A DNA stretch of 64,000 nt, from contig JASBSR010000015.1 of assembly GCA_030148865.1 (NCBI GenBank), positions 1-64,000 of the forward strand, given 5' to 3'. Within the stretch, counting starts at the first letter, position 1; each line of letters begins with the position of its first letter. The notes below the pieces were generated by a model, which saw only the letters and a list, made by a program, of their open reading frames with translations, ran no database searches and was not told the DNA's origin. The stretch is from Gammaproteobacteria bacterium. Its GTDB lineage: Bacteria; Pseudomonadota; Gammaproteobacteria; SZUA-229. Shown piece after piece: positions 1 to 64,000 of the stretch. Made by a program: the position numbers and the translations under genes.

Positions 1-38
1 ACTGCCAACTGCCAACTGCCAACTGCCAACTGCCAACT
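1..38. repeat. tandem heptamer repeat ACTGCCA
   Basis: Five consecutive copies of the 7-base unit ACTGCCA run from the window edge to just before the cbbO stop codon. The array may continue outside the window. A related GCCAACTGCTGAC sequence lies after gcvPB near 54541-54555, so the unit may derive from a dispersed intergenic motif. Confidence 0.8.
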
Positions 39-43
39 ATCTT

Positions 44-2383
44 TTAAGATGTGAGCGAAGCGAACAAGGTTGGCAGCTTTTCTGGCAGACGATCGACGTT
101 ATCAATAATGGTGTAATTATTCTCTCCAAAAATACGTTTTACGTACGCGTCAGCATGTGGGTCGAGTGTCAGGCAATAGGTTAAAACGCCCGTGCTGTAT
201 AATTCTTCGACGGCCTTTTTGGTGTCATGACGCAAATGCTGCGGATCGCGTTCATCAATATCAGCGGGTTCGCCATCGGTCACCAGTAAAACCAGTTTGC
301 GTCGTTCCGGCTGTTTCAGCAGGTGCTGGCCAGCATGTCTTAAGGCCGCGCCCATGCGTGTCGATAAGCCGCCTTTCATACCAGCGAGACGTGATTTGGT
401 GTCATCATCAAAATGCTGGCTAAAGTCCTTGAAGCGATAATATTGTACGTCGTGACGTCCATCCGAAGCAAAGCCGTGCAGAGCAAATGGGTCTCCGATG
501 CCATTGATGGCGGTAGCGACCAGGGTGGCGGCTTCGCGGGTAAGTTCCAGCACGGTTTTATCTGAGCCGGCCATCGCTTCGTTGGTGGATTCAGACAGAT
601 CCATTAATACTACCACCGCGAGGTCACGACTCTTGAGCACGTTGCGCATTGTAATGCGTGGATTCGGTTGTTCGCCCATGCGGATGGAAATCATGGCATC
701 GACCGCAGCATTGAGATCGATTTCGTCACCGTCTTCCATATTACGCACACGCTGTACGCCTTCAGGGGTTAACAGGTCGATGATTTGTTTGATGCGGTGC
801 GCAATAGGCTTATATTGAGTCAGGATTTCATTGATGTCATCCGGATCACCTTTGGGTTGACGGCGCTCGTACACGGTGGCCCAGTCGGGGCGGTGTAACT
901 GAATCTGGTAATCCCATTCCTGATAATGATACGGATCGGACACTGGCTCCTTACCCCACATTTCATTAAAACTGAGCGTTTTGTCAGTGAGGTCATCCTC
1001 GTAGGGGCGTAGCTCGGTTGAGCAGGTCCAGATTTCCTGGGCGTCATCTCCCGCAAGTTCGCAGTCAATTTCATTGATCATTTCCATCAGGCTGACAGTT
1101 TTGCGAACCTGACGCATGCTGGCGGGTATGTACGCCGTACCTGTATCCCAGTTGAACTCTTCGAATTCCCAGACATAACGATTGTCATCGCGATAGGGAA
1201 TGCGAATACGTTCGAGTATACGCAGGCTGGGTACGGCTTTGCGTGTCGAGAATAAATTGAATAATTCCAGGCCTTTATGCCAGGAGAACTGATTATCGTC
1301 CTGTTTGTCAGCAATGTTTTCGTGAAAGCTGGCGACCAGGCTATTAATTTCTGTATCGTCAGAACTGACACTGTCGTCGAGCAGCATCAGTGCCACATGC
1401 TCCAGCATGGGCAGTGCGGGATGTGCCGCCTGTTCGTCAACTTGTTGTGCTAACAAAGAGCGCCATAGTTTTTTCAGGCCTGGAAAATCTTTTGTTGCCT
1501 TGTATTCGATGCGGGCGTCTTCCAGTAAGCCAATGAAAAACATTTGCGCCGGGCTGAGTTGTTCAGCGGAGATTGGCGCTGTGGAATAGCACATGTGTGC
1601 AGCCATGTGCGCAGCAGTCGCACGGTACAGTTCGAGACCGGGAATGCCTTCGATGTCGTCGACGGCATCCGGCATATGTAAAATTCGATTTTCGATATAA
1701 GGTCGAAAATCTGTGTAATCGGCCCCGGTGGGGCGCAGGAAAAAATTGCGTGCCCATAATGCGCGCAGATAAAAATTAAGCTTACGCTGCACTTTGATGA
1801 ACAAAACACCGCGGCGTTCTTTTTGTAGCATGGCTTTGGAGTCAGCGGACTCCAGATTGAAGTATGCTGTCAGATTATTAAAGTCACGACGGTAAGCCTG
1901 GGCGCCAAACTGGGCCCAACGCCGCAGACCGCTCAAGGTTAATTTTGATAATAGATCATCCATGTGATTCAACATGGGTCGCAGGCCACGTGCCGCAGTC
2001 GATGCTAGCTGATGGATGAAAGTGAGGTAGCCACGCAGCAGTTCAGCGTCGCCGAGGTTACGTGCTGCAGAGGGCAGGCTGCTAAATAGTAGAGAAATAA
2101 CTTCACCCGAAGTCATCGATGATAATTTCATCGCCGCCGTGAGGCAGTCAGGAATAATGTCTTCGCCGCACTCTTTCACCACCTGTGGCATTTCCTGCAA
2201 GTAGGTAATCACGACATCGCTACCGCGTCCCAGTTTGCATAGCGCCTTAGCGCCATCCATATAGGTTTGCAGGCCGGTGGGTGACATGATGCGCGCAGCG
2301 TCCTGAAAGGTGGCTTCCAGTACGGTACGCACAGCAGGTGCCTGTGCAAGAAATTCTTCGTAATCTTCGAGTTTAATACTCAT
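44..2383 (-). CDS. cbbO: RuBisCO activation protein CbbO (VWA domain)
   Basis: A 779-residue protein, the usual size for CbbO. The C-terminal ~190 residues form a von Willebrand factor A domain with a MIDAS motif (DLSES and a later TDGEP). The N-terminal two thirds match the CbbO/NorD type. In this family CbbO binds RuBisCO through the VWA domain and works with the hexameric AAA+ CbbQ motor to remove inhibitory sugar phosphates from inactive form I enzyme. It is the last gene of the cbbL-cbbS-small gene-cbbQ-cbbO operon, and an inverted repeat separates it from cbbQ, which may lower its expression relative to cbbLS. Family assignment is firm; the activase role is from family knowledge. Confidence 0.93.
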   Translation of the reverse strand: MSIKLEDYEEFLAQAPAVRTVLEATFQDAARIMSPTGLQTYMDGAKALCKLGRGSDVVITYLQEMPQVVKECGEDIIPDCLTAAMKLSSMTSGEVISLLFSSLPSAARNLGDAELLRGYLTFIHQLASTAARGLRPMLNHMDDLLSKLTLSGLRRWAQFGAQAYRRDFNNLTAYFNLESADSKAMLQKERRGVLFIKVQRKLNFYLRALWARNFFLRPTGADYTDFRPYIENRILHMPDAVDDIEGIPGLELYRATAAHMAAHMCYSTAPISAEQLSPAQMFFIGLLEDARIEYKATKDFPGLKKLWRSLLAQQVDEQAAHPALPMLEHVALMLLDDSVSSDDTEINSLVASFHENIADKQDDNQFSWHKGLELFNLFSTRKAVPSLRILERIRIPYRDDNRYVWEFEEFNWDTGTAYIPASMRQVRKTVSLMEMINEIDCELAGDDAQEIWTCSTELRPYEDDLTDKTLSFNEMWGKEPVSDPYHYQEWDYQIQLHRPDWATVYERRQPKGDPDDINEILTQYKPIAHRIKQIIDLLTPEGVQRVRNMEDGDEIDLNAAVDAMISIRMGEQPNPRITMRNVLKSRDLAVVVLMDLSESTNEAMAGSDKTVLELTREAATLVATAINGIGDPFALHGFASDGRHDVQYYRFKDFSQHFDDDTKSRLAGMKGGLSTRMGAALRHAGQHLLKQPERRKLVLLVTDGEPADIDERDPQHLRHDTKKAVEELYSTGVLTYCLTLDPHADAYVKRIFGENNYTIIDNVDRLPEKLPTLFASLTS

Positions 2384-2412
2384 GATCTTGTCTTGTTTGA
2401 CTAAAAGATAAA

Positions 2413-2518
2413 GTCCGCAAATGGATGCAAATAAACGCTAATATTTTCTGCCGAATCCAGGACCCGGTTACTGAAAAAGATTTTTCTTTTATTTGCGTTC
2501 ATTAGCGGACGCCAATAC
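2413..2518. repeat. inverted-repeat element between cbbQ and cbbO
   Basis: The left arm (about 2413-2437, beginning GTCCGCAAATGG) is imperfectly complementary to the right arm (about 2486-2513, ending TTAGCGGAC). It belongs to the same family as the elements at 3413, 40694 and 43330. Because it sits inside a co-directional operon it would be transcribed and could fold into a long hairpin between cbbQ and cbbO. Confidence 0.65.
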
Positions 2519-2527
2519 TTTTAATAT

Positions 2528-3343
2528 TTAACCGAAAAATGTCTGTACTGCGGCATCCAGGGTGTCGCGCATGTCCGGGTCATCGGTCAATGGTGTCACC
2601 ATGGTCATGCTGCAGGCGGCTTTGGGATCGACGCCCTTGTTGATCAGCTGACCTGCGTATACCAGCAGACGCGTTGAAATCCCTTCGTCCAGGCCGTGCC
2701 CCTTCAGGTTGCGCGCACGATGCGAGATTTGCACCAGTTTTTCGGCGATGGCCTTGTCGACACCAGATTCTTTGGCAACAATCGCCACTTCAATGTCTTC
2801 TGTTGGGTAATCAAAGTCGAGAGCACCAAAACGTTGTTTGGTGGATTGTTTAAGATCTTTCATCAAGCTCTGATAACCGGGGTTGTACGAAATGACCAGC
2901 TGGAAATCTTTGTGAGCTTCTACCAGTTCGCCTTTTTTATCCAGCGGCAGAGTGCGACGGTGATCGGTCAGCGGGTGAATCACCACAGTGGTGTCCTGAC
3001 GTGCTTCGACGACTTCGTCGAGATAACATATGGCACCGATACGCGCGGCAGTGGTCAGTGGCCCGTCCTGCCATTTGGTGCCGTCTTTGTCTAACAAAAA
3101 GCGGCCAACCAGATCTGATGCGGTCATGTCCTCGTTGCAGGCGACAGTGATCAGTGGTCTGCCCAGTTTCCAGGCCATGTATTCGACAAAACGAGATTTA
3201 CCGCAACCGGTGGGGCCTTTTAACATCATCGGCATGCGCGCGTTGTAGGCGGCTTCGTATAGCGCAACTTCATTGCCAACCAGCTCATAATACGGTTCGT
3301 TCTTAACGATGTATTGTTTTGGATCTACAGTGTTATCAGACAT
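2528..3343 (-). CDS. cbbQ: RuBisCO activation AAA+ ATPase CbbQ
   Basis: A MoxR-type AAA+ ATPase of about 271 residues when started at the ATG at 3343, which has an AAGG ribosome site 7 bases upstream; an upstream in-frame extension to 3379 is less likely. The Walker A motif GPTGCGKS lies at residues 43-50 and the Walker B is CYLDEV. CbbQ and CbbO form a complex that remodels inhibited form I RuBisCO using ATP. The gene lies between the small cbb protein and cbbO, flanked on both sides by inverted-repeat elements. Confidence 0.94.
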
Positions 3344-3412
3344 GGTATACCTTTTTTCATTAAGTTGATTTTGTTTCAAAACAAGGCTTCTATAAATTAA
3401 AAACTTTATATA

Positions 3413-3522
3413 TCCACAGATGAACGCGGATGAACGCAGATAAAAAAACTACAACAAATACACCTTGTGTTGAAGCAAGAACAGCAAAACTAAATTAGTT
3501 TTATCCGTGTTCATCTGTGGAC
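3413..3522. repeat. inverted-repeat element upstream of cbbQ
   Basis: The left arm (3413-3445) starts TCCACAGATGAACGCGGATG and the right arm (3499-3522) is its near reverse complement ending CATCTGTGGA. It lies between the small cbb gene and cbbQ. Arms of the same sequence occur at 40694-40899 and 43330-43436. Confidence 0.75.
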
Positions 3523-3544
3523 CATTAATTTTTACGTATCGTTT

Positions 3545-3856
3545 TTATACTTCGTCTTCGGTTTCCTGTTCACCGCTCCAGCCGGCAGCGCGCGCTGTTT
3601 CGACAGCGGCATTGTGGATTTTCTGGTGACGTTGAAACAGGTCTTCCGGTAAATGGCTCACCAGGCAGCCGTACTTGTCCCACTCGGCGTTCACTTTTTG
3701 CAGCAATGCATCGACGCCGGCAAAGTTCCAGCCTTCGCAGGTTTCAGTTTCGGGGATCAGGCCAAATACCCAGGCATCACGCACAATCTTGCCTATGGTG
3801 GTCATACCACCATTGACGTCATTGTTAATGCCGACATATTTATCTGGTTTCGCCAT
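3545..3856 (-). CDS. small conserved-looking cbb operon protein (CbbN candidate)
   Basis: A 103-residue acidic soluble protein with no signal peptide or membrane segment, located 85 bases after cbbS and before cbbQ. It contains DAWVFGLIPE and ETCEGW segments and an acidic tail (GEQETEDEV). Some autotrophs, such as ammonia oxidisers with cbbLSQON operons, carry a small uncharacterised cbbN; whether this is the same family cannot be settled by reading alone. Its operon position suggests a role with RuBisCO or its activation machinery. An intrinsic terminator just upstream would separate its expression from cbbLS. No function can be read from motifs. Confidence 0.75.
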   Translation of the reverse strand: MAKPDKYVGINNDVNGGMTTIGKIVRDAWVFGLIPETETCEGWNFAGVDALLQKVNAEWDKYGCLVSHLPEDLFQRHQKIHNAAVETARAAGWSGEQETEDEV

Positions 3857-3876
3857 AATGTTTTCGTTTCGGAGTT

Positions 3877-3914
3877 AAAAAAGCCCCTGACCGAAATCGT
3901 CCGGGCAGGGGCCT
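3877..3914 (-). terminator. intrinsic terminator after cbbS
   Basis: On the minus strand a GCCCCTG/CAGGGGC stem is followed by six T, 28 bases beyond the cbbS stop. It lies inside the operon, so partial read-through would give high cbbLS and lower small gene, cbbQ and cbbO transcript levels. Confidence 0.75.
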
Positions 3915-3941
3915 GATTGTTGTGCTTGTATCAAGCCGTTG

Positions 3942-4301
3942 TTAAACAGCAATACCGCGATACACCACCATGGCCGTACCCGCAGACTGTGCGAAGTTGT
4001 CAAAGCCCAGCAGACGCACGTGGTTCTTCGGGTGAGCTTTATGACAGGCTTCGATTTCAGCCAGAATGGTGTCGACATTGGTTTCGCCAAACATGGGTAG
4101 TTTCCACATGTACCAGTAGTTGCTGATCGCATTTTCTGGCTCTGTGTGTTCAATGCCCGGGTTCCAGCCTTTATCAACGATATACTGGATCTGAGCGCGA
4201 GTCGACTCTTTGCTCAAAGGTGGCAGGTATGAAAAAGTTTCATATTTACGGCTCTGGGCGGCGTCGCTCAGGCTCGAATTGTAATCTTGTACATCACTCA
4301 T
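3942..4301 (-). CDS. cbbS: RuBisCO form I small subunit
   Basis: A 119-residue small subunit with typical form I segments: the ETFSYLPPL start region, [10 protein letters not shown] and HVRLLGFDN. It assembles with CbbL as L8S8 to fix CO2 onto ribulose-1,5-bisphosphate. An AGGAG ribosome site precedes the ATG. It follows cbbL by about 90 bases, the normal order, and is followed by an intrinsic terminator. No carboxysome shell genes follow. Confidence 0.97.
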
Positions 4302-4390
4302 TGTGATTTACTCCTGGTAAGTTTTGCGTGTCGTTAGGTTAAGTCGCTGGTGCTGAGTCGCGCTTGTGTGGCACGACTCAGAAGAGTCAG

Positions 4391-5809
4391 TTACTTGTGA
4401 GCTACGTCCAGCTTGTCAACGGTGTCGAATTCAAATTTGATTTCTTTCCAGGTGTCCATCGCAGCACCCAGTTCCGGGCTGCTCTTGGCAGCTTTGGTCA
4501 GAATATCTTTGCCTTCTTTCTCGATCTCAACACCGGCGTTACGTGCTTCAACACAGGCTTCAACCGCAACACGGTTAGCTGCTGCACCTGCAGCATTACC
4601 CCATGGGTGACCTAATGTGCCGCCACCGAACTGCAGACAGGAGTCGTCACCGAAGATGCTCACCAGCGCAGGCATGTGCCATACGTGAATACCACCCGAT
4701 GCTACCGGGATCACGCCAGGCATTGCGCCCCAGTCCTGATCGAAGAACAGGCCACGTGAACGGTCTTCTTTGATGAATGAATCGCGCATGGTGTCGATCC
4801 AGCCCAGAGTGGCTTCACGGTCGCCTTCCAGTTTGCCCACGACAGTACCCGAATGCAGATGGTCGCCACCCGAGAGGCGCAGAACCTTGGTGAGAACACG
4901 GAAGTGAATGCCATGGTGCGGGTTGCGATCGAGCACGGCGTGCATGGCACGGTGAATGTGCAACAGCATGCCATTGTTCTGACACCATTGTGCCAGTTGA
5001 GTATTCGCTGACAGACCGCCGGTTAAGTAATCGTGCATGATGATCGGCGCGCCGATTTCTTTGGCGTATTCAGCACGACGCATCATTTCGTCAGATGTGG
5101 GTGCTGTGACGTTCAGGTAGTGACCTTTACGCTCGCCGGTTTCGGCTTCGGCTTTGTGAATGGCTTCCATCACGAAGTCAAAACGATGACGCCAGCGCAT
5201 AAACGGCTGCGAGTTAACGTTTTCGTCGTCTTTGGTGAAATCGAGACCACCGCGTAGGCCTTCGTAGCAGGCGCGACCGTAGTTTTTAGCCGACAGACCC
5301 AGTTTAGGTTTAATGGTACAACCCAGCAGAGGGCGGCCATATTTGTTCAGAATGTCGCGTTCAACCTGAATACCCTGTGGCGGGCCATTACAAGTCATAA
5401 CATAAGCAACCGGGAAGCGAATGTCTTCCAGACGCAGTGCGCGCAGAGCTTTAAAGCCGAATACATTACCCACCAGAGAAGTCAGTACGTTGACTACCGA
5501 GCCTTCTTCGAACAGGTCGATGGGGTAAGCGACAAAGGCATAGAAACAGGTGTCATCGCCAGGCACGTCTTCGATCGCGTAAGCACGACCTTTGTAGTAG
5601 TCCAGATCGGTCAGCAGATCGGTCCAAACCGTGGTCCAGGTACCAGTGGACGATTCAGCGGCAACAGCGGCTGCGACTTCTTCGCGAGGTACGCCATCCT
5701 GTGGGGTGATCTTGAAACAGGCCAGAATATCAGTTTCTTTTGGCGTGTAATCGGGCATCCAGTAAGTTTCGCGGTATTGTTTTACACCCGCGTTATAAGT
5801 TTTAGCCAT
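4391..5809 (-). CDS. cbbL: RuBisCO form IA large subunit
   Basis: A 472-residue large subunit. The start at 5809 is chosen because GGAGG lies 8 bases upstream and the length fits; an in-frame ATG at 5827 would add six residues. Key residues are visible: the substrate/catalytic lysine in [10 protein letters not shown], the carbamylated lysine in [14 protein letters not shown], the HIHRAMHAV histidine and the loop-6 lysine in [13 protein letters not shown]. It catalyses the carboxylation step of the Calvin cycle. The company of cbbQ/cbbO without carboxysome genes fits the form IA-q arrangement. It is transcribed divergently from cbbR. Confidence 0.98.
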
Positions 5810-5877
5810 GTTCTTTGCCTCCATCAAGCAAACAATTTTTCAAATTCAGTTGTACAACAGTCTTGAGTGAGCCAAGC

Positions 5878-5908
5878 AGTATAACGCCGTTTGCTCTGAA
5901 ATATTCAA
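5878..5908 (-). promoter_or_regulatory. possible cbbL promoter
   Basis: On the minus strand TATACT (plus 5878-5883) and TTGAAT (plus 5903-5908) resemble -10 and -35 boxes with a 19-base spacer, about 70 bases upstream of the cbbL start. The spacer is long, so activation by CbbR would fit, but this is a weak prediction. Confidence 0.35.
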
Positions 5909-5980
5909 TCCGGTCCAACGTGGAAAAGAAGTATAGAAAGCTGGTATCATAATTACAAGTCAATATTATTGATTGTAACG

Positions 5981-5996
5981 ATAAGTTAATACTTAT
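5981..5996. promoter_or_regulatory. CbbR-type operator candidate
   Basis: ATAAGT-TAAT-ACTTAT is a perfect 6-base inverted repeat containing the T-N11-A signature of LysR-type sites. It lies 15 bases upstream of cbbR in the divergent cbbR/cbbL intergenic region, where autoregulation and activation of cbbL are expected. Confidence 0.5.
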
Positions 5997-6011
5997 GATA
6001 CTATTGTGACC

Positions 6012-6923
6012 ATGCACCTGACGTTCAGACAAATCGAAGTTTTTACTGCGGTGGCACGCCACGAAAATTATACCCGCGCCGCCCAGGAGTTGCATCTCAG
6101 CCAGCCGGCAGTGTCGATGCAAATCCGCCAGCTGGAGCAAGGCATCGGCCTGCCGCTGTTCGAACAGATTGGCAAAAAGATACACCTGACCGAAGCCGGG
6201 CGGCACATGTATGCAGTAGGCCGCCAGATCGCCGATGTCCTAGGTGAGGCCGAGGAAGTTTTCGAAGCTTTCAAGGGCGTTGAGCGCGGCACCTTGGCGA
6301 TCTCGGTGGCGACCACGGCGAGCCATTTTGCCACCCGTTTACTGGCCGAGTACTCGAAACAGCACACCGGCATTACCATTAGTCTGGATATCACCAATCG
6401 TGAAGCATTGCGCAGCCAGCTGGAGAATAATGAACCCGATCTGGTGATCATGGGCCAGCCACCTGAAGGCGTCGAAGTCGAGGCCGATGCTTTTATGGAA
6501 AATCCGCTGGTAGTGATTGCTGCACCGAATCATCCATTGGCGCAGCGGCGTTCGATCCCGCTCAGCGAATTCGAGCAGGCAAACTTTGTGGTGCGCGAAA
6601 CCGGCTCGGGCACGCGTAGTGCGGCCGAGCGGTTTTTTGAGCAGCAGGGGGTGGCGTTTCACACCGCCATCGAAATGACCAGTAACGAAGCGATCAAGCA
6701 GGCGGTGCAGGCCGGGCTGGGTCTGGGTATTGTTTCCAGCCACACGCTGGAGCTGGAGCTGCAAACCGGGCGGCTCACGATTCTTGATGTCGAAGATTTT
6801 CCCATCCGTCGCCACTGGTACATGATTCAGCGTAAAGGTAAGCGTTTGTCGCCGGCAGCAATTGCATTCAAACAGTTTGTGCTCGACGAGGCTAAGCGCT
6901 TCGAAGCCGTGGCCGGGCTCTGA
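6012..6923 (+). CDS. cbbR: LysR-type RuBisCO operon regulator CbbR
   Basis: A LysR-family regulator of about 303 residues. The N-terminal winged helix (FRQIEVFTAVARHENYTRAA, then LSQPAVSMQI) is followed by a periplasmic-binding-like effector domain. In autotrophs CbbR senses metabolites such as RuBP or NADPH and activates the divergent cbb operon. Here it is divergent from cbbL with a 180-base intergenic region containing a T-N11-A palindrome. The start may be the ATG at 6012 or the GTG at 6006. Assignment as CbbR rather than another LysR rests on sequence type plus position. Confidence 0.92.
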   Translation: MHLTFRQIEVFTAVARHENYTRAAQELHLSQPAVSMQIRQLEQGIGLPLFEQIGKKIHLTEAGRHMYAVGRQIADVLGEAEEVFEAFKGVERGTLAISVATTASHFATRLLAEYSKQHTGITISLDITNREALRSQLENNEPDLVIMGQPPEGVEVEADAFMENPLVVIAAPNHPLAQRRSIPLSEFEQANFVVRETGSGTRSAAERFFEQQGVAFHTAIEMTSNEAIKQAVQAGLGLGIVSSHTLELELQTGRLTILDVEDFPIRRHWYMIQRKGKRLSPAAIAFKQFVLDEAKRFEAVAGL

Positions 6924-6939
6924 CATACATAAGGTATAA

Positions 6940-7581
6940 ATGATGTCTGATATTTGTATTCCGGGAATCGAAGTGCTTTATTTCGATGAAGCCGTGATCG
7001 TGCTACATAAACCCACGGCGATGTTATCGGTGCCGGGGCGTGGCCCTGAAAAGCAGGACTCACTCGCGTTCAGAGTGCAGCAAGTGCTGCCCGAGGCTAA
7101 AGTCGTGCACCGCCTTGATTGTCACACCTCGGGCGTGATGTTGATGGCCATCGGCATCGAGTCGCAACGTGAACTCAGTCGCCAGTTTCATGATCGTATT
7201 CCCGAGAAAGAATATATCGCCATCGTGCGTGGTCAGGTCGCGGGCGAAAGCGGCAAAATCGAACTGGCGATGCGCGGTGACCCGGACAACCGTCCGTATC
7301 AGTTACTCGATGAGATTCACGGCAAACCAGCCAGGACCCAATGGAATGTACTGGCGCGCAGCGATGCAACCACGCGCCTGCAATTATTGCCAGACACCGG
7401 GCGTACACATCAACTGCGAGTGCACTGTCATGCTATCGGCCACGTTGTAGTCGGTGATGGTTTGTATGGTGGTGAGGTCGAATCCCGCGAACCGCGCATG
7501 TTGCTACATGCGCAAATGCTGGCCTTTAATCATCCGCAAACTCAAGCGCGTATGGTAATGATGGCGGATTGTGAATTTTAG
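6940..7581 (+). CDS. rluA: RluA-family pseudouridine synthase
   Basis: A 213-residue pseudouridine synthase with the catalytic HRLDCHTSG motif and a later TGRTHQLRVH segment. The short length without an S4 domain fits RluA, which modifies 23S rRNA U746 and tRNA U32 in E. coli. Two adjacent ATG codons (6940 and 6943) follow an AAGG site; the second has the better spacing. It starts 16 bases after cbbR and may be co-transcribed with it. The exact RNA target is inferred from family size and motif. Confidence 0.88.
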   Translation: MMSDICIPGIEVLYFDEAVIVLHKPTAMLSVPGRGPEKQDSLAFRVQQVLPEAKVVHRLDCHTSGVMLMAIGIESQRELSRQFHDRIPEKEYIAIVRGQVAGESGKIELAMRGDPDNRPYQLLDEIHGKPARTQWNVLARSDATTRLQLLPDTGRTHQLRVHCHAIGHVVVGDGLYGGEVESREPRMLLHAQMLAFNHPQTQARMVMMADCEF

Positions 7582-7798
7582 TGATATTGGTAAAAACTCT
7601 TTGGCCACGGAGGCACAGAGGAAAAAGAGCTTTTGTTGGTAAAATGCTCAGGAAACGGGTGTAGGTAAATGCGTTTTAAATATTTAAAAACCTCCCGTTT
7701 TCTATGACTATTCCGGGCTTCCTGCCCGCCACCCATCGGGTCGCGTTGATTTGTGGCGTTCTGTCGATCCAGTCGAATTTGTCTGTGGCCCATCTTCT

Positions 7799-8422
7799 TT
7801 ACCAGCCGGTGATCACCGTGGTACTGAATAGATAGCCTCTGAAATCCATAATCACGCCAGTCGAGGTAATTTCTGTTAGTACAAAATCATCATTCAGTTT
7901 TTCGCCTTCTTCCATAAATCGTCCATTAATCACCACGCTGCGTTGCTGTGGGTTACTGGAATAGACGTGCGCAGAAAAATCCATCGCCGGAATCTGCTGG
8001 CGAATTTCGGCGGGCAGTTCTGAAATATCGACAGCGCGAAAACTGGCGGGCACGGATTCTACTGGTCGAGGTTCGACTTTGGCGGCAGGTGTGGGTTCAG
8101 GCTCGACACTGGCTGGCGGTGTGGCAACCATGGTATGGGTTTGTGTAAAAGTTTCGCGATGTACGTTTGCAGCAGGCGGGCTTGTGCTAGTCGCTGACAC
8201 CTTGTCGACTTCGATGAGCGGTGCTGGTGCCTGCCGGTGGAAAATAAAATACAGCAGCGCTGCAAAATTGAGCATGACCGCCACCACCAGTATCCATGGC
8301 CAGCGACTGCGTTTCTCTCTGTGGTAATTCAAACTGGATGAATGCATGGTTTGAATACCAGGTGCGGTGCCGTGTCCGCGTTCCTGTTCTGATTTTTTTA
8401 ATGCCTCCAGGATATAAGACAT
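7799..8422 (-). CDS. GspB/ExeB-type general secretion accessory protein
   Basis: A 207-residue inner-membrane protein. It starts with MSYILEALKKSEQER, the typical GspB N-terminus, has one membrane segment near residues 43-62, then a Pro-rich periplasmic linker and a C-terminal GspB domain (VVINGRFMEEGEKL). The start at 8422 is one base after the stop of the ExeA-like gene, so the two are coupled. In type II secretion ExeA/ExeB help insert the secretin ring through peptidoglycan. No other gsp genes lie in the window, so the pair is detached from the main cluster or serves another machine. Confidence 0.85.
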   Translation of the reverse strand: MSYILEALKKSEQERGHGTAPGIQTMHSSSLNYHREKRSRWPWILVVAVMLNFAALLYFIFHRQAPAPLIEVDKVSATSTSPPAANVHRETFTQTHTMVATPPASVEPEPTPAAKVEPRPVESVPASFRAVDISELPAEIRQQIPAMDFSAHVYSSNPQQRSVVINGRFMEEGEKLNDDFVLTEITSTGVIMDFRGYLFSTTVITGW

Positions 8423-8423
8423 A

Positions 8424-12258
<3,835 letters not shown>

Positions 12259-12268
12259 ATGGGGCGTA

Positions 12269-14245
12269 ATGATGAAATTCTTGATAAAAACTGTCCCCGG
12301 CCTTTGCGGCTTAATATTGCTCGCTGTGGCGACAGGTCTTGCGAATCCGGCACTATCCGCAGTCGAGCAGAACACCGTCGAAAATTACCTGGCTAAAGCC
12401 AGAGCTCGTGGCGAAAAGCCCAATCGTTTACTCAACGAGAGCAGTCCTTATCTCCTGCAGCACGCCTACAACCCGGTGGACTGGTATCCCTGGGGCGAAG
12501 CAGCGTTCGCAAAAGCACGCAAAGAAAACAAGCCTATCTTTCTTTCCATTGGCTATTCGACCTGTCACTGGTGTCACGTAATGGAGCATGAGTCGTTTGA
12601 GAACAGAGAAATCGCAGCATTAATCAATCAATATTTTGTTGCGATCAAGGTTGATCGCGAAGAACGGCCTGATATCGACAATGTATACATGGCGGCGACG
12701 CAGCTGATTAATGGTGCTGGTGGCTGGCCGATGACGGTATTTCTCAATCAACAGCTGCAACCATTTCATGCGGGCACATATTTTCCACCGGAAACCCGTG
12801 GCGGTTATCGTGGCCTGAAGGAATTGCTACCGGAAATTCATCAGCTCTGGAGCAAACAACGACAACGCGTCGATGCAGTTGCAATGCAGGTGACAGATCG
12901 GATTCGAAACGCTGGGCTGGCGAAGTCTGCAACAACAAAACTGGATAAAAACATCCACGCGCGCGCCTTGCAGGATATTGCGGCAAGCTATGACGATCAG
13001 GATGGTGGCTTTGGTGCTGCACCCAAGTTTCCACGCCCCGGAATATTCGCCTATTTGCTCACGCTAGCCGTACAAAATCAGGCGATGTCGGAAAATGCAA
13101 AACGCATGATGCAAAAGACCTTGACGCGCATGGCAGAGGGTGGAATTTTTGATCAGATCGGTGGAGGTTTCCATCGTTATTCTGTAGACGCTCAATGGTT
13201 GGTGCCACATTTTGAAAAAATGCTATACACCCAGGCTTTAATGACAACATCATATGTGAATTTGTATCAGCTTAATCAGCAGTCGATGTATAAAGATGTG
13301 GCACAGGCGACACTGGATTTTGTCCTGCGTGAGATGACATCGCCGCAGGGTGGATTTTATTCGGCGCTGGATGCGGACAGCGAGCGACCGGATAAAAAGG
13401 GTGAGCACGCCGAAGGTGCGTTTTATTTGTGGAGTGATATTGAGCTTGAAAAATTGTTGTCTGTGGACGAGTTAAAGTTCTCCCGTGCCTATTACAACCT
13501 GAGAAAAGACGGCAACATTGATTCTGATCCGCAAAATGAATTTGCTGGCTTGAACATTTTTCATGTCAGTGAAGACTATGCCAGTATAGCGCTGACAAAA
13601 ACACAGACGGCGTTGCTGGCTTCGGTCAGGCAGAAATTACTAGAGGCGCGCAGCCATCGCCCGCGGCCACATCTCGATGACAAGATAGTTACCGCCTGGA
13701 ACGGGATGATGATTTCAGCGCTGGCGCAGGCCGGGCTTGTGTTTAGTGATGAGAAATATATCAGGGCTGCAATTAAATCTGCAAATTTTTTGCGCAGCCA
13801 GCTGATTGATGAAAGAACTGGAAATCTGTACCGTCGTACCCGTAGTGGTGAAGCTGGGGTTGATGCCGTTCTTGGCGATTATGTCTGGTTTATCCGTGGT
13901 CTGCTCGACTTGTACCATGCTAACGCAGACAAAAGCTGGTTAGACCTGGCGATCAGGCTCAGTGAAAAACAGAATCTGCTGTTTCTGGATCAGGCAAATG
14001 GTGGTTATTTTGATGCCTCGGACACCGACACCAATTTGTTATTTCGATCCAGACCTGTATATGATGGTGCGTTACCGGCAGAGAATGCTATCGCGCTGGA
14101 AAACCTGTATGATTTACACGCAATAACTAAAGCCACACAATGGAAGAAAAACGCTGACAGGCTGCTCGGCACGTTTGCTGGTACCATCAATAACGATCCA
14201 TCTGCTGCTGCGATGATGCTGAGCGCTGCCAAGTATAGTCTGTGA
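12269..14245 (+). CDS. DUF255 thioredoxin-fold protein (YyaL/SSP411 type), exported
   Basis: A protein of about 658 residues. Starting at 12269 or 12272 it has a hydrophobic signal-like N-terminus ([13 protein letters not shown]). The mature part opens with the family motif [21 protein letters not shown] and a thioredoxin-like domain with [12 protein letters not shown]. The rest is an alpha/alpha barrel-like region with HFEKMLY and [12 protein letters not shown]. Members are widespread, but the biochemical role is not settled; a redox or sugar-binding function has been suggested from folds only. The signal peptide is notable because many homologues are cytoplasmic. It sits 10 bases after fadH and 26 before the sensor gene. 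Confidence 0.85.
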
Positions 14246-14270
14246 TCCTGTCTTAATACGGGGAAGATGC

Positions 14271-17200
14271 ATGGCTAAAGAAGCACGGAATTCAATTCAG
14301 CTGGATTTTCAGGCGGTTTTCGACGCCAGTCTTGATGCCGGTTTTATTCACGACTCTAAGGGTCGCATTCTCACCGCTAACCGAACTGCTGTAGCGCGTT
14401 ACGGTTATAACCTCGAAGAACTCAAGCTAATGCAGATTTCTGACCTCGCAACACCAGAGCTGCGAGCCAGGGTACCCAAAAAACTAATCGACTTACCAAA
14501 AACAGGTGACATTTTTGAATGGGCGCACCAGTGCAAGGATGGCACTAAAATATCGGTAGAGGTTTTTGCCCAGCCAGTTGTTTTTAATGGTGGTCGTGTT
14601 GTGCTGGCAAGTGTGCGTGACATTTCTCAGCGCAAAAAACTTGAGTCAGAACTGCAGAGCAAGCAGCATTTTCTGGAACATATCCTCGATACTGAGCCAG
14701 GTACAGTCTATATCTATGACCTGATGGAGCAGTGTAATGTCTATGTTAACCGGCACTGGCTCACGGCATTCGGTTACTCACCGGAAGAAATGCAGGCCAT
14801 GGGCGTTGATGTGGTCAGGCTTTTTCACCCGGACGATCTGACAGCAATTAAGGCGAGTCATGAGGCGTGGAGGCGGGGCTCGATGAACGAAATCCGCGTT
14901 ATCGAATATCGTGTCCGCGATAAACAGGGTGAATGGCACTGGTTAATGAGTCGGGAAACTCCATTTAGTTTTGATGGCAGCGGCCAGGTCAGTCAGATTC
15001 TCGGGATTGCGAATGACATCACTGTTCGCAAGCAGGTAGAAAGTGATCGTGATCTGTTTGTTTCACTGGCCAACAATAGTAAAGAGTTTATTGCTATCGC
15101 AGACCTTGATCTTGAGCCAATGTATTTGAATAGAGCTGCACTGGAACTGGTAGGTCTTCCCGATCTTGAAACAGCGCTGAAGCTCAAAGGCACAGACTTT
15201 TTTTTCCCGGAGGACAGAGCACTCATTGTGAACGAATTCTTACCGCAGGTATTACGCCAGGGCGGTAGCGAAGTTGAAACTCGGTTTCGGCATTTTGAGA
15301 CCGGTGCGGCTATCTGGATACTCTGTAATGTGTTTGCTGTTCATAATACAAAAGGTCAGGTCGCGGGCTGGGCAACTGTGAGTCGTGATATCACCGAACG
15401 CAGACATGCTGAGATGCTGCTGGAGGGGCAGAGGCAGGTGCTGGAAATGATTGCGACGGGTAGCTCTTTGGCGAAGATATTAACTCAATTGATGCTGTTG
15501 ATCGAAGCGCAATCCCCCGGCATGCTGGGTTCGATACTTTTGCTCGATGTGGATGGTACTCATGTGCGCCATGGTGCAGCACCCAGTTTGCCAGCGGAGT
15601 ATATTGCCGCTGTGGATGGGCAGGCGATTGGCCCCGTTGCGGGTTCCTGTGGTACAGCCGCCTATCGCAAGGAGCAGGTATTCGTAGAAGACATCGCCTC
15701 CGATCCGCTCTGGGAAAACTACAGAGCAATAGCGCTGCCGCATGGGTTGCGAGCCTGCTGGTCGACCCCGATGCTTGATGAACACGGGCAGGTACTCGGC
15801 ACTTTTGCAATGTATTATAAAGAACCGAAGCTGCCCGACCCCGAGCATCTACAGCTGATTGATACTACGGTTCAGGCTGCGGTCATCGCTATCAACCGGC
15901 ATCAGTCGGAACAAACGCTGCGTCAGAGTGAAGCGCGCTATAGATTGCTGTTTGAGCATGCGCCGAATGGCATTCTTATCGCAGATACCGAAAACTACTA
16001 TCTCGATGCAAATACAAGCGCCTGTCAGATGTTTGGTTATAGCCGTGATGAACTCGTCGGGATGCGGGTTTCAGATACTGCTGTTGAAGATGAAACTCAG
16101 AATTTCGACGCAACTTTGCAGGCAGTCAGGGCGAATACTGAGTACCAGCGTGAGTGGTATTTCCGGCGCAAGGGCGGCACGGTATTTCCGGCGGAAGTGG
16201 TGGTCACGACGATGCCGGATGGTAATCTGCTAGGCGTTATTCGAGATATTACCGAGCGTAAACAAAGCGAAGAGCGTATTACCTATCTGGCAAATTATGA
16301 CGCCCTGACGGGTCTGCCCAATCGCAGCCAGCTCAATGACCATCTCAAGTATGCGATAAGTCTGGCAAAGCGCCACAATGGGCGGCTGGCAGTGATGTTT
16401 ATCGATCTTGACCGCTTCAAAGATATCAATGACACGCTGGGGCACAGCATCGGTGATACATTCCTGATCGAAATGTCAAAACGCCTGCAACTGGTTTTAC
16501 GTGAAGAAGATACTGTGGCTCGTCTTGGGGGCGATGAATTTATTTTGATGCTGCCCAATAGTAATGCGCGTGGGGTTGCGAAGGTCGCTCAAAAGGTGCT
16601 TGAAATTATCTCGGTACCTTGCCGAGTTGAACAGTACGACCTGTCAGTGACGGCGTCGATTGGTATTGCCATTTACCCGGATGATGGCGTTGATCTGGAA
16701 ACGCTTTCAAAGAGTGCTGATACAGCCATGTATCGTGCAAAACAGGAGGGGCGGGATGGCTATCGATTTTTCACCGCCGAGATGCAGGCGCATGCGACAC
16801 GCAGTATGCAGTTGGTGATTGCACTACGCCAGGCTCTGAAGCACGATCAGATGCGGGTGCATTATCAACCGCAAATATCCATTGACGATGGGCGTGTTAT
16901 TGGTGTTGAGGCATTGTTGCGCTGGCAGCATCCCGAGATGGGTGAGGTATCGCCTGCTGAGTTCATTCCGGTTGCAGAGGATAGTGGTCTGATTCTGTCG
17001 ATAGGTGAATGGGTACTAAGTACTGCTGTACGACAGCTCAAACAGTGGATGAATATGGGTTGTGCGCCAATAGTTGTTGCGGTCAATCTTTCAGCCATTC
17101 AGTTTCGTCACCCGAGTTTGCCGGAAATGGTAACGCGAATACTCGAAGCGGAGCAGCTGTCGCCAGAGTTTCTTGAGCTGGAGCTGACCGAGGGCGTTGC

Positions 17201-17573
17201 CATGTATGACCCGAAAGCGGCGATTGAAATCATGAACACTCTGCATGAGCTCGGGATCCGCATGTCGATAGATGATTTCGGTACGGGGTACTCTTCGCTG
17301 AATTATCTGAAAAAATTCAAAGTATATAAATTAAAAGTTGACCAGTCTTTTGTGTACGACATTAATACAGATATGGAAGATAGAGCAATTGTCGCGGCCA
17401 TTATCGGCATGTCGAAAAACCTGGGTTTACGGACGATTGCGGAAGGTGTTGAGACAGCCGAACAACTTGCATATCTGCGTGAACAGGGTTGTGATGAAGC
17501 GCAAGGATATTACTATAGTAAGCCATTACCAGCAGAACAGTTAGATGCGATGCTGTCGAACAATTCAGTTTAA
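14271..17573 (+). CDS. multi-PAS/GAF GGDEF-EAL c-di-GMP protein
   Basis: An 1100-residue signalling protein without membrane segments. It has an N-terminal series of three PAS domains with PAC motifs, a GAF domain around residues 385-545, a further PAS, then GGDEF (RLGGDEF preceded by an REED inhibitory-site motif) and EAL domains. The EAL part retains EALLRW, NLS, ELTEG, DDFGTGYSSL, KLKVDQSF, EGVET and the late Gln, so both domains look catalytically competent. It likely makes or degrades c-di-GMP in response to cytoplasmic signals such as redox state or ligands; the signal cannot be read from sequence. Confidence 0.93.
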   Translation: MAKEARNSIQLDFQAVFDASLDAGFIHDSKGRILTANRTAVARYGYNLEELKLMQISDLATPELRARVPKKLIDLPKTGDIFEWAHQCKDGTKISVEVFAQPVVFNGGRVVLASVRDISQRKKLESELQSKQHFLEHILDTEPGTVYIYDLMEQCNVYVNRHWLTAFGYSPEEMQAMGVDVVRLFHPDDLTAIKASHEAWRRGSMNEIRVIEYRVRDKQGEWHWLMSRETPFSFDGSGQVSQILGIANDITVRKQVESDRDLFVSLANNSKEFIAIADLDLEPMYLNRAALELVGLPDLETALKLKGTDFFFPEDRALIVNEFLPQVLRQGGSEVETRFRHFETGAAIWILCNVFAVHNTKGQVAGWATVSRDITERRHAEMLLEGQRQVLEMIATGSSLAKILTQLMLLIEAQSPGMLGSILLLDVDGTHVRHGAAPSLPAEYIAAVDGQAIGPVAGSCGTAAYRKEQVFVEDIASDPLWENYRAIALPHGLRACWSTPMLDEHGQVLGTFAMYYKEPKLPDPEHLQLIDTTVQAAVIAINRHQSEQTLRQSEARYRLLFEHAPNGILIADTENYYLDANTSACQMFGYSRDELVGMRVSDTAVEDETQNFDATLQAVRANTEYQREWYFRRKGGTVFPAEVVVTTMPDGNLLGVIRDITERKQSEERITYLANYDALTGLPNRSQLNDHLKYAISLAKRHNGRLAVMFIDLDRFKDINDTLGHSIGDTFLIEMSKRLQLVLREEDTVARLGGDEFILMLPNSNARGVAKVAQKVLEIISVPCRVEQYDLSVTASIGIAIYPDDGVDLETLSKSADTAMYRAKQEGRDGYRFFTAEMQAHATRSMQLVIALRQALKHDQMRVHYQPQISIDDGRVIGVEALLRWQHPEMGEVSPAEFIPVAEDSGLILSIGEWVLSTAVRQLKQWMNMGCAPIVVAVNLSAIQFRHPSLPEMVTRILEAEQLSPEFLELELTEGVAMYDPKAAIEIMNTLHELGIRMSIDDFGTGYSSLNYLKKFKVYKLKVDQSFVYDINTDMEDRAIVAAIIGMSKNLGLRTIAEGVETAEQLAYLREQGCDEAQGYYYSKPLPAEQLDAMLSNNSV

Positions 17574-17750
17574 CCCTGATTGATCAGAGCCACAAAAAGC
17601 CGCTGATTTTTTTGTGAAGCGCCGCAAGGGCTTTACCAGGTTCAGTCTGACACTGTGCTATAGAATATTTATCATTATGATGATCGGCATTCCCGGCTTC
17701 AGCTATCGAGACAAGTAGAAATAATTAAGGAATGCTCATGGATCTGGGCG

Positions 17751-18131
17751 ATGGCCGCAAAAGATACCGTGTCGAATGTCTTTGGCGGCTTCACTATATT
17801 TACCGATCAGCCATTCAAGATAAATGATGGTATTAAAATTGAGGACTACGATGGCATGGTAATAGAAATCGGAATCAGGAGGGCGCACTTAAAAACGCTG
17901 GAAGGCGGTATTGTTGCTATCCCTGATGCCAGGTTTGCCGATGCCCCGGTGGAAAACATCAGTTGGGAGTCATCGAAAAAAATTAAACTGGGTCTCGGGT
18001 TGGCCTGTGATACCAGTCCGGAAAAAATGCAGCAGCCGATCTCGAATTTGCTTTCCCGACACAAACGCTTTACATCATGTCGCTACAAGCTTAGTGAATC
18101 ACCCTTTGCGAAAACTGGAGCGCTTCAGTAG
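17751..18131 (+). pseudogene. MscS-type mechanosensitive channel remnant
   Basis: The reading frame keeps the end of the pore helix and the start of the beta domain of an MscS channel (AAKDTVSNVFGGF, then DQPFKINDGIKIEDYDG and GGIVAIPDARF). The first membrane helices are missing and only an unrelated short stretch precedes in frame. The C-terminal domain breaks off after DTSPEKMQQ. The remnant ends overlapping the 3' end of the convergent PDC gene by 33 bases. It is probably a deletion-derived pseudogene; a functional 126-residue soluble fragment is unlikely. Confidence 0.75.
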
Positions 18132-19046
18132 TACTTCAGCCTTTGCGCCCAGATAGACATAAATTCCCAGGCCCACCAGCAGGCCAACTGCTGCTGCCAT
18201 CATTGCGACTGCACTACTCAGATGCTCCGGCGACCCCAGTGCAGACTTGAACATTAATAGCAATGCTTCGATAGATACCGCAATCAGTATTGCGGCAATG
18301 AATCGAGTGATGGTTCTGCGTGTTGAGCTATGGCGAAAAATATCTTTTTGCATCAGTACTTCTTCCTCTAGCGTGGTTTTGCCGAGATCGAAAATTGCCA
18401 GTGCAAGCGTTAGATAGATGATAATGCCAAAAGGTGAAAGATGCAGGTCCTCGGGTAGCGGCCTGGTAAACAAGATAATGACTTCGCTGGCTGCAGAATA
18501 TAGAAGGATGGCAACCACAGAAAACAGACCGACAACTATCAGAGTGTAGATGGATATAAAGAACGGTTGAAACTTTTTCCGTTTACGGTCACCCATTAAA
18601 AACTCAATCGCGTCGGCAAGATCAATATCCATGACCAGTATGTCTTTTCCCTCACCATTTTCGTCGCTGTACTGAATAGCAGAAGAAATACAAAGATGGT
18701 GGCTGGAGGTTGACAGATAAGGCTCAGTCACAATCACTCCCTGACCTGCTGTCGACATTTTATAATAGGGTCTGTGGCGGCGGTCGGCACCTATTCCTAT
18801 GTCCGGAGTTTTAATGCCCACTGGTCTATGTGAAATGTTATGGCTGGTCTGAATACCATTACCGTCGAGGGTGAATATGAGTTCGACAAAAGGATAATTC
18901 TTAGTCAGCCACTTCATGGCATTGCCGAGATTTTTTTCGTTTTGAAAAAGTTTGCCGTCAAATATGCCAGTGATAATAGATGCCATGAGCTCATGGATGG
19001 CATCGTGATACTCGTGGTAGCGCTCAATCGCATTGATGTAGTTCAT
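18099..19046 (-). CDS. PDC/Cache-sensor membrane protein
   Basis: A 315-residue protein. The N-terminal ~150 residues resemble a PDC (Cache) sensor module, with GADRRHRPYYK, VTEPYLS and a following ISSAIQY strand. About four hydrophobic helices follow in the C-terminal half (FFISIYTLIVVGLFSVVAIL, IIIYLTLALAIF and two more). There is no kinase, cyclase or methyl-accepting domain, so the output is unknown. It could be a stand-alone membrane sensor. Neighbours are remnants of a channel gene and a response regulator, so it may be a survivor of a decayed locus. Confidence 0.8.
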   Translation of the reverse strand: MNYINAIERYHEYHDAIHELMASIITGIFDGKLFQNEKNLGNAMKWLTKNYPFVELIFTLDGNGIQTSHNISHRPVGIKTPDIGIGADRRHRPYYKMSTAGQGVIVTEPYLSTSSHHLCISSAIQYSDENGEGKDILVMDIDLADAIEFLMGDRKRKKFQPFFISIYTLIVVGLFSVVAILLYSAASEVIILFTRPLPEDLHLSPFGIIIYLTLALAIFDLGKTTLEEEVLMQKDIFRHSSTRRTITRFIAAILIAVSIEALLLMFKSALGSPEHLSSAVAMMAAAVGLLVGLGIYVYLGAKAEVLLKRSSFRKG

Positions 19047-19206
19047 ACGGCTTCTCCCGTTATAGAAATGCCTTGCAACTATCAGGCCAGTGGGATTAGT
19101 CTGCTTTGCGCTGTGTTCCTGCTGGAGCGATGGAGTAAACTGGTGCGTGGATCTTTCAAAAGCACGGGTTTAGTGCGTACCACAGGGTACATGCGATGGA
19201 TCTTTG

Positions 19207-19432
19207 GTTTAAGTCCAGCCCGGCGAGCAATGCCGGTGGTGCCAGTTCAGACGCGGTTTTGTCTGCATTTTTTCTACCAGGTTGGCACGATGGAGTTCCA
19301 CGGTTTTGATACTAACGCCCAATTCTCCAGCATGAATGTGTCATTGTAAGATTTTTCGATGAGATCGTAGGCGCGAGCTTTCATTACGCGTACTGCCTCG
19401 CAACATCTGCCGCTAACGTCGCCTGCGATGTT
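19207..19432 (-). pseudogene. FixJ/NarL-type response regulator remnant
   Basis: On the minus strand the end of a receiver domain (EAVRVMKARAYDLIEKSYND, 19325-19398 region) is followed directly by the recognition part of a LuxR-type helix-turn-helix (LGVSIKTVELHRANLVEKMQ, 19263-19322) in a different frame. The remaining C-terminus (KTASELA then ALLAGLDLN, 19207-19260) is shifted by a one-base deletion. The linker and first helices between the two domains are missing, so the gene is broken by at least one deletion and two frame changes. It resembles FixJ-family regulators that pair with PAS-type histidine kinases. Confidence 0.7.
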
Positions 19433-20014
19433 CCGCGCAGGCGACGTTTGGTGTTGCGCAGACGATGGTTGGTGCGGGTGATGTAGCCATATTGAGTGTC
19501 ATCAGCGAAATTAATGCAGGGGCGGCACCCATGAGCCAGTAGGCATAGCGTTTCATCAGGGTGAGCCCCGACGTTTCGTGCAGTGCCCCGTTGGGCTAAT
19601 CTTTAAACTGCGCATCAGGCCGGTGACCGGGGAATAGTTCAGCTGGCACTGTGCGTGGCGAGCGCTGCCGGAGCTGGCGGCGATAGTGTGGTGATGGAGG
19701 TGATGCGCCATCGGCAGGCATTTTTGCTATATGAACTTTGTCTAGTCTGTTTGTCGATTAACTTTACATGTTAAAAAACTCTAACTAATTGAACGATAAG
19801 TGTATTTCTTAAATACGTAAATTTTTAGATGATTTTCCTGTCAGTGTGTCGCATATCTCCGATTACTACTATATATATAAGTGTTTGATATTCAACATAT
19901 TGACATGATATACGGTAATCGCGCTGTGTCGAATATAATCGGAATTACTTACACCTTTAGAAATTCTTTGGTGAAATAGACTCTAACTTACTAGTTTTTA
20001 TATAGATAATATGT

Positions 20015-20030
20015 TGGCACTATTTTTGTA
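20015..20030 (+). promoter_or_regulatory. sigma-54 promoter of PEP-CTERM gene 1
   Basis: TGGCAC-TATTT-TTGTA fits the -24/-12 consensus (TGGCAC-N5-TTGCA) with one change in the -12 element. It lies 60 bases upstream of the ATG at 20091. The other two PEP-CTERM genes have equivalent sequences. Confidence 0.65.
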
Positions 20031-20090
20031 TGTGTAATGGTAGTCTGGTTTTTAAATGTTAAATAAATGTCACAAAGGAGTTTTACCATC

Positions 20091-20654
20091 ATGAAGGTTT
20101 CTAAATTGTTAGTGGCTGGCGTGTTATCACTGTCGGCTGGCGCGGCATCTGCGTCCACTGTCATGTTTCCGACAGACGGTGATGTCAATTTCTATGTGGA
20201 CAGTGCCTTTATTGCAAGTGGTTATAGCCTGGCTGTTTTTGATGATAGCGAAGCTGTGGCTGCCGGTAGTATGATTGTTTCCAGCACGGGTTCGCTGGAT
20301 GTAATGTTCGCCGGTCCGTTCTTTGGTGGCACATACGGCGGTGTGATCGACTTCCTCGGTAATGTAGGTCCTGGTGGCGCGTATCAGGCATCCAATCAAT
20401 CAACCCTGTTCAACTTTGCTGGCGCCAACGACCACTTCATCGTCGGTCTTTCCGCTGATGGTGGTGCTTCCTGGTTTGCAGATATCGGTTCTGATCAGGG
20501 TGCTGCCAATTCTCAGCTGCTGACGTTTGCCATGCAGCAGTCAACTTTTGTGGTTGATGTGCAGACGGTACCTGCGGTGCCAGTGCCTGCAGCAGTATGG
20601 CTGTTCGGTTCAGGTCTACTGGGCATGGTCGGGATTGCACGTCGTCGCGCTTAA
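20091..20654 (+). CDS. VPLPA/PEP-CTERM sorted protein 1
   Basis: A 187-residue secreted protein with an N-terminal signal peptide (LLVAGVLSLSAGAASAS) and a C-terminal sorting signal: VPVPAAVWLFGSGLLGM followed by an Arg-rich end (ARRRA). Such tails are recognised by exosortase and lost on export. The mature part is small, Gly/Ser/Ala-rich and predicted beta-rich, with no catalytic motif. An AAAGGAG site precedes the ATG at 20091. It shares the mature N-terminal theme (TVMFP, then SLAVFDDSEA) with the two paralogues at 22182 and 23438. Exosortase is not in the window. Confidence 0.9.
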   Translation: MKVSKLLVAGVLSLSAGAASASTVMFPTDGDVNFYVDSAFIASGYSLAVFDDSEAVAAGSMIVSSTGSLDVMFAGPFFGGTYGGVIDFLGNVGPGGAYQASNQSTLFNFAGANDHFIVGLSADGGASWFADIGSDQGAANSQLLTFAMQQSTFVVDVQTVPAVPVPAAVWLFGSGLLGMVGIARRRA

Positions 20655-20676
20655 TTTCGACGACACCATCTCATTT

Positions 20677-20711
20677 AAAAAAACAGCAGTCTTCGGACTG
20701 CTGTTTTTTTG
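20677..20711 (+). terminator. intrinsic terminator after PEP-CTERM gene 1
   Basis: ACAGCAGTC-TTCG-GACTGCTGT stem with a UUCG-type loop, flanked by A and T runs, 23 bases after the stop codon. The symmetric A/T runs could also work on the other strand. Confidence 0.9.
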
Positions 20712-20764
20712 TTTAAATATTCTCCGGGTGTGGCCCTGGGTGGCAGCACTGATAAAATGACCTG

Positions 20765-21736
20765 ATGCTAACCAGAACTGTATCTGTGGCGCCGATGATG
20801 GGCTGGACCGATCGTCACGCGCGTTTTTTTCTCCGTCTGATGACACAACAGGCCCTGCTCTACACCGAGATGGTGACCAGTGGTGCGGTGCTGCACGGCG
20901 ATCATAATTATTTGTTGAAATATCATGCTGCTGAACATCCGTTGGCGCTGCAACTCGGTGGCAGTGATCCGGCTGAACTGGCTGAGTGCACGCAAATCGC
21001 AGAACAGTGGGGCTTCGATGAAGTCAATCTCAATGTCGGCTGTCCGAGCGATCGGGTGCAGTCCGGCCGTTTTGGGGCCTGCCTGATGGCCGAGCCCGCG
21101 CTGGTGGCTGACTGCATCGCAGCGATGAATGCACGGGTTGAAATTCCAGTGACGGTGAAGTGCCGTATCGGTATTGATGATATGGATGACTATATCGGAC
21201 TCGAGCACTTTGTCGAAACGGTGGCCGCCGCCGGCTGCGATACGTTTATTGTGCATGCTCGCAAGGCCTGGCTGAAAGGCCTGAGTCCAAAACAAAATCG
21301 GGAAATCCCGCCACTGCGCTATGAGGATGTGTACCGACTTAAAGCCAGGCATCCCGACCTGACGATTGTAATCAATGGCGGAGTTAAAACGCAGGAGCAG
21401 ATTGGACAGCACCTGCAGCAGCTTGATGGCGTGATGCTGGGGCGCGAGGCTTATCACAATCCTTTCATTCTGGCCGAGGTCGATCAGCGTTATTATGCAG
21501 CTACTGCGGATATTGTCAGTCGAGAACAGGTGGTGGCACAGCTGCTGGAATATGTCGACGCAGAACTGCTGGCAGGAACCCGCCTGCATTCGATTACTCG
21601 ACACCTGCATGGCCTGTTTGCCGGTTGCGCGGGAGCGCGAAGCTGGCGGCGCGAATTGAGCACCAGTGCGCACTGCGACGATGCTGATAGCGCCATCATA
21701 GCGCGTGCCCTGCGTGGTATACGCACCTGTTTATAA
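20765..21736 (+). CDS. dusA: tRNA-dihydrouridine(20/20a) synthase DusA
   Basis: A 323-residue flavoenzyme with the Dus signature: APMMGWTDRHARFF near the N-terminus, LNVGCPSDRVQSG containing the catalytic cysteine, VKCRIGIDD, and an NGGVKT phosphate-binding segment. It reduces uridine 20/20a in the tRNA D-loop using FMN and NADPH. The FGACLM sequence and length fit DusA rather than DusB or DusC. It separates the first PEP-CTERM gene from the other two and is unrelated to them in function. Confidence 0.95.
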   Translation: MLTRTVSVAPMMGWTDRHARFFLRLMTQQALLYTEMVTSGAVLHGDHNYLLKYHAAEHPLALQLGGSDPAELAECTQIAEQWGFDEVNLNVGCPSDRVQSGRFGACLMAEPALVADCIAAMNARVEIPVTVKCRIGIDDMDDYIGLEHFVETVAAAGCDTFIVHARKAWLKGLSPKQNREIPPLRYEDVYRLKARHPDLTIVINGGVKTQEQIGQHLQQLDGVMLGREAYHNPFILAEVDQRYYAATADIVSREQVVAQLLEYVDAELLAGTRLHSITRHLHGLFAGCAGARSWRRELSTSAHCDDADSAIIARALRGIRTCL

Positions 21737-21945
21737 AATCAGCACGGGTGGTTTTTTTAAATAATGAGAGTGCTGGAAAGGCCATATTTGTGTCGGCTAA
21801 CACTATATAAAAGCGTTTGATTGATCACCCGGTTTTTTTCATTTTTTCGGTGCTGGTTATCAGGCCATGGTCTTAGTGACTGATTCAGCTATGTTTTTCA
21901 GGCATAACAGGTCTGCCGGTAGGCCCCTGCCCGACAAATTATTAA

Positions 21946-21972
21946 ACTGGCTGGCCAGGGCCAGTATTTTTT
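21946..21972 (+). terminator. weak terminator-like hairpin
   Basis: ACTGGC/GCCAGT six-base stem with an 8-base loop followed by ATTTTTT, 210 bases after dusA. It may end the dusA transcript. Confidence 0.3.
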
Positions 21973-22049
21973 GTGCGTCGTTTCTGAACAAATGCCTTTC
22001 ACGCCGCCCTTTTTGCATTGTGCACGCTCGTATTTCGAGTAAACAAAGC

Positions 22050-22065
22050 TGGCATAAACATTGCT
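22050..22065 (+). promoter_or_regulatory. sigma-54 promoter of PEP-CTERM gene 2
   Basis: TGGCAT-AAACA-TTGCT is a good -24/-12 match with the invariant GG and GC ten bases apart. It lies about 115 bases upstream of the start codon of the second PEP-CTERM gene. Confidence 0.65.
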
Positions 22066-22181
22066 GCTGTATTAGCAGCCTTCCTGAATGTTTTTGAGAC
22101 GGGGAGATACTGATGGCGGCATGCCACCGAGCCTAAATGTTGATGACTCGTAAAGATGAATCGTAAATAAGGAGATAAATG

Positions 22182-22727
22182 ATGAAAATTATACAACTGT
22201 TAGCGGTATCTGTCCTCGCCATTAGTTCTACAGTGGTGGGTGCGACGGTATGGATACCAGATATCAATACTTCAACTGGCGACTATCAGGCAATATCATT
22301 TGTGAGTTTTGGTGTTTCTTCTGCCAAATACGATCTGGTGTTATTCGATGCGGGCAGTATGGCGGCAATCGAGCCGTCGATGACAAGCCTGACTCTCGCT
22401 GATCTAAGTGGAATCGTTGAAATCTCAGCCAATGCGGTTTCGCCGCCTTATCTGGCGACTTATGGTTCAGATATCGCCACCCTGGGTGCAAGCGCCATGT
22501 TTGAGCTAGCCCTATATAACGCCACTGCTGATGCATTTACGTTTGTCAGTGATTACAAAGCTATTATTCCAGGTAACTGGTACTCAATATCGTTTGGTGA
22601 TATTGCAGGCGAAATCATGGGTGTGGATCTGGCGCCCGTTCCTGTCCCGGCGACGGTCTGGTTGTTAGGCTCGGGTCTGATTGGTCTGGTCGCGGTGGCG
22701 CGTCGTCGAACCGATGCTGTGACCTAG
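22182..22727 (+). CDS. VPLPA/PEP-CTERM sorted protein 2
   Basis: A 181-residue secreted protein with signal peptide (LLAVSVLAISSTVVGA) and a C-terminal VPVPATVWLLGSGLIGL helix plus ARRR. Unlike its paralogues it carries five extra residues (TDAVT) after the arginines. The mature N-terminus (TVWIPD) and the YDLVLFDAGS segment match the other two copies. The second of two adjacent ATGs has the better spacing to GGAG at 22171. A structural or matrix role after exosortase processing is inferred; no enzyme motif is visible. Confidence 0.88.
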   Translation: MKIIQLLAVSVLAISSTVVGATVWIPDINTSTGDYQAISFVSFGVSSAKYDLVLFDAGSMAAIEPSMTSLTLADLSGIVEISANAVSPPYLATYGSDIATLGASAMFELALYNATADAFTFVSDYKAIIPGNWYSISFGDIAGEIMGVDLAPVPVPATVWLLGSGLIGLVAVARRRTDAVT

Positions 22728-23437
22728 ATGCTAGATGTCGGCAGCATTGCTGCACAGATTTGGCGAAGAAGGTGTTGATTACACCTCGGGATCGAATGTC
22801 AGCATGATGCCATGCTTGCGTCGTTTTTTTGTGTAGATCGTTTTAGAGTCGGTCGAACAGGTGTTTTCTGCGGGTGTGCGGGGACAAAAGTCATTTTATG
22901 TGGGCCGTTCTAAAACGGCCTGTGGCGCCCTGCGTCCAGATAACCGCGTCGCTGGAGTTTACGTTTGGCCCTCATTTTGTGGATAAAGTTGATGGTATGG
23001 TTATTTAGTTGTGCGATATTAAGTCGGTAATATTTACATTGTTATAAATTAATTAACCATATGTTTTTATTGGTTATTACCGAGTTTTACGGGATATTTT
23101 TGTGGTTTTCTCTAATACTATGTCGAAATCATGTCTGATGAAATTCAGATAACATATTGATTATTGGTGCTCATGACACCTGATACACAATCTTAGTGCT
23201 TGATATTGTCGGATAAATATACAGTTTTTTCGGCCCAATTTTTCCTGTTTTGGTGTGTTATTGATAACTTACTGAAAATATTAAGTATTTATTATTTGTG
23301 GGGTATTGGCACAATATTTGTACCAGGGTATGTGAAATTCCTATGTGGATAAAGCAAGTGCCCGAAGATTCAAGGACGTCGGTGGTTTATTGGAGCCTCC
23401 GATTTATCATATGGTTTTTAACAAAGGTACATAAATG
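22728..23437. other. 710-base AT-rich gap upstream of PEP-CTERM gene 3
   Basis: No gene is supported. Visible items are a 6-base AGCATG/CATGCT hairpin at 22801 followed by a T run, a perfect GGCCGTT/AACGGCC hairpin near 22903-22920, a long AT-rich segment, and a sigma-54-type promoter at 23307. Confidence 0.6.
23307..23322 (+). promoter_or_regulatory. sigma-54 promoter of PEP-CTERM gene 3
   Basis: TGGCAC-AATAT-TTGTA matches the -24/-12 pattern and is nearly the same as the promoter of gene 1 (20015). The start codon is about 115 bases downstream, the same distance as in gene 2. Confidence 0.65.
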
Positions 23438-23989
23438 ATGAAAATTTTTCACTTCTTGACTATTACAGCTCTGGGTATGTACTCGGTTGCAGCCAGTGCC
23501 GCAACCGTGTGGTTGCCCACGAATCTGGATACAGACATACTTCAGTTCGATTTCTACGGCGTGAGCACCAATGGGGGCGATCTGGCGCTATTTGATGAGG
23601 CCGATTTTGCCGGCACAGCATTGACGATTGGCAGCACTGGTGGTCAGGTGACATTCACTGCCAGTGGTGCTGACTGGACGGCAACGTTTTATGACAGCAC
23701 CAATACTGCCGGCGGTTCTATCACGCTGTCAGGCGATAAAAAATTCACCCTCGGCATGTCCTGGGATGCTGGCACAACCTGGTACGCAGATTCATCCTAC
23801 GTGCCAACTGGTGGCTCCCCGGATACTTACGAAATTACTTTCACCGGTAACAAGCCGCCTGGTTATGATTTCCCTATCCAGGGCAAGACCATCGCAGTTG
23901 ATGTGCAGCCGGTGCCTGTTCCAGCAGCGGTGTGGCTGTTTGGTACCGGCCTGATAGGTCTGGTAGGCGTTGCCCGTCGTCGCACTTAA
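23438..23989 (+). CDS. VPLPA/PEP-CTERM sorted protein 3
   Basis: A 183-residue secreted protein. The signal peptide (FLTITALGMYSVAASAA) is followed by TVWLP and LALFDEADF, the paralogue signature, then a Gly/Thr-rich beta-type body and a C-terminal VPVPAAVWLFGTGLIGL helix ending ARRRT. Start codons at 23435 and 23438 are both possible. It is followed by a strong terminator, so it is a single-gene unit. Function is unknown; export and exosortase processing are inferred from the tail. Confidence 0.9.
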   Translation: MKIFHFLTITALGMYSVAASAATVWLPTNLDTDILQFDFYGVSTNGGDLALFDEADFAGTALTIGSTGGQVTFTASGADWTATFYDSTNTAGGSITLSGDKKFTLGMSWDAGTTWYADSSYVPTGGSPDTYEITFTGNKPPGYDFPIQGKTIAVDVQPVPVPAAVWLFGTGLIGLVGVARRRT

Positions 23990-24004
23990 ACTCGCGGCAC
24001 ACTG

Positions 24005-24036
24005 AAAAAAGCGGCAGCTTCGGCTGCCGTTTTTTT
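24005..24036 (+). terminator. intrinsic terminator after PEP-CTERM gene 3
   Basis: CGGCAGC-TTCG-GCTGCCG stem followed by seven T, 16 bases after the stop. The preceding A run makes it possibly bidirectional with the convergent DUF3187 gene. Confidence 0.9.
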
Positions 24037-24059
24037 GTCTCCAGAAACTGCCCGGTTTT

Positions 24060-25058
24060 TTAACAGCCTGCCAGTTGGCCGGCAGGCCGACCTGCGGATC
24101 GGCGGTAACTGAGGCCAAAACTGACATCGGCGGTGCTACCGGGTTTTATGTCTTCACTGATAGAGAGGCTTAAACTTGAACACTCATCCAGGCGTAGATC
24201 GCCGCCGAATACCAGCTGATAACTATTGCCCAGAATCGTGAGCACAGAATCAGGATAGATGCGGGTGTGTGCATTGAGTTGAAGCTGTAGCGCGATGTTG
24301 GGATGTGCCTGCCATTCGAGCCCGGTCTGTGCTGACCAGATGCGGTTTGCGACCGCGGCGCCATTTAAGTTTGAAGTTCCCGGCAGTGTGACTGCGATCC
24401 CGGCATCGAGCACCCAGTCAGTATCCAGCTGATGCTGGCTCGCGAGCTGCAGAATCATATCGCTGCGGCCGTTGCTGGTCAGGGCCGCCTGATCGCCGGT
24501 CGGTAAATCCAGCGACAGCCAGATACTGATCGCCTGGGTTGCCGTGCTGGCGAGCTGCCTGCCGATGCCGAGCTGAATATCCGCGAGGGAATTGCTCGCT
24601 GTGTTGATATCAACCACCGTCGTCGACCCGGTCCGGTAGTAGAGGCGATATGCATTGTCCGGGTAGCTCGCGCGGTAGCCATTGGGCAGACCGAAGGCCT
24701 GGTGCCAGTTTTCGATGGCATTGTCCAGAAAGCCACCACCGTAGCTGATCAGCGGGATATCCAGTGTCAGTGCCCAGTCATCGCTCAGGCCATAGCGCAG
24801 GCGAGTGAGCAATTCGTGGGCTTCATAATCCAGCAGGATCGCTTCGTTGGCGCTGCTTTCCGGGTTCAGGCTGTTGCTCAGCGCCAGGGTCAGCGACCAG
24901 TCGAAGGCGCGCGCCGCCGGTAGTCGTGCGTCCGCTGGCATGGGCAGCCCCTGTATTAATGCCAGCGGATTCTGGTCGCGAACCTTGAAAGGTTCGGCGC
25001 TCGCACTCGTGGAAAAAATCGACAGGCACAAAAAAGCCCCAGAGACTTTGCGATCCAT
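24060..25058 (-). CDS. DUF3187-family outer-membrane-like protein
   Basis: A 332-residue protein with a signal peptide (SGAFLCLSIFSTSASA) and alternating beta-strand sequence typical of a barrel, with SLDLPTGD and FGLPNGYRASYPD segments found in DUF3187 proteins. Function is unknown; a surface or transport role is only inferred. The chosen ATG at 25058 has no clear ribosome site and lies inside the loop of an intrinsic-terminator-like hairpin belonging to the upstream cytochrome c gene, so its expression may depend on read-through or an internal promoter. Confidence 0.75.
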   Translation of the reverse strand: MDRKVSGAFLCLSIFSTSASAEPFKVRDQNPLALIQGLPMPADARLPAARAFDWSLTLALSNSLNPESSANEAILLDYEAHELLTRLRYGLSDDWALTLDIPLISYGGGFLDNAIENWHQAFGLPNGYRASYPDNAYRLYYRTGSTTVVDINTASNSLADIQLGIGRQLASTATQAISIWLSLDLPTGDQAALTSNGRSDMILQLASQHQLDTDWVLDAGIAVTLPGTSNLNGAAVANRIWSAQTGLEWQAHPNIALQLQLNAHTRIYPDSVLTILGNSYQLVFGGDLRLDECSSLSLSISEDIKPGSTADVSFGLSYRRSAGRPAGQLAGC

Positions 25059-25068
25059 GGGGCTTTTT
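25030..25068 (-). terminator. terminator hairpin enclosing the DUF3187 start codon
   Basis: On the minus strand AAAAAGCCCC pairs with GGGGCTTTTT around an 18-base loop that begins with the DUF3187 ATG. It lies 18 bases after the cytochrome c stop and ends in six T. The A/T flanks make it potentially bidirectional. Confidence 0.7.
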
Positions 25069-25085
25069 ATAAACAAGCCGGGGGC

Positions 25086-25394
25086 TTATTTCTGGCTGGA
25101 GAAGTACGCCGCCAGATTGGCCATGTCGGCATCGCTAAGCGCAGCAACCATGGCGTTCATGGTAGGGTCTTTGCGTGAACCGTCTTTGAAAGCTTTCAGT
25201 TGTTTTACCAGATAGGCTTCTTTCTGGCCGGCCAGATTCGGGTAGGTAGGGACAACACTGTGACCGGTGGCACCGTGACAGCCTGCGCAGGTCGCAGATT
25301 TGGCTTTGCCGGCAGCGGCATCAGCGGCCTGAGCAACATTGGCGGCAGCCACCAGAACAATGGCAGACAGTACGGTTACAACTTGACGTTTCAT
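25086..25394 (-). CDS. periplasmic monoheme cytochrome c (class I)
   Basis: A 102-residue cytochrome with a signal peptide ([19 protein letters not shown]), one heme-binding CAGCH motif and a downstream methionine in [11 protein letters not shown] as likely axial ligand. Size and the [12 protein letters not shown] segment fit the cytochrome c553/c4-half type. It would carry electrons in the periplasm, for example in a respiratory or thiosulfate-oxidising chain; the partner is not in the window. It is followed by the terminator hairpin overlapping DUF3187. Confidence 0.92.
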
Positions 25395-25553
25395 CTTGTA
25401 GTTCTCCTGTAAGGATGTGTATTTAAAGTTTTTAAATATACGTTAAAAATCATACGCTTATATACAAATTCGGCGCGGTGAATAATGAATTAGCGGCGAA
25501 TGCTACCGTAAATCATGGTTTTGACATATACGCCAATGGGGTAGGTCTCTGGC

Positions 25554-26012
25554 TTAAATTAGGTAGCGTCCGGCACTGGCGATGGTTATGACACTCAGGC
25601 CAATGATCAGGTTCAGTCCGATCAGGGTGCGAATTTGCGCCAGTCGTCGTCCGCCTTCGGCATAATCTTCAATCACGAGCGCGTGGCGCAGACGACGATA
25701 GGGGGCAAAAAACACGTGCAGATAAATCATCACCATGACGATGCCCATGCCGTGCATGAGATGGATGTGCAGACCGACGCCGCCAAAGCCGCCGAAATAA
25801 GCAAACACCATCGTGTAACCGGTGGCCAGTAATATAAACATGCCGAGCCAGACCCAGAGAAAAAAGCGTTTAAAAGTTTGCACCCAGAGCTGCAGACGTA
25901 AAGGCGGTTCCAGCACCTGAGCCGCAGCCGGGCGCAGTGCCATATAAGCGAAAAACATACCGCCGACCCAGATAACAGCGGCGAGAAGGTGCAGAGCGAT
26001 GCTGACAGCCAT
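25554..26012 (-). CDS. CopD-like integral membrane protein
   Basis: A 152-residue protein with four hydrophobic helices (LHLLAAVIWVGGMFFAYMAL, a WLGMFILLATGYTMVFAYF segment, a His-containing HIHLMHGMGIVMVMIYLHVF, and a C-terminal helix). The conserved histidines and the HLLAAVIWVGGM start fit the CopD/DUF-type copper or heme-related family. Role uncertain. It is divergent from rpe. Confidence 0.75.
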   Translation of the reverse strand: MAVSIALHLLAAVIWVGGMFFAYMALRPAAAQVLEPPLRLQLWVQTFKRFFLWVWLGMFILLATGYTMVFAYFGGFGGVGLHIHLMHGMGIVMVMIYLHVFFAPYRRLRHALVIEDYAEGGRRLAQIRTLIGLNLIIGLSVITIASAGRYLI

Positions 26013-26136
26013 GAAATTTCCAGAGTGATGACAGGTGAATCGCGGATCTTAGTCGCACCCGAGGGGATATGCAAAGCCGCGCGCTTTGATGGTAAAGTGT
26101 GCCGCTTTTCAGGCCTTAGCCCACGAGGAATAAGAC

Positions 26137-26826
26137 ATGGCAGATTTTCAGATAGCACCCTCCATTTTGTCGGCGGATTTTGCCAGGCTGGGTGAAGAGG
26201 TTGATAACGTACTCAAATCCGGTGCCGATATCGTGCACTTTGATGTCATGGACAATCATTATGTGCCGAATTTAACGATTGGTCCGCTGGTCTGCGAAGC
26301 CCTGCGCAAGCATGGTGTGACTGCGCCGATCGATGCCCATCTGATGGTGAAACCAGTGGATCGCATTATCCCGGATTTTGCCAGGGCGGGAGCCACCTAT
26401 ATTACTTTTCATCCCGAGGCCAGCGATCACATCGACCGCAGCCTGCAACTGGTGCGCGAGTGCGGCTGTAAATCGGGACTGGTGTTCAATCCGGCGACCC
26501 CGCTGAGCTATCTCGACTATGTCATGGACAAGGTCGACATGATTTTACTGATGTCGGTGAACCCCGGGTTTGGCGGTCAGTCGTTCATTCCGTCGACACT
26601 GGATAAACTGCGCCAGGCGCGCAAAATGATCGATGACTCTGGTCTCAAGATTCGTCTCGAAGTCGACGGCGGTGTCAAGGTTGATAACATTCGTGAAATC
26701 GCCGGCGCCGGCGCCGATACCTTTGTTGCCGGTTCCGCGATTTTTGGAGCTGCTGCAAAATCTGATGCCAATGACTACGACACTGTGGTCGGAAAAATGC
26801 GCGCCGAACTGGCAAAAGTCGACTAG
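26137..26826 (+). CDS. rpe: ribulose-phosphate 3-epimerase
   Basis: A 229-residue TIM-barrel epimerase. Metal and catalytic residues are visible in [28 protein letters not shown] and VDGGV. It interconverts ribulose-5-phosphate and xylulose-5-phosphate, serving the pentose phosphate pathway and RuBP regeneration in the Calvin cycle. It is followed 10 bases later by gph, and the rpe-gph-trpE order matches other gammaproteobacteria such as Pseudomonas. Confidence 0.97.
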
Positions 26827-26836
26827 GGAAGCAGGC

Positions 26837-27541
26837 ATGGCTACAGAAAACGCAGCACAAAATGTTGCGCTAATTGCGCGCCCAGAAATGGTGCTGATCG
26901 ATGTTGACGGCACCCTGGTCGATAGCGTGCCCGATCTTGCCTACTGTGTAGACGAAATGCTGAAACAGCTGGGCCTGCCGGTGCGTGGTGAACAACGTGT
27001 ACGGCACTGGGTGGGCAATGGCGTCGAGCGTCTGGTACAGCGTGCGCTGATCAATCAGCTCGATGGTATGCCGGAGGATGATCTTTATCGGCGTGCACTG
27101 CCGATTTTTCGCGAACTTTACAGCGCGAACACTTCGAAGCGCAGCAGTCTGTACGAAGGTGTTAGTGAAGCGCTGGAATTTCTCCAGACCACCGGTGTGA
27201 AAACTGGCTGCGTCACCAACAAGGCCAGCGAATTCACGCTGCCGATTTTGCGCGATCTTGGCATTGCGGATTATTTCGAGCTGGTGATCTGTGGTGACAT
27301 GGTCGAAAAGAAAAAACCCGACCCGATGCCGTTGTTGCAGGCCGCCGAGCAACTCGGTGTTAAGCCCGGGCATTCACTGATGTTGGGTGATTCGATGAGC
27401 GACGTAAAAGCGGCGCGCGCTGCCGGTTTTGGCATTATCTGTATGTCCTACGGCTACAATCACGGCGAAGATATCCGCAGTTATAATCCTGACGCGGTGA
27501 TCGATTCGATGGCCGAGATTAAGCAGTTGATTTCATGGTAG
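26837..27541 (+). CDS. gph: phosphoglycolate phosphatase
   Basis: A 234-residue HAD-superfamily hydrolase with the nucleophile motif IDVDGTLVDS, the TNKAS motif and the acidic LGDSMSDVKAA loop. It dephosphorylates 2-phosphoglycolate, the product of RuBisCO oxygenation, which makes it directly useful in this autotroph. The start at 26837 is chosen from family length; a long upstream extension would overlap rpe. It probably shares a transcript with rpe. Confidence 0.94.
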   Translation: MATENAAQNVALIARPEMVLIDVDGTLVDSVPDLAYCVDEMLKQLGLPVRGEQRVRHWVGNGVERLVQRALINQLDGMPEDDLYRRALPIFRELYSANTSKRSSLYEGVSEALEFLQTTGVKTGCVTNKASEFTLPILRDLGIADYFELVICGDMVEKKKPDPMPLLQAAEQLGVKPGHSLMLGDSMSDVKAARAAGFGIICMSYGYNHGEDIRSYNPDAVIDSMAEIKQLISW

Positions 27542-27604
27542 ACAGGCCTGGTAGGCAGCGATCTCACGCGACGACAGGATTCATTTCGGCTACACTGGAA
27601 CACT

Positions 27605-27661
27605 ATGAACACGTTTTCCAGGCAGCAGGTTAGAGCAGTGAATCTCGCATGGCGATGGTGA
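27605..27661 (+). CDS. trpL: candidate trp leader peptide
   Basis: An 18-codon ORF ending Ala-Trp-Arg-Trp-stop, two Trp codons within its last three, lies 58 bases upstream of trpE. A weak GGA ribosome site precedes the ATG. The last codons sit in a hairpin (AATCTC/GAGATT, 27641-27665), and a second GC-rich hairpin follows at 27672-27692. This is the layout of a transcription-attenuation leader in which ribosome stalling at Trp codons controls operon read-through. It is too short for standard gene calling. Confidence 0.65.
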   Translation: MNTFSRQQVRAVNLAWRW

Positions 27662-27671
27662 GATTGAGTAA

Positions 27672-27698
27672 GCGCGCATTGCTAATGCGCGTATTGTT
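27672..27698 (+). promoter_or_regulatory. candidate trp attenuator hairpin
   Basis: CGCGCATT-GCT-AATGCGCG forms an 8-base perfect stem (plus a G-T pair) 10 bases after the leader peptide stop, followed by ATTGTTG rather than a clean T run. It would be the terminator or, given the poor T run, a pausing structure upstream of trpE. Confidence 0.55.
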
Positions 27699-27719
27699 GC
27701 CCTGACACTGGAAAACGCC

Positions 27720-29228
27720 ATGAGCCCCAAAGCCCCAAAGCCGACAGCACAAACAGAGACTCCACAACCACTGCGCAAACGTGTGGCTATGGTGCGTGAA
27801 GTCCTCGCCGATCTCGATACCCCGCTGAGCACCTACCTCAAGCTCGCCAATGCACCGTATTCCTATTTGTTTGAATCGGTGCACGGTGGTGAAAAATGGG
27901 GTCGTTATTCGATCATCGGTCTGCCCTGTCGCGAACGCCTGAAAGTATTTAACCGCAACATCATCATCGAAAAAGATGACGAAGTGGTTGAGCGTTTGCA
28001 GGTTGATGACCCACTCGAATTTATCAGCGAATTTCAGGCGCGCTATCAGGTGCAGGAACACGATGGTCTGCCCAGATTCACCGGTGGCCTGGTCGGTTAT
28101 TTTGGATACGAGACGATACGGTATATCGAACCACGTCTCGATAGTGACAATAAGCCTGATCCTTTAGGTACGCCCGATATTCTATTAATGGTGTCGGAAG
28201 AAGTTGTGGTCTTCGACAATCTTTCCGGCCAGCTCTATATTATTGTGCACGTCGCTGCCGACGATGATAAAGCTGCGGCTGCCGGCGAAAAACGCTTACA
28301 GACAATCGAGCACAAACTACGTAACAAAGTCATCGAACCGCCCGCGCACGAAATCCAGCGCGTCAAAGAATCGGACTTTGTCTCCGGCTTTACTGAGGAT
28401 GGTTATAAAGCCGCTGTTGCCAGGGCACGCGAATATATTATCGATGGCGATGTCATGCAGGTGGTGCTGTCGCAACGGCTGACGGTTCCTTTTAGTGCAC
28501 GACCATTAGAGCTCTATCGCGCGCTGCGCAACCTCAATCCGTCACCGTATATGTATTATCTCGATCTCGGGGATCATCATGTGGTGGGTTCATCACCGGA
28601 AATTCTGGTGCGTCTGGAAGACAATCAGGTGACCGTGCGCCCAATTGCTGGCACCCGTCCGCGTGGCAAGGATGAAGCTACAGATCGCGCGCTGGAAACA
28701 GAACTACTCGCCGACCCGAAAGAACTGGCCGAGCATTTAATGCTGATCGACCTCGGTCGTAATGATGCTGGTCGTGTCAGTGAAATCGGCAGTGTCAAGC
28801 TCACCGAAAAAATGCTGGTCGAACGTTATTCGCATGTCATGCATATTGTGTCCAATGTGATCGGTGAATTAAAACCCGGACAGAATGCGATGGACGTGTT
28901 GCGCGCTACCTTTCCGGCAGGCACTGTGAGCGGTGCGCCCAAAATTCGTGCCATGGAAATCATCAACCAACTGGAACCGGTGAAGCGCGGGATTTATTCC
29001 GGCGCGGTGGGGTATTTATCGTGGAATGGCAACATGGACACCGCGATCGCGATTCGTACTGCTGTGATCAAAGATGGCCGGCTCTCAATCCAGGCCGGTG
29101 CCGGGGTTGTCTACGATTCAGTTCCACAGAACGAATGGGACGAAACCATGAACAAGGGGCGTGCCATTTTTCGCGCGGTCAGTAAGGCCGAGGCCGGGCT
29201 CGATAATCCCTTGCAGGAACACCGATGA
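27720..29228 (+). CDS. trpE: anthranilate synthase component I
   Basis: A 502-residue chorismate-utilising enzyme. The N-terminal domain has the regulatory [15 protein letters not shown] stretch associated with Trp feedback binding; the C-terminal catalytic domain has [31 protein letters not shown] and [18 protein letters not shown]. It converts chorismate and ammonia to anthranilate with TrpG. It is preceded by a candidate Trp-rich leader. Its stop overlaps the start of the TIGR03790 gene by four bases, so that gene is in the trp operon. Confidence 0.97.
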
Positions 29229-30244
29229 AAGCCGGTGCTGTCGTCATCCTGCTCGGCTGGGCTCTGAGCCAGAATGTGTTTGCCGTTGGCGCAAACCAGC
29301 TCGCCGTGGTCTACAACAAAGCCGACCCGGAGAGCCGTGCACTCGCTGTTTATTATCAGCAGCAACGCCATATTCCGCAAAAAAACATGATCGCGATAGA
29401 GTTGCCACTGGGGCAGGCGAGCATCAATCGCCGGGAATTTGCCCGCGTTTACGCCGAAGTGCAGGCAGCCACGCCCGCAGTGGTTGAGTTTTATGCACTG
29501 GCCTGGAGCAAACCCTATCGTGCTGCCTGCATGTCGATCACCAGTGCTTTTGCGTTTGGTTTTGATACAAAATATTGTGCCCAGGGCTGTGCGGCGACAG
29601 CACCCAGTGAGTATTTTAATAGCGACAGCCAGCATCCGTATGCCGATTTTAAAATTCGCCCGGCGATGTTGCTTGCCGGTGGTTCGCTGCAACAGGTGAA
29701 AGTGACAATCGACCGCGGCGTGCGTGCTGATTATAGTTTGCCGAAGGCGACAGCATATTTATTGAGTACCAGTGACCGTGCGCGCAACGCACGTGCTTTT
29801 ATTTATCCGGAAGTGGTGGTGCAGCTTGGTAATCGCCTGCCCGTGCAGATACTTAAATTAGATACGCTAAAAAATAAACCTGATGTGATGTTCTACTTTA
29901 CGGGCCTGAAATCGGTCGATGAAATCACCAGCAATACTTTTGTTGCAGGCGCGATTGCTGATCATCTGACGTCCACGGGCGGTAACTTATTCGGCGGCAG
30001 TCAGATGAGTATTTTGCGCTGGCTGGACGCTGGTGCGACAGCGAGTTATGGCACGGTGGTCGAACCCTGCGCGTTCCCGCAAAAATTCCCCAACCCCGGC
30101 ATTGTGATTGACCGTTATACTCGCGGTGAAAATTTAATCGAAGCCTACTGGAAAAGTGTGCAATGGCCGGGTCAGGGCGTGTTCGTCGGCGAGCCGCTGG
30201 CAGCACCTTACCAGCATGCTGGTAAAGTCAGGCACGAGCCATAG
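29225..30244 (+). CDS. TIGR03790-family secreted protein within the trp operon
   Basis: A 339-residue protein with a signal peptide ([18 protein letters not shown]). The N-terminal [13 protein letters not shown] and [14 protein letters not shown] segments and the central [11 protein letters not shown] and C-terminal [16 protein letters not shown] match the TIGR03790 family of uncharacterised proteins. No function is known. The ATG overlaps the trpE stop as ATGA, so translation is coupled, and trpG begins 38 bases later. It is the only gene in this operon without an obvious link to tryptophan. Confidence 0.8.
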
Positions 30245-30282
30245 GCTTAAGATAAAGTTTGAGCGCACGCTCACGAGTAACT

Positions 30283-30864
30283 ATGTTAATAATGATCGAC
30301 AACTATGATTCTTTTACCTACAACCTGGTGCAATATCTGGGTGAGCTGGGTACTGACGTACATGTGTTTCGCAATGACGAAATCAGTGTTGAAGAAATTG
30401 CCAGACAAAATCCTGAGCGCATCATGATTTCACCCGGCCCCTGTACTCCGGATGAAGCTGGCATCTCGATGGATGTCATTAAGCATTTTGCGGGCAGGCT
30501 GCCGATACTGGGCGTTTGTCTCGGTCATCAGTGCATCGGTCAGGTGTTTGGTGGTGACGTGATACACGCGCGTGAAATTATGCACGGCAAAACCTCGCAG
30601 ATACATCATCAGGGCCAGCATGTATTCACTGGTCTGAGCAATCCCTATACGGCAACACGATATCACTCTCTGGTGATTGATAAAAACACCTTGCCGGACT
30701 GCCTCGAAGTCACTGCCTGGACCGAAGCAGAAGATGGTAAGCTTGATGAAATTATGGGCGTGCGCCATAAAGAATTCGCAGTGGAAGGCGTGCAGTTTCA
30801 TCCCGAATCAATACTGACCGAGCACGGCCACGATTTGTTGAAGAATTTTTTAGAAAAAAAATAA
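30283..30864 (+). CDS. trpG: anthranilate synthase component II (glutamine amidotransferase)
   Basis: A 193-residue class I glutamine amidotransferase with [16 protein letters not shown], the oxyanion segment [12 protein letters not shown], the nucleophile [12 protein letters not shown] and the final FHPES histidine-glutamate pair. It supplies ammonia to TrpE; in some bacteria the same protein serves PabB. The ATG at 30283 matches the family N-terminus. Confidence 0.96.
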
Positions 30865-30881
30865 GAGAGCCAACAATACCC

Positions 30882-31895
30882 ATGGATATGCAAACTGCAA
30901 TTCGCGCCATGACCGAGCGTGAAAATCTTGCTGTTACTGAAATGGCGGAAGTAATGCGTTTGATCATGACCGGAGCCGCAACCCCGGCACAGGTGGGTGG
31001 GTTTCTGATTGGCCTGCGTATGAAAGGCGAAACGGTCGATGAAGTCGCTGCCGCTGCTGCCGTCATGCGTGAGCTGGCAACCCAGGTTGATGTCGATAAA
31101 ACCCACCTGGTTGATACCTGTGGTACCGGTGGTGACGCCTCCGGCAGTTTTAATATTTCGACTGCGAGTGCCTTTGTAGTTGCTGCTGCCGGTGGCCGCG
31201 TCGCCAAGCACGGCAACCGTTCAATTTCGAGCAAGTCTGGCAGTGCCGATGTGCTCGAAGCCGCTGGCGTTAAGCTCGACATTTCGCCGCAGCAGGTGGC
31301 GGACTGTGTGAATACAATTGGTGTCGGTTTTATGTTTGCACCCATGCACCATAGCGCGATGAAACACGCCATCGGACCGCGACGTGAAATGGCAGTGCGC
31401 ACGATTTTTAATGTGCTCGGCCCGTTAACCAATCCTGCGGCTGCGCCCAATCAGGTGCTCGGGGTGTATAGTAAGCACTGGCTGCTACCGCTGGCAGAAG
31501 TGTTAAAGCGTCTCGGCAGTGATCACGTGCTGGTGGTGCATGCCGAAGATGGCATGGATGAAATCAGTATTGCTGGCATTACTCATGTCGCCGAACTTGT
31601 TGATGGTGAAATCAAACGTTATCAGATTAAGCCGGAAGATTTTGGCATGCAGACCGCCAGCCTGGATCAGATTCGGGCGCAGGATGCGGCTGATAGTCTT
31701 GCCATTATCAATCGCGTATTCGCTGACGAAGCTGGCCCCGCACGAGACATCGTCTGTTTGAATGCGGGCGCGGCGATTTATGCCGCAGGCCTGACCACCA
31801 GTCTCGCCGAAGGTGTGGCGCGTGCCAGTGAAGTGATTGCTGCTGGCGAAGCGGCGAAAAAACTCGAGGCACTGATCGTCCGTTGTAAATCGTGA
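30882..31895 (+). CDS. trpD: anthranilate phosphoribosyltransferase
   Basis: A 337-residue enzyme with the PRPP-binding [14 protein letters not shown] loop, [19 protein letters not shown] and [17 protein letters not shown] motifs. It joins anthranilate and PRPP, the second committed step of tryptophan synthesis. It follows trpG by 17 bases and precedes trpC by about 40. Confidence 0.97.
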
Positions 31896-31937
31896 AGCGT
31901 GTTTCCTGAAATGGCCAACCCAAATGAAGCAGTTCTT

Positions 31938-32738
31938 ATGAGCAAACCGCAAGCGGATATTTTACAAACCATCTTAAAACGTAAACGCGAGGAAATTGCC
32001 GAACGCATTAGCAATACCTCGCGCGAAGATGTGGTCCAACACGCAGCGATGGCAGCTCCGGTGCGCAGCTTTATTGGGGCCCTCGAAGCTCGTATTGCCA
32101 GACATGAGTCGGCGGTGATTGCCGAAATCAAAAAAGCCTCACCGAGCAAAGGTGTGTTACGCCAGAACTTTAATCCCTCTGCCATCGCCAAATCGTACGC
32201 CGCCAATGGTGCCACCTGTTTATCGATTTTGACAGATGCAGATTTTTTTCAGGGTAGTGAAAAGTTTTTAATGCAGGCGCGTTCGAGTTGTGAGCTGCCA
32301 GTGTTGCGCAAAGACTTTATGATTGATCCGTATCAGATCTACGAGTCACGCGCGATTAATACCGACTGTATTCTGTTAATTGTGGCTGCGCTCGATGATG
32401 CCATGCTGGCCGAACTGCTGGCACTGAGCCACGAGCTGGGCATGGGCGCGCTGGTCGAAGTGCACGATGAAGCCGAGCTGGAACGTGCCTTGGTCAGCGG
32501 TGCGAAACTCATTGGTGTTAATAATCGTAGTTTGCATACGTTTGCAACCACGCTGGACACCACGCTGGGGATGCTGGCACAGATCCCGAAGGACCGATTG
32601 CTGGTGACCGAAAGTGGTATCCACACAGCTGCTGATGTCAAGTTGATGCGCGATCACGGTGTGCATGCATTTCTGGTGGGGGAGGCATTTATGCGCGCGG
32701 ATGATCCGGGTGCGCGGCTGGCAGAACTGTTTGTCTGA
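31938..32738 (+). CDS. trpC: indole-3-glycerol-phosphate synthase
   Basis: A 266-residue TIM-barrel enzyme with the catalytic lysine region IAEIKKASPSKG, LRKDFMIDPYQI and VTESGIHT. It closes the indole ring. The start at 31938 (MSKPQ) matches usual TrpC length; an ATG at 31911 is also in frame. It is the last trp gene here, and trpF, trpB and trpA are not in the window. Confidence 0.95.
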   Translation: MSKPQADILQTILKRKREEIAERISNTSREDVVQHAAMAAPVRSFIGALEARIARHESAVIAEIKKASPSKGVLRQNFNPSAIAKSYAANGATCLSILTDADFFQGSEKFLMQARSSCELPVLRKDFMIDPYQIYESRAINTDCILLIVAALDDAMLAELLALSHELGMGALVEVHDEAELERALVSGAKLIGVNNRSLHTFATTLDTTLGMLAQIPKDRLLVTESGIHTAADVKLMRDHGVHAFLVGEAFMRADDPGARLAELFV

Positions 32739-32749
32739 AAATTGACGAG

Positions 32750-33033
32750 CTAGCGTGTTCCAAATACCACAATCGTTTTGCCGTGGGCGGTAATCAGAGC
32801 GTCATCTTCCGGTTCTTTCATCACGTGTCCCGCCATTTCACATGAGCGGCCGACCATTTTCGCAATCTCCTGATGCGTAACCTTGATCTGCATGCCATTG
32901 GGACGGGGCATCGCGTCCGGCTTTTTGCACAATTCCAGCAGGCAGTGCGTTTGCTTGAACAAATACTCGAGCGATGGGTTCAGTCGGGGAATTTCGCGAA
33001 TTATGTTCATGGCCAATCTGACCTGATTGTTTC
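32750..33033 (-). pseudogene. vfr/crp remnant (C-terminal DNA-binding region only)
   Basis: The minus-strand frame keeps the C-terminal part of a CRP/Vfr regulator: [28 protein letters not shown] and [12 protein letters not shown] at the end. The cAMP-binding domain is absent; upstream is osmC. The recognition helix is altered: relative to E. coli CRP, Arg180 is Cys and Arg185 is His, and a Pro interrupts the following helix. The position between trpC and osmC is the vfr locus of Pseudomonas. It is read as a decayed vfr; a short functional peptide of about 86 residues from the ATG at 33010 is less likely. Confidence 0.8.
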
Positions 33034-33134
33034 GAGCCTGAATTTTTGGCCTGAACGGTAGATACAGGCATAATACACAACTCGATAAATTGACACCATG
33101 CCTTAACTGCGGTGTGGTCTTCTCGGAGCTGACG

Positions 33135-33551
33135 ATGAAAGCAACAGTGAAATGGCTGGACCATATGTCCTTTGTCGGTGAATCCGGAAGCGGCCACTCG
33201 GTGGTGATGGACGGTGCGCCCGAAGACGGGGGGCGTAATCTCGGCGTACGGCCGATGGAAATGGTACTGCTCGGCATGGGCGGCTGCACCGCGTTCGATG
33301 TGGTGCTGATTTTAAAGCGTGCGCGCCAGGATATTGTCGATTGCCATGTTGAACTCGAAGCCGAGCGCGCCAGTCAGGTGCCAAAAGTGTTCACCAAAAT
33401 TCACGCGCACTACATTATCAAAGGTCGTGACCTCAATGAAAAGCAGGTCGCGCGTGCGGTCAGAATGACCGCAGAAAAATATTGCTCGGTGTCCATTATG
33501 CTGGCGGCGGTGGTCGAGATCAGCCATGATTTTGAAATTGTGGCAGTTTGA
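33135..33551 (+). CDS. OsmC-family protein (YhfA type)
   Basis: A 138-residue OsmC/Ohr-fold protein, with the [21 protein letters not shown] segment near its centre carrying the family Cys and a later CSVSIMLA Cys. A GGAG site precedes the ATG at 33135. In E. coli and Pseudomonas the homologue lies divergent from crp/vfr, and here it sits beside the vfr remnant. The substrate is unknown; peroxide reduction is known for related members. Confidence 0.9.
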
Positions 33552-33741
33552 TGCCGGTGGCCACGCCAACCCTGCTGGGCTCCGGGTTCGTGCAGACCGC
33601 GTCGGCAAAAAAATCGGCACAAATTCCGCCAGACTGGTATAGTCGCGCGCCGTGCTGGCAGCGACAAAACATTATGGCTCTGGCTCGCTTTCATAATAAA
33701 ATCCGCCCGCGGGCGATCTCGGGTCGAGCCGGAGGAGAGCT

Positions 33742-34140
33742 GTGAAAAAACCCGCGGCCACTCAGGGCATGCATCATCTGGCGATTTATGTGAATCAGCT
33801 GGAAGCCTGTGTCCAGTTTTATACTGAGCTGCTCGGCATGAAGATCGAGTGGCGGCCCGATACGGATAATGTTTATCTCAGTTCGGGCAGCGATAATCTG
33901 GCGCTGCATCGCGCGCCGCAGGCAATCGCGCATGACCAGCCGCAGGTGCTGGATCATATTGGTTTTATCTGTCGGCGACCTGAGGATGTCAACGACTGGC
34001 ACGAGTATTTGCTCGACGCTGAGGTAGAGATGGCGAGTCCGGTGAAGGATCATCGCGACGGCGCCCGCAGTTTTTATTGCAGGGACCCGGATGGCAACGC
34101 GGTGCAGATGATTTATCACCCGCCCTTGTCGCAAGGATAA
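33742..34140 (+). CDS. VOC (glyoxalase/dioxygenase superfamily) protein
   Basis: A 132-residue single-domain VOC protein of two beta-alpha-beta-beta-beta modules: HHLAIYVNQLEACVQFYTELLGM and HIGFICRRPEDVNDW, ending with SFYCRDPDGNAVQMIY. Metal-binding candidates are the first His, His of DHIGF and Glu-type positions. GTG start with an excellent GGAGGAG site. Substrate not determinable. Confidence 0.85.
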   Translation: MKKPAATQGMHHLAIYVNQLEACVQFYTELLGMKIEWRPDTDNVYLSSGSDNLALHRAPQAIAHDQPQVLDHIGFICRRPEDVNDWHEYLLDAEVEMASPVKDHRDGARSFYCRDPDGNAVQMIYHPPLSQG

Positions 34141-34173
34141 GTTGTAGACATATTTTAATGGGTGGTGCACGCC

Positions 34174-34953
34174 ATGAAAAATAAACTTCAGTTACACGGG
34201 TTTAATAACCTGACCAAAACACTGAGCTTCAATATGTACGACGTTTGCTATGCAACCGGCGACGACGTACAGAAATATATTGATTATATCGACGAAGAAT
34301 TTAATGCCGATCGTCTGACCCGAATTCTCACCGAAGTCACCGAGATCATCGGTGCCAATATTCTTAATGTTGCCTATCAGGACTATGATCCGCAGGGTGC
34401 CAGCGTGACCATGCTGATCGCGGAAGAGCCGGTGACCGTGGCGAAACCGGAAAGCGTGGTTGCGCATCTCGACAAGAGCCATGTCACTGTGCACACCTAC
34501 CCGGAAACGCATCCTCGCGACGGTATCAGCACCTTTCGTGCTGACATTGATGTCTCCACCTGCGGCCTGATTTCACCGCTGCGCGCGCTGAATTATCTGA
34601 TTACCAATTTTGAAACCGACATTGTTACCGTGGATTACCGGGTGCGCGGCTTTACCCGCGATGTTGATGGCACCAAGCATTTTATCGATCACACCATCCA
34701 TTCGATTCAGGATTTCATCGACGACGAGATCAAGTCCGAATTTCAGATGGTGGACTTCAATGTCTACGGCGAAAAAATATTCCACACCAAGATGATGCTA
34801 CGCAACTGGTCGCTGGATGATTATCTGTTCGGCGACCTCAGCAAGGATTACACAGCGGCAGAACGCGAGATGATCAGTGGCCGCCTGAAGCACGAGATGG
34901 AAGAAATTTTCTATGGCCGCAAGCTACCGAAGTCTCCCGGGCACAAGCTTTGA
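34174..34953 (+). CDS. speD: S-adenosylmethionine decarboxylase proenzyme
   Basis: A 259-residue protein of the E. coli type (class 1A). It starts [16 protein letters not shown] and contains the self-cleavage site [17 protein letters not shown], where the serine (residue 102) becomes the pyruvoyl group, and [22 protein letters not shown]. It supplies aminopropyl groups for spermidine. ATG 34174 has GGTGG upstream and matches the family start. The order osmC-(VOC)-speD-coq7 resembles Pseudomonas. Confidence 0.96.
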
Positions 34954-35329
34954 TCTGTACGGGTTTATAAGCAAAAAAGTACTTGTCCGCAAAGAACGCA
35001 AATAAACGCGAATGTTTTATCCGTGCGTTGTGGCAAGACCAGGGGCAGAGTGCCACCACTACCACAAAACACCATCGAAGCAGAATGGCGCTTACTTAAG
35101 AGCATATCAAGGGCATCCACGTCATCCCCGCATGCTTCAGGTGGGGATCCACTGTTTAAACCAATAGATTCCGGCCAACAACATACCGGAATGACGACGC
35201 TCAAATCTTGTTACGCTTAAGTTAAATGCCACTCCTGTCAAAGCGTTGTCATTTTGAGCGCAACGAGACACCTCCAGACTCTGGTAGCAAGGCCGGGCTG
35301 AGGCGTGACAGTGCAGCCGCCGCTGCGGA
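34954..35329. other. 376-base gap with degenerate repeat elements
   Basis: No gene is seen between speD and coq7. It holds a partial arm of the GTCCGC...AACGC repeat family (34984-35018) and a degenerate inverted-repeat element at 35119-35198. Confidence 0.6.
35119..35198. repeat. degenerate GTCATCCCCGC-type inverted-repeat element
   Basis: The left part ACGTCATCCCCGCATGC...GTGGGGATCC and right part TACCGGAATGACGACG resemble a dispersed intergenic element common in proteobacteria whose ends read CGTCATCCC and GGAATGACG. Confidence 0.45.
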
Positions 35330-35968
35330 CTAGATACGGTAAGCGCTGCGAGTCATGATTTTCGACATCGCTTGCATCAGTTTTTTTACCAGGCCCGGTA
35401 ACTCAGTGGCACCATGGTCGATCGCGGTGGTGGCGTGTCTGGCCTCGTCGACCTGCATCTGCTGCAAGATCGCACGGCTGCGGGCATCGGTTGCGGGCAA
35501 TTGTTCAAGATGTTCACCGAGATGCGCGACCACCTGGTGCTCGGTTTCTGCCAGAAACCCCAGATTCCATTTATCACCCAGCGCGCCGGCGAGCGCGCCG
35601 ATGGCGAATGAGCCGCCGTACCAGAGCGGATTGAGCCGGCTGGTGTGGTCACCCAGCTCGTGAATGCGGTTTTCGGTCCAGACCAGATGATCATTTTCTT
35701 CGGCAGCAGCCTCGGCCAGTGTGTCGCGTAAGGCCGGATTGCGCGCGGTCAGTGCCTGACCCTGGTACAGCGCCTGCGCCGAAACTTCCCCGGCGTGATT
35801 TACCCGCATCAGCGCCGCGATATGGGCGCGACCGGTCGCATCGAGTTCAGTTTCTTCGATCTCGGCGGCAGGATACGGGCGCTGGGTGGCCACAGGTTTA
35901 CCCGCCACCGTGCGCACGGCGGTGTCGAATTGCATCAGCAGACGGTCAAAAGCAGAATAATCGCGCAT
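35330..35968 (-). CDS. coq7: ubiquinone biosynthesis di-iron hydroxylase Coq7
   Basis: A 212-residue carboxylate-bridged di-iron enzyme. Iron ligands are visible in MRVNHAGEVSAQALYQGQ, AAEENDHLVW and VDEARHATTAIDHGA. It hydroxylates 2-polyprenyl-3-methyl-6-methoxy-1,4-benzoquinone, replacing UbiF in many gammaproteobacteria. It is convergent with speD, as in Pseudomonas. Confidence 0.95.
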   Translation of the reverse strand: MRDYSAFDRLLMQFDTAVRTVAGKPVATQRPYPAAEIEETELDATGRAHIAALMRVNHAGEVSAQALYQGQALTARNPALRDTLAEAAAEENDHLVWTENRIHELGDHTSRLNPLWYGGSFAIGALAGALGDKWNLGFLAETEHQVVAHLGEHLEQLPATDARSRAILQQMQVDEARHATTAIDHGATELPGLVKKLMQAMSKIMTRSAYRI

Positions 35969-36044
35969 GCTGCTATATTGAATGCATCTGCCCTGGGGTG
36001 CAATATCCCCAGGTTCATGGGCCGTGCCCGGACTGGAGAAAATT

Positions 36045-36353
36045 GTGTCGTATTACAAATACCATGTGTTTTTTTGTACTAACCAGCGTGATAACGGCGA
36101 GCAGTGCTGCGCTCAGTGCGGTGCGGCTGAGATCCGCGCCTATGCCAAGGCCCGGATCAAGGAGCTGGGAATGAATGGTGAGGGTGGGGTGCGCATCAAT
36201 ACCGCTGGCTGCCTCGACCGCTGCGAGCTGGGCCCGGTGCTGGTGGTCTACCCCGAGGCGGTCTGGTACAGCTATGTTGACCGAGAGGATATCGATGAAA
36301 TCATCGATCAGCACCTGATAGACGGCAGGGTGGTCAAGCGATTATTGATATAA
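36045..36353 (+). CDS. thioredoxin-like 2Fe-2S ferredoxin
   Basis: A 102-residue protein with the (2Fe-2S) thioredoxin-fold cysteines: FFCTNQ, then QCCAQCGA and later GCLDRCELGPVLVVYP. A GTG start with GGAG upstream (36034) is chosen; ORFs extending further upstream would overlap the coq7 promoter region. It likely carries electrons in the cytoplasm; the partner is unknown. Confidence 0.88.
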   Translation: MSYYKYHVFFCTNQRDNGEQCCAQCGAAEIRAYAKARIKELGMNGEGGVRINTAGCLDRCELGPVLVVYPEAVWYSYVDREDIDEIIDQHLIDGRVVKRLLI

Positions 36354-36449
36354 CTGACTGATAAATAAATGAAAGTATCCTGAAGATGGGGTTTGCGCAC
36401 GGCTCTGGTGCAAAAAAGTTGACAAGCGAATAATTATATTAGAAAATAC

Positions 36450-36539
36450 TAATACATTGTTCCTCCGAACATGGTTTTTAACTCCTCCAACCTCCTTTTG
36501 GTGGTAATTTGCGCGGGCTCCCAGCCCGCGCTTTTTTTT
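36450..36539 (+). ncRNA. candidate CCUCC-rich small RNA
   Basis: A TTGACA box (36419-36424) is followed by an AT-rich stretch and then about 60 bases holding three CCTCC motifs (near 36462, 36484 and 36491), ending in a strong terminator. CCUCC is complementary to Shine-Dalgarno sites, a feature of several repressor small RNAs. No good -10 lies at standard spacing from TTGACA, so it may instead be the 3' region of the ferredoxin transcript. Confidence 0.35.
36511..36539 (+). terminator. intrinsic terminator upstream of rplM
   Basis: GCGCGGGCT-CCC-AGCCCGCGC stem with eight T. It ends the ferredoxin transcript or a small RNA arising between ferredoxin and rplM. Confidence 0.92.
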
Positions 36540-36676
36540 GTCTGCGCCATAGCTAAAGCGCTTGTCTGCGTCCCGGAACTTCTGTAACATTCCGCCTCTT
36601 TGTTTGCATGGCCTCACTTCATGGCCTGAGCAAGACTCGATCAGATACACAGAATATTTAACGCGGAATTCACCAG

Positions 36677-37105
36677 ATGAAAACCATTAGTGCAAAAAAC
36701 GAAACTGTACAGCGGGACTGGTTCCTGGTGGACGCCAATGGCAAGACCTTAGGTCGCCTCGCCACTGAAATTGCTCGCCGTCTGCGGGGCAAACACAAGG
36801 CTATCTATACGCCACACGTTGATACCGGTGATTATATTGTGGTGATCAACGCCGAGAAAATCCGCGTTACCGGCAATAAAACCAAAGACAAGATGTATTA
36901 CCAGCACTCCGGTTATATCGGCGGCCTGAAATCCATCAATTTTGAAGACCTGATCCAGCGTGCTCCCGAGCGTGTGCTGGAGACAGCCGTCAAGGGCATG
37001 CTACCCAAGAATACCCTGGGCCGCGCCATGTTCCGCAAGCTAAAAGTCTATGCGGGCGCGAGTCATCAGCATGCAGCACAACAACCCCAGCCTCTGGAAA
37101 TATAA
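36677..37105 (+). CDS. rplM: 50S ribosomal protein L13
   Basis: A 142-residue L13 with [32 protein letters not shown] and [19 protein letters not shown]. It is an early-assembly 23S rRNA-binding protein. It precedes rpsI by 9 bases, the universal arrangement. Confidence 0.98.
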
Positions 37106-37114
37106 GGTATCAGC

Positions 37115-37504
37115 ATGGCAGAACAACATTACGCAACCGGTCGTCGCAAAACTTCGAGCGCTCGTGTCTATCTCAGCACCGGCAGTGGTGATATCACCGT
37201 CAATGGCCGCCCGCTGGATGTCTTTTTCGGTCGCCAGACCGCACGCATGATCGTGCGTCAGCCGCTGGACCTGGTCAACATGAACGATAAACTGGATCTA
37301 AATATCTCAGTTTCCGGTGGTGGTATGTCCGGCCAGGCCGGTGCCATTCGTCACGGTATTACTCGTGCCCTGATGGTGTATGACGAAAGCCTGCGGCCAT
37401 CTTTGCGCAAGGCAGGTTTTGTGACTCGTGATGCACGTGAAGTTGAACGCAAGAAAGTGGGTCTACGCAAAGCTCGACGCGCAACTCAGTTCTCGAAACG
37501 TTAA
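37115..37504 (+). CDS. rpsI: 30S ribosomal protein S9
   Basis: A 129-residue S9 with [34 protein letters not shown] and the C-terminal basic tail [17 protein letters not shown] whose final Arg contacts P-site tRNA. Good AAGG ribosome site after rplM. Confidence 0.98.
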
Positions 37505-37671
37505 ACACGTTTGCTGTCGTCACCGGGACGCGGACACACGACAGCTGACGCGTCGGCTTGCAGCTGTATCACTCAGCAGATTACCGATAGCAGTTTTTAT
37601 TGTGTTGCCTGAATAAATTCAGGTGCAGGATCGAGAGCTCACTGTGTCCCAGCTAACTCCACTCTGTTTCA

Positions 37672-37745
37672 TGGGGAATCGTCTAACGGCAGGACAACGG
37701 ACTCTGACTCCGTCAATCTAGGTTCAAATCCTAGTTCCCCAGCCA
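37672..37745 (+). tRNA. tRNA-Gln (CTG anticodon)
   Basis: A 74-base cloverleaf with acceptor arms TGGGGAA/TTCCCCA, anticodon arm ACGGA-CTCTGAC-TCCGT with anticodon CTG, T loop GGTTCAAATCC and encoded CCA. It closely resembles E. coli tRNA-Gln. A terminator follows within six bases, so it is a single transcript. Confidence 0.95.
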
Positions 37746-38464
37746 ATGTTAAAAAGCCCCGGTTTTTGGGGCTTTTTTTGTTGGTTTTTGTGTTTTTTTG
37801 CCAGATAAGAAATCTATTGTTTGTATGCGGCAAGCGGATAACTGCGACTGTTGCTAATTCAAAATAAATAACGCTGGTATGTATATTTTTTTCATCGCTG
37901 TTGCAAAATGCGGCTCGGAAAATTTAGTCAGGCGTTTATTGAATTAAGTTTTGCTACGTGAACAATACGGCTGCGTGTTACTGGTTAAAGTTGTGCAGCA
38001 GTTAACGTTCAGCAGTTAACGCAAAATGTGGTAGCGGATCAGCGATTGAAAAATATGCTATCAACGTGCAATTAAAAATAAGCCATTATCTGGCTCGATT
38101 TTATATCCATGAGCTGTGTGACAAGTGATAAGTCGTTAGCAGTGTGCTTGCTGGCACGAGACGTTAAAAAACAGTTACGTAAGGTACGTAAGGATAGAAA
38201 ACTAAAGCTCGTGGGTGGTTATAGACCATTAGCGAATACTAATACATCAAATCTTGCCTCTTGCAATTAAAAATTATCTGCATATACTGCTCTAATCTTC
38301 TGTATTTGTAGCGTTAACACGAGTTGCGAAACAGGAGGCAATTGTGGTTTCCGTAGCTTTTTTAGATAAGGCGAACCGTCTTATTGGGGGAAGCGTTTGG
38401 GTTACCACGCATATTTACTAATCATAGCTATGATCATAAAAAACCAATGCAGGAGTCTTGCATA
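37746..38464. other. 719-base AT-rich gap upstream of the first porin
   Basis: After the tRNA terminator no gene is supported. It contains a near-repeat of CAGCAGTTAACG (37994-38020), an AATACTAATACAT box at 38235 shared with the region before rplM, and the leader of the porin gene with AGGAG at 38451. A long regulated leader is possible. Confidence 0.5.
37751..37779 (+). terminator. intrinsic terminator after tRNA-Gln
   Basis: AAAAAGCCCC-GGTTTTT-GGGGCTTTTTTT hairpin with T run directly after the tRNA 3' end. Confidence 0.93.
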
Positions 38465-39487
38465 ATGAAAAAATCTCTAATCTCACTCGCGATTGCAGCG
38501 GGTCTAGCAGTGTCTGCTGCTGCCCAGGCAGAAGTGGAGGTCAAATGGTTCGGTTTTGCCCAGATAACAGCCGAGCAGCTTGATCAGGACAAACCAGCAG
38601 ACGGAGTCGTGTTTGGCGCGGATCGTGTCCGTATCGGTTTCAAGCTCAAGGATGGTCCTGTCTTCGGTAAACTGCAGATCGATTTTAATAAAACGGATTC
38701 AAAGCCTAAACCAGGTACTCTGCCTCAAATCATCAAAGACGTAGAAGTGGGTTATAAATTTAACGACGCGGCTAAAGTCAAACTCGGTCAGTTCAAAACA
38801 CCACTGGGTATGGACTTCAACACTTCCGGTAAAAAACTGGACATCACCAAGCGCGGCATGGAAAAGAAACTGGTATTCGAACGTACCGCTGGTGTCATGG
38901 TCAGTGGTCGTAAAATAGCCAACGGGTTTGGGTATGACGTGTTCTACGGCAACCCGGCCGGTCGTGGTAGCGCTTCAGTTGGCGGTACTCCAGGTCAAGA
39001 CAACACGACAGTGGTCCGTGTGATGTATGACATGGGCAAAATGATGCACGTGGAACTGGCAAGAGGTGTTGAATCAACCTCTGCGGTAGGTAAGGACGAT
39101 TATGAAGCAACTGATTTTGCTTTCCGTTTCGAGAGCGGCGCGAGCACGGCCAAGTTTGAATGGATTGATGGCACCAGCGTCAAGGGTGTAGCTGGCAGAG
39201 ATGAGAGCGTCTGGTTCGCGCACTATGGTCACATGGTGGGTAAGAGCACAGAACTGGTCGCGCGCTATTACTCGGCTGAATCAGATCTCGCGGGTGCGAG
39301 CACCGACAGAACCAACACCTATCTGGGTGCTAACTTCTTCCTGGGCAGCAGCAAGACCAATGGTCGTCTTCAGGTGAACTATGTCATGGTTGGCGGTGAT
39401 GATATCAATTCGTCAACTCCATACAGTGGCGTAGCTGAAGGTTATTCGGACAATGCCTTACTGACGCAGTACCAGATGTCATTCTAA
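38465..39487 (+). CDS. outer-membrane porin (phosphate-selective OprO/P-like)
   Basis: A 340-residue beta-barrel protein. The signal peptide is LISLAIAAGLAVSAAAQA; the mature part starts EVEVKWFGFAQ and continues with KLGQFKTPLGMDF, typical of OprP/OprO-type porins, and ends with an aromatic residue (MSF). AGGAG precedes the ATG; an upstream extension to 38384 is unlikely. It is followed by a strong terminator. Solute selectivity cannot be read. Confidence 0.87.
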   Translation: MKKSLISLAIAAGLAVSAAAQAEVEVKWFGFAQITAEQLDQDKPADGVVFGADRVRIGFKLKDGPVFGKLQIDFNKTDSKPKPGTLPQIIKDVEVGYKFNDAAKVKLGQFKTPLGMDFNTSGKKLDITKRGMEKKLVFERTAGVMVSGRKIANGFGYDVFYGNPAGRGSASVGGTPGQDNTTVVRVMYDMGKMMHVELARGVESTSAVGKDDYEATDFAFRFESGASTAKFEWIDGTSVKGVAGRDESVWFAHYGHMVGKSTELVARYYSAESDLAGASTDRTNTYLGANFFLGSSKTNGRLQVNYVMVGGDDINSSTPYSGVAEGYSDNALLTQYQMSF

Positions 39488-39510
39488 GCTGAGCTTAGTC
39501 TGATCCTGAT

Positions 39511-39540
39511 AAAAACGAGGCCTCCGGGCCTCGTTTTTTA
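39511..39540 (+). terminator. intrinsic terminator after porin 1
   Basis: CGAGGCC-TCCG-GGCCTCG stem flanked by A5 and T6, 24 bases after the stop. Confidence 0.93.
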
Positions 39541-39620
39541 TTGGTGCACTGTTAAAATTATCAGCCTGGTAAATTATTGTTATGATCAGATTTAATCTAA
39601 TAATGCGGGAATCTTACGTA

Positions 39621-40571
39621 GTGAAACAATTTTTATTAACTCTGGTAGTTGTCTCAGGTCTGGCGGTTCCGGGTCTTGTTTTTGCAGAAGCCACCGTTTA
39701 CGGTAATGTTCATCTAAGCATTAATGACTTTAATAGCGCTCAAAACCTGAATATGAGCAGCAATACCTCAGCCATTGGTGTTAAAGGCTGGGAAGATCTT
39801 GGCGAGGGCGTGAAAGCAATCTACAAGATTGAATTCCAGATCGATCCGGATGAGCGCAGCAAAAACATCACTGATCGTGACCAGTACGCGGGTCTGTATG
39901 GTGGCATGGGTACCATCAAGTTCGGTACCATGAGCAGCAACTACAAGCAGACCGGTGGCAAGATTGACCCGCTGTACCGCACCCTGCTCGAAGGTCGTGG
40001 TTTCCTGAATACTCAGTCACCGGACTTGCACGATGGTGCGGGTATTAACCGTGGTCGTCAAACCAATACCATCCAGTATGTATCGCCCCAAATGGGCGGT
40101 ATTCAGGCTGTTGTGAATACCACCGTTTCAGGGGCTGACAATGAAACCATGGGCTTTGGTGTGCGTTATACAACCAGCGATCTGCTGGTCTATGTAGACT
40201 GGGTCGATGGCCAGACAGGCACAGCCGCTAATGTTGGCGGTACAACTCAATCAGCAACCAAGGTCGGCGGCAAGTTCGACGGCGGCGTCTTCACTGTATC
40301 CGCACAGTTCGAATCGGCTGAAGACCGTACAGGAAATGATTACACCTATCTTGCTGGTACGTACAACATCGACAATAACAACATGGTAGCAGTGTCCTGG
40401 GGCCAGGCGAACAATAAAAACGCTGCCCTGGACACCACTGGTGTTGCAATGGCTTTTGACCATAAGCTCAGTAAGCTGACTAATGTCTATCTTGGTTACG
40501 GCTCACGTGGTGCAAAGACCGCTGCCGGTGAAGATGACCTGACGACTCTGGGTTTTCGCAAGAAGTTCTAA
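39621..40571 (+). CDS. general porin (Gram-negative porin family)
   Basis: A 316-residue trimeric-type porin. The signal peptide ends VPGLVFAEA and the mature protein begins TVYGNVHLSIN; SSNTSAIGVKGWEDLGEGVKA is the family hallmark, followed by eyelet/loop 3 segment and a C-terminal Phe (RKKF). GTG at 39621 is the likely start, with GGGAA upstream; ATG at 39603 is possible. It belongs to a different porin family from the upstream gene, and a terminator separates the two. Confidence 0.9.
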   Translation: MKQFLLTLVVVSGLAVPGLVFAEATVYGNVHLSINDFNSAQNLNMSSNTSAIGVKGWEDLGEGVKAIYKIEFQIDPDERSKNITDRDQYAGLYGGMGTIKFGTMSSNYKQTGGKIDPLYRTLLEGRGFLNTQSPDLHDGAGINRGRQTNTIQYVSPQMGGIQAVVNTTVSGADNETMGFGVRYTTSDLLVYVDWVDGQTGTAANVGGTTQSATKVGGKFDGGVFTVSAQFESAEDRTGNDYTYLAGTYNIDNNNMVAVSWGQANNKNAALDTTGVAMAFDHKLSKLTNVYLGYGSRGAKTAAGEDDLTTLGFRKKF

Positions 40572-40592
40572 GTATTACTGCCTGAACTGTAC

Positions 40593-40624
40593 AAAACGGA
40601 GTCTTCGGACCCCGTTTATTTTTG
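40593..40624 (+). terminator. intrinsic terminator after porin 2
   Basis: AAACGGAGTC-TTCG-GACCCCGTTT stem with one mismatch, followed by a T-rich segment. Confidence 0.75.
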
Positions 40625-40693
40625 TCTGAATAAAAATAAAGCCTGGCCGCGAATACTGCTGTCAGATATCAGAGATAAGAATAAAAAATATTG

Positions 40694-40899
40694 GGTCCAC
40701 AGATGAACACAGATAAAACCCGAAATATTTTGTTTGTGTGCCTGCGACGCATGGTGGATATGTAGTGTATTTTGTGATACTTCATCAAACACTGGGCTTT
40801 ATCCTTAGGTTTGTAAACGGTGCATTCATACACCACTTCTCCGGTATTCGTCTGGAAGTAATGGCTTTTATCCGCGTTTATCTGCGTTCATCTGTGGAC
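40694..40899. repeat. inverted-repeat element (TCCACAGATGAAC family)
   Basis: The left arm (40695-40718) reads GTCCACAGATGAACACAG and the right arm (40866-40899) ends GCGTTCATCTGTGGAC. About 150 bases lie between, longer than in the copy at 43330. Confidence 0.75.
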
Positions 40900-40935
40900 A
40901 GTATGTTTTCTCTGCGCTATTCGCAGGCGGCAGGC

Positions 40936-41598
40936 CTATTTTGATAAAACTGTTTTTGCGCCCTGGGGGGTGCCGAGGATTAAAACATCGGCGGGGCGGT
41001 TGCAGAACAGGCCGACGGTAACCACGCCTGCCATTTTGTTGATCTCGTTTTCCAGCTTCACTGGCTCCATGATTTTCAGATCGTGGACATCGAGGATCAG
41101 ATTGCCGTTGTCAGTGACAAAATTTTCACGCCATACCGGACGACCGCCCAGTTTCACCAGTTCGCGCGCGATATAGCTGCGCGCCATCGGGATCACTTCC
41201 ACCGGCAGGGGAAAAGTACCCATGACATCGACCAGCTTGCTCACATCAGCAATACAGACAAATTTGTCGCTGGCGCCGGCGATAATTTTTTCACGGGTGA
41301 GGGCGCCACCACCACCTTTTATCAGGTTGAGGTAATGATCGGATTCGTCGGCGCCATCGATATACACCGGGACCTGGCTGACTTCGTTGAGATCGTATAC
41401 CCGAATACCCTGCTTTTGCATACGCTCGGTGGAGGCTTCGGAGCTCGATACCGCACCCACGATCCTGCCTTTGATGTCCGCCAGCAGGTCGATGAAGTGA
41501 TTCACCGTCGAGCCGGTGCCAACGCCAACAATAGCGTCGGTGACAACATATTCGAGCGCAGCTTCTGCAGCTTTGCGTTTCATTTCATCCTGGTTCAT
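40936..41598 (-). CDS. rpiA: ribose-5-phosphate isomerase A
   Basis: A 220-residue isomerase with [30 protein letters not shown] and [11 protein letters not shown] motifs. It interconverts ribose-5-phosphate and ribulose-5-phosphate in the pentose phosphate pathway and Calvin cycle. It is divergent from ilvA, a conserved gammaproteobacterial arrangement. Confidence 0.97.
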
Positions 41599-41776
41599 GC
41601 GTCACCTGCTTGTTCTTTTTTTGTCTGAGCTGAGCATTTTACAGTAGTGTGAGGTGTAATTCACAGCTAAGCGTTGCCTGGCGGGAACAGCTGAGAAAAT
41701 TCTTCAGTCTCGCTCCACCCACGGCGCTCTGCTATAGTCAGGAAAATCCCAGACTTTTTTCAGGCGACGGCCCTCA

Positions 41777-43294
41777 ATGACCAATAAATATATCGAAAAA
41801 ATCCTCGCCGCACGGGTGTATGACGTCGCCGAAGAAACCCCGCTGGACGATGCTCCGAGCTTGAGCAAGCGTCTCGGCAATCGGGTATTGCTCAAGCGCG
41901 AGGATTTGCAAAGCGTGTTTTCTTTCAAGCTGCGCGGTGCCTATAACTGTATCTACCAGCTCAGCCTGAAACAGAAGCTCACTGGTGTCATCGCCGCCTC
42001 CGCAGGCAACCATGCACAGGGAGTGGCGCTGGCGGCGAGCAAGCTCGGCATCAAGGCCACCATCGTGATGCCCAAAACCACGCCGGCGATCAAGGTGAAG
42101 GCGGTACAGTCTTATGGTGCAAAGGCAATACTGATTGGCGATACCTACGACGAAGCCTATGAGTACGCGATTAATCTGGCCGACGAACAACAGCTGGAAT
42201 TTGTCCACCCCTATGACAACCCTGATGTCATCGCCGGGCAGGGTACGATCGGTGTCGAGATTCTGCGCCAGCATGCAGAAAATATTGACGCAGTGTTTAT
42301 CCCGGTGGGCGGCGGTGGTCTGATTACAGGGGTTGGTACTTTTATCAAATATCTACGGCCAAAAACAAAAATCATCGGCGTCGAACCGATGGACGCGCCG
42401 AGTATGGCGGAAGCGTTGAAAAAAAATCGCCGCATAGTGTTAGACCGCGTCGGTATCTTTGCCGATGGTGTCGCGGTGCGTCAGGTGGGCCGGGAAAATT
42501 TTCGTCTCGCGAAACTTTGTGTCGATGAAGTCATTACCGTCAGCACAGATGAAATCTGTGCCGCGGTCAAAGATATTTTCGATGACACACGCTCGATTGT
42601 AGAGCCCGCCGGTGCGCTGGCGGTGGCGGGGCTGAAACGTTATGTCGAGCGCGAGCAGGCCGAGGCGAAAACGCTGATCGCGATTAACAGCGGCGCGAAT
42701 ATGAACTTTGATCGCCTGCGGCATATCTCAGAGCGCGCAGAATTAGGCGAGCAACGCGAAGCGCTGTTTGCGGTGACGATTCCCGAGCGCCCGGGCAGCT
42801 TTCGTGAGTTTTGTAAAACTCTCGGTAAGCGCGGTATCACAGAATTTAATTATCGTTATTCAGATGATAATGATGCCCAGGTATTTGCCGGGGTTACGCT
42901 GGCTGAAGGCAGTAGTGAAAAACAGCAGTTGATCAAAGCGCTGCAGAAAAAGGCCTATCCGGTGCTGGATATGTCGGATAACGAAATGGCAAAAAATCAT
43001 GTGCGCCATATGGTCGGTGGCCGCTCAGCGGGCGTGAATGATGAGGCGCTGTATCGATTTGAATTCCCCGAGCGCCCGGGCGCGCTGCTGGAATTTTTAA
43101 CCAGTATCGGTAAACGCTGGAATATCAGCTTATTTCACTACCGTAACCACGGCGCAGCGTATGGTCGTGTGCTGGTGGGTTTGCAAATACCAAAGGAACA
43201 GCGTAGTCAGCTGATCGATTATCTCGATCAACTGGCCTACCCGCATTGGGAGGAAACCGAAAACCCGGTGTATAAAGTATTTCTGGCGGGTTAG
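41777..43294 (+). CDS. ilvA: threonine ammonia-lyase, biosynthetic
   Basis: A 505-residue PLP enzyme. The catalytic lysine is in SVFSFKLRGAYN, the phosphate loop is GGGGLITGV, and two ACT-like regulatory domains form the last ~180 residues (each begins FAVTIPERPGSF or YRFEFPERPGAL). It deaminates threonine to 2-oxobutanoate for isoleucine synthesis and is normally inhibited by isoleucine. Confidence 0.97.
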   Translation: MTNKYIEKILAARVYDVAEETPLDDAPSLSKRLGNRVLLKREDLQSVFSFKLRGAYNCIYQLSLKQKLTGVIAASAGNHAQGVALAASKLGIKATIVMPKTTPAIKVKAVQSYGAKAILIGDTYDEAYEYAINLADEQQLEFVHPYDNPDVIAGQGTIGVEILRQHAENIDAVFIPVGGGGLITGVGTFIKYLRPKTKIIGVEPMDAPSMAEALKKNRRIVLDRVGIFADGVAVRQVGRENFRLAKLCVDEVITVSTDEICAAVKDIFDDTRSIVEPAGALAVAGLKRYVEREQAEAKTLIAINSGANMNFDRLRHISERAELGEQREALFAVTIPERPGSFREFCKTLGKRGITEFNYRYSDDNDAQVFAGVTLAEGSSEKQQLIKALQKKAYPVLDMSDNEMAKNHVRHMVGGRSAGVNDEALYRFEFPERPGALLEFLTSIGKRWNISLFHYRNHGAAYGRVLVGLQIPKEQRSQLIDYLDQLAYPHWEETENPVYKVFLAG

Positions 43295-43329
43295 CCCAGG
43301 CTCGGACTAGTTAGTAAAAAAGACAGTTA

Positions 43330-43436
43330 GTCCACAGATGAACGCAGATGAACGCAGATGGTTCTGTTGTGCGCCTGCGGCGCACAACACCTAAAGCATT
43401 AGTTTTATCTGTGTTTATCTGCGTTCATCTGTGGAC
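43330..43436. repeat. inverted-repeat element, best-preserved copy
   Basis: Left arm 43330-43360 (GTCCACAGATGAACGCAGATG) and right arm 43402-43436 (ending GCGTTCATCTGTGGAC) flank a perfect inner hairpin GTTGTGCGCC-TGC-GGCGCACAAC at 43366-43388. It sits between convergent ilvA and the EVE gene. Confidence 0.85.
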
Positions 43437-43464
43437 ATTAGGGTTTGTTTCTAACCATCTCGCG

Positions 43465-43923
43465 CTATGCCAGTGTCAGAATATAATCCCACTGTTGTTT
43501 GGTTACGGGCAGAATCGATAGGCGATTGCCTTTGCGCAGCAGTGCCATGTCTTTGAGTTTTTTCTCGTGCTGGCGTAATTCATCCAGTGTGATAATACGT
43601 TTGAATTTTTTGACAAAGCCAACATCCACCATTTGCCAGCGAATATTGTCGGGGCTGCTTTTCGGGTCATAGTATTTGGCTTTAGGATTAATCGCGGTGT
43701 GATCGGGGTAGGCTTCCTTAACCACTTTCATAATGCCAACAATGCCAATTTCATCAGCGTTGGAATGATAAAAAAATATCTGATCGCCTTTTTTCATGTC
43801 GTCGCGCATCATGTTGCGCGCCTGATAATTACGAATTCCGTCCCAGGGTTCGGTTTTTACTTTTTTTAAATCGTCGATGCTGAAGGCGTCGGGTTCGGAT
43901 TTCATTAGCCAGTAATTCATCAT
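43465..43923 (-). CDS. EVE-domain protein
   Basis: A 152-residue single EVE (PUA-like) domain protein: NYWLMKSEPDAFSIDDL, WDGIRNYQARNMM and GDQIFFYHSN. EVE domains bind modified bases in RNA or DNA. The start overlaps the stop of ygfA, so the two are translationally coupled. Confidence 0.92.
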   Translation of the reverse strand: MMNYWLMKSEPDAFSIDDLKKVKTEPWDGIRNYQARNMMRDDMKKGDQIFFYHSNADEIGIVGIMKVVKEAYPDHTAINPKAKYYDPKSSPDNIRWQMVDVGFVKKFKRIITLDELRQHEKKLKDMALLRKGNRLSILPVTKQQWDYILTLA

Positions 43924-44528
43924 TCACCTGTGGTGGTGTAAATAGTGTGTTCGGTGGCGATGCCATCAAGCGGGATATCCCAGCTACGGCTGGTCAGGGC
44001 TGGGGTTTTTTGCAGTTCGTGCGCCAGTCCGATCAGTTGGGGCTTGCGCCAGTATTGACGATGCTGGCGATACGCCAGACTGCGGTCATAAAAGCCACCG
44101 CCCATACCGAGACGGTTGCCAGTGCAGTCAAATGCCACCAATGGCAGCAGCACAAGATCGAGTTGCCGGGCACTGCGCCAGTGACGTGGGTCGCAGGCCG
44201 GTTCCATAATACCAAAGCGGTTGCGAACAAGTTCGCTGCTGGGTGGGAATGGTGCAAAATACAGACCCTGGCCGAGGGGTGCCAGCACCGGTAAATACAC
44301 CTGTTTGTTCAGTTGCCAGGCGCGTTCAATAATAAATCGTGGATCCATCTCGCTGTCGTTGGCGAGATAGCCGGCGAGATGGCGGCTGTTGATAAAGCTA
44401 CGGCTGCGGCAGATATGTTTCGCCACGGCGCGGGCATGAATTTGCAGAGTGCGGTGATCCAGTGCGCGGCGCGCGGATCGCATTTGCTGACGTAGCTGAT
44501 TGAGCTTGTTGGCTGAGGATTCGGCCAT
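43920..44528 (-). CDS. ygfA: 5-formyltetrahydrofolate cyclo-ligase
   Basis: A 202-residue enzyme with NQLRQQMRSARRALD near the start, PVLAPLGQGLYF and the C-terminal DCTGNRLGMGGGFYDRSLA nucleotide loop. It converts 5-formyl-THF to 5,10-methenyl-THF. It lies directly downstream of 6S RNA, as in E. coli, where both can be on one transcript. Confidence 0.95.
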   Translation of the reverse strand: MAESSANKLNQLRQQMRSARRALDHRTLQIHARAVAKHICRSRSFINSRHLAGYLANDSEMDPRFIIERAWQLNKQVYLPVLAPLGQGLYFAPFPPSSELVRNRFGIMEPACDPRHWRSARQLDLVLLPLVAFDCTGNRLGMGGGFYDRSLAYRQHRQYWRKPQLIGLAHELQKTPALTSRSWDIPLDGIATEHTIYTTTGE

Positions 44529-44538
44529 GAATTCAGAG

Positions 44539-44725
44539 GTGTCTCCAGAATGCCGTAGCTGTAATGCTGACCTTGAACCGGAGGTTCAGGTGGGACCGCT
44601 CGTTAGCGTTTAAGGCTTCCCGCACCAGGCGGTAATGCACACCGCGCCAACAGGGGCGTTCCCGGGGTCAGTATTTAAGGCTCAAGGGATATTGCAATAA
44701 AGCTTACGCACACCCCAGAGACACC
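44539..44725 (-). ncRNA. ssrS: 6S RNA
   Basis: The minus strand has complementary ends (GGTGTCTC...GGAGACACC), a central asymmetric bubble and the conserved TGAGCCTTAAATACT and GAAGCCTTAAAC stretches, then a CACCTGAACCTCCGGTTCAAGGTC segment as in gammaproteobacterial 6S. It binds the sigma-70 RNA polymerase in stationary phase. Location between zapA and ygfA is the canonical place. Exact ends are estimated. Confidence 0.93.
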
Positions 44726-44812
44726 AATCACTTTAACTGGAAAGCATGACTTTGTCGTGACGCTTTTCAGTATCTGAGCCGTTTTTTTACGCGCTGTGCA
44801 CTATCGACGGAC

Positions 44813-45112
44813 TCAGATTAACTCGAATTGTCGTATCGTCGTGTCGATTTTGTCAGACAGGCTGTCGATACGAGTGTTCAAATCACTATGCTGTTGTTCG
44901 ATGGCTTTGCCGTTGAGCATTTCGTGGCTCAGATTCAGCGCCGCCATAATCGCGATGCGCTCGGTGCCCAGTACCGCGCCCTTGCTTTTGATTTCTTGCA
45001 GGCGCTTATTGAGCAGACTGGCAGAGGCCAGCAGGCTGTCTTTTTCTGCCTCGGGGCAGGCGACACGGTATTCCTTGTCGAGAATGTTAATCGTCAGCGA
45101 ATCAGGCTTCAT
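44813..45112 (-). CDS. zapA: cell division protein ZapA
   Basis: A 99-residue protein starting SLTINILDKEYRVACPEAEKD, with a C-terminal coiled coil (HSDLNTRIDSLSDKID). It bundles FtsZ filaments at the division site. Upstream lies the ZapB-like coiled-coil gene and downstream 6S RNA. Confidence 0.95.
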   Translation of the reverse strand: MKPDSLTINILDKEYRVACPEAEKDSLLASASLLNKRLQEIKSKGAVLGTERIAIMAALNLSHEMLNGKAIEQQHSDLNTRIDSLSDKIDTTIRQFELI

Positions 45113-45128
45113 CTGGATCGCACAGGTT

Positions 45129-45341
45129 TCAGGCAGTTTCCATGGAGCGCAGACGCGTAATCATGGCTTCGACATGGCTGCGAGCCTGTTCCTTGTGTTC
45201 GATCAGGCTGGAACGCTCGCTGCTCAGCTGGTGCAGCTGGGCGCGCAGATCCTGGTTTTCGTCACCCAGGCGTTTGCACAGTTCGAGCAGCTGGCTGACC
45301 TGATCCTCGAGGCGGCTTATTTTTGAGACAGTATCATTCAT
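45129..45341 (-). CDS. ZapB-like small coiled-coil protein (TIGR02449)
   Basis: A 70-residue protein made almost wholly of coiled coil (KISRLEDQVSQLLELCKRLG, then LRAQLHQLSSERSSLIEHKE). This family lies beside zapA in many gammaproteobacteria and is thought to act with it in division. The ATG at 45341 is preferred to a longer upstream frame that overlaps the ygfB promoter. Confidence 0.87.
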   Translation of the reverse strand: MNDTVSKISRLEDQVSQLLELCKRLGDENQDLRAQLHQLSSERSSLIEHKEQARSHVEAMITRLRSMETA

Positions 45342-45509
45342 GGCCTTAATACTAGGACGTGAATCCGTGCGGGTCAATTCATGGCGGTTAAATATATTGA
45401 TTGACAGGCGGGGTAAAAACGCGGCCAGTACTTGCCCGGTCAGCAACTGACCGGCGATTGGCCGGGCGGAAAAACCTGATAGAATCGATTCACAGCACAC
45501 GAGGTTTGC

Positions 45510-46070
45510 ATGAACTTACTGCCCGAAATCACCAGTCTGGATAATCTACTGAGCCGCATCGATGCCGCCATGGCGGCGGCGGAGTCGCATGGCGCGCTCT
45601 GTGGCATGTTGTGCGCGCGCGGCACGGTCGAATTATCGGCGTGGATGGAGCACGTGCTGGGTGAGCAGGTGGCGCAGCAGGATCTGCACGAACTGGCGCA
45701 CGAACTGGCGCGCCTGCATAGTGCGACGCTGGAGCAGATCAACGATGCGGTGGCCGATTTTCACCTGCTGCTACCCGATGACGATGATACGCTCTCGCTA
45801 CGGGTCGAGGCGCTGGCTGGCTGGTGCCAGGGCTATGTCTACGGTCTCGCCGCTGGTGGTATTAACGAAGACACCGAGCTGCCAGCAGATAGCCGCGAAC
45901 TGCTGGTGGATTTAGTCGAGATTTCCCGCGCCGGTATGGAGGATAATTCAGGCCCTGGCAGCGAGGCGGACGAAATTGCTTTTGTCGAAATCAGTGAATA
46001 TGTTCGCACCGGTGTGCTGCTGATTAATGAAGAACTCCAACCTCTGAAGGCAGCTCATAGACTCCAATGA
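45510..46070 (+). CDS. ygfB: YgfB/UPF0149-family protein
   Basis: A 186-residue acidic all-helical protein with HGALCGMLCARG, LAGWCQGYVYGLA and NEYVRTGVLL-like end (EISEYVRTGVLLINEEL). Function not settled; in Pseudomonas a homologue affects AmpD regulation. Its stop overlaps the start of pepP. Confidence 0.92.
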   Translation: MNLLPEITSLDNLLSRIDAAMAAAESHGALCGMLCARGTVELSAWMEHVLGEQVAQQDLHELAHELARLHSATLEQINDAVADFHLLLPDDDDTLSLRVEALAGWCQGYVYGLAAGGINEDTELPADSRELLVDLVEISRAGMEDNSGPGSEADEIAFVEISEYVRTGVLLINEELQPLKAAHRLQ

Positions 46071-47416
46071 ACAGCAGCACATACAGTAGTATAAAACCCG
46101 ACACCCGAGCTAAAAAAGGCCACAGTGTTCATGCCCAGCGGCGCCGTCAGATCATGAAAATGATGGGCGACAATGCCATCGCTATTCTGCCGGCAGCGCC
46201 GGTGCTGCTGCGCAATCGCGATGTCGAGCACAGTTTTCGTCAGGACAGCGATTTTTATTATCTCAGCGGCTTTCCCGAACCCGAAGCCGTTATCGTTTTG
46301 ATTCCCGGTCGGCCACAGGGGGAATATATTCTGTTTTGCCGGCAACGCGACAAGCTTAAGGAAACCTGGAATGGTTATCGCTATGGCCCGGAAGGTGCCG
46401 TCGCGCATTTTGACGCCGACGATGCTTATCCGATTGATGACCTCGAAGATATCCTGCCGGGTCTGATGGAACACAGCGAAAGCGTGTATTACACCATCGG
46501 CCTCAATCCTGATTTCGACAAGCACGTGCTCAACTGCGTCAACAGTCTGCGCAAAGCTTCGCGCGGTGGGGTGCATGTACCCTATGAATTTGTTTCGCTG
46601 GAATATTTATTGCACGACATGCGTCTGTTCAAGAGCCGGGAAGAATTGCGTTTGATGCGCAAGGCGGCAAAAATTTCGGTGCAGGCGCATATTAAAGCCA
46701 TGCGTGCCTGCCAGCCCGGGGTTGGTGAGTATCAGCTCGAAGCCGAAATTCTGTACGAGTTTAATCGCAACGGTGCGGGCTGGGCATATCCGTCCATTGT
46801 CGGCGGTGGTGCCAATAGCTGCATTTTGCATTACACCGAAAACAGCCGAATCTTAAAAGACGGTGACGTGGTGCTGATCGATGCCGGTGCTGAATACGAC
46901 GGCTATGCGGCTGACATTACCCGTACCTTCCCGGTCAATGGTCGTTATTCGCCGCCGCAAAAAGAAATTTATGATCTGGTGTTGGAAGCGCAGGAAGCGG
47001 CATTCAAAACTCTGAAACCCGGCAATCACTGGAACGATCCGCATAATGCTGTGGTGAAAACGCTCACCAAAGGGATGGTCGAACTCGGTTTGCTCAAGGG
47101 CAAACCTGCGCAGCTCATCAAAGACGCCGCATACACGCAATACTATATGCACCGTACCGGGCACTGGCTGGGCATGGATGTGCACGATGTTGGTGACTAT
47201 AAAGTCGATGACGAGTGGCGCTTGCTGGAAAAAGGCATGACACTTACGGTCGAACCCGGGCTTTATATTCCAGCCGGCAGTCGGGGGGCGAAGCGCTGGG
47301 CGAATATTGGCGTGCGCATTGAGGATGATATTGTCATCACTGCTGACGGATATGAATTACTCACCAAAGGTCTGCCGCGCACCACCGCTGAAGTCGAAGC
47401 CGTGATGAACGCCTGA
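46067..47416 (+). CDS. pepP: Xaa-Pro aminopeptidase P
   Basis: A 449-residue M24B metallopeptidase. Metal ligands are visible in VVLIDAGAEYDGYAADITRTF, GHWLGMDVHDVG, LTVEPGLY and GVRIEDDIV. It removes N-terminal residues preceding proline in the cytoplasm. ATGA overlap with ygfB; followed by ubiH, the E. coli order. Confidence 0.96.
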   Translation: MNSSTYSSIKPDTRAKKGHSVHAQRRRQIMKMMGDNAIAILPAAPVLLRNRDVEHSFRQDSDFYYLSGFPEPEAVIVLIPGRPQGEYILFCRQRDKLKETWNGYRYGPEGAVAHFDADDAYPIDDLEDILPGLMEHSESVYYTIGLNPDFDKHVLNCVNSLRKASRGGVHVPYEFVSLEYLLHDMRLFKSREELRLMRKAAKISVQAHIKAMRACQPGVGEYQLEAEILYEFNRNGAGWAYPSIVGGGANSCILHYTENSRILKDGDVVLIDAGAEYDGYAADITRTFPVNGRYSPPQKEIYDLVLEAQEAAFKTLKPGNHWNDPHNAVVKTLTKGMVELGLLKGKPAQLIKDAAYTQYYMHRTGHWLGMDVHDVGDYKVDDEWRLLEKGMTLTVEPGLYIPAGSRGAKRWANIGVRIEDDIVITADGYELLTKGLPRTTAEVEAVMNA

Positions 47417-47424
47417 GTGCCGTG

Positions 47425-48678
47425 ATGTCAGTTCGCGAACATATTTACGATGTACTGATCGTTGGCGGCGGCCTGGTTGGTGCCACTCTGGCCTGCGCCC
47501 TGCGTGGCAACGGGTTGCGCATTGCGGTGATCGAAGCGAACCCGTTGCATGCCGCCAGCCAGCCGAGTTTTGATGATCGCACCGTGGCACTGTCGTATGG
47601 CAGTCGTCAGATTCTGGCACGACTGGGTCTGTGGTCAGCGCTGGCTGTGCGGGTTGAGCCGATTAAAACCATCCATATTTCAGATCGCGGCCAGTTTGGG
47701 GTCACGCGTTTGCGCCACGATGAAGAAGGTGTTGAGGCGCTGGGCTATGTTGCCGAAAATCGGGTGCTGGGTGAGATCCTGTACGCCGAACTGGAAAGCG
47801 CAGCTGACATCGAGCTGTTTTGTCCGGCAGAAGTTGTGGCTTTAGAGTCTCATCAGAATCAGGTCGAGGTCCAGCTGCAATCGGCTGAGCAGCGTTTGGC
47901 GCTGTCTGGCCGGTTGCTGGTCGCGGCTGATGGTGTCAGTTCCAGAGTGCGGCAGATGCTGCAGATCGCGGCGAGTCGTCAGGATTACGGCCAGTGCGCT
48001 GTGATTACGAATGTACGTCCTGAGTATAACCATAACAACACGGCTTACGAGCGTTTCACCGACACCGGGCCGCTGGCATTTTTGCCGATGACGCGCAGCG
48101 CGGGTCGGCAACGTTGCTCGGTGGTCTGGAGTGTGCCGACCGAGCAGGCCGCAAGCTTGATGCAGCTCGACGATGCGGCGTTTCTTGGCGCGCTGCAGCA
48201 AGGCTTTGGCTATCGCCTCGGTTGCCTGCAACAGCTTGGCAAACGTCAGTTGTATCCGCTGGCGCTGGTCGAAACCACTCAGCTGGTGCGAGGCCGTATC
48301 GTGGTGGTGGGCAATGCCGCGCACAGCATTCATCCGGTGGCTGGGCAGGGATTCAATCTGGCCTTGCGTGATGTTGCCCTGCTCGCCGAACTGCTCAGCG
48401 AGGCGGCGGATACTGGCGCCGCTGCTCTGCTCGAAACCTACGCCGGCGCGCGACAGCAGGATACCCAGCGGGTGTATCGCTTTACCGACACGCTGGTCAA
48501 AGTGTTTTCCAGTCATGTATCAGCGCTGGCGCACGCGCGCGCGGCAGGCTTGCTGGCAGTTGATTTACTCCCGCCGCTGAAACACGCGCTGGCCAGACAA
48601 AGCATGGGTCTGGGCGGTAATCTTTCACATCTTGGTCGTCAGCAGAGCTGTCAGCCGGCATCGCGTCGCCAGCCATGA
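47425..48678 (+). CDS. ubiH: 2-octaprenyl-6-methoxyphenol hydroxylase UbiH
   Basis: A 417-residue flavin monooxygenase with VLIVGGGLVGATLAC, LVAADGVSSRVR and VGNAAHSIHPVAGQGFNLALRD motifs. It hydroxylates a ubiquinone precursor aerobically. GTG 47422 directly precedes the ATG. Its stop overlaps the start of the following paralogue, so the two are coupled. Confidence 0.93.
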   Translation: MSVREHIYDVLIVGGGLVGATLACALRGNGLRIAVIEANPLHAASQPSFDDRTVALSYGSRQILARLGLWSALAVRVEPIKTIHISDRGQFGVTRLRHDEEGVEALGYVAENRVLGEILYAELESAADIELFCPAEVVALESHQNQVEVQLQSAEQRLALSGRLLVAADGVSSRVRQMLQIAASRQDYGQCAVITNVRPEYNHNNTAYERFTDTGPLAFLPMTRSAGRQRCSVVWSVPTEQAASLMQLDDAAFLGALQQGFGYRLGCLQQLGKRQLYPLALVETTQLVRGRIVVVGNAAHSIHPVAGQGFNLALRDVALLAELLSEAADTGAAALLETYAGARQQDTQRVYRFTDTLVKVFSSHVSALAHARAAGLLAVDLLPPLKHALARQSMGLGGNLSHLGRQQSCQPASRRQP

Positions 48679-49865
48679 CAGCCGCTGGCAAAGATAATTA
48701 TGATGTCATTATCGCTGGCGGCGGCATCGTGGGTCTGACGCTGGCGAATGCGCTGAAAGCTTCCGGGCTGCGTATTGCTGTCATCGAACAGTACCCCGCA
48801 CCACCCGTCAGCGAGGATATCGATCTACGCGTGTCGGCGATTAATCCGGCTTCGCTGGCAGTGTTCGCGCGCTGTGGTATCACGCCAGACTCGCTTTCGC
48901 GGTGCTGTGGGTTTTATGAAATGCAGGTCTGGGACAGCACCGGTGCTGGCCAGATTCATTTTGATGCGGCCGAGTCGGGGCTGGAAACGCTAGGCTACAT
49001 TATCGAAAACAGTGTGCTGCAAGGCGCTCTGCTCGCTGCCCTGAGTCCGACAGAGCATATCAGTTATCTATGCCCACAACGGATCACCGGCATCAGCTGG
49101 CAGGATGATGGCCACAGAGTACAACTCGATTCAGGCCAGCTATTGCGCTGCAAACTGCTGGTCGCGGCCGATGGCGCAAATTCGCGCCTGCGTCAGCTGG
49201 CCAACATCGACTATCAGCGTAGTAGCTATCAACAGCAGGGTATTGTCTGCACGGTCAACACTGAACAGCCGCACCAGCACACTGCCTGGCAGTGTTTTCT
49301 GCCCAGCGGGCCACTGGCGTTTCTGCCGCTGGCCAGTGGCCAGTGCTCGATTGTCTGGTCGCTGGATGAAAGTCTGGTCGCCGCTACCCTGGCGCTGGAT
49401 GATCATGCTTTTAGCCGCGCCCTGGAGCGCGCTTTTGATTACCGGCTGGGCGCCGTGACTGCGGTGAGCGAACGCCGCGCCTTTCCGCTCAGTCACGGTC
49501 ACGTTGGGCGCTATGTCAAATCCGGGCTGGCACTGGTCGGCGATGCCGCGCACACCATTCACCCGCTCGCCGGTCAGGGTGCAAATCTGGGAATTATGGA
49601 TGCCGCCGTGCTGGCAGATGTCATTACTGAAGCCCGCGCCGCAGGCCGCCAGTGGTGGGCGCTGCACACTCTGCGCCAATACGAACGCGCGCGCAGGGGC
49701 GACAACCGTTTGATGGAAACCGCGATGAGTGGCTTCAAACAATTATTTGGTAATGCCAGTCCCTGGCTGTCGAGCCTGCGTAACGGCGGACTCACAGTGG
49801 TGGATCATCTGCCCGTACTGAAATCTTTGTTGATGAAACACGCCATGGGCGCGGGTCGGCACTGA
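48675..49865 (+). CDS. ubiI: UbiI-type FAD-dependent ubiquinone hydroxylase
   Basis: A 396-residue paralogue of UbiH: VIIAGGGIVGLTLANAL, LVAADGANSRLRQ and LVGDAAHTIHPLAGQGANLGIMD. In E. coli this position is occupied by ubiI (visC), which hydroxylates C5 of the ring. It precedes the gcv genes as in E. coli. Distinction between UbiI and other UbiH/F relatives rests mostly on position. Confidence 0.88.
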   Translation: MTAAGKDNYDVIIAGGGIVGLTLANALKASGLRIAVIEQYPAPPVSEDIDLRVSAINPASLAVFARCGITPDSLSRCCGFYEMQVWDSTGAGQIHFDAAESGLETLGYIIENSVLQGALLAALSPTEHISYLCPQRITGISWQDDGHRVQLDSGQLLRCKLLVAADGANSRLRQLANIDYQRSSYQQQGIVCTVNTEQPHQHTAWQCFLPSGPLAFLPLASGQCSIVWSLDESLVAATLALDDHAFSRALERAFDYRLGAVTAVSERRAFPLSHGHVGRYVKSGLALVGDAAHTIHPLAGQGANLGIMDAAVLADVITEARAAGRQWWALHTLRQYERARRGDNRLMETAMSGFKQLFGNASPWLSSLRNGGLTVVDHLPVLKSLLMKHAMGAGRH

Positions 49866-49952
49866 CACTGTCCACCTGATTTATGTGGAAACTTGGCAAC
49901 TGATAGTAGTAGGATTGCCCACTTTAAATCGCGGTGAGAGAGATCATTCGGC

Positions 49953-51038
49953 ATGAGTCATAAAACTGTGCTCTACGCAAAACACGTTGAATATAATGGC
50001 AAGATCGTGGATTTTGCGGGTTGGATGATGCCGGTGAATTACGGCTCCCAGGTCGATGAACACCACCAGGTGCGCAACGATGCCGGCATGTTCGATGTTT
50101 CACACATGACCATTATCGATATTGTCGGCGAGCGTGTCACCGAGTTTTTGCAATATCTGCTGGCCAATGATGTCGCCAGACTGACAACCCCGGGCAAGGC
50201 GCTGTACAGCTGCATGCTGAATCAGAATGGTGGGGTGATCGACGATCTGATTGTGTATTACATGCGCGATGACTGGTTTCGCATGGTGGTCAACGCAGCC
50301 ACTCGCGACAAGGACCTGGCCTGGTTGCAACAACAGGCCGAGTCCTTTGCGCTGGAATTGATCGAGCGCGCCGAGACTGCGATGATTGCGGTGCAGGGGC
50401 CGCAAGCGCGTAAAAAAGCCATGCAGGCTCTGCCGGTCGATGTGGTCGAAGCCGCGGCCGAGCTCGAGCGCTTTTTCGGCTGCGACTGTGGTGAATGGTT
50501 TGTTGGCCGTACCGGTTATACCGGCGAAGACGGGTTTGAAATCATGGTGCCCGAGTCCGAAGCGGCTGCGCTCTGGGACAGACTCAGCGATGCCGGGGTG
50601 AAACCCTGTGGCCTGGGCGCGCGTGACACCCTGCGGCTGGAAGCGGGGATGAATTTATACGGTTCGGACATGACCGAAGACACCACGCCGCTGGTCTCGG
50701 GGCTGGGCTGGACCGTGGCCTGGGAGCCGGTGAGCCGGGATTTCATCGGTCGCAGGGCGCTGGAAGCCCAGCGCGAGGCCGGCGTGCCGCAGAAACTGGT
50801 GGGTTTGATTCTGGACGATCGCGGTGTGCTGCGTGGCCATCAGAAAGTGGTGGTGGAAAATGTGGGTGAAGGCGAAATTACCAGTGGCACGTTTTCGCCA
50901 AGTCTGAAAAAATCCATTGCTCTGGCGCGCGTTCCGAAAGCGACTGGTGATTCGTGTCAGGTCGAGATTCGCGGTAAATTACTCGACGCGCGCGTGGTCA
51001 GGCCGGTGTTTGTCCGGGATGGCAAGCCAGTCGTATAG
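49953..51038 (+). CDS. gcvT: glycine cleavage system T protein
   Basis: A 361-residue aminomethyltransferase with DFAGWMMPVNYGSQ, GMFDVSHM, GRTGYTGEDGFEIMVP and the folate-binding acidic site. It transfers the methylene group from lipoyl-bound intermediate to tetrahydrofolate, releasing ammonia. It begins the gcvT-gcvH-gcvPA-gcvPB operon. The 87-base leader shows no convincing glycine riboswitch. Confidence 0.96.
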   Translation: MSHKTVLYAKHVEYNGKIVDFAGWMMPVNYGSQVDEHHQVRNDAGMFDVSHMTIIDIVGERVTEFLQYLLANDVARLTTPGKALYSCMLNQNGGVIDDLIVYYMRDDWFRMVVNAATRDKDLAWLQQQAESFALELIERAETAMIAVQGPQARKKAMQALPVDVVEAAAELERFFGCDCGEWFVGRTGYTGEDGFEIMVPESEAAALWDRLSDAGVKPCGLGARDTLRLEAGMNLYGSDMTEDTTPLVSGLGWTVAWEPVSRDFIGRRALEAQREAGVPQKLVGLILDDRGVLRGHQKVVVENVGEGEITSGTFSPSLKKSIALARVPKATGDSCQVEIRGKLLDARVVRPVFVRDGKPVV

Positions 51039-51083
51039 CCGTATACAATCATTATCCAGAAAGCATATCAAAGGTCACAAACT

Positions 51084-51470
51084 ATGAGCGAAGTACCAGC
51101 AGAACTCAGATACACCAAGTCGCACGAATGGGTGCGCGAAGAAGACGATGGCACTATCACGGTTGGTATTACCGATCACGCTCAGGGTTTACTGGGGGAT
51201 CTGGTGTTTGTCGAATTACCAGAAGTCGGTGCTGACATGGCAGTGGACGATGCCTGTTGCGTGATCGAATCAGTGAAAGCCGCGTCCGATGTCTATATGC
51301 CGATCAGTGGTGAAATTGTTGAAGTGAATGAGCTGCTCAATGATGAGCCCGAGATTATCAATTCCTCACCCTTCGATGATGGCTGGATATTTAAAGTGCA
51401 GCCGTCTGCCGAGCAGGAGCTGGATAATCTGATGGACGCGGATGCGTACCAGTCTGAAATCGAAGACTAG
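51084..51470 (+). CDS. gcvH: glycine cleavage system H protein
   Basis: A 128-residue lipoyl carrier with [19 protein letters not shown] and the lipoylated lysine in [18 protein letters not shown]. It shuttles the aminomethyl group between the P, T and L proteins. 45 bases after gcvT. Confidence 0.97.
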
Positions 51471-51634
51471 TCTAAGACTATAGTCTGGAGCGTTTCATTT
51501 TTTGCGATACGGCGTTAAAACACGTCTCACAATGCCCATGGGCTCGTGCGCATTCCGCTGCTTTGGAAAGTTTTGCCTGGCGCGAAAAAAAATGAAATCG
51601 CGCCAGTAATGCTAATAACATAGAAGAATCTGTC

Positions 51635-53029
51635 ATGCCTTTTGTTCCGCACACCGAAGATGAAATCAAACAAATGCTGGCCACCATCGGTGCCAGCAGT
51701 ATCGATGATTTGTTCGACGAAATCCCTGTGCATTTGCGTGTCGATGGTTTGCCGGGTGTGCCCGAGGGTATGACCGAAATGGACATTACGCGCCTGATGA
51801 CCCAGCGGGCAGCGAAAGATGCCAATGCCGTGTGTTTTATCGGTGCCGGTGCATACGAACATCATATTCCGGCGGCGGTCTGGCAGATCACTACCCGCGG
51901 CGAGTATTACAGCGCTTACACGCCGTATCAGGCGGAAGCCTCGCAGGGTACGTTGCAGCTGATTTATGAATATCAGAGCATGATGACCGCGCTCACCGCG
52001 ATGGACGTGTCGAATGCTTCGATGTACGACGGTGCTTCAGCACTGGCCGAGGCAGTGCTGATGGCAGTGCGTGGCAATCGTAAATCAAAATCGCGCAAAA
52101 TTTTAATGCCGAACACAGTGCATCCGAATTATCGCAGAACCACACGCGCGATAGTTGAAGGCCAGCACATCGAGCTGGTCGAAGTGGGTTACGATCTTGT
52201 CTCGGGAACAGCACCGCTGAGCGCTTATCAGGCTCTGGCCGGTGACGATGTCACGGCAGTGGTGATGCAGCAGCCAAACTTCTTCGGCAATATGGAAGAT
52301 GTCGATGCCATCACCGACTGGGCGCACGCCAACGGTATTCTGGTGATCGCGGTCGCCAATCCGCTGACCCTGGCAGTGCTCAAACCGCCGGGTGAATGGG
52401 GTGAAACCGGCGTTGACATTGCCTGTGGTGATGGCCAGCCGCTGGGTGCGCCGCTGTCCTCGGGTGGCCCGTACTACGGTTATCTGTGTGGTACCCAGGC
52501 GCTGGTTAGGCAAATGCCGGGGCGCATCGTCGGCGGTACAGTCGACCTCGATGGCAGGCCGGGTTTTACTCTGACGTTGCAGGCGCGCGAGCAGCATATC
52601 CGGCGTTCGAAAGCGACCTCGAACATTTGCACCAATCAGGGGCTGGTGGTGACCGCATCGACCATCCACATGGCGATCGTAGGTCCGGAAGGTCTGGAAA
52701 AAACCGCTGCCGCCTGTCATGCCAATACCCGGTCACTGGTCGCACAATTATGTGAAATCGATGGTGTGCAACGTGCACACACAGCGCCGTATTTTCACGA
52801 AGCAGTATTGCAGCTGGGTGCACCAGCGAGTCAGGTGCTGCCCGCATTGCTGGCCAAAGGCATACTCGGTGGCTACGATCTCAGTGAAGACTATCCCGAG
52901 CTGGGCCATGCGATTCTGGTCTGTGCCACCGAGATGCGCAGCGAAGATGAAATTAAGCATTATGTGAATGCGCTTACCGAGGTCATGAGCAGCGCATCTG
53001 CAAACACAAAAATTGCGGGGACCGTGTGA
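51635..53029 (+). CDS. gcvPA: glycine dehydrogenase (decarboxylating) subunit 1
   Basis: A 464-residue N-terminal half of the P-protein, with [29 protein letters not shown] and [11 protein letters not shown]. With GcvPB it forms the PLP enzyme that decarboxylates glycine. The P-protein is split here, in contrast with the single long GcvP of E. coli. Stop overlaps the gcvPB start. 164 bases separate it from gcvH. Confidence 0.96.
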
Positions 53030-54480
53030 TGCTGATATTTGAACATTCCACCCCGGGGCGTCGCGGCGCGCCGCAGTCACCGCGCAAGCGTGCCGATCTC
53101 AGTGATCTGCCAGCCGGGCAACTACGTAAACAACGCGCAGCGTTGCCCGAGGTTTCGGAAATGCAGGCGGTGCGGCATTACACGCGTTTGTCACAAAAGA
53201 ATTTTTCCATCGACACGCATTTTTATCCGCTGGGTTCCTGCACCATGAAGTACAACCCGCGCGCTTGCAATTCACTGGCGATGCTGCCGGGGTTTCTGTC
53301 GCGGCATCCCTTAACACCAGAAGCGCAGAGCCAGGGTTTTCTCGCCTGTATGCACGAATTACAGGACATGCTATGCGAAGCGACCGGCATGGCCGGGTTT
53401 TCGCTGGCACCGATGGCGGGTGCCCAGGGTGAGTTTGCTGGTGTTGCCATGATCGGTGCTTATCACAAAGCCAAAGGTGACGACGCGCGCAAAGAAATTC
53501 TGGTCCCCGACGCCGCGCACGGTACCAATCCAGCGACTGCGACCATGTGTGGTTTCACGGTGCGCGAAATTCCGACGCTGGACAATGGCGATGTCGATAT
53601 CGAGGCTTTGCAAAAAGCGGTGGGGCCACAAACGGCGGGTCTGATGCTGACCAATCCGTCAACCCTGGGTGTGTTCGAACGCCAGATCGAGACTATTGCA
53701 AAAATTATTCACAAGGCGGGTGGTTTGCTGTATTACGACGGTGCCAACCTGAATGCGATTCTTGGCAAAATTCGTCCTGGTGATATGGGGTTTGATGTGA
53801 TTCACTCGAATTTGCACAAAACTTTTTCCACCCCGCACGGTGGTGGTGGCCCGGGTTCGGGTGCAGTCGGTGTGTCAGAACGCTTAAAACCGTTCCTGCC
53901 CTTGCCGATGGTGAAAAAAACCGATGAGCGTTATAGCTGGCTGAGCGAAAAAGATTCGCCGCAGTCCATTGGTCGCTTATCGGCATTCATGGGTAATGCT
54001 GGTGTATTGCTGCGTGCGTATATATATATGCGTTTGCTGGGTCGTGAGGGCATGAAGCGCGTTGCTGAGTTTGCCACTTTGAATGCCAACTACATGGCTG
54101 CAGAAGCCAGACGTCGTGGTTTCCAGCTGGCGATTCCAGAACGTCGTTCCAGTCATGAGTTTATTATCACGCTGAAGAAAGAAGCGCGTGATCTGCACGT
54201 GACGGCAATGGATTTCGCCAAGCGTTTGCTGGATCTTGGCTATCACGCACCGACCACGTACTTTCCTCTGCTGGTGCCGGAGTGTTTGTTGATTGAGCCG
54301 ACCGAAACCGAAGCCAAAGAAGCGCTGGATGGTTTTATGGATGCATTGCAGCAAATACGCGAAGAAGCTAAAGCGAATCCGGAGCTGGTCACTGGTGCAC
54401 CGCATACCCTGCCGGTGAAACGTCTCGACGATGTGCGTGCGGCGAGACAGCTGGATCTGTGCTGGAAAAGAAAAACATAG
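53029..54480 (+). CDS. gcvPB: glycine dehydrogenase (decarboxylating) subunit 2
   Basis: A 483-residue C-terminal half of the P-protein. PLP lysine lies in [17 protein letters not shown]; also [19 protein letters not shown] and [22 protein letters not shown] 53029 overlaps the gcvPA stop; a GTG at 53026 is also possible. A repeat with GCAGTTGACAG...CCAACTGCTGAC follows the gene. Confidence 0.96.
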
Positions 54481-54489
54481 CTGGCAGAC

Positions 54490-54555
54490 ATCAGTTAGCA
54501 GTTGACAGCGAAAAGCTAAAAAATTACGATTTTTATATTGCCAACTGCTGACTTT
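54490..54555. repeat. imperfect inverted repeat after gcvPB
   Basis: AGCAGTTGACAG (about 54497-54508) and TGCCAACTGCTGAC (about 54540-54553) are imperfectly complementary across an AT-rich centre. It may act as a weak terminator between convergent gcvPB and the cyclase gene. The TGCCAACTGC part matches the unit at the window start. Confidence 0.5.
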
Positions 54556-54558
54556 GTT

Positions 54559-55263
54559 TTAAGCTTGCGCGACGCAGTTACGACCTCTTCCTTTGGCGTT
54601 GTATAACGCAATATCAGTACGTCGAATCAAGCTGTTAAGGTTGTCCTGCTCGGGTTTGAACTCAGCAACACCAAAGCTGGCGGTAACCTGTCTGGGTAGA
54701 TCAAAGTTGTAATGTTCTATGTCATGTCGCAGTCGTTCGGCGTGTTTGACTGCGCCATTTATACCTGTCGCGCTGGCCAGAATCAAAAACTCTTCACCGC
54801 CGTAGCGCGCCAGAATATCAGCGTCACGATTGGCCTGTGAGACTAGTCTGGCAATTTGCTGCAGGATTCGATCGCCGGTTTGATGGCCGTGTTCATCATT
54901 GATTTTTTTAAAATAGTCCAGATCAAACAGAATTAGAGAGAATTTTCCACCATAGCGTTTGGTGCGATCAATTTCAGCTTCGAGGAAATGCGTCATATGA
55001 AGCCGGTTATATATGTGGGTGAGTGAATCAGTGTAAGCCATTTTCTGCAGCTGCCACGATAATGCTTTGATATGCGCGAGCGTAAAACCGAAAGCGATTC
55101 CAGCTGTGACAGGAATCAAAAACGATAGCGGTTCCAGGGGGATTTTCAGTATATAAAGTGAATGCACCACATTGAGCAGCCCGGTGAAAAGGATCGAGAG
55201 CGTGACATACATGATGTATATCAGGAGTCTTGCGCTCTTTAAATGATTATGCAGTTTGTACAT
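54559..55263 (-). CDS. membrane diguanylate cyclase
   Basis: A 234-residue protein with two N-terminal membrane helices (LLIYIMYVTLSILFTGLL, then PLSFLIPVTAGIAFGFTLA) and a C-terminal GGDEF domain with an active GGEEF site. An RDAD inhibitory-site motif sits five residues upstream of GGEEF, so product inhibition is expected. It makes c-di-GMP. The short membrane part has no known sensor domain. Confidence 0.9.
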   Translation of the reverse strand: MYKLHNHLKSARLLIYIMYVTLSILFTGLLNVVHSLYILKIPLEPLSFLIPVTAGIAFGFTLAHIKALSWQLQKMAYTDSLTHIYNRLHMTHFLEAEIDRTKRYGGKFSLILFDLDYFKKINDEHGHQTGDRILQQIARLVSQANRDADILARYGGEEFLILASATGINGAVKHAERLRHDIEHYNFDLPRQVTASFGVAEFKPEQDNLNSLIRRTDIALYNAKGRGRNCVAQA

Positions 55264-55385
55264 GGGCTGGCTATTGGCGTCTATATAGTATTAGTATAAT
55301 CCCTTAGCGTAGATACCTGGTAATTACCCCTGCCGATGGAGATTATCCAGCGGAGGGTCGAAATTCGAGAATGGGAGATGAAGCT

Positions 55386-55961
55386 ATGCAAAATCGAGGC
55401 GCGATTTTACTGGGCCTGGTGCTTTTTTGCTCCAGTGTCACTGCTCAGGCGGTTAATTTTCACGACATACGGTTCGCTGACAGCCTGATTTTGCCAGATA
55501 CCCAGCAGGAGCTGCAGCTCAATGGCATCGGCTATCGCAGCAAGTTTTTTATCAAAGTGTATATTGCTGCGCTCTATACTGAAGCCAAAGCTACAACAGT
55601 AGCAGAAGTACTTGCGCAAACCGGCCCCCGGCGGCTGTTGATGCATTTTGTTTATGATGAAGTCTCCCGCGAAAAACTGGTTAGCGCATGGAATGAAGGT
55701 TTTAATGACAATACGCCCGACGTGCAATTGTCAGAGTTGCGGCAACGTATTGACCGGTTCAACGCCATGTTTCCCACTCTGCGTGCCGGTGATGTGGTGC
55801 TGCTGGATTATGTCCCAGGTAAAGGCACGGTAGTCACCATCAAGGGTGTGGAGAAAGGTGTCATTGCTGGCGAGGATTTTAATCGTGCCCTGATGAATAT
55901 CTGGCTCGGTGAAGAGCCTGCGGACAGTGGGCTTAAAGATGCTCTGTTAGGCGGTGAATAA
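55386..55961 (+). CDS. chalcone-isomerase-like periplasmic protein
   Basis: A 191-residue protein with a signal peptide (GAILLGLVLFCSSVTAQA), then LNGIGYRSKFFIKVYIAALY and a GDVVLLDYVPGKGTVVTIKG segment of the bacterial CHI-fold family. Flavonoid isomerase activity is not expected; bacterial members may bind fatty acids or heme. ATG 55386 is preferred over the upstream 55371. Confidence 0.85.
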   Translation: MQNRGAILLGLVLFCSSVTAQAVNFHDIRFADSLILPDTQQELQLNGIGYRSKFFIKVYIAALYTEAKATTVAEVLAQTGPRRLLMHFVYDEVSREKLVSAWNEGFNDNTPDVQLSELRQRIDRFNAMFPTLRAGDVVLLDYVPGKGTVVTIKGVEKGVIAGEDFNRALMNIWLGEEPADSGLKDALLGGE

Positions 55962-56207
55962 AAAGTCTGGTAGCTGATGTATGAGTGCGTCTAACGCAAA
56001 TTTTTTACTGAAAAGCCAAACATTTACCGCGAACTCCGCGAAGCTCGCAAAGGTAAAACCTGAGCCAGCATCTGTTTGTATTGTTTGCGGCGGGTTTGTA
56101 GTTCTCCAGAGTGGGCGATCTTTATTGGCGTTTATTTTTGAGGCTAACATTTTGATCAAAACTTGCAGCTTCAGAACGTTCTGTGCTTCTGTGGAAAATA
56201 TTTTTAT

Positions 56208-56834
56208 TCAGACAGTATTGGTACTGGTTAACTCTTCTGCAGCGTTGCGCATTATGTTTTCACCGACCACGCCGGTGAGTACGTGGTCACCAAAAACAAA
56301 ACTGGGTACGCTTTGAATTTCATACTTGCGCGCAGCGGCAAAGTTCTGTTGCAGGCGCTGCTGGTACGTTGAGTTATTCCAGGCATCATCAACGACTGCA
56401 TTGTTGATCCCACACTGGTTGGCAATCTTGCGAAGTATTTTTCGGTCACCAATATTTTTATCATCAACAAAAAACGCAGTAAACAGTGCCTCGTGCAACT
56501 GATAGAATGACTCTCGGCCACAGGCTTTCGCGGCTTCACCGAGTAATAGAGCGTCTTTTGAATTGGTGGTGAAGAGATGTTCTGCCAACGGTATATTTTC
56601 TTCCTTGGCAACATGCTTTAAGTTTTTCATCAGCTGGTTCCAGTATTCTGATGGATAATCCAGTGAAGTCACCGGCTCGCCTTTGGCGGAATTTTCTGGA
56701 TGGATCTCAAGAAAACACCAGTTGATTTTTAGATCGTAGCTGTCTTTGAGACGCATCAGTCGATGATGGCCTACGTAACAAAAAGGACAGATGTAATCGC
56801 TGAAAACAGTAATTTTAAGTTCAGGTAAAGGCAT
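56208..56834 (-). CDS. DsbA-family oxidoreductase (FrnE/HCCA-isomerase-like)
   Basis: A 208-residue thioredoxin-fold protein with DYICPFCYVGHHRL (a CPFC site), a central helical insertion, and the cis-Pro loop SVPSFVFGDH followed by LTGVVG. No signal peptide, so cytoplasmic. It may act as a disulfide oxidoreductase or related isomerase; the substrate is unknown. Confidence 0.9.
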   Translation of the reverse strand: MPLPELKITVFSDYICPFCYVGHHRLMRLKDSYDLKINWCFLEIHPENSAKGEPVTSLDYPSEYWNQLMKNLKHVAKEENIPLAEHLFTTNSKDALLLGEAAKACGRESFYQLHEALFTAFFVDDKNIGDRKILRKIANQCGINNAVVDDAWNNSTYQQRLQQNFAAARKYEIQSVPSFVFGDHVLTGVVGENIMRNAAEELTSTNTV

Positions 56835-57065
56835 GATTCCACCTGCGAGTGTAGTGAGCTCGACGACCCGAATGGCTGATAATATTCTGCATTGGACATT
56901 TCTGTGTCAGCAAAGTTTGTTTGCTGCTATTTTGAAAGCAGCCGGTTCGCACCGTTGAAAGAATATTATTTTACCCGGCCTGGTTTAAGCCGAATATTTA
57001 TCAGCCCGGGTACTCGTGGGCCCTGGTATTTGTAGGCAATAGCAAGCATTGCCCAGGTGTTAAGA

Positions 57066-57890
57066 TCACAGGCCGAGTATTTCTGCAGACAGTTTTTTGC
57101 GATTCATCGGTCGACTCATGTAGTGACCCTGGATCTGATCACAGCCGATGGCAGCGAGTATCTTATACTGGTCGTTTTGTTCAACTCCGGTGGCGACAGT
57201 TTTGATGCCCAGCTCATCGGCGAGTGAGATTAGATGTTTAATAATAATCTCACAGCGCTCATAGCTAACGATGTTATGTGTTAGCGATCGATCAATGACG
57301 ATGCTGCTGACAGGCAGTTCAAGCAGGTTGCGCAAAGGTGATTGCCCGGTGCCGAAATCATCGAGACAAAATTCAGCACCGAAGTTGCCCAGTGTAACGC
57401 AAAAAGCCTTGAGCTTCCTGATGTCATGCATATGTGTGCTAACCGTGATTTCGAAGATAAAATCTGCCATTGAGAGCTCATATTTTTTGCAGAGCTCGAT
57501 AAGTTTCTGTGAAAAATACACGCTTTCACAGGAGAGTACAGAAATATTCACAGAAATCCTGATTGAAGCCTTTAGCTGTTCGCGCATCCAGATCAGATCT
57601 TTACAGCATTGTTCAAATACCCAGATATCAAGCTGATAAATCAGGCCATGAGCTTCGGCAGCAGGAATGAAGGTTTCGGGATAGAGCAGGCCCACCTCCG
57701 GTCGCTGCCAGCGCACCAGGGCTTCCAGCGCGGTGGTCTTGCCGGTACGTAATTTATAGCGGGGCTGATAGTGCAGATTGAGCGCATCTCGGGCAATGGC
57801 ATTGGCCAGATTTTTGAGAAAGCTCTGGGTTTCGTTGGCGGCAGTGCTGGCTGTTGGCGACTGTCGGGGGAAGGCCTGGTCTGGGTTCAT
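57066..57890 (-). CDS. EAL-domain protein, catalytic lysine missing
   Basis: A 274-residue stand-alone EAL domain. It retains the EAL motif (residues 56-58), Asn115, Glu147, the DDFGTG pair (177-178), Glu237 and Gln254. The usual KIDRS lysine is replaced by Val198 (IVIDRS) and the ELTE second Glu is Val150. Loss of the general-base lysine suggests no phosphodiesterase activity and perhaps c-di-GMP binding or protein interaction. No membrane or sensor domain is fused. Confidence 0.88.
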   Translation of the reverse strand: MNPDQAFPRQSPTASTAANETQSFLKNLANAIARDALNLHYQPRYKLRTGKTTALEALVRWQRPEVGLLYPETFIPAAEAHGLIYQLDIWVFEQCCKDLIWMREQLKASIRISVNISVLSCESVYFSQKLIELCKKYELSMADFIFEITVSTHMHDIRKLKAFCVTLGNFGAEFCLDDFGTGQSPLRNLLELPVSSIVIDRSLTHNIVSYERCEIIIKHLISLADELGIKTVATGVEQNDQYKILAAIGCDQIQGHYMSRPMNRKKLSAEILGL

Positions 57891-58084
57891 GGAGATACCT
57901 GTTTCCTGAAATCAGGAATGCTGGCGCATCCATGTGCATATGAAAACGGTAAACAGCTCCTTTGCGAACATGGCAAGAGTCACTGACTGATGGATAGTAC
58001 CACCCGCGCAGAATTCTGCAAGCTGTTTGTCAGTCGACTGACTAAGTATAATGTTTATAGTTTTTATGGGCTTACTGAGTTTTG

Positions 58085-58873
58085 TCAGGCGCGCGTGGCA
58101 GCGTGTAGTTGCTGGAGCAGATCGTAGTTGAGCAGGCTGTGACCATAAACATCGCCCGCCAGCACATTAAATGGCTGTCCCGGTTCACCCATTTGATCGA
58201 GGATTAAAGCAGCACCGCTGAAGTCGTGGTCGCGGGTGTAGTCATTGGGGGTAATAATGGTGGTGAGACTGGCACCCTGCGAAGACCGGATGCCGTTGCC
58301 AGAGTCTTCAAAGGCGAAGCAGGCATCTGCATCGAGTTGCATTTGTTGCAGCGCATAGCTGTAAATATCGGGCGCGGGTTTTTTCGCCGGCACGATGTCG
58401 CCAGCGGCGATGACTTCGAACCAGGCGATAGCCTCGCGGCCCAGTGTGTATTCCAGTAGACTGGTGACGTTTTCCGGCGTGGTGGTAGTGGCAATCGCGA
58501 GTCGCAACTTGCGCGCGCGGGCTTCCTGCAGCAGTCGTTCAACACCAGGGCGCAGCGGGATTGCGCCGGTTGCCAGCAATTTCGTGTAGTGCCGGGTTTT
58601 GGCCTTGTGCAGCTCTGGAATCAGTACGTCGAGCCGCAGTTTGAAATCATCAAAAATATTCTGCGCTTCGGGATAATTTTCATAATAATGGCGCATACGT
58701 TCCTTGCCGCCAGTGATCGCGAGCAGTTCACCGTAGATGTCCACACTCCAGTGCCAGTTGACGCCGAATTCATCGAAGGCGGTATTAAAAGCGACGCGAT
58801 GGCCATCGCGCTCGGTGTCGGCGAGGGTGCCGTCGACATCAAATATCAGGGCTTCTAAGGTGCGGGTTTTCAT
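58085..58873 (-). CDS. cbbY: CbbY-like HAD phosphatase
   Basis: A 262-residue HAD phosphatase with FDVDGTLADTE, a TTTTPENV motif 2, KKPAPDIY and FEDSGNGIRSS. It resembles CbbY, which in autotrophs hydrolyses xylulose-1,5-bisphosphate, an inhibitory RuBisCO by-product. The ATG at 58873 (KTRTLEAL) is preferred. It lies far from the cbb operon; assignment depends on family similarity and not synteny. Confidence 0.82.
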   Translation of the reverse strand: MKTRTLEALIFDVDGTLADTERDGHRVAFNTAFDEFGVNWHWSVDIYGELLAITGGKERMRHYYENYPEAQNIFDDFKLRLDVLIPELHKAKTRHYTKLLATGAIPLRPGVERLLQEARARKLRLAIATTTTPENVTSLLEYTLGREAIAWFEVIAAGDIVPAKKPAPDIYSYALQQMQLDADACFAFEDSGNGIRSSQGASLTTIITPNDYTRDHDFSGAALILDQMGEPGQPFNVLAGDVYGHSLLNYDLLQQLHAATRA

Positions 58874-58930
58874 GGCGACGCATTCTAGCAAATCAGATAA
58901 GCTTTATTGCCTGATAAATCATGGCGGAAT

Positions 58931-59236
58931 ATGAATTTTAAACAAACCGTTGCCGACTGGACTGGAGCCGGCATCATGGCGGCGGCGTTGCACCGGCATC
59001 AGCTGGCGGTGGCCTGGCCGTCCTGGCTATGCGGTGCGTGCGCCAGTGACGTCGATTTTGCCTCTGATTTTATAGCGGCTCTTTTTGCCAGAAATAATGA
59101 GTATTGTTTGAACAAAACTGAAACATTCGCTTGCCAGCTGCCTGGTTTGCAGCCCGCGCATGGTTTGTCCCCTCAAGGGCACCATGGCCACGGTCAGTCA
59201 GGTGCTCCGGTGCTGACTCTGCGCGCACAGCCATGA
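58931..59236 (+). CDS. small unknown protein coupled to ABC exporter
   Basis: A 101-residue reading frame whose stop overlaps the ABC exporter start as ATGA. It has WPSWLCGACASD with a CxxC pair, a hydrophobic middle and a His/Gly-rich C-terminus (GHHGHGQSG). No family is recognised and the ribosome site is weak. The overlap suggests translational coupling, but a non-coding leader cannot be excluded. Confidence 0.4.
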   Translation: MNFKQTVADWTGAGIMAAALHRHQLAVAWPSWLCGACASDVDFASDFIAALFARNNEYCLNKTETFACQLPGLQPAHGLSPQGHHGHGQSGAPVLTLRAQP

Positions 59237-60996
59237 ACTGGAGATTTATTTTTCAGGCGGCGAAACGGCACAGGGCGACGCTAGTGCGGGCGCATGTGAT
59301 CGCGATATTTGCCGCACTGTTGAGTGTGCCAGTGCCATTGCTGATGCCGCTGCTGGTCGACGAAGTGCTGTTGTATAAACCGGGCAAAATTGTCGCTTTT
59401 GTCGGCGCATGGTTCCCGCAAAGCTGGCATGGTCCGGTGCTGTTTATCAGCGTCGTGATGCTGGCCTCAATGTTGTTACGATTGTCCTCCATGATGCTGG
59501 CAGTGTGGCAGACGCGCGAGTTCACGATTATAGCCAAAGACATCAGTTATCGTATTCGCAGCCGCCTGCTGTCGCATTTGCAGAGTATTTCCATGGCGGA
59601 ATACGAAACCATGGGCTCGGCGGCAGTCACCTCGCATTTCGTCACAGATGTAAATGCCATTGATGAGTTTCTCGGCAATACGCTGAGCAAATTTGTGGTC
59701 GCAGTGTTAACAGTGTTTGGTATTGCGTTGGTGCTACTCTGGATGCACTGGCAACTGGCGCTGTTTATTATGCTGATGAATCCGGTGGTGATTTATTTCA
59801 CCATGGTGATGGGTAAAAAAGTCAAAACCTTAAAGCGCAATGAAAACAGTGCGGTGGAACTGTTTCAGCAGGCGCTAACCGAAACTCTGGATGGTATCCA
59901 GCAAATACGCGCCAGCAATCGTGAAGCGCATTATTTCGAACGCGTGCAGGGGCGGGCGCTGTATTTAAAAAAACACATGGCTGCCTTCGGCTGGAAAAGC
60001 GATGCTGCCAATCGTCTGTCATTTTTTATTTTTCTCATGGGGTTTGAATTATTTCGCGCACTCAGCATGGTGCTGGTCGTGTTCACCAGTTTGAGTATCG
60101 GTGAAATGTTTGCGGTCTATGCCTACCTCTGGTTTATGATGACGCCGGTGCAGGAAATTCTGGGAATTCAGTACAGCTTGTACAACGCCAATGCAGCGAT
60201 GGAGCGCATCAATAAATTGCTGGCGCGCGAGCGTGAACCGGTATACCCGCATCTTAAAAATCCATTCGCCGGTAAACATACTGTGGGTCTGCGCGTCGAG
60301 CATGTAAAGTTTTCCTACAGTGAAGGTTTGAACGTGCTCGACGGGGTGAATCTGGAAATTGCGCCCGGTGAAAAAGTCGCGCTGGTTGGTGCCAGTGGCG
60401 GCGGTAAATCGACCATGGTGCAGATGATTCTCGGCCTGTATCCGGCCGACAGCGGCGAAATTTATTACGCTGGCGTCAACATCAAACAAATCGGGCTTGA
60501 TGTGGTACGTGAACATGTCGCGACCGTGTTGCAGGCACCGGCGTTGTTCAACGACACCGTGCGGGAGAATCTTACCCTGGGTCGCGAGCTGGATGACGCT
60601 CGTATCTGGCATGCGCTCGAAATTGCACAAATGGAAAACATCGTCGCAGGTATGCCACAGAAACTGGATACTGTGACTGGTCGCAGCGGCGTGCGTCTCT
60701 CGGGTGGTCAGCGCCAGCGAATTGCGATTGCGCGCATGATACTGGCCGACCCTAAAGTGGTGGTCCTCGACGAAGCCACATCTTCGCTGGACACCGAGAC
60801 CGAGGCCCGTTTACACACTGCCCTGCACACATTTCTGGAAAATCGTACCACACTGATCATTGCCCATCGGCTGAGCGCGGTGCAACAGGCAGATCGTGTG
60901 CTGGTGTTTGATGCTGGCCAGATTATAGATGAAGGTCAGCACGATGAGCTGATTCAGCGCGATGGTCTGTATCGTGATTTATACGGACGTTTTTGA
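59233..60996 (+). CDS. MsbA-like ABC exporter (fused permease-ATPase)
   Basis: A 587-residue half-transporter. Six membrane helices (residues ~20-300) are followed by an ATPase with Walker A GASGGGKSTMVQ, signature LSGGQRQRIAIARM and Walker B KVVVLDEATSSLD. It would homodimerise and export lipid, peptide or drug. The ATG at 59233 overlaps the upstream small ORF; no peptidase domain is fused. Confidence 0.92.
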   Translation: MNWRFIFQAAKRHRATLVRAHVIAIFAALLSVPVPLLMPLLVDEVLLYKPGKIVAFVGAWFPQSWHGPVLFISVVMLASMLLRLSSMMLAVWQTREFTIIAKDISYRIRSRLLSHLQSISMAEYETMGSAAVTSHFVTDVNAIDEFLGNTLSKFVVAVLTVFGIALVLLWMHWQLALFIMLMNPVVIYFTMVMGKKVKTLKRNENSAVELFQQALTETLDGIQQIRASNREAHYFERVQGRALYLKKHMAAFGWKSDAANRLSFFIFLMGFELFRALSMVLVVFTSLSIGEMFAVYAYLWFMMTPVQEILGIQYSLYNANAAMERINKLLAREREPVYPHLKNPFAGKHTVGLRVEHVKFSYSEGLNVLDGVNLEIAPGEKVALVGASGGGKSTMVQMILGLYPADSGEIYYAGVNIKQIGLDVVREHVATVLQAPALFNDTVRENLTLGRELDDARIWHALEIAQMENIVAGMPQKLDTVTGRSGVRLSGGQRQRIAIARMILADPKVVVLDEATSSLDTETEARLHTALHTFLENRTTLIIAHRLSAVQQADRVLVFDAGQIIDEGQHDELIQRDGLYRDLYGRF

Positions 60997-61134
60997 AAAA
61001 CTTTGCCAGTGAAGGAAATCACAGGCACGAGTCGCGTTTTTCTCTGTGTTCCCAATGGTCTCTGTGGCAGAATGTCTGGAGTGTATCTTCACAGTCGCTC
61101 GTGCTGTTTCACATAGCTACACACGTAGGTGCTT

Positions 61135-61629
61135 ATGTTTAAACGCTCGATGATTCCACTACTGCTGCTCGTCAGTTTGGCGACAGCTGCCATAGCCGGG
61201 CCTTTTGATCAGGGCAAAACCCAGTTCTCACTGGTGGTCGGTGCGGGCACTGCGTTTAATCAGAACTACACCGTGCTCGGTGCCGGGCTTGATTATTTCG
61301 TGATCGACGGTCTGCAACTGGGAGTCGATATTCAGGCCTGGAGCGGTGGTGATCGATCCATTCAAAAGATCAGTCCACAGATGCGCCTGGTGCTGGATAC
61401 CGGTAGTGCGCTGCAGCCTTATCTGGGGGTGTTCTATCGCAAGACCTATATCGAAAATTTTGAGGATCTGGAGTCGGTGGGTGGCCGCGCCGGAGTGTAT
61501 CTGCGCAGCGGCGGCGATTATCAGGTGGGTGCCGGCTATGTATTTGAAAATTATAAGAACTGTAACAATGTCAGTTTTAACGATTGCACCGTGTCCTATC
61601 CTGAACTGACCCTCTCTATTTCGATTTAG
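61135..61629 (+). CDS. small outer-membrane beta-barrel protein
   Basis: A 164-residue protein with a signal peptide (SMIPLLLLVSLATAAIAG) and alternating beta strands (FSLVVGAGTAFNQNYTVLGA, YFVIDGLQLGVDIQAW), ending in LTLSISI. It resembles eight-stranded OmpA-like or OmpW-like barrels, but no specific family was recognised. Confidence 0.75.
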   Translation: MFKRSMIPLLLLVSLATAAIAGPFDQGKTQFSLVVGAGTAFNQNYTVLGAGLDYFVIDGLQLGVDIQAWSGGDRSIQKISPQMRLVLDTGSALQPYLGVFYRKTYIENFEDLESVGGRAGVYLRSGGDYQVGAGYVFENYKNCNNVSFNDCTVSYPELTLSISI

Positions 61630-61841
61630 TTGCTGCTCGTTGCTTTGAATGAATGCGGTTCGAATTCACATACAAAATAAGTGACTTCTAATATAGCAGT
61701 ATTTTGTATACTGGTCGCAGGCTTGGCGACGGCAATTTCGTTGTCAATGAGCTATAGATACTGCCCGAGCAGTGCGTAGAGTGGGCTAGATCATGGCCTC
61801 AGATGCCTGTGTTAATATCAGCGAAAAAACTGGAGAGAATT

Positions 61842-62219
61842 GTGGCTACTGTTGAAGTTACCAAAGACACCCTGCAAAGCACGATTACCGATAATGACAT
61901 CGTAATAATTGATTTTTGGGCACCGTGGTGCGGTCCGTGTAAATCATTTGCACCGATCTACGAAAAAGTGTCTGAGAGCTATAGCGATATCGTGTTTGCC
62001 AAGGTGAATACCGAAGACGAGCAGGAACTGGCTGGCAGTTTTCAGATTCGTTCGATTCCGACGCTGATGATTTTTCGCGAACAGATTGTGATTTTCTCTC
62101 AGGCGGGTATGTTGCCGGAAAATGCGCTGGTCGAGCTCATCACCAAAGTCAAAGAACTGGATATGGAAGTAGTCAAACGTGAAGTTGCTGAACAGCAGGC
62201 TAAGTCGGGAGTTTCATAA
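61842..62219 (+). CDS. thioredoxin-family protein
   Basis: A 125-residue cytoplasmic thioredoxin with WAPWCGPCKSF active site and the SIPTLMIF cis-Pro loop. A GTG start at 61842 has GGAGAG upstream. It has a C-terminal extension of about 15 residues beyond standard TrxA. Confidence 0.92.
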   Translation: MATVEVTKDTLQSTITDNDIVIIDFWAPWCGPCKSFAPIYEKVSESYSDIVFAKVNTEDEQELAGSFQIRSIPTLMIFREQIVIFSQAGMLPENALVELITKVKELDMEVVKREVAEQQAKSGVS

Positions 62220-62622
62220 GTTATTTGTAATAGGCGGCATCTAATCATGCATATCGATTATCAGGTTCTGACATCACCGGACACGTCGAGTATCAACTAG
62301 CAAAGTCAAAATCCCCCCGTGAGCAACGCTCACTGAACAACAACGAAGGCATCTTAGGCCATGGTGGTTTTAGATCCTTCTTCGCACACAACGCGAATCA
62401 GGATGACAGGACTTCAATACCATCCTGAACAACAGTGCCATGTCATCCTGAACGAGAGTGAAGGATCTTATGCCACGATAATGAAACCCCTGTCTCACAC
62501 CAAAGGCCTGGCAATGCGCAGCAAGATTTTTATAACCTTTATAATGTCGGTGTATATCATGTCGCATACATCATAATGTCAGATCAGGTCGTGACTACTA
62601 CAAGTTATTTCTGCTAAAAACA
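62220..62622. other. 403-base gap with a GGATCC-type inverted element
   Basis: No gene is seen. It holds an inverted-repeat element at 62372-62468 and, before adk end, a single arm of the GTCCGC family near 62629. Confidence 0.6.
62372..62468. repeat. inverted-repeat element (GATCCTTC...AGGATGACA)
   Basis: The ends AGATCCTTC...CAGGATGACA and TGTCATCCTG...GAAGGATCT are complementary over about 37 and 28 bases. The sequence resembles a widespread proteobacterial intergenic element. Confidence 0.6.
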
Positions 62623-63696
62623 TTATCCGCATTCATTTGCGGACGGGTTTTTTACGATTTTTGTTTTTTTCAGTCTGGCGGCGGCTTTTTTCTCGCGCTC
62701 GATTAGCTGTTTCTCGATTTCGACTTCCTGTTTGAGTTTGTCCTGAACCGATTTCAGCTCGTCCTGCAAGGTTTTTAATTCTTCATCCAGCGTCGTCTGG
62801 ACATTGGCAGAGACGGCGGATTTTTTGGCCATTGGTTTTTTTGCTGTGGTTTTGCCAGCCGTTTTTTTTCGTGCTGATTTTGGACGTTTGATGAACGCGG
62901 TTTCATCCGGTATTGCCAGCGCCTCGCGTCTGGGTTTTACCGGCTGGCGTTCGCCTTCATCTATCTGAGTACGAATCACCTCGAGTTTTTTCGGACTCGC
63001 AGACTGGTGCTGCATCGCCTGTGTGGCTTTCAGGTTAAACCGTTTCGGGCGCAAACCGCGCAGCGCGGATTTAATCCCTCTGGTGACTTCTTCGACGTTG
63101 CCGCCTGCCGCAATCACGTGCAGCTTGCCCTGTTGCTGATATTTATCTGCAATCGGCTGGGCCTGCATTTCGTAAATACGCAAACGGCGGTCGATGGTTT
63201 CTTCGTTGTCGTCGGCACGGTGGTGCAGACGGCTACCGCACTCATCGCATTCGCCGTCCATGGTTGGTGGGTTCGTGTAAATATTGTACAACGCACCACA
63301 GCTGACACAGGTCATGCGACCGACCATGCGTTGCATCAGCAGATCGAAATCGACTCTGAACTGCAGCACGGCATCGATTGGTCGACCGAGCTCGAATAAC
63401 AGCTCATCGACGGCCTCGGCCTGTACCATGGTGCGTGGGAAGCCGTCGAGAATGAAGCCGTTGTCAGCATCGGGTCGGGTGATGCGTTCGCGAATCAGGC
63501 CGATGACGATATCGTTTGGCACCAGCTGGCCGACATCCATCACCGCTTTGGCCTGGCGGCCCAACGGAGTCTGTGCTGTTACGGCAGCGCGTAACAGCTC
63601 GCCGGTGGCAATTTGCGGCACACCATATTTCTCTGTGAGAAACTTTGTCTGGGTTCCTTTGCCTGAACCGGGGGCGCCAAGCAGTACAATTTTCAC
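62623..63696 (-). CDS. adk: adenylate kinase with long C-terminal tail
   Basis: A 357-residue adenylate kinase from a GTG start with AGGAGC upstream. Residues 1-217 are a normal long-lid enzyme: GAPGSGKGTQ P-loop at 8-17, a zinc-type lid with Cys130, 133, 150 and 153, DGFPRT, and RLRIYE. Residues ~225-357 form an extra basic, Lys/Ala/Glu-rich tail ending in a long coiled coil (LDEELKTLQDELKSVQDKL). No in-frame break separates the two. The tail is well beyond the ~215-residue norm and its role is unknown. Confidence 0.93.
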   Translation of the reverse strand: MKIVLLGAPGSGKGTQTKFLTEKYGVPQIATGELLRAAVTAQTPLGRQAKAVMDVGQLVPNDIVIGLIRERITRPDADNGFILDGFPRTMVQAEAVDELLFELGRPIDAVLQFRVDFDLLMQRMVGRMTCVSCGALYNIYTNPPTMDGECDECGSRLHHRADDNEETIDRRLRIYEMQAQPIADKYQQQGKLHVIAAGGNVEEVTRGIKSALRGLRPKRFNLKATQAMQHQSASPKKLEVIRTQIDEGERQPVKPRREALAIPDETAFIKRPKSARKKTAGKTTAKKPMAKKSAVSANVQTTLDEELKTLQDELKSVQDKLKQEVEIEKQLIEREKKAAARLKKTKIVKNPSANECG

Positions 63697-63855
63697 GCCA
63701 GAGCTCCTGATCATATAGATTAATGGGGTGGATTGTATCTGTTGTTGCACGATTGTCGAGCCTTGATCGCGCCAAAGCCTATATAATTATGGAGATTTAT
63801 GAGTTTAGCGGTAAAAAATACAGGCCAGAGTGCAGGTGCGCAGTGCGTGTGAAGC

Positions 63856-64000
63856 ATGTCCTATAGAACCCTGGTCACAGACCATTCTTACCATGCGCGG
63901 CAGTTTCGCAGTCGCGCGGTGTTCGCGGGTTTTCTTTGCCTGTTGCTGCTCATCGCCCTGCTGGTGCGCCTGGGCTATTTACAAATTATTGAAAATACAC
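63856..64000 (+). CDS. mrdA: penicillin-binding protein 2 (N-terminus only)
   Basis: The first 48 residues run off the window: a short basic N-terminus, then a membrane helix (FLCLLLLIALLVRLGYLQI), as in PBP2. PBP2 is the elongation-specific transpeptidase. Only the membrane anchor is visible, so PBP2 versus other class B enzymes is an inference. Confidence 0.7.
   Translation, partial: MSYRTLVTDHSYHARQFRSRAVFAGFLCLLLLIALLVRLGYLQIIENT

Follow-up and report, generated by a model that had tools for sequence, protein, structure and literature searches.

The 64,000-nt stretch of DNA analyzed here (the window, contig C43) is part of a 2.68-Mb, 93% complete assembly of an uncultured marine-type gammaproteobacterium that is apparently autotrophic. 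It carries three genes for VPLPA-CTERM proteins, each with a long non-coding stretch on its 5′ side (Table 1). A genome scan placed the VPLPA-CTERM signal at the C-terminus of all three proteins with 28.6–36.6 bits (TIGR03370, cut-off 25.35); scanned as a protein, gene 1 reached 24.8 bits, slightly below the cut-off. The N-termini are signal-like, and the attributes of VPLPA-/PEP-CTERM proteins, i.e., a VPLPA-type motif, a transmembrane helix, an arginine-rich end, and a signal peptide, were found. Protein 1 has a signal peptide and the C-terminal sequence VPVPAAVWLFGSGLLG..RRRA. After removal of the C-terminal signal, identity was 32% over 106 aa between proteins 2 and 3 and 26% over 136 aa between proteins 1 and 3. 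The three proteins are thus distant paralogues, with only a weak relationship beyond that signal. The relative G013 encodes a homologue of protein 3 (47% identical); with protein 3 as the query, no relatives were found in the genome collection. The structure predicted for protein 3 was all-beta with a C-terminal helix, at low confidence (mean pLDDT 55), and a fold search was dropped because the model was too poor.

An earlier interpretation of this DNA, made from the sequence alone (the sequence-only reading), regarded the three genes as separate transcription units, genes 1 and 2 being split by dusA. This arrangement was supported. The stem-loop behind gene 1 is, judging by its sequence, probably the terminator of that gene, and dusA is outside the regulon described below. 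In the named metagenome-assembled genomes, no PEP-CTERM genes were found beside dusA.

Table 1. Genes, promoter-type sites, activator boxes, and hairpins at the locus (positions refer to the window)
Feature	Position	Strand	Sequence or size	Evidence
Distal PrsR-type box, gene 1	19749..19770	+	GTTTGTCGATTAACTTTACATG	244 nt upstream of sigma-54 site; score 17.5
Proximal, weaker PrsR-type box, gene 1	19934..19955	+	TATAATCGGAATTACTTACACC	59 nt upstream of sigma-54 site; score 4.1
Sigma-54 type promoter, gene 1	20015..20030	+	TGGCACTATTTTTGTA; −24 TGGCAC / −12 TTGTA	Exact match; matrix 15.0, 0/100 shuffles
Gene 1, VPLPA-CTERM protein	20091..20654	+	187 aa	TIGR03370 above cut-off; PEP-CTERM models
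Stem-loop and T tail after gene 1	20678..20713	+	AACAGCAGTC-TTCG-GACTGCTGTT	Read off the sequence; absent from hairpin scan list
dusA, tRNA dihydrouridine synthase, between genes 1 and 2	20765..21736	+		NF008774, 522.6 bits (cut-off 269)
Possible decayed distal box, gene 2	21788..21809	+	TTGTGTCGGCTAACACTATATA	240 nt upstream of sigma-54 site; score 5.3 only
Sigma-54 type promoter, gene 2	22050..22065	+	TGGCATAAACATTGCT; TGGCAT / TTGCT	Exact match; matrix 16.0, shuffle p 0.01
Gene 2, VPLPA-CTERM protein	22179..22727	+	182 aa	TIGR03370, 36.4 bits
Distal PrsR-type box, gene 3	23019..23040	+	TTAAGTCGGTAATATTTACATT	266 nt upstream of sigma-54 site; score 18.9
Proximal PrsR-type box, gene 3	23204..23225	+	TATTGTCGGATAAATATACAGT	81 nt upstream of sigma-54 site; score 13.6, shuffle p 0.005
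Sigma-54 type promoter, gene 3	23307..23322	+	TGGCACAATATTTGTA; TGGCAC / TTGTA	Exact match; matrix 15.0, 0/100 shuffles
Gene 3, VPLPA-CTERM protein	23435..23989	+	184 aa	TIGR03370, 36.6 bits
Terminator-like hairpin after gene 3	24011-24027			Hairpin scan

The sequence-only reading had also placed a TGGCA(C/T)-N5-TTG(C/T)(A/T) sequence upstream of each of the three VPLPA-type genes. Exact matches were indeed present at 20015, 22050, and 23307, with TGGCAY-N5-TTGYW lying 60–113 nt from the start codon in each case. Each of these solitary PEP-CTERM genes is preceded by a motif 2 of the −24(GG)/−12(GC) type, although the −12 element reads GT at genes 1 and 3, where GC is canonical. The gene 2 site has GC at −12 and TGGCAT in the −24 element, and its matrix score is the highest of the three. 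Only four exact matches occurred in the whole window. The fourth, at 29151, runs antisense in trpE and has no box at the right place; it was rejected as a promoter and taken as a chance match. When one mismatch was allowed, 16 matches were counted, compared with 13.0 in shuffled sequences, so the number of matches in the window alone proves nothing. The pattern by itself is not rare in the window, and it is the placement that carries weight.

Searched genome-wide on both strands, the exact pattern TGGCAY-N5-TTGYW yielded 46 matches versus 9 for the reversed pattern, a surplus that would be expected where RpoN is in use. RpoN is encoded in the genome (TIGR02395, 498.5 bits). From the 46 matches, approximately 0.02 are therefore expected in the 8 × 245 nt that precede the VPLPA genes, and three were found. 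For 105 VPLPA genes of the host genome and its relatives, the DNA between 15 and 260 nt upstream was scored with a sigma-54 matrix. In the host genome, six of the eight VPLPA genes (the three window genes, one on contig C9, and two on C34) had a site scoring at least 10.6; with the same matrix, no such site was found for the VPLPA genes on C22 and C37. Including the relatives, 45 of the 105 genes scored at least 11, compared with none for the reversed matrix and six on the opposite strand. The enrichment upstream of other PEP-CTERM genes that the sequence-only reading had called for is thus found in the host genome and in relatives, and its view that the three genes share a sigma-54-type promoter is supported.

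PrsR-type boxes were located with a 22-nt model trained on PrsR-positive genomes only, the host genome being left out. In the relatives, the motif takes the form TGTCGG-N5-TTTACA. Among 127,956 positions in the window, the distal box of gene 3 (23019) ranked first, the distal box of gene 1 (19749) second, and the proximal box of gene 3 (23204) fourth. The two gene 3 boxes are 185 bp apart. The proximal box of gene 1 was not significant alone (shuffle p 0.13) and sits at the commonest spacing. A motif 1 with a TTTACA end, separated from motif 2 by a spacer of 32–92 nt, was detected at gene 3 (81 nt, score 13.6); at gene 1 only a weak candidate lies in this range (59 nt, score 4.1), the strong box being at 244 nt, and gene 2 has none. 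Paired activator boxes are predicted for two of the three window genes (1 and 3), if the weak box at 19934 is included. For gene 2, no usable box was found at 50–110 nt, and the best match scored 5.3 at 240 nt. The held-out set consisted of 26 promoters from genomes in which PrsR was not detected; 23 of them had a box at shuffle p ≤ 0.05. A box scoring at least 10 was present within 400 nt at 37 of the 42 genes with a sigma-54 score of at least 11, but only at 2 of the 36 genes with a score below 8. Approximately 30 further exact sigma-54-like sites examined in the host genome had no box (best score, 7.1), which argues that the box marks PEP-CTERM genes and not sigma-54 sites in general.

The 45 box-to-promoter spacers clustered at 59–65, 70–74, 81–86, 92–94, and 104–106 nt. 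This clustering is plain to the eye, and the spacing follows the DNA helix (60, 71, 82, 93, and 105 nt). The Rayleigh R was 0.66 at a period of 11 bp, a value not attained in any of 5000 smoothed resamples; the exact probability is soft, because the period was selected among a few candidates and only best-scoring boxes above a threshold supplied the spacers. The boxes were often paired as direct repeats. Their separation amounted to 185, 185, 187, 199, and 200 bp in five of the eight VPLPA genes of the host genome, the weak box at 19934 being counted. In the relatives, it was 125–126 in G011, 135–147 for three genes of G019, and mostly 116–122 in G022. The helical phasing and the pairing distances seem not to have been described before. 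The section consulted of Haft et al. (2006; PMC1569441) mentions motif repetition and does not give the spacing between repeats. The predicted PrsR box itself, usually present in two copies, was not part of the sequence-only reading and strengthens its interpretation as a regulon.

An exosortase (EpsH/XrtA) and the PrsK/PrsR pair, to which that reading had looked, were sought in the 93% complete host assembly, and none scored above the cut-off. For an exosortase of the EpsH/Xrt family, PF09721 and the XrtD of G004 gave no hit and TIGR04178 none that was credible. The best PrsR candidate reached 383.5 bits versus a cut-off of 502.6, and the best PrsK candidate 80 bits versus a cut-off of 300; true PrsR proteins of the relatives score 670–714 bits. 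Six complete NtrC-type activators of the host genome were considered as surrogates and rejected, as the PrsR recognition helix, VSRPTLYDLIKKL, is absent from all of them. Among 25 family genomes, VPLPA genes occur in 24, an exosortase in 13, PrsR in 14, and both exosortase and PrsR in 11. Eight of the 25 possess VPLPA genes but neither exosortase nor PrsR, and several of these are estimated to be 94–100% complete.

In relatives, one exopolysaccharide cluster encodes XrtD or XrtA, PrsK, PrsR, and a PrsT-like protein. In such a cluster, XrtD (566 bits, in G024), PrsK (719), PrsR (688), and a PrsT-like protein occur together, and in G004 an XrtD recognized by homology is clustered with prsK/prsR. 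Owing to this clustering, a single gap in the assembly would take out these genes together, and such a gap is the likeliest cause of the missing PrsK, PrsR, and exosortase. In G015, the cluster is broken over short contigs, with prsK and XrtD on separate ones and PrsR missing. The 100% complete genome G008 has a contiguous cluster running from prsR, prsK, and a prsT-like gene to polysaccharide export, without the WecA-like/XrtD pair that follows the same cluster in G024. The VPLPA genes of G008 have no good sigma-54 sites, so this genome may be losing the system. Its prsR adjoins septation-protein and YciI genes, and contig C3 of the host genome starts beside the same genes. There, behind a tRNA-Leu, C3 breaks off in an apparent IS3-type transposase start, as judged from the translation. 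As the site of the missing cluster, this contig end is suggestive only; in other relatives, the cluster lies elsewhere. Contig C20 begins with a HipA-like gene resembling the one that flanks the G008 cluster; it was rejected as evidence of synteny, because the following gene of G008 (RapA) is absent there.

The dedicated PEP-CTERM regulon of the sequence-only reading stands as far as the shared promoter, the enrichment, and RpoN are concerned, but PrsK, PrsR, and an exosortase were not recovered and gene 2 is without a convincing box. We consider it probable that the three window genes and at least three more VPLPA-CTERM genes belong to a PEP-CTERM-box/sigma-54 regulon with a PrsR-type activator and sorting by an exosortase. 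That the sigma-54-like sites are fortuitous and the genes use ordinary promoters is highly improbable. Such chance matches would agree with a one-mismatch pattern no commoner than in shuffles and with the non-canonical −12 element at two sites, but not with independent conserved boxes at regular spacing or with an enrichment that is both genome-wide and family-wide and drops to zero in the reversed control. Moreover, the region has 7 sigma-70-like matches, the same as the average of shuffled sequences (7.0). A PrsR-box regulon restricted to genes 1 and 3, with the sigma-54 site of gene 2 either served by another activator or part of a promoter in decay, is conceivable but rather doubtful. It would account for the low score of the best gene 2 box and the lack of a usable one closer to the promoter. 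However, gene 2 has the best sigma-54 site of the three, and the distance of its weak box (240 nt) is close to that of the strong distal box at gene 1 (244 nt), which would fit a paralogue whose site has decayed. On the sequence evidence, genes 1 and 3 are well-supported members of the regulon, and gene 2 is probably a member whose activator site is weak or lost.

Alternatively, the sigma-54 promoters and conserved boxes are genuine and the lineage has truly lost PrsK/PrsR and the exosortase; the boxes would then be recognized by another sigma-54 activator, and anchoring of the VPLPA proteins would need no exosortase. The family genomes that are nearly complete and yet have VPLPA genes only, and G008 with its contiguous cluster devoid of the WecA-like/XrtD pair, are in favor of this explanation. 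Nevertheless, we regard it as unlikely: boxes in PrsR-less genomes are still near the PrsR consensus, none of the six NtrC-type activators carries the PrsR recognition helix, the cluster does break in assemblies (G015), and C3 ends in an apparent transposase start near the septation/YciI genes. It is likewise quite unlikely that a branch of the family kept the full regulon after the loss of PrsK/PrsR and every exosortase, relying on a different activator and a different sorting enzyme or none.

The preferred reading, a PrsR-type regulon, builds on features read from the sequence, namely the promoter elements and their enrichment, the boxes with their spacing rule, the C-terminal signal, and RpoN. 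We infer that prsK, prsR, and xrtD reside in the unassembled part of the genome. A PrsK-type sensor kinase would phosphorylate PrsR, and this NtrC-type activator would occupy a TGTCGG-N5-TTTACA box, or a pair of them, upstream of the −24/−12 promoter. From a fixed face of the helix, PrsR would contact the RpoN-RNA polymerase at −24/−12 and open it, thereby switching on the small exported proteins. An exosortase, XrtD in the relatives, would recognize VPLPA and process the proteins for the envelope or the exopolysaccharide layer. As far as the literature searched shows, PrsR is not known to have been characterized biochemically; the helical phasing and paired boxes offer a concrete mechanistic prediction for this protein. 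The explicit box, together with the spacing rule, is open to a simple promoter assay. Genomes that have boxes and in which neither activator nor exosortase was detected show either how exopolysaccharide clusters can be lost in assembly or a genuine departure from the exosortase rule.

The cis-element and PrsK/PrsR of PEP-CTERM genes have already been described. According to Haft et al. (2006; PMC1569441), a 17-nt motif 1 ending in TTTACA is located 62.8 ± 10.6 nt before the sigma-54 motif of proteobacterial PEP-CTERM genes, and PrsR was proposed to bind it. The two systems are alike in a motif 1 that is sometimes repeated, a −24/−12 motif 2, and a solitary PEP-CTERM gene, and also in their spacers, with a mean of 62.8 nt there and most often 59–65 or 70–74 nt here. 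They differ in that the boxes are here usually paired, 185–200 bp apart in the host genome. Furthermore, the genes studied here encode VPLPA-CTERM proteins of an uncultured family of gammaproteobacteria, and the regulators were not found in the assembly. XrtD (TIGR04152), the VPLPA-CTERM-specific exosortase, is present in G024 and G004 and was not found in the host genome. In another organism, Aquincola tertiaricarbonis RN12, an RpoN-dependent start has been mapped for one PEP-CTERM gene, pepA (Xia et al., 2023; PMC9850573), which has TGGCAC at −24, requires RpoN1, and is preceded by a predicted enhancer. Proteins 1 and 2 of the window matched the flocculation PepA model NF033554 weakly, with 39 and 37 bits, far below its cut-off of 80. 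The link between sigma-54 and PEP-CTERM genes was thus known before, and the predicted switch here extends to VPLPA-CTERM genes from an uncultured family of gammaproteobacteria.

Across 45 promoters from the source genome and related genomes, the spacing between the PrsR-type box (TGTCGG-N5-TTTACA) and the sigma-54 site followed the helical repeat, with spacer classes of 59-65, 70-74, 81-86, 92-94, and 104-106 nt. Upstream of VPLPA genes in the source genome (loci L001, L004, L006, and, twice, L007), the predicted boxes were paired as direct repeats separated by 185-200 bp. The typical separation differed by genome, other family members having their own values.

Eight family genomes (G000, G002, G003, G005, G013, G014, G018, and G023) each carried several VPLPA-CTERM genes, and neither an exosortase nor PrsR was detectable in them; completeness was estimated at 94-100% for some of these genomes.

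Other genes encoded in the window are listed in the table. Because they include those for RuBisCO, CbbQ, and a CbbO-type protein, the source organism is probably an autotroph. The apparent domain composition of the 1100-aa protein suggests a possible cyclic-di-GMP enzyme.

Other features of the window
Position	Product	Remarks
44-5824	RuBisCO large and small subunits, CbbQ, VWA protein of CbbO type	
7799-10307	GspB-like and GspA/ExeA-like pair	Type II secretion
14271-17573	1100-aa protein	Multi-PAS/GAF GGDEF-EAL by eye; upstream of the PEP-CTERM genes
29225-30244	TIGR03790 family protein	Function unknown; trpE on one side and, on the other, an anthranilate synthase-like glutamine amidotransferase

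On contig C18 of genome G008 (loci L285 and L289), genes for PrsR, PrsK, a PrsT-like protein, ATP sulfurylase/APS kinase, tyrosine kinase, chain length, porin, and export functions were contiguous in this order. The WecA-like/XrtD pair, absent from this cluster, was present in G024.

Follow-up and report, generated by a model that had tools for sequence, protein, structure and literature searches.

Control of the trp genes by attenuation is the textbook case of regulation through premature transcription termination. In the ermC and cat translational attenuators, a ribosome stalled on the leader uncovers a sequestered Shine-Dalgarno (SD) sequence, and the inducer is an antibiotic. The ermC leader is described as controlling translation. 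In Escherichia coli (trpL) and Sinorhizobium meliloti (trpL-trpE(G)), a short leader ORF with Trp codons precedes trpE and a choice is made between a terminator and an antiterminator (PMC7298713). In Actinobacteria, the LEU element before leuA includes a leader ORF that pairs with the SD of its own gene, the run of Leu codons itself taking part in the pairing and a pseudoknot being involved. Its authors favor a protein-binding site and deem attenuation by leader translation unlikely (PMC1262725). The polycysteine leaderless short ORFs of mycobacteria reportedly sense Cys and attenuate the downstream operon (Canestrari 2020).

The trpE leader analyzed here resembles the E. coli and S. meliloti systems in its short ORF with Trp codons, but differs in that its leader RNA base-pairs with the SD of trpE and no conserved terminator was found. 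It shares the pairing of the leader ORF with the SD of its own gene with the LEU element, which is the nearest printed idea found; here, however, the codons ahead of the Trp codons pair. As in ermC and cat, a ribosome stalled on the leader would free the SD, but the inducing signal would be the amino-acid supply instead of an antibiotic. The likeness to the polycysteine ORFs would lie in a possibly leaderless ORF that responds to an amino acid and attenuates the downstream operon, whereas amino acid and phylum differ. A literature search, which covered few subscription papers and is therefore weak evidence of novelty, returned no description of this arrangement of trpE leader and SD. Rfam covariance models, that of the Trp leader among them, gave no match for the leader at the gathering score, and a search to E 10 across positions 27400–27900 returned only mir-5366 and mcrA, both far below their cut-offs.

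The window, meaning the whole 64,000-nucleotide stretch of gammaproteobacterial DNA that was analyzed, carries rpe (26137), gph (26837), the leader ORF, trpE (27720), a gene of the TIGR03790 family, trpG, trpD and trpC. An 18-codon ORF ending in Trp-Arg-Trp-stop before trpE had been read from the sequence, and it lies exactly where it was placed. It occupies 27605–27661 on the + strand (ATG at 27605, TGA at 27659–27661) and encodes MNTFSRQQVRAVNLAWRW. Its Trp codons 16 and 18 (27650–27652 and 27656–27658) enclose a CGA Arg codon (27653–27655), and together these are the putative sensor codons (27650–27658, + strand). The regulated gene, trpE, encodes anthranilate synthase component I (27720–29228, + strand; TIGR00564, 586 bits, cut-off 517.7). 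The TIGR03790-family gene between trpE and trpG (29225–30244, + strand, 246 bits) begins with a four-base overlap (ATGA) with the trpE stop, which suggests that its product is tied into the trp operon by translational coupling. Elsewhere, the window holds a 6S RNA (RF00013, 92.6 bits, 44538–44724, − strand) and a tRNA-Gln(CTG) at 37672–37745.

The sequence-only reading had proposed comparing the leader among related genomes. Of the 46 loci examined in the family to which the window belongs (L001–L031, L048, L049 and L131–L143, the window being L001), 42 have a similar leader upstream of trpE, and the Trp codons are conserved. Three of the remaining loci are cut by contig ends (L019, L134 and L138), and one (L024) lacks a leader. 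In the genome concerned (G008, loci L024/L050), enough upstream sequence is available and no leader ORF was found before trpE, an apparent loss of the attenuator. The family leaders are 13–24 codons long (16–20 codons in 39 of the 42), and both the last and the third-last codon are Trp in 31. A short conserved ORF with codons for the amino acid of the pathway is thus situated just before trpE, as expected of a Trp leader peptide attenuator in the broad sense.

Similar leaders are found well beyond the family. We assembled 94 trpE upstream regions, one per gammaproteobacterial family and with the window's family excluded, from the matches listed in a search of 276 genomes of the class and from earlier relatives; 93 of them have a start codon. 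A W-rich short ORF precedes trpE in 33 of these 93 representatives, compared with 32 of 1860 shuffles, which rules out a chance ORF. A second rule, which asks for CGA-TGG close to where a short ORF ends, picks out a leader in 42 of the 93 (0.6 expected), 28 of them already in the W-rich set and 14 new. A recognized CGA-TGG leader is missing in the other 51 representatives, and 46 regions have neither type. The class leaders end in various ways, such as WRG, RWW, RW, RWCS and WRWFH. The leader is also present at 29 of the 67 loci taken from public genomes with titles, including those of Candidatus Thiodiazotropha endolucinida and Spongiibacter thalassae. Compared over 100 nt, none of these 67 regions is identical to a family region, and one, L097, which has no such leader, is identical to L198 of the class set. 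Conservation thus gives strong support to a leader peptide with Trp codons upstream of trpE. Three loci (L063, L078 and L170) have leaders of the KKQMKERW type located 102–147 nt from trpE, the usual distance being 40–75 nt. Two of them, L063 and L170, pair well with the trpE start region despite the greater distance.

The mRNA may start at or near the leader ATG in part of the family. In 20 of the 42 family leaders, the hexamer that most resembles a −10 box stands exactly 6 nt upstream of the ATG, which suggests transcription from the ATG in those loci. Such a start would resemble that of the S. meliloti rnTrpL, which begins at the trpL ATG (PMC7298713). The window itself matches more poorly: its possible −10 box, TACACT (27591–27596, + strand), stands 8 nt before the ATG, as would fit a near-leaderless mRNA. 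The spacing signal is absent from the 42 class leaders, so that a leaderless promoter is suggested within the window's family.

In the minimum free energy (MFE) fold of the window, the beginning of the leader ORF pairs with the trpE ribosome-binding site. Ten uninterrupted pairs join leader codons 3–6 (27612–27621, the anti-SD strand) to 27708–27717, which contains the trpE SD CUGGAA, both on the + strand. The SD positions pair with the leader with a mean probability of 0.85. The helix is extended inward by a 5′ strand at 27626–27639 (+ strand; pairs 27626–27629/27701–27704 and 27634–27639/27693–27698). The two hairpins noticed earlier in the sequence do appear in the fold, at 27641–27665 over the Trp codons and stop and at 27672–27692 with a weak T tail (both + strand), but only as inner branches of this larger structure. 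In two groups of relatives, the consensus structure does not contain the first of them. Taken alone, the window is modestly unusual (fold z −2.57, with 6 of 200 shuffles as good; leader/SD duplex z −2.43), and the significance rests on comparison. A further stem, between the Trp codons and the sequence after the stop (GGCGAU with AUCGUC-like partners), was rejected. Its mean z was −0.46 in the family and −0.42 in the class, and the motif was only weakly enriched (23/42 and 25/42, against 18.5 and 18.8 expected), so that we left it out of the parts of the system. Four of 42 class leaders have the exact CCATCG downstream, where 0.56 would be expected; it is real in a few of them without being general.

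The helix is maintained across genera that spell it with different letters, for example as AUUUAUCCGG with CCGGAUAAAU in L031. We compared duplexes of the first 36 nt of each leader with trpE positions −32 to +6, for native and for swapped partners, in 20000 permutations. Native duplexes averaged −20.3 kcal/mol in the family, swapped ones −13.8, and none of the 20000 permutations did as well. The result was the same for 32 class leaders from separate families (the 33 W-rich leaders minus L190), with −26.2 against −16.9 and 0/20000, GC correction included. It also held for the 14 leaders newly found by the CGA-TGG rule alone (−26.6 against −17.8, 0/20000) and for the 29 loci of named genomes (−24.3 against −15.7, 0/20000). 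Individually, the duplex z falls below −2 in 32 of 42 family and 20 of 32 class leaders; among the ten family leaders above −2, five have weak or absent helices (L013, L015, L020, L021 and L028).

Expressed as a distance from the permutations, the pairing of leader and SD stands at −10.9 sd for the family set and, for the class set (42 other gammaproteobacterial families), at −15.3 sd, while three control pairings range from 0.0 to −3.2 sd overall. Two controls in the family depart from zero, the leader with trpE codons 5–17 (−3.2 sd) and the reversed leader with the SD (−2.7 sd), which may come from relatedness or composition. The class set, with one genome per family and controls between −0.7 and −1.6 sd, is the stronger test.

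Covariation points in the same direction. An alignment of 15 sequences including the window (A2) covers 13 pairs of the helix. Of its cells, 95.4% are paired, and 5 of the 13 pairs changed on both sides, a number reached in 9 of 500 shuffles. The covariation score is 0.314, compared with 0.010–0.075 for slid partners and 0/500 shuffles, and the number of pair types shows no excess (10, against 10.1 in shuffles). In a 12-member alignment of one genus (A1), the helix is formed and nearly invariant, with a double change in 1 of 25 pairs. Counting pairs to the GG of the SD did not separate native from swapped leaders (39/42 native, permuted mean 35.6, maximum 42); it is only the energy of the full helix and covariation that tell them apart. 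The trpE SD is sequestered by leader RNA in a pairing that covariation shows to be conserved, as expected of a translational attenuator.

The codon pair CGA-UGG is an unexpected nucleotide signature that recurs among these leaders. Of the 40 family leaders that have RW, 39 use CGA for the Arg ahead of the final Trp, as do 28 of 32 class leaders. In the scan of the 93 class representatives that gave 42 CGA-TGG leaders, the other five Arg codons were found before TGG 5, 4, 2, 0 and 0 times. Within the six window genes trpE, trpG, trpD, trpC, rpe and gph, CGA accounts for 6 of 102 Arg codons. The bases following CGA-UGG in the 42 class leaders are a pyrimidine in all 42 and then G in 40, and this Y-G is kept whatever its meaning as a codon (stop, Arg, Trp or Cys). 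A constraint or signal at the RNA level within the motif is therefore possible. Mainly from work in yeast, CGA is known to be decoded by inosine wobble pairing and to delay the codon that follows. We infer that CGA slows the decoding of the Trp codon that follows it. A DNA pattern based on the spacing between CGA-UGG and SD was tried phylum-wide and rejected as too unspecific (96 of 120 genomes matched, often several times each).

The leader had first been proposed as a candidate Trp-attenuation leader, which implied transcription termination of the classical kind. In classical attenuation, 27672–27692 would be a weak intrinsic terminator and stalling at the Trp codons would favor an antiterminator. 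The conserved Trp-codon leader of the first proposal stands, whereas termination at the second hairpin does not find support. A standard scan of 27400–27800 calls no terminator between leader and trpE, its only site being inside gph; under looser settings, the second hairpin with its tail TATTGTTG is picked up, and the T run, which had been called poor, has 5 T in 8. Terminator-like sites are present in 4 of 42 family leaders, the borderline site of the window included, which is an excess over mononucleotide shuffles (27 of 840). With 4 of 32 in the class leaders as well, they are nevertheless scarce, and no conserved intrinsic terminator emerges between leader and trpE. The Trp codons can pair over 8 bp with an arm and the loop of the second hairpin (UGGCGAUG with CAUUGCUA, −10.0 kcal/mol, z −1.5). 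Moreover, trpE of Pseudomonas putida is reportedly under attenuation (Olekhnovich and Gussin 2001), which we counted in favor. On the other hand, 44–84 nt separate the leader stop from the trpE start in the family, and it is the SD, not a terminator, on which the conserved helix with its covariation ends. Altogether, we regard classical attenuation as unlikely, and the earlier suspicion of an unusual mechanism looks right, given that terminator-like sites are few and that a covarying helix lies over the ribosome-binding site of trpE. A terminator-type variant possibly exists in the contig of Zhongshania antarctica (L109), judged from its sequence. There, a WRW leader comes without the SD helix (z 0.2), and in the region from about 110 nt before trpE onward, ATGGTAG, with which the leader ends, could pair with a CTACCAT that has TTTT after it, still ahead of trpE.

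Leader translation could instead act on the untranslated stretch, by controlling mRNA decay or termination by Rho there, and the helix would then play an accessory role. An mRNA whose ribosome-binding site is hidden can become exposed to Rho, as described for the E. coli topAI leader (PMC12121999). That covariation sits on the ribosome-binding site itself speaks against this explanation, to which we give little credence, although it is compatible with a translational attenuator and both could act at once. Very improbable, in our view, is a nascent-chain arrest peptide ending in WRW that senses free Trp rather than Trp-tRNA. TnaC is such an arrest peptide and senses free Trp. The recurrence of Trp at the last and third-last positions would fit, as would that of CGA-UGG at the nucleotide level. 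Against it, the variable upstream residues and the diverse ends of the class leaders indicate that there is no fixed peptide facing the tunnel, and a ribosome arrested when Trp is high would open trpE just when its product is not needed.

We consider it likely that the leader is a Trp-sensing translational attenuator, in which the trpE start is masked by leader RNA until ribosomes held at the Trp codons expose it. Because the first part of the leader ORF is complementary to the trpE ribosome-binding site, the SD would be buried in the helix of the resting RNA and trpE would be poorly translated. When Trp-tRNA is scarce, ribosomes would halt at the Trp codons near the leader end, and the halted ribosome and a queued follower would cover the 5′ strand of the helix and open the trpE SD. 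With plentiful Trp, ribosomes would run off and the helix would re-form. In this scheme, ribosome occupancy would drive the switch, starvation would be the inducer, and a queue would be needed.

The proposed need for a queue comes from equilibrium folding with imposed ribosome footprints, from which the probability of an unpaired SD was computed. In the family, this probability averages 0.18 in free RNA and barely rises with a single ribosome at the first Trp codon (0.22), the last Trp codon (0.21) or the stop codon (0.21), compared with 0.58 for a stalled and a queued ribosome. The class means are 0.33 free, 0.35 for each of the three single-ribosome positions and 0.46 queued. This model suggests that most family leaders require a second, queued ribosome. 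Some short leaders open with one ribosome (L007 from 0.24 to 0.44, L041 from 0.21 to 0.52, L208 from 0.10 to 0.64), and a few are less open when stalled, for example L163 and L177. Since equilibrium folding ignores kinetics and some class start codons are uncertain, the queue is a prediction and not a result. Several observations weigh against the translational attenuator: the slight effect of a single stalled ribosome, the family helices that are weak or absent, the lack of excess pair types in A2 and of double changes in A1, the terminator-like sites in excess of shuffles, and the 51 class representatives in which no CGA-TGG leader was recognized.

More tentatively, and with somewhat less than even confidence, we envisage an ancient, class-wide translational Trp attenuator that combines a two-ribosome queue with CGA-UGG as a hypersensitive sensor of Trp-tRNA, and on which many lineages without a terminator-based leader would chiefly rely for trp control. 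There, the inosine-decoded Arg codon would probably sit in the P site awaiting Trp-tRNA. This raises the questions of whether a ribosome queue can serve as a switch, and whether the codon before a sensor codon is tuned for a sharper stall. Thanks to its CGA-UGG signature and its covarying helix, the system can be searched for by sequence, and these features would account for leaders without terminators. The sensor is of the known Trp leader kind, and its output likely differs, being control of trpE translation in many families of the class. In many other Gammaproteobacteria, too, the Trp-codon sensor would thus be wired to a different output, the access of ribosomes to trpE.
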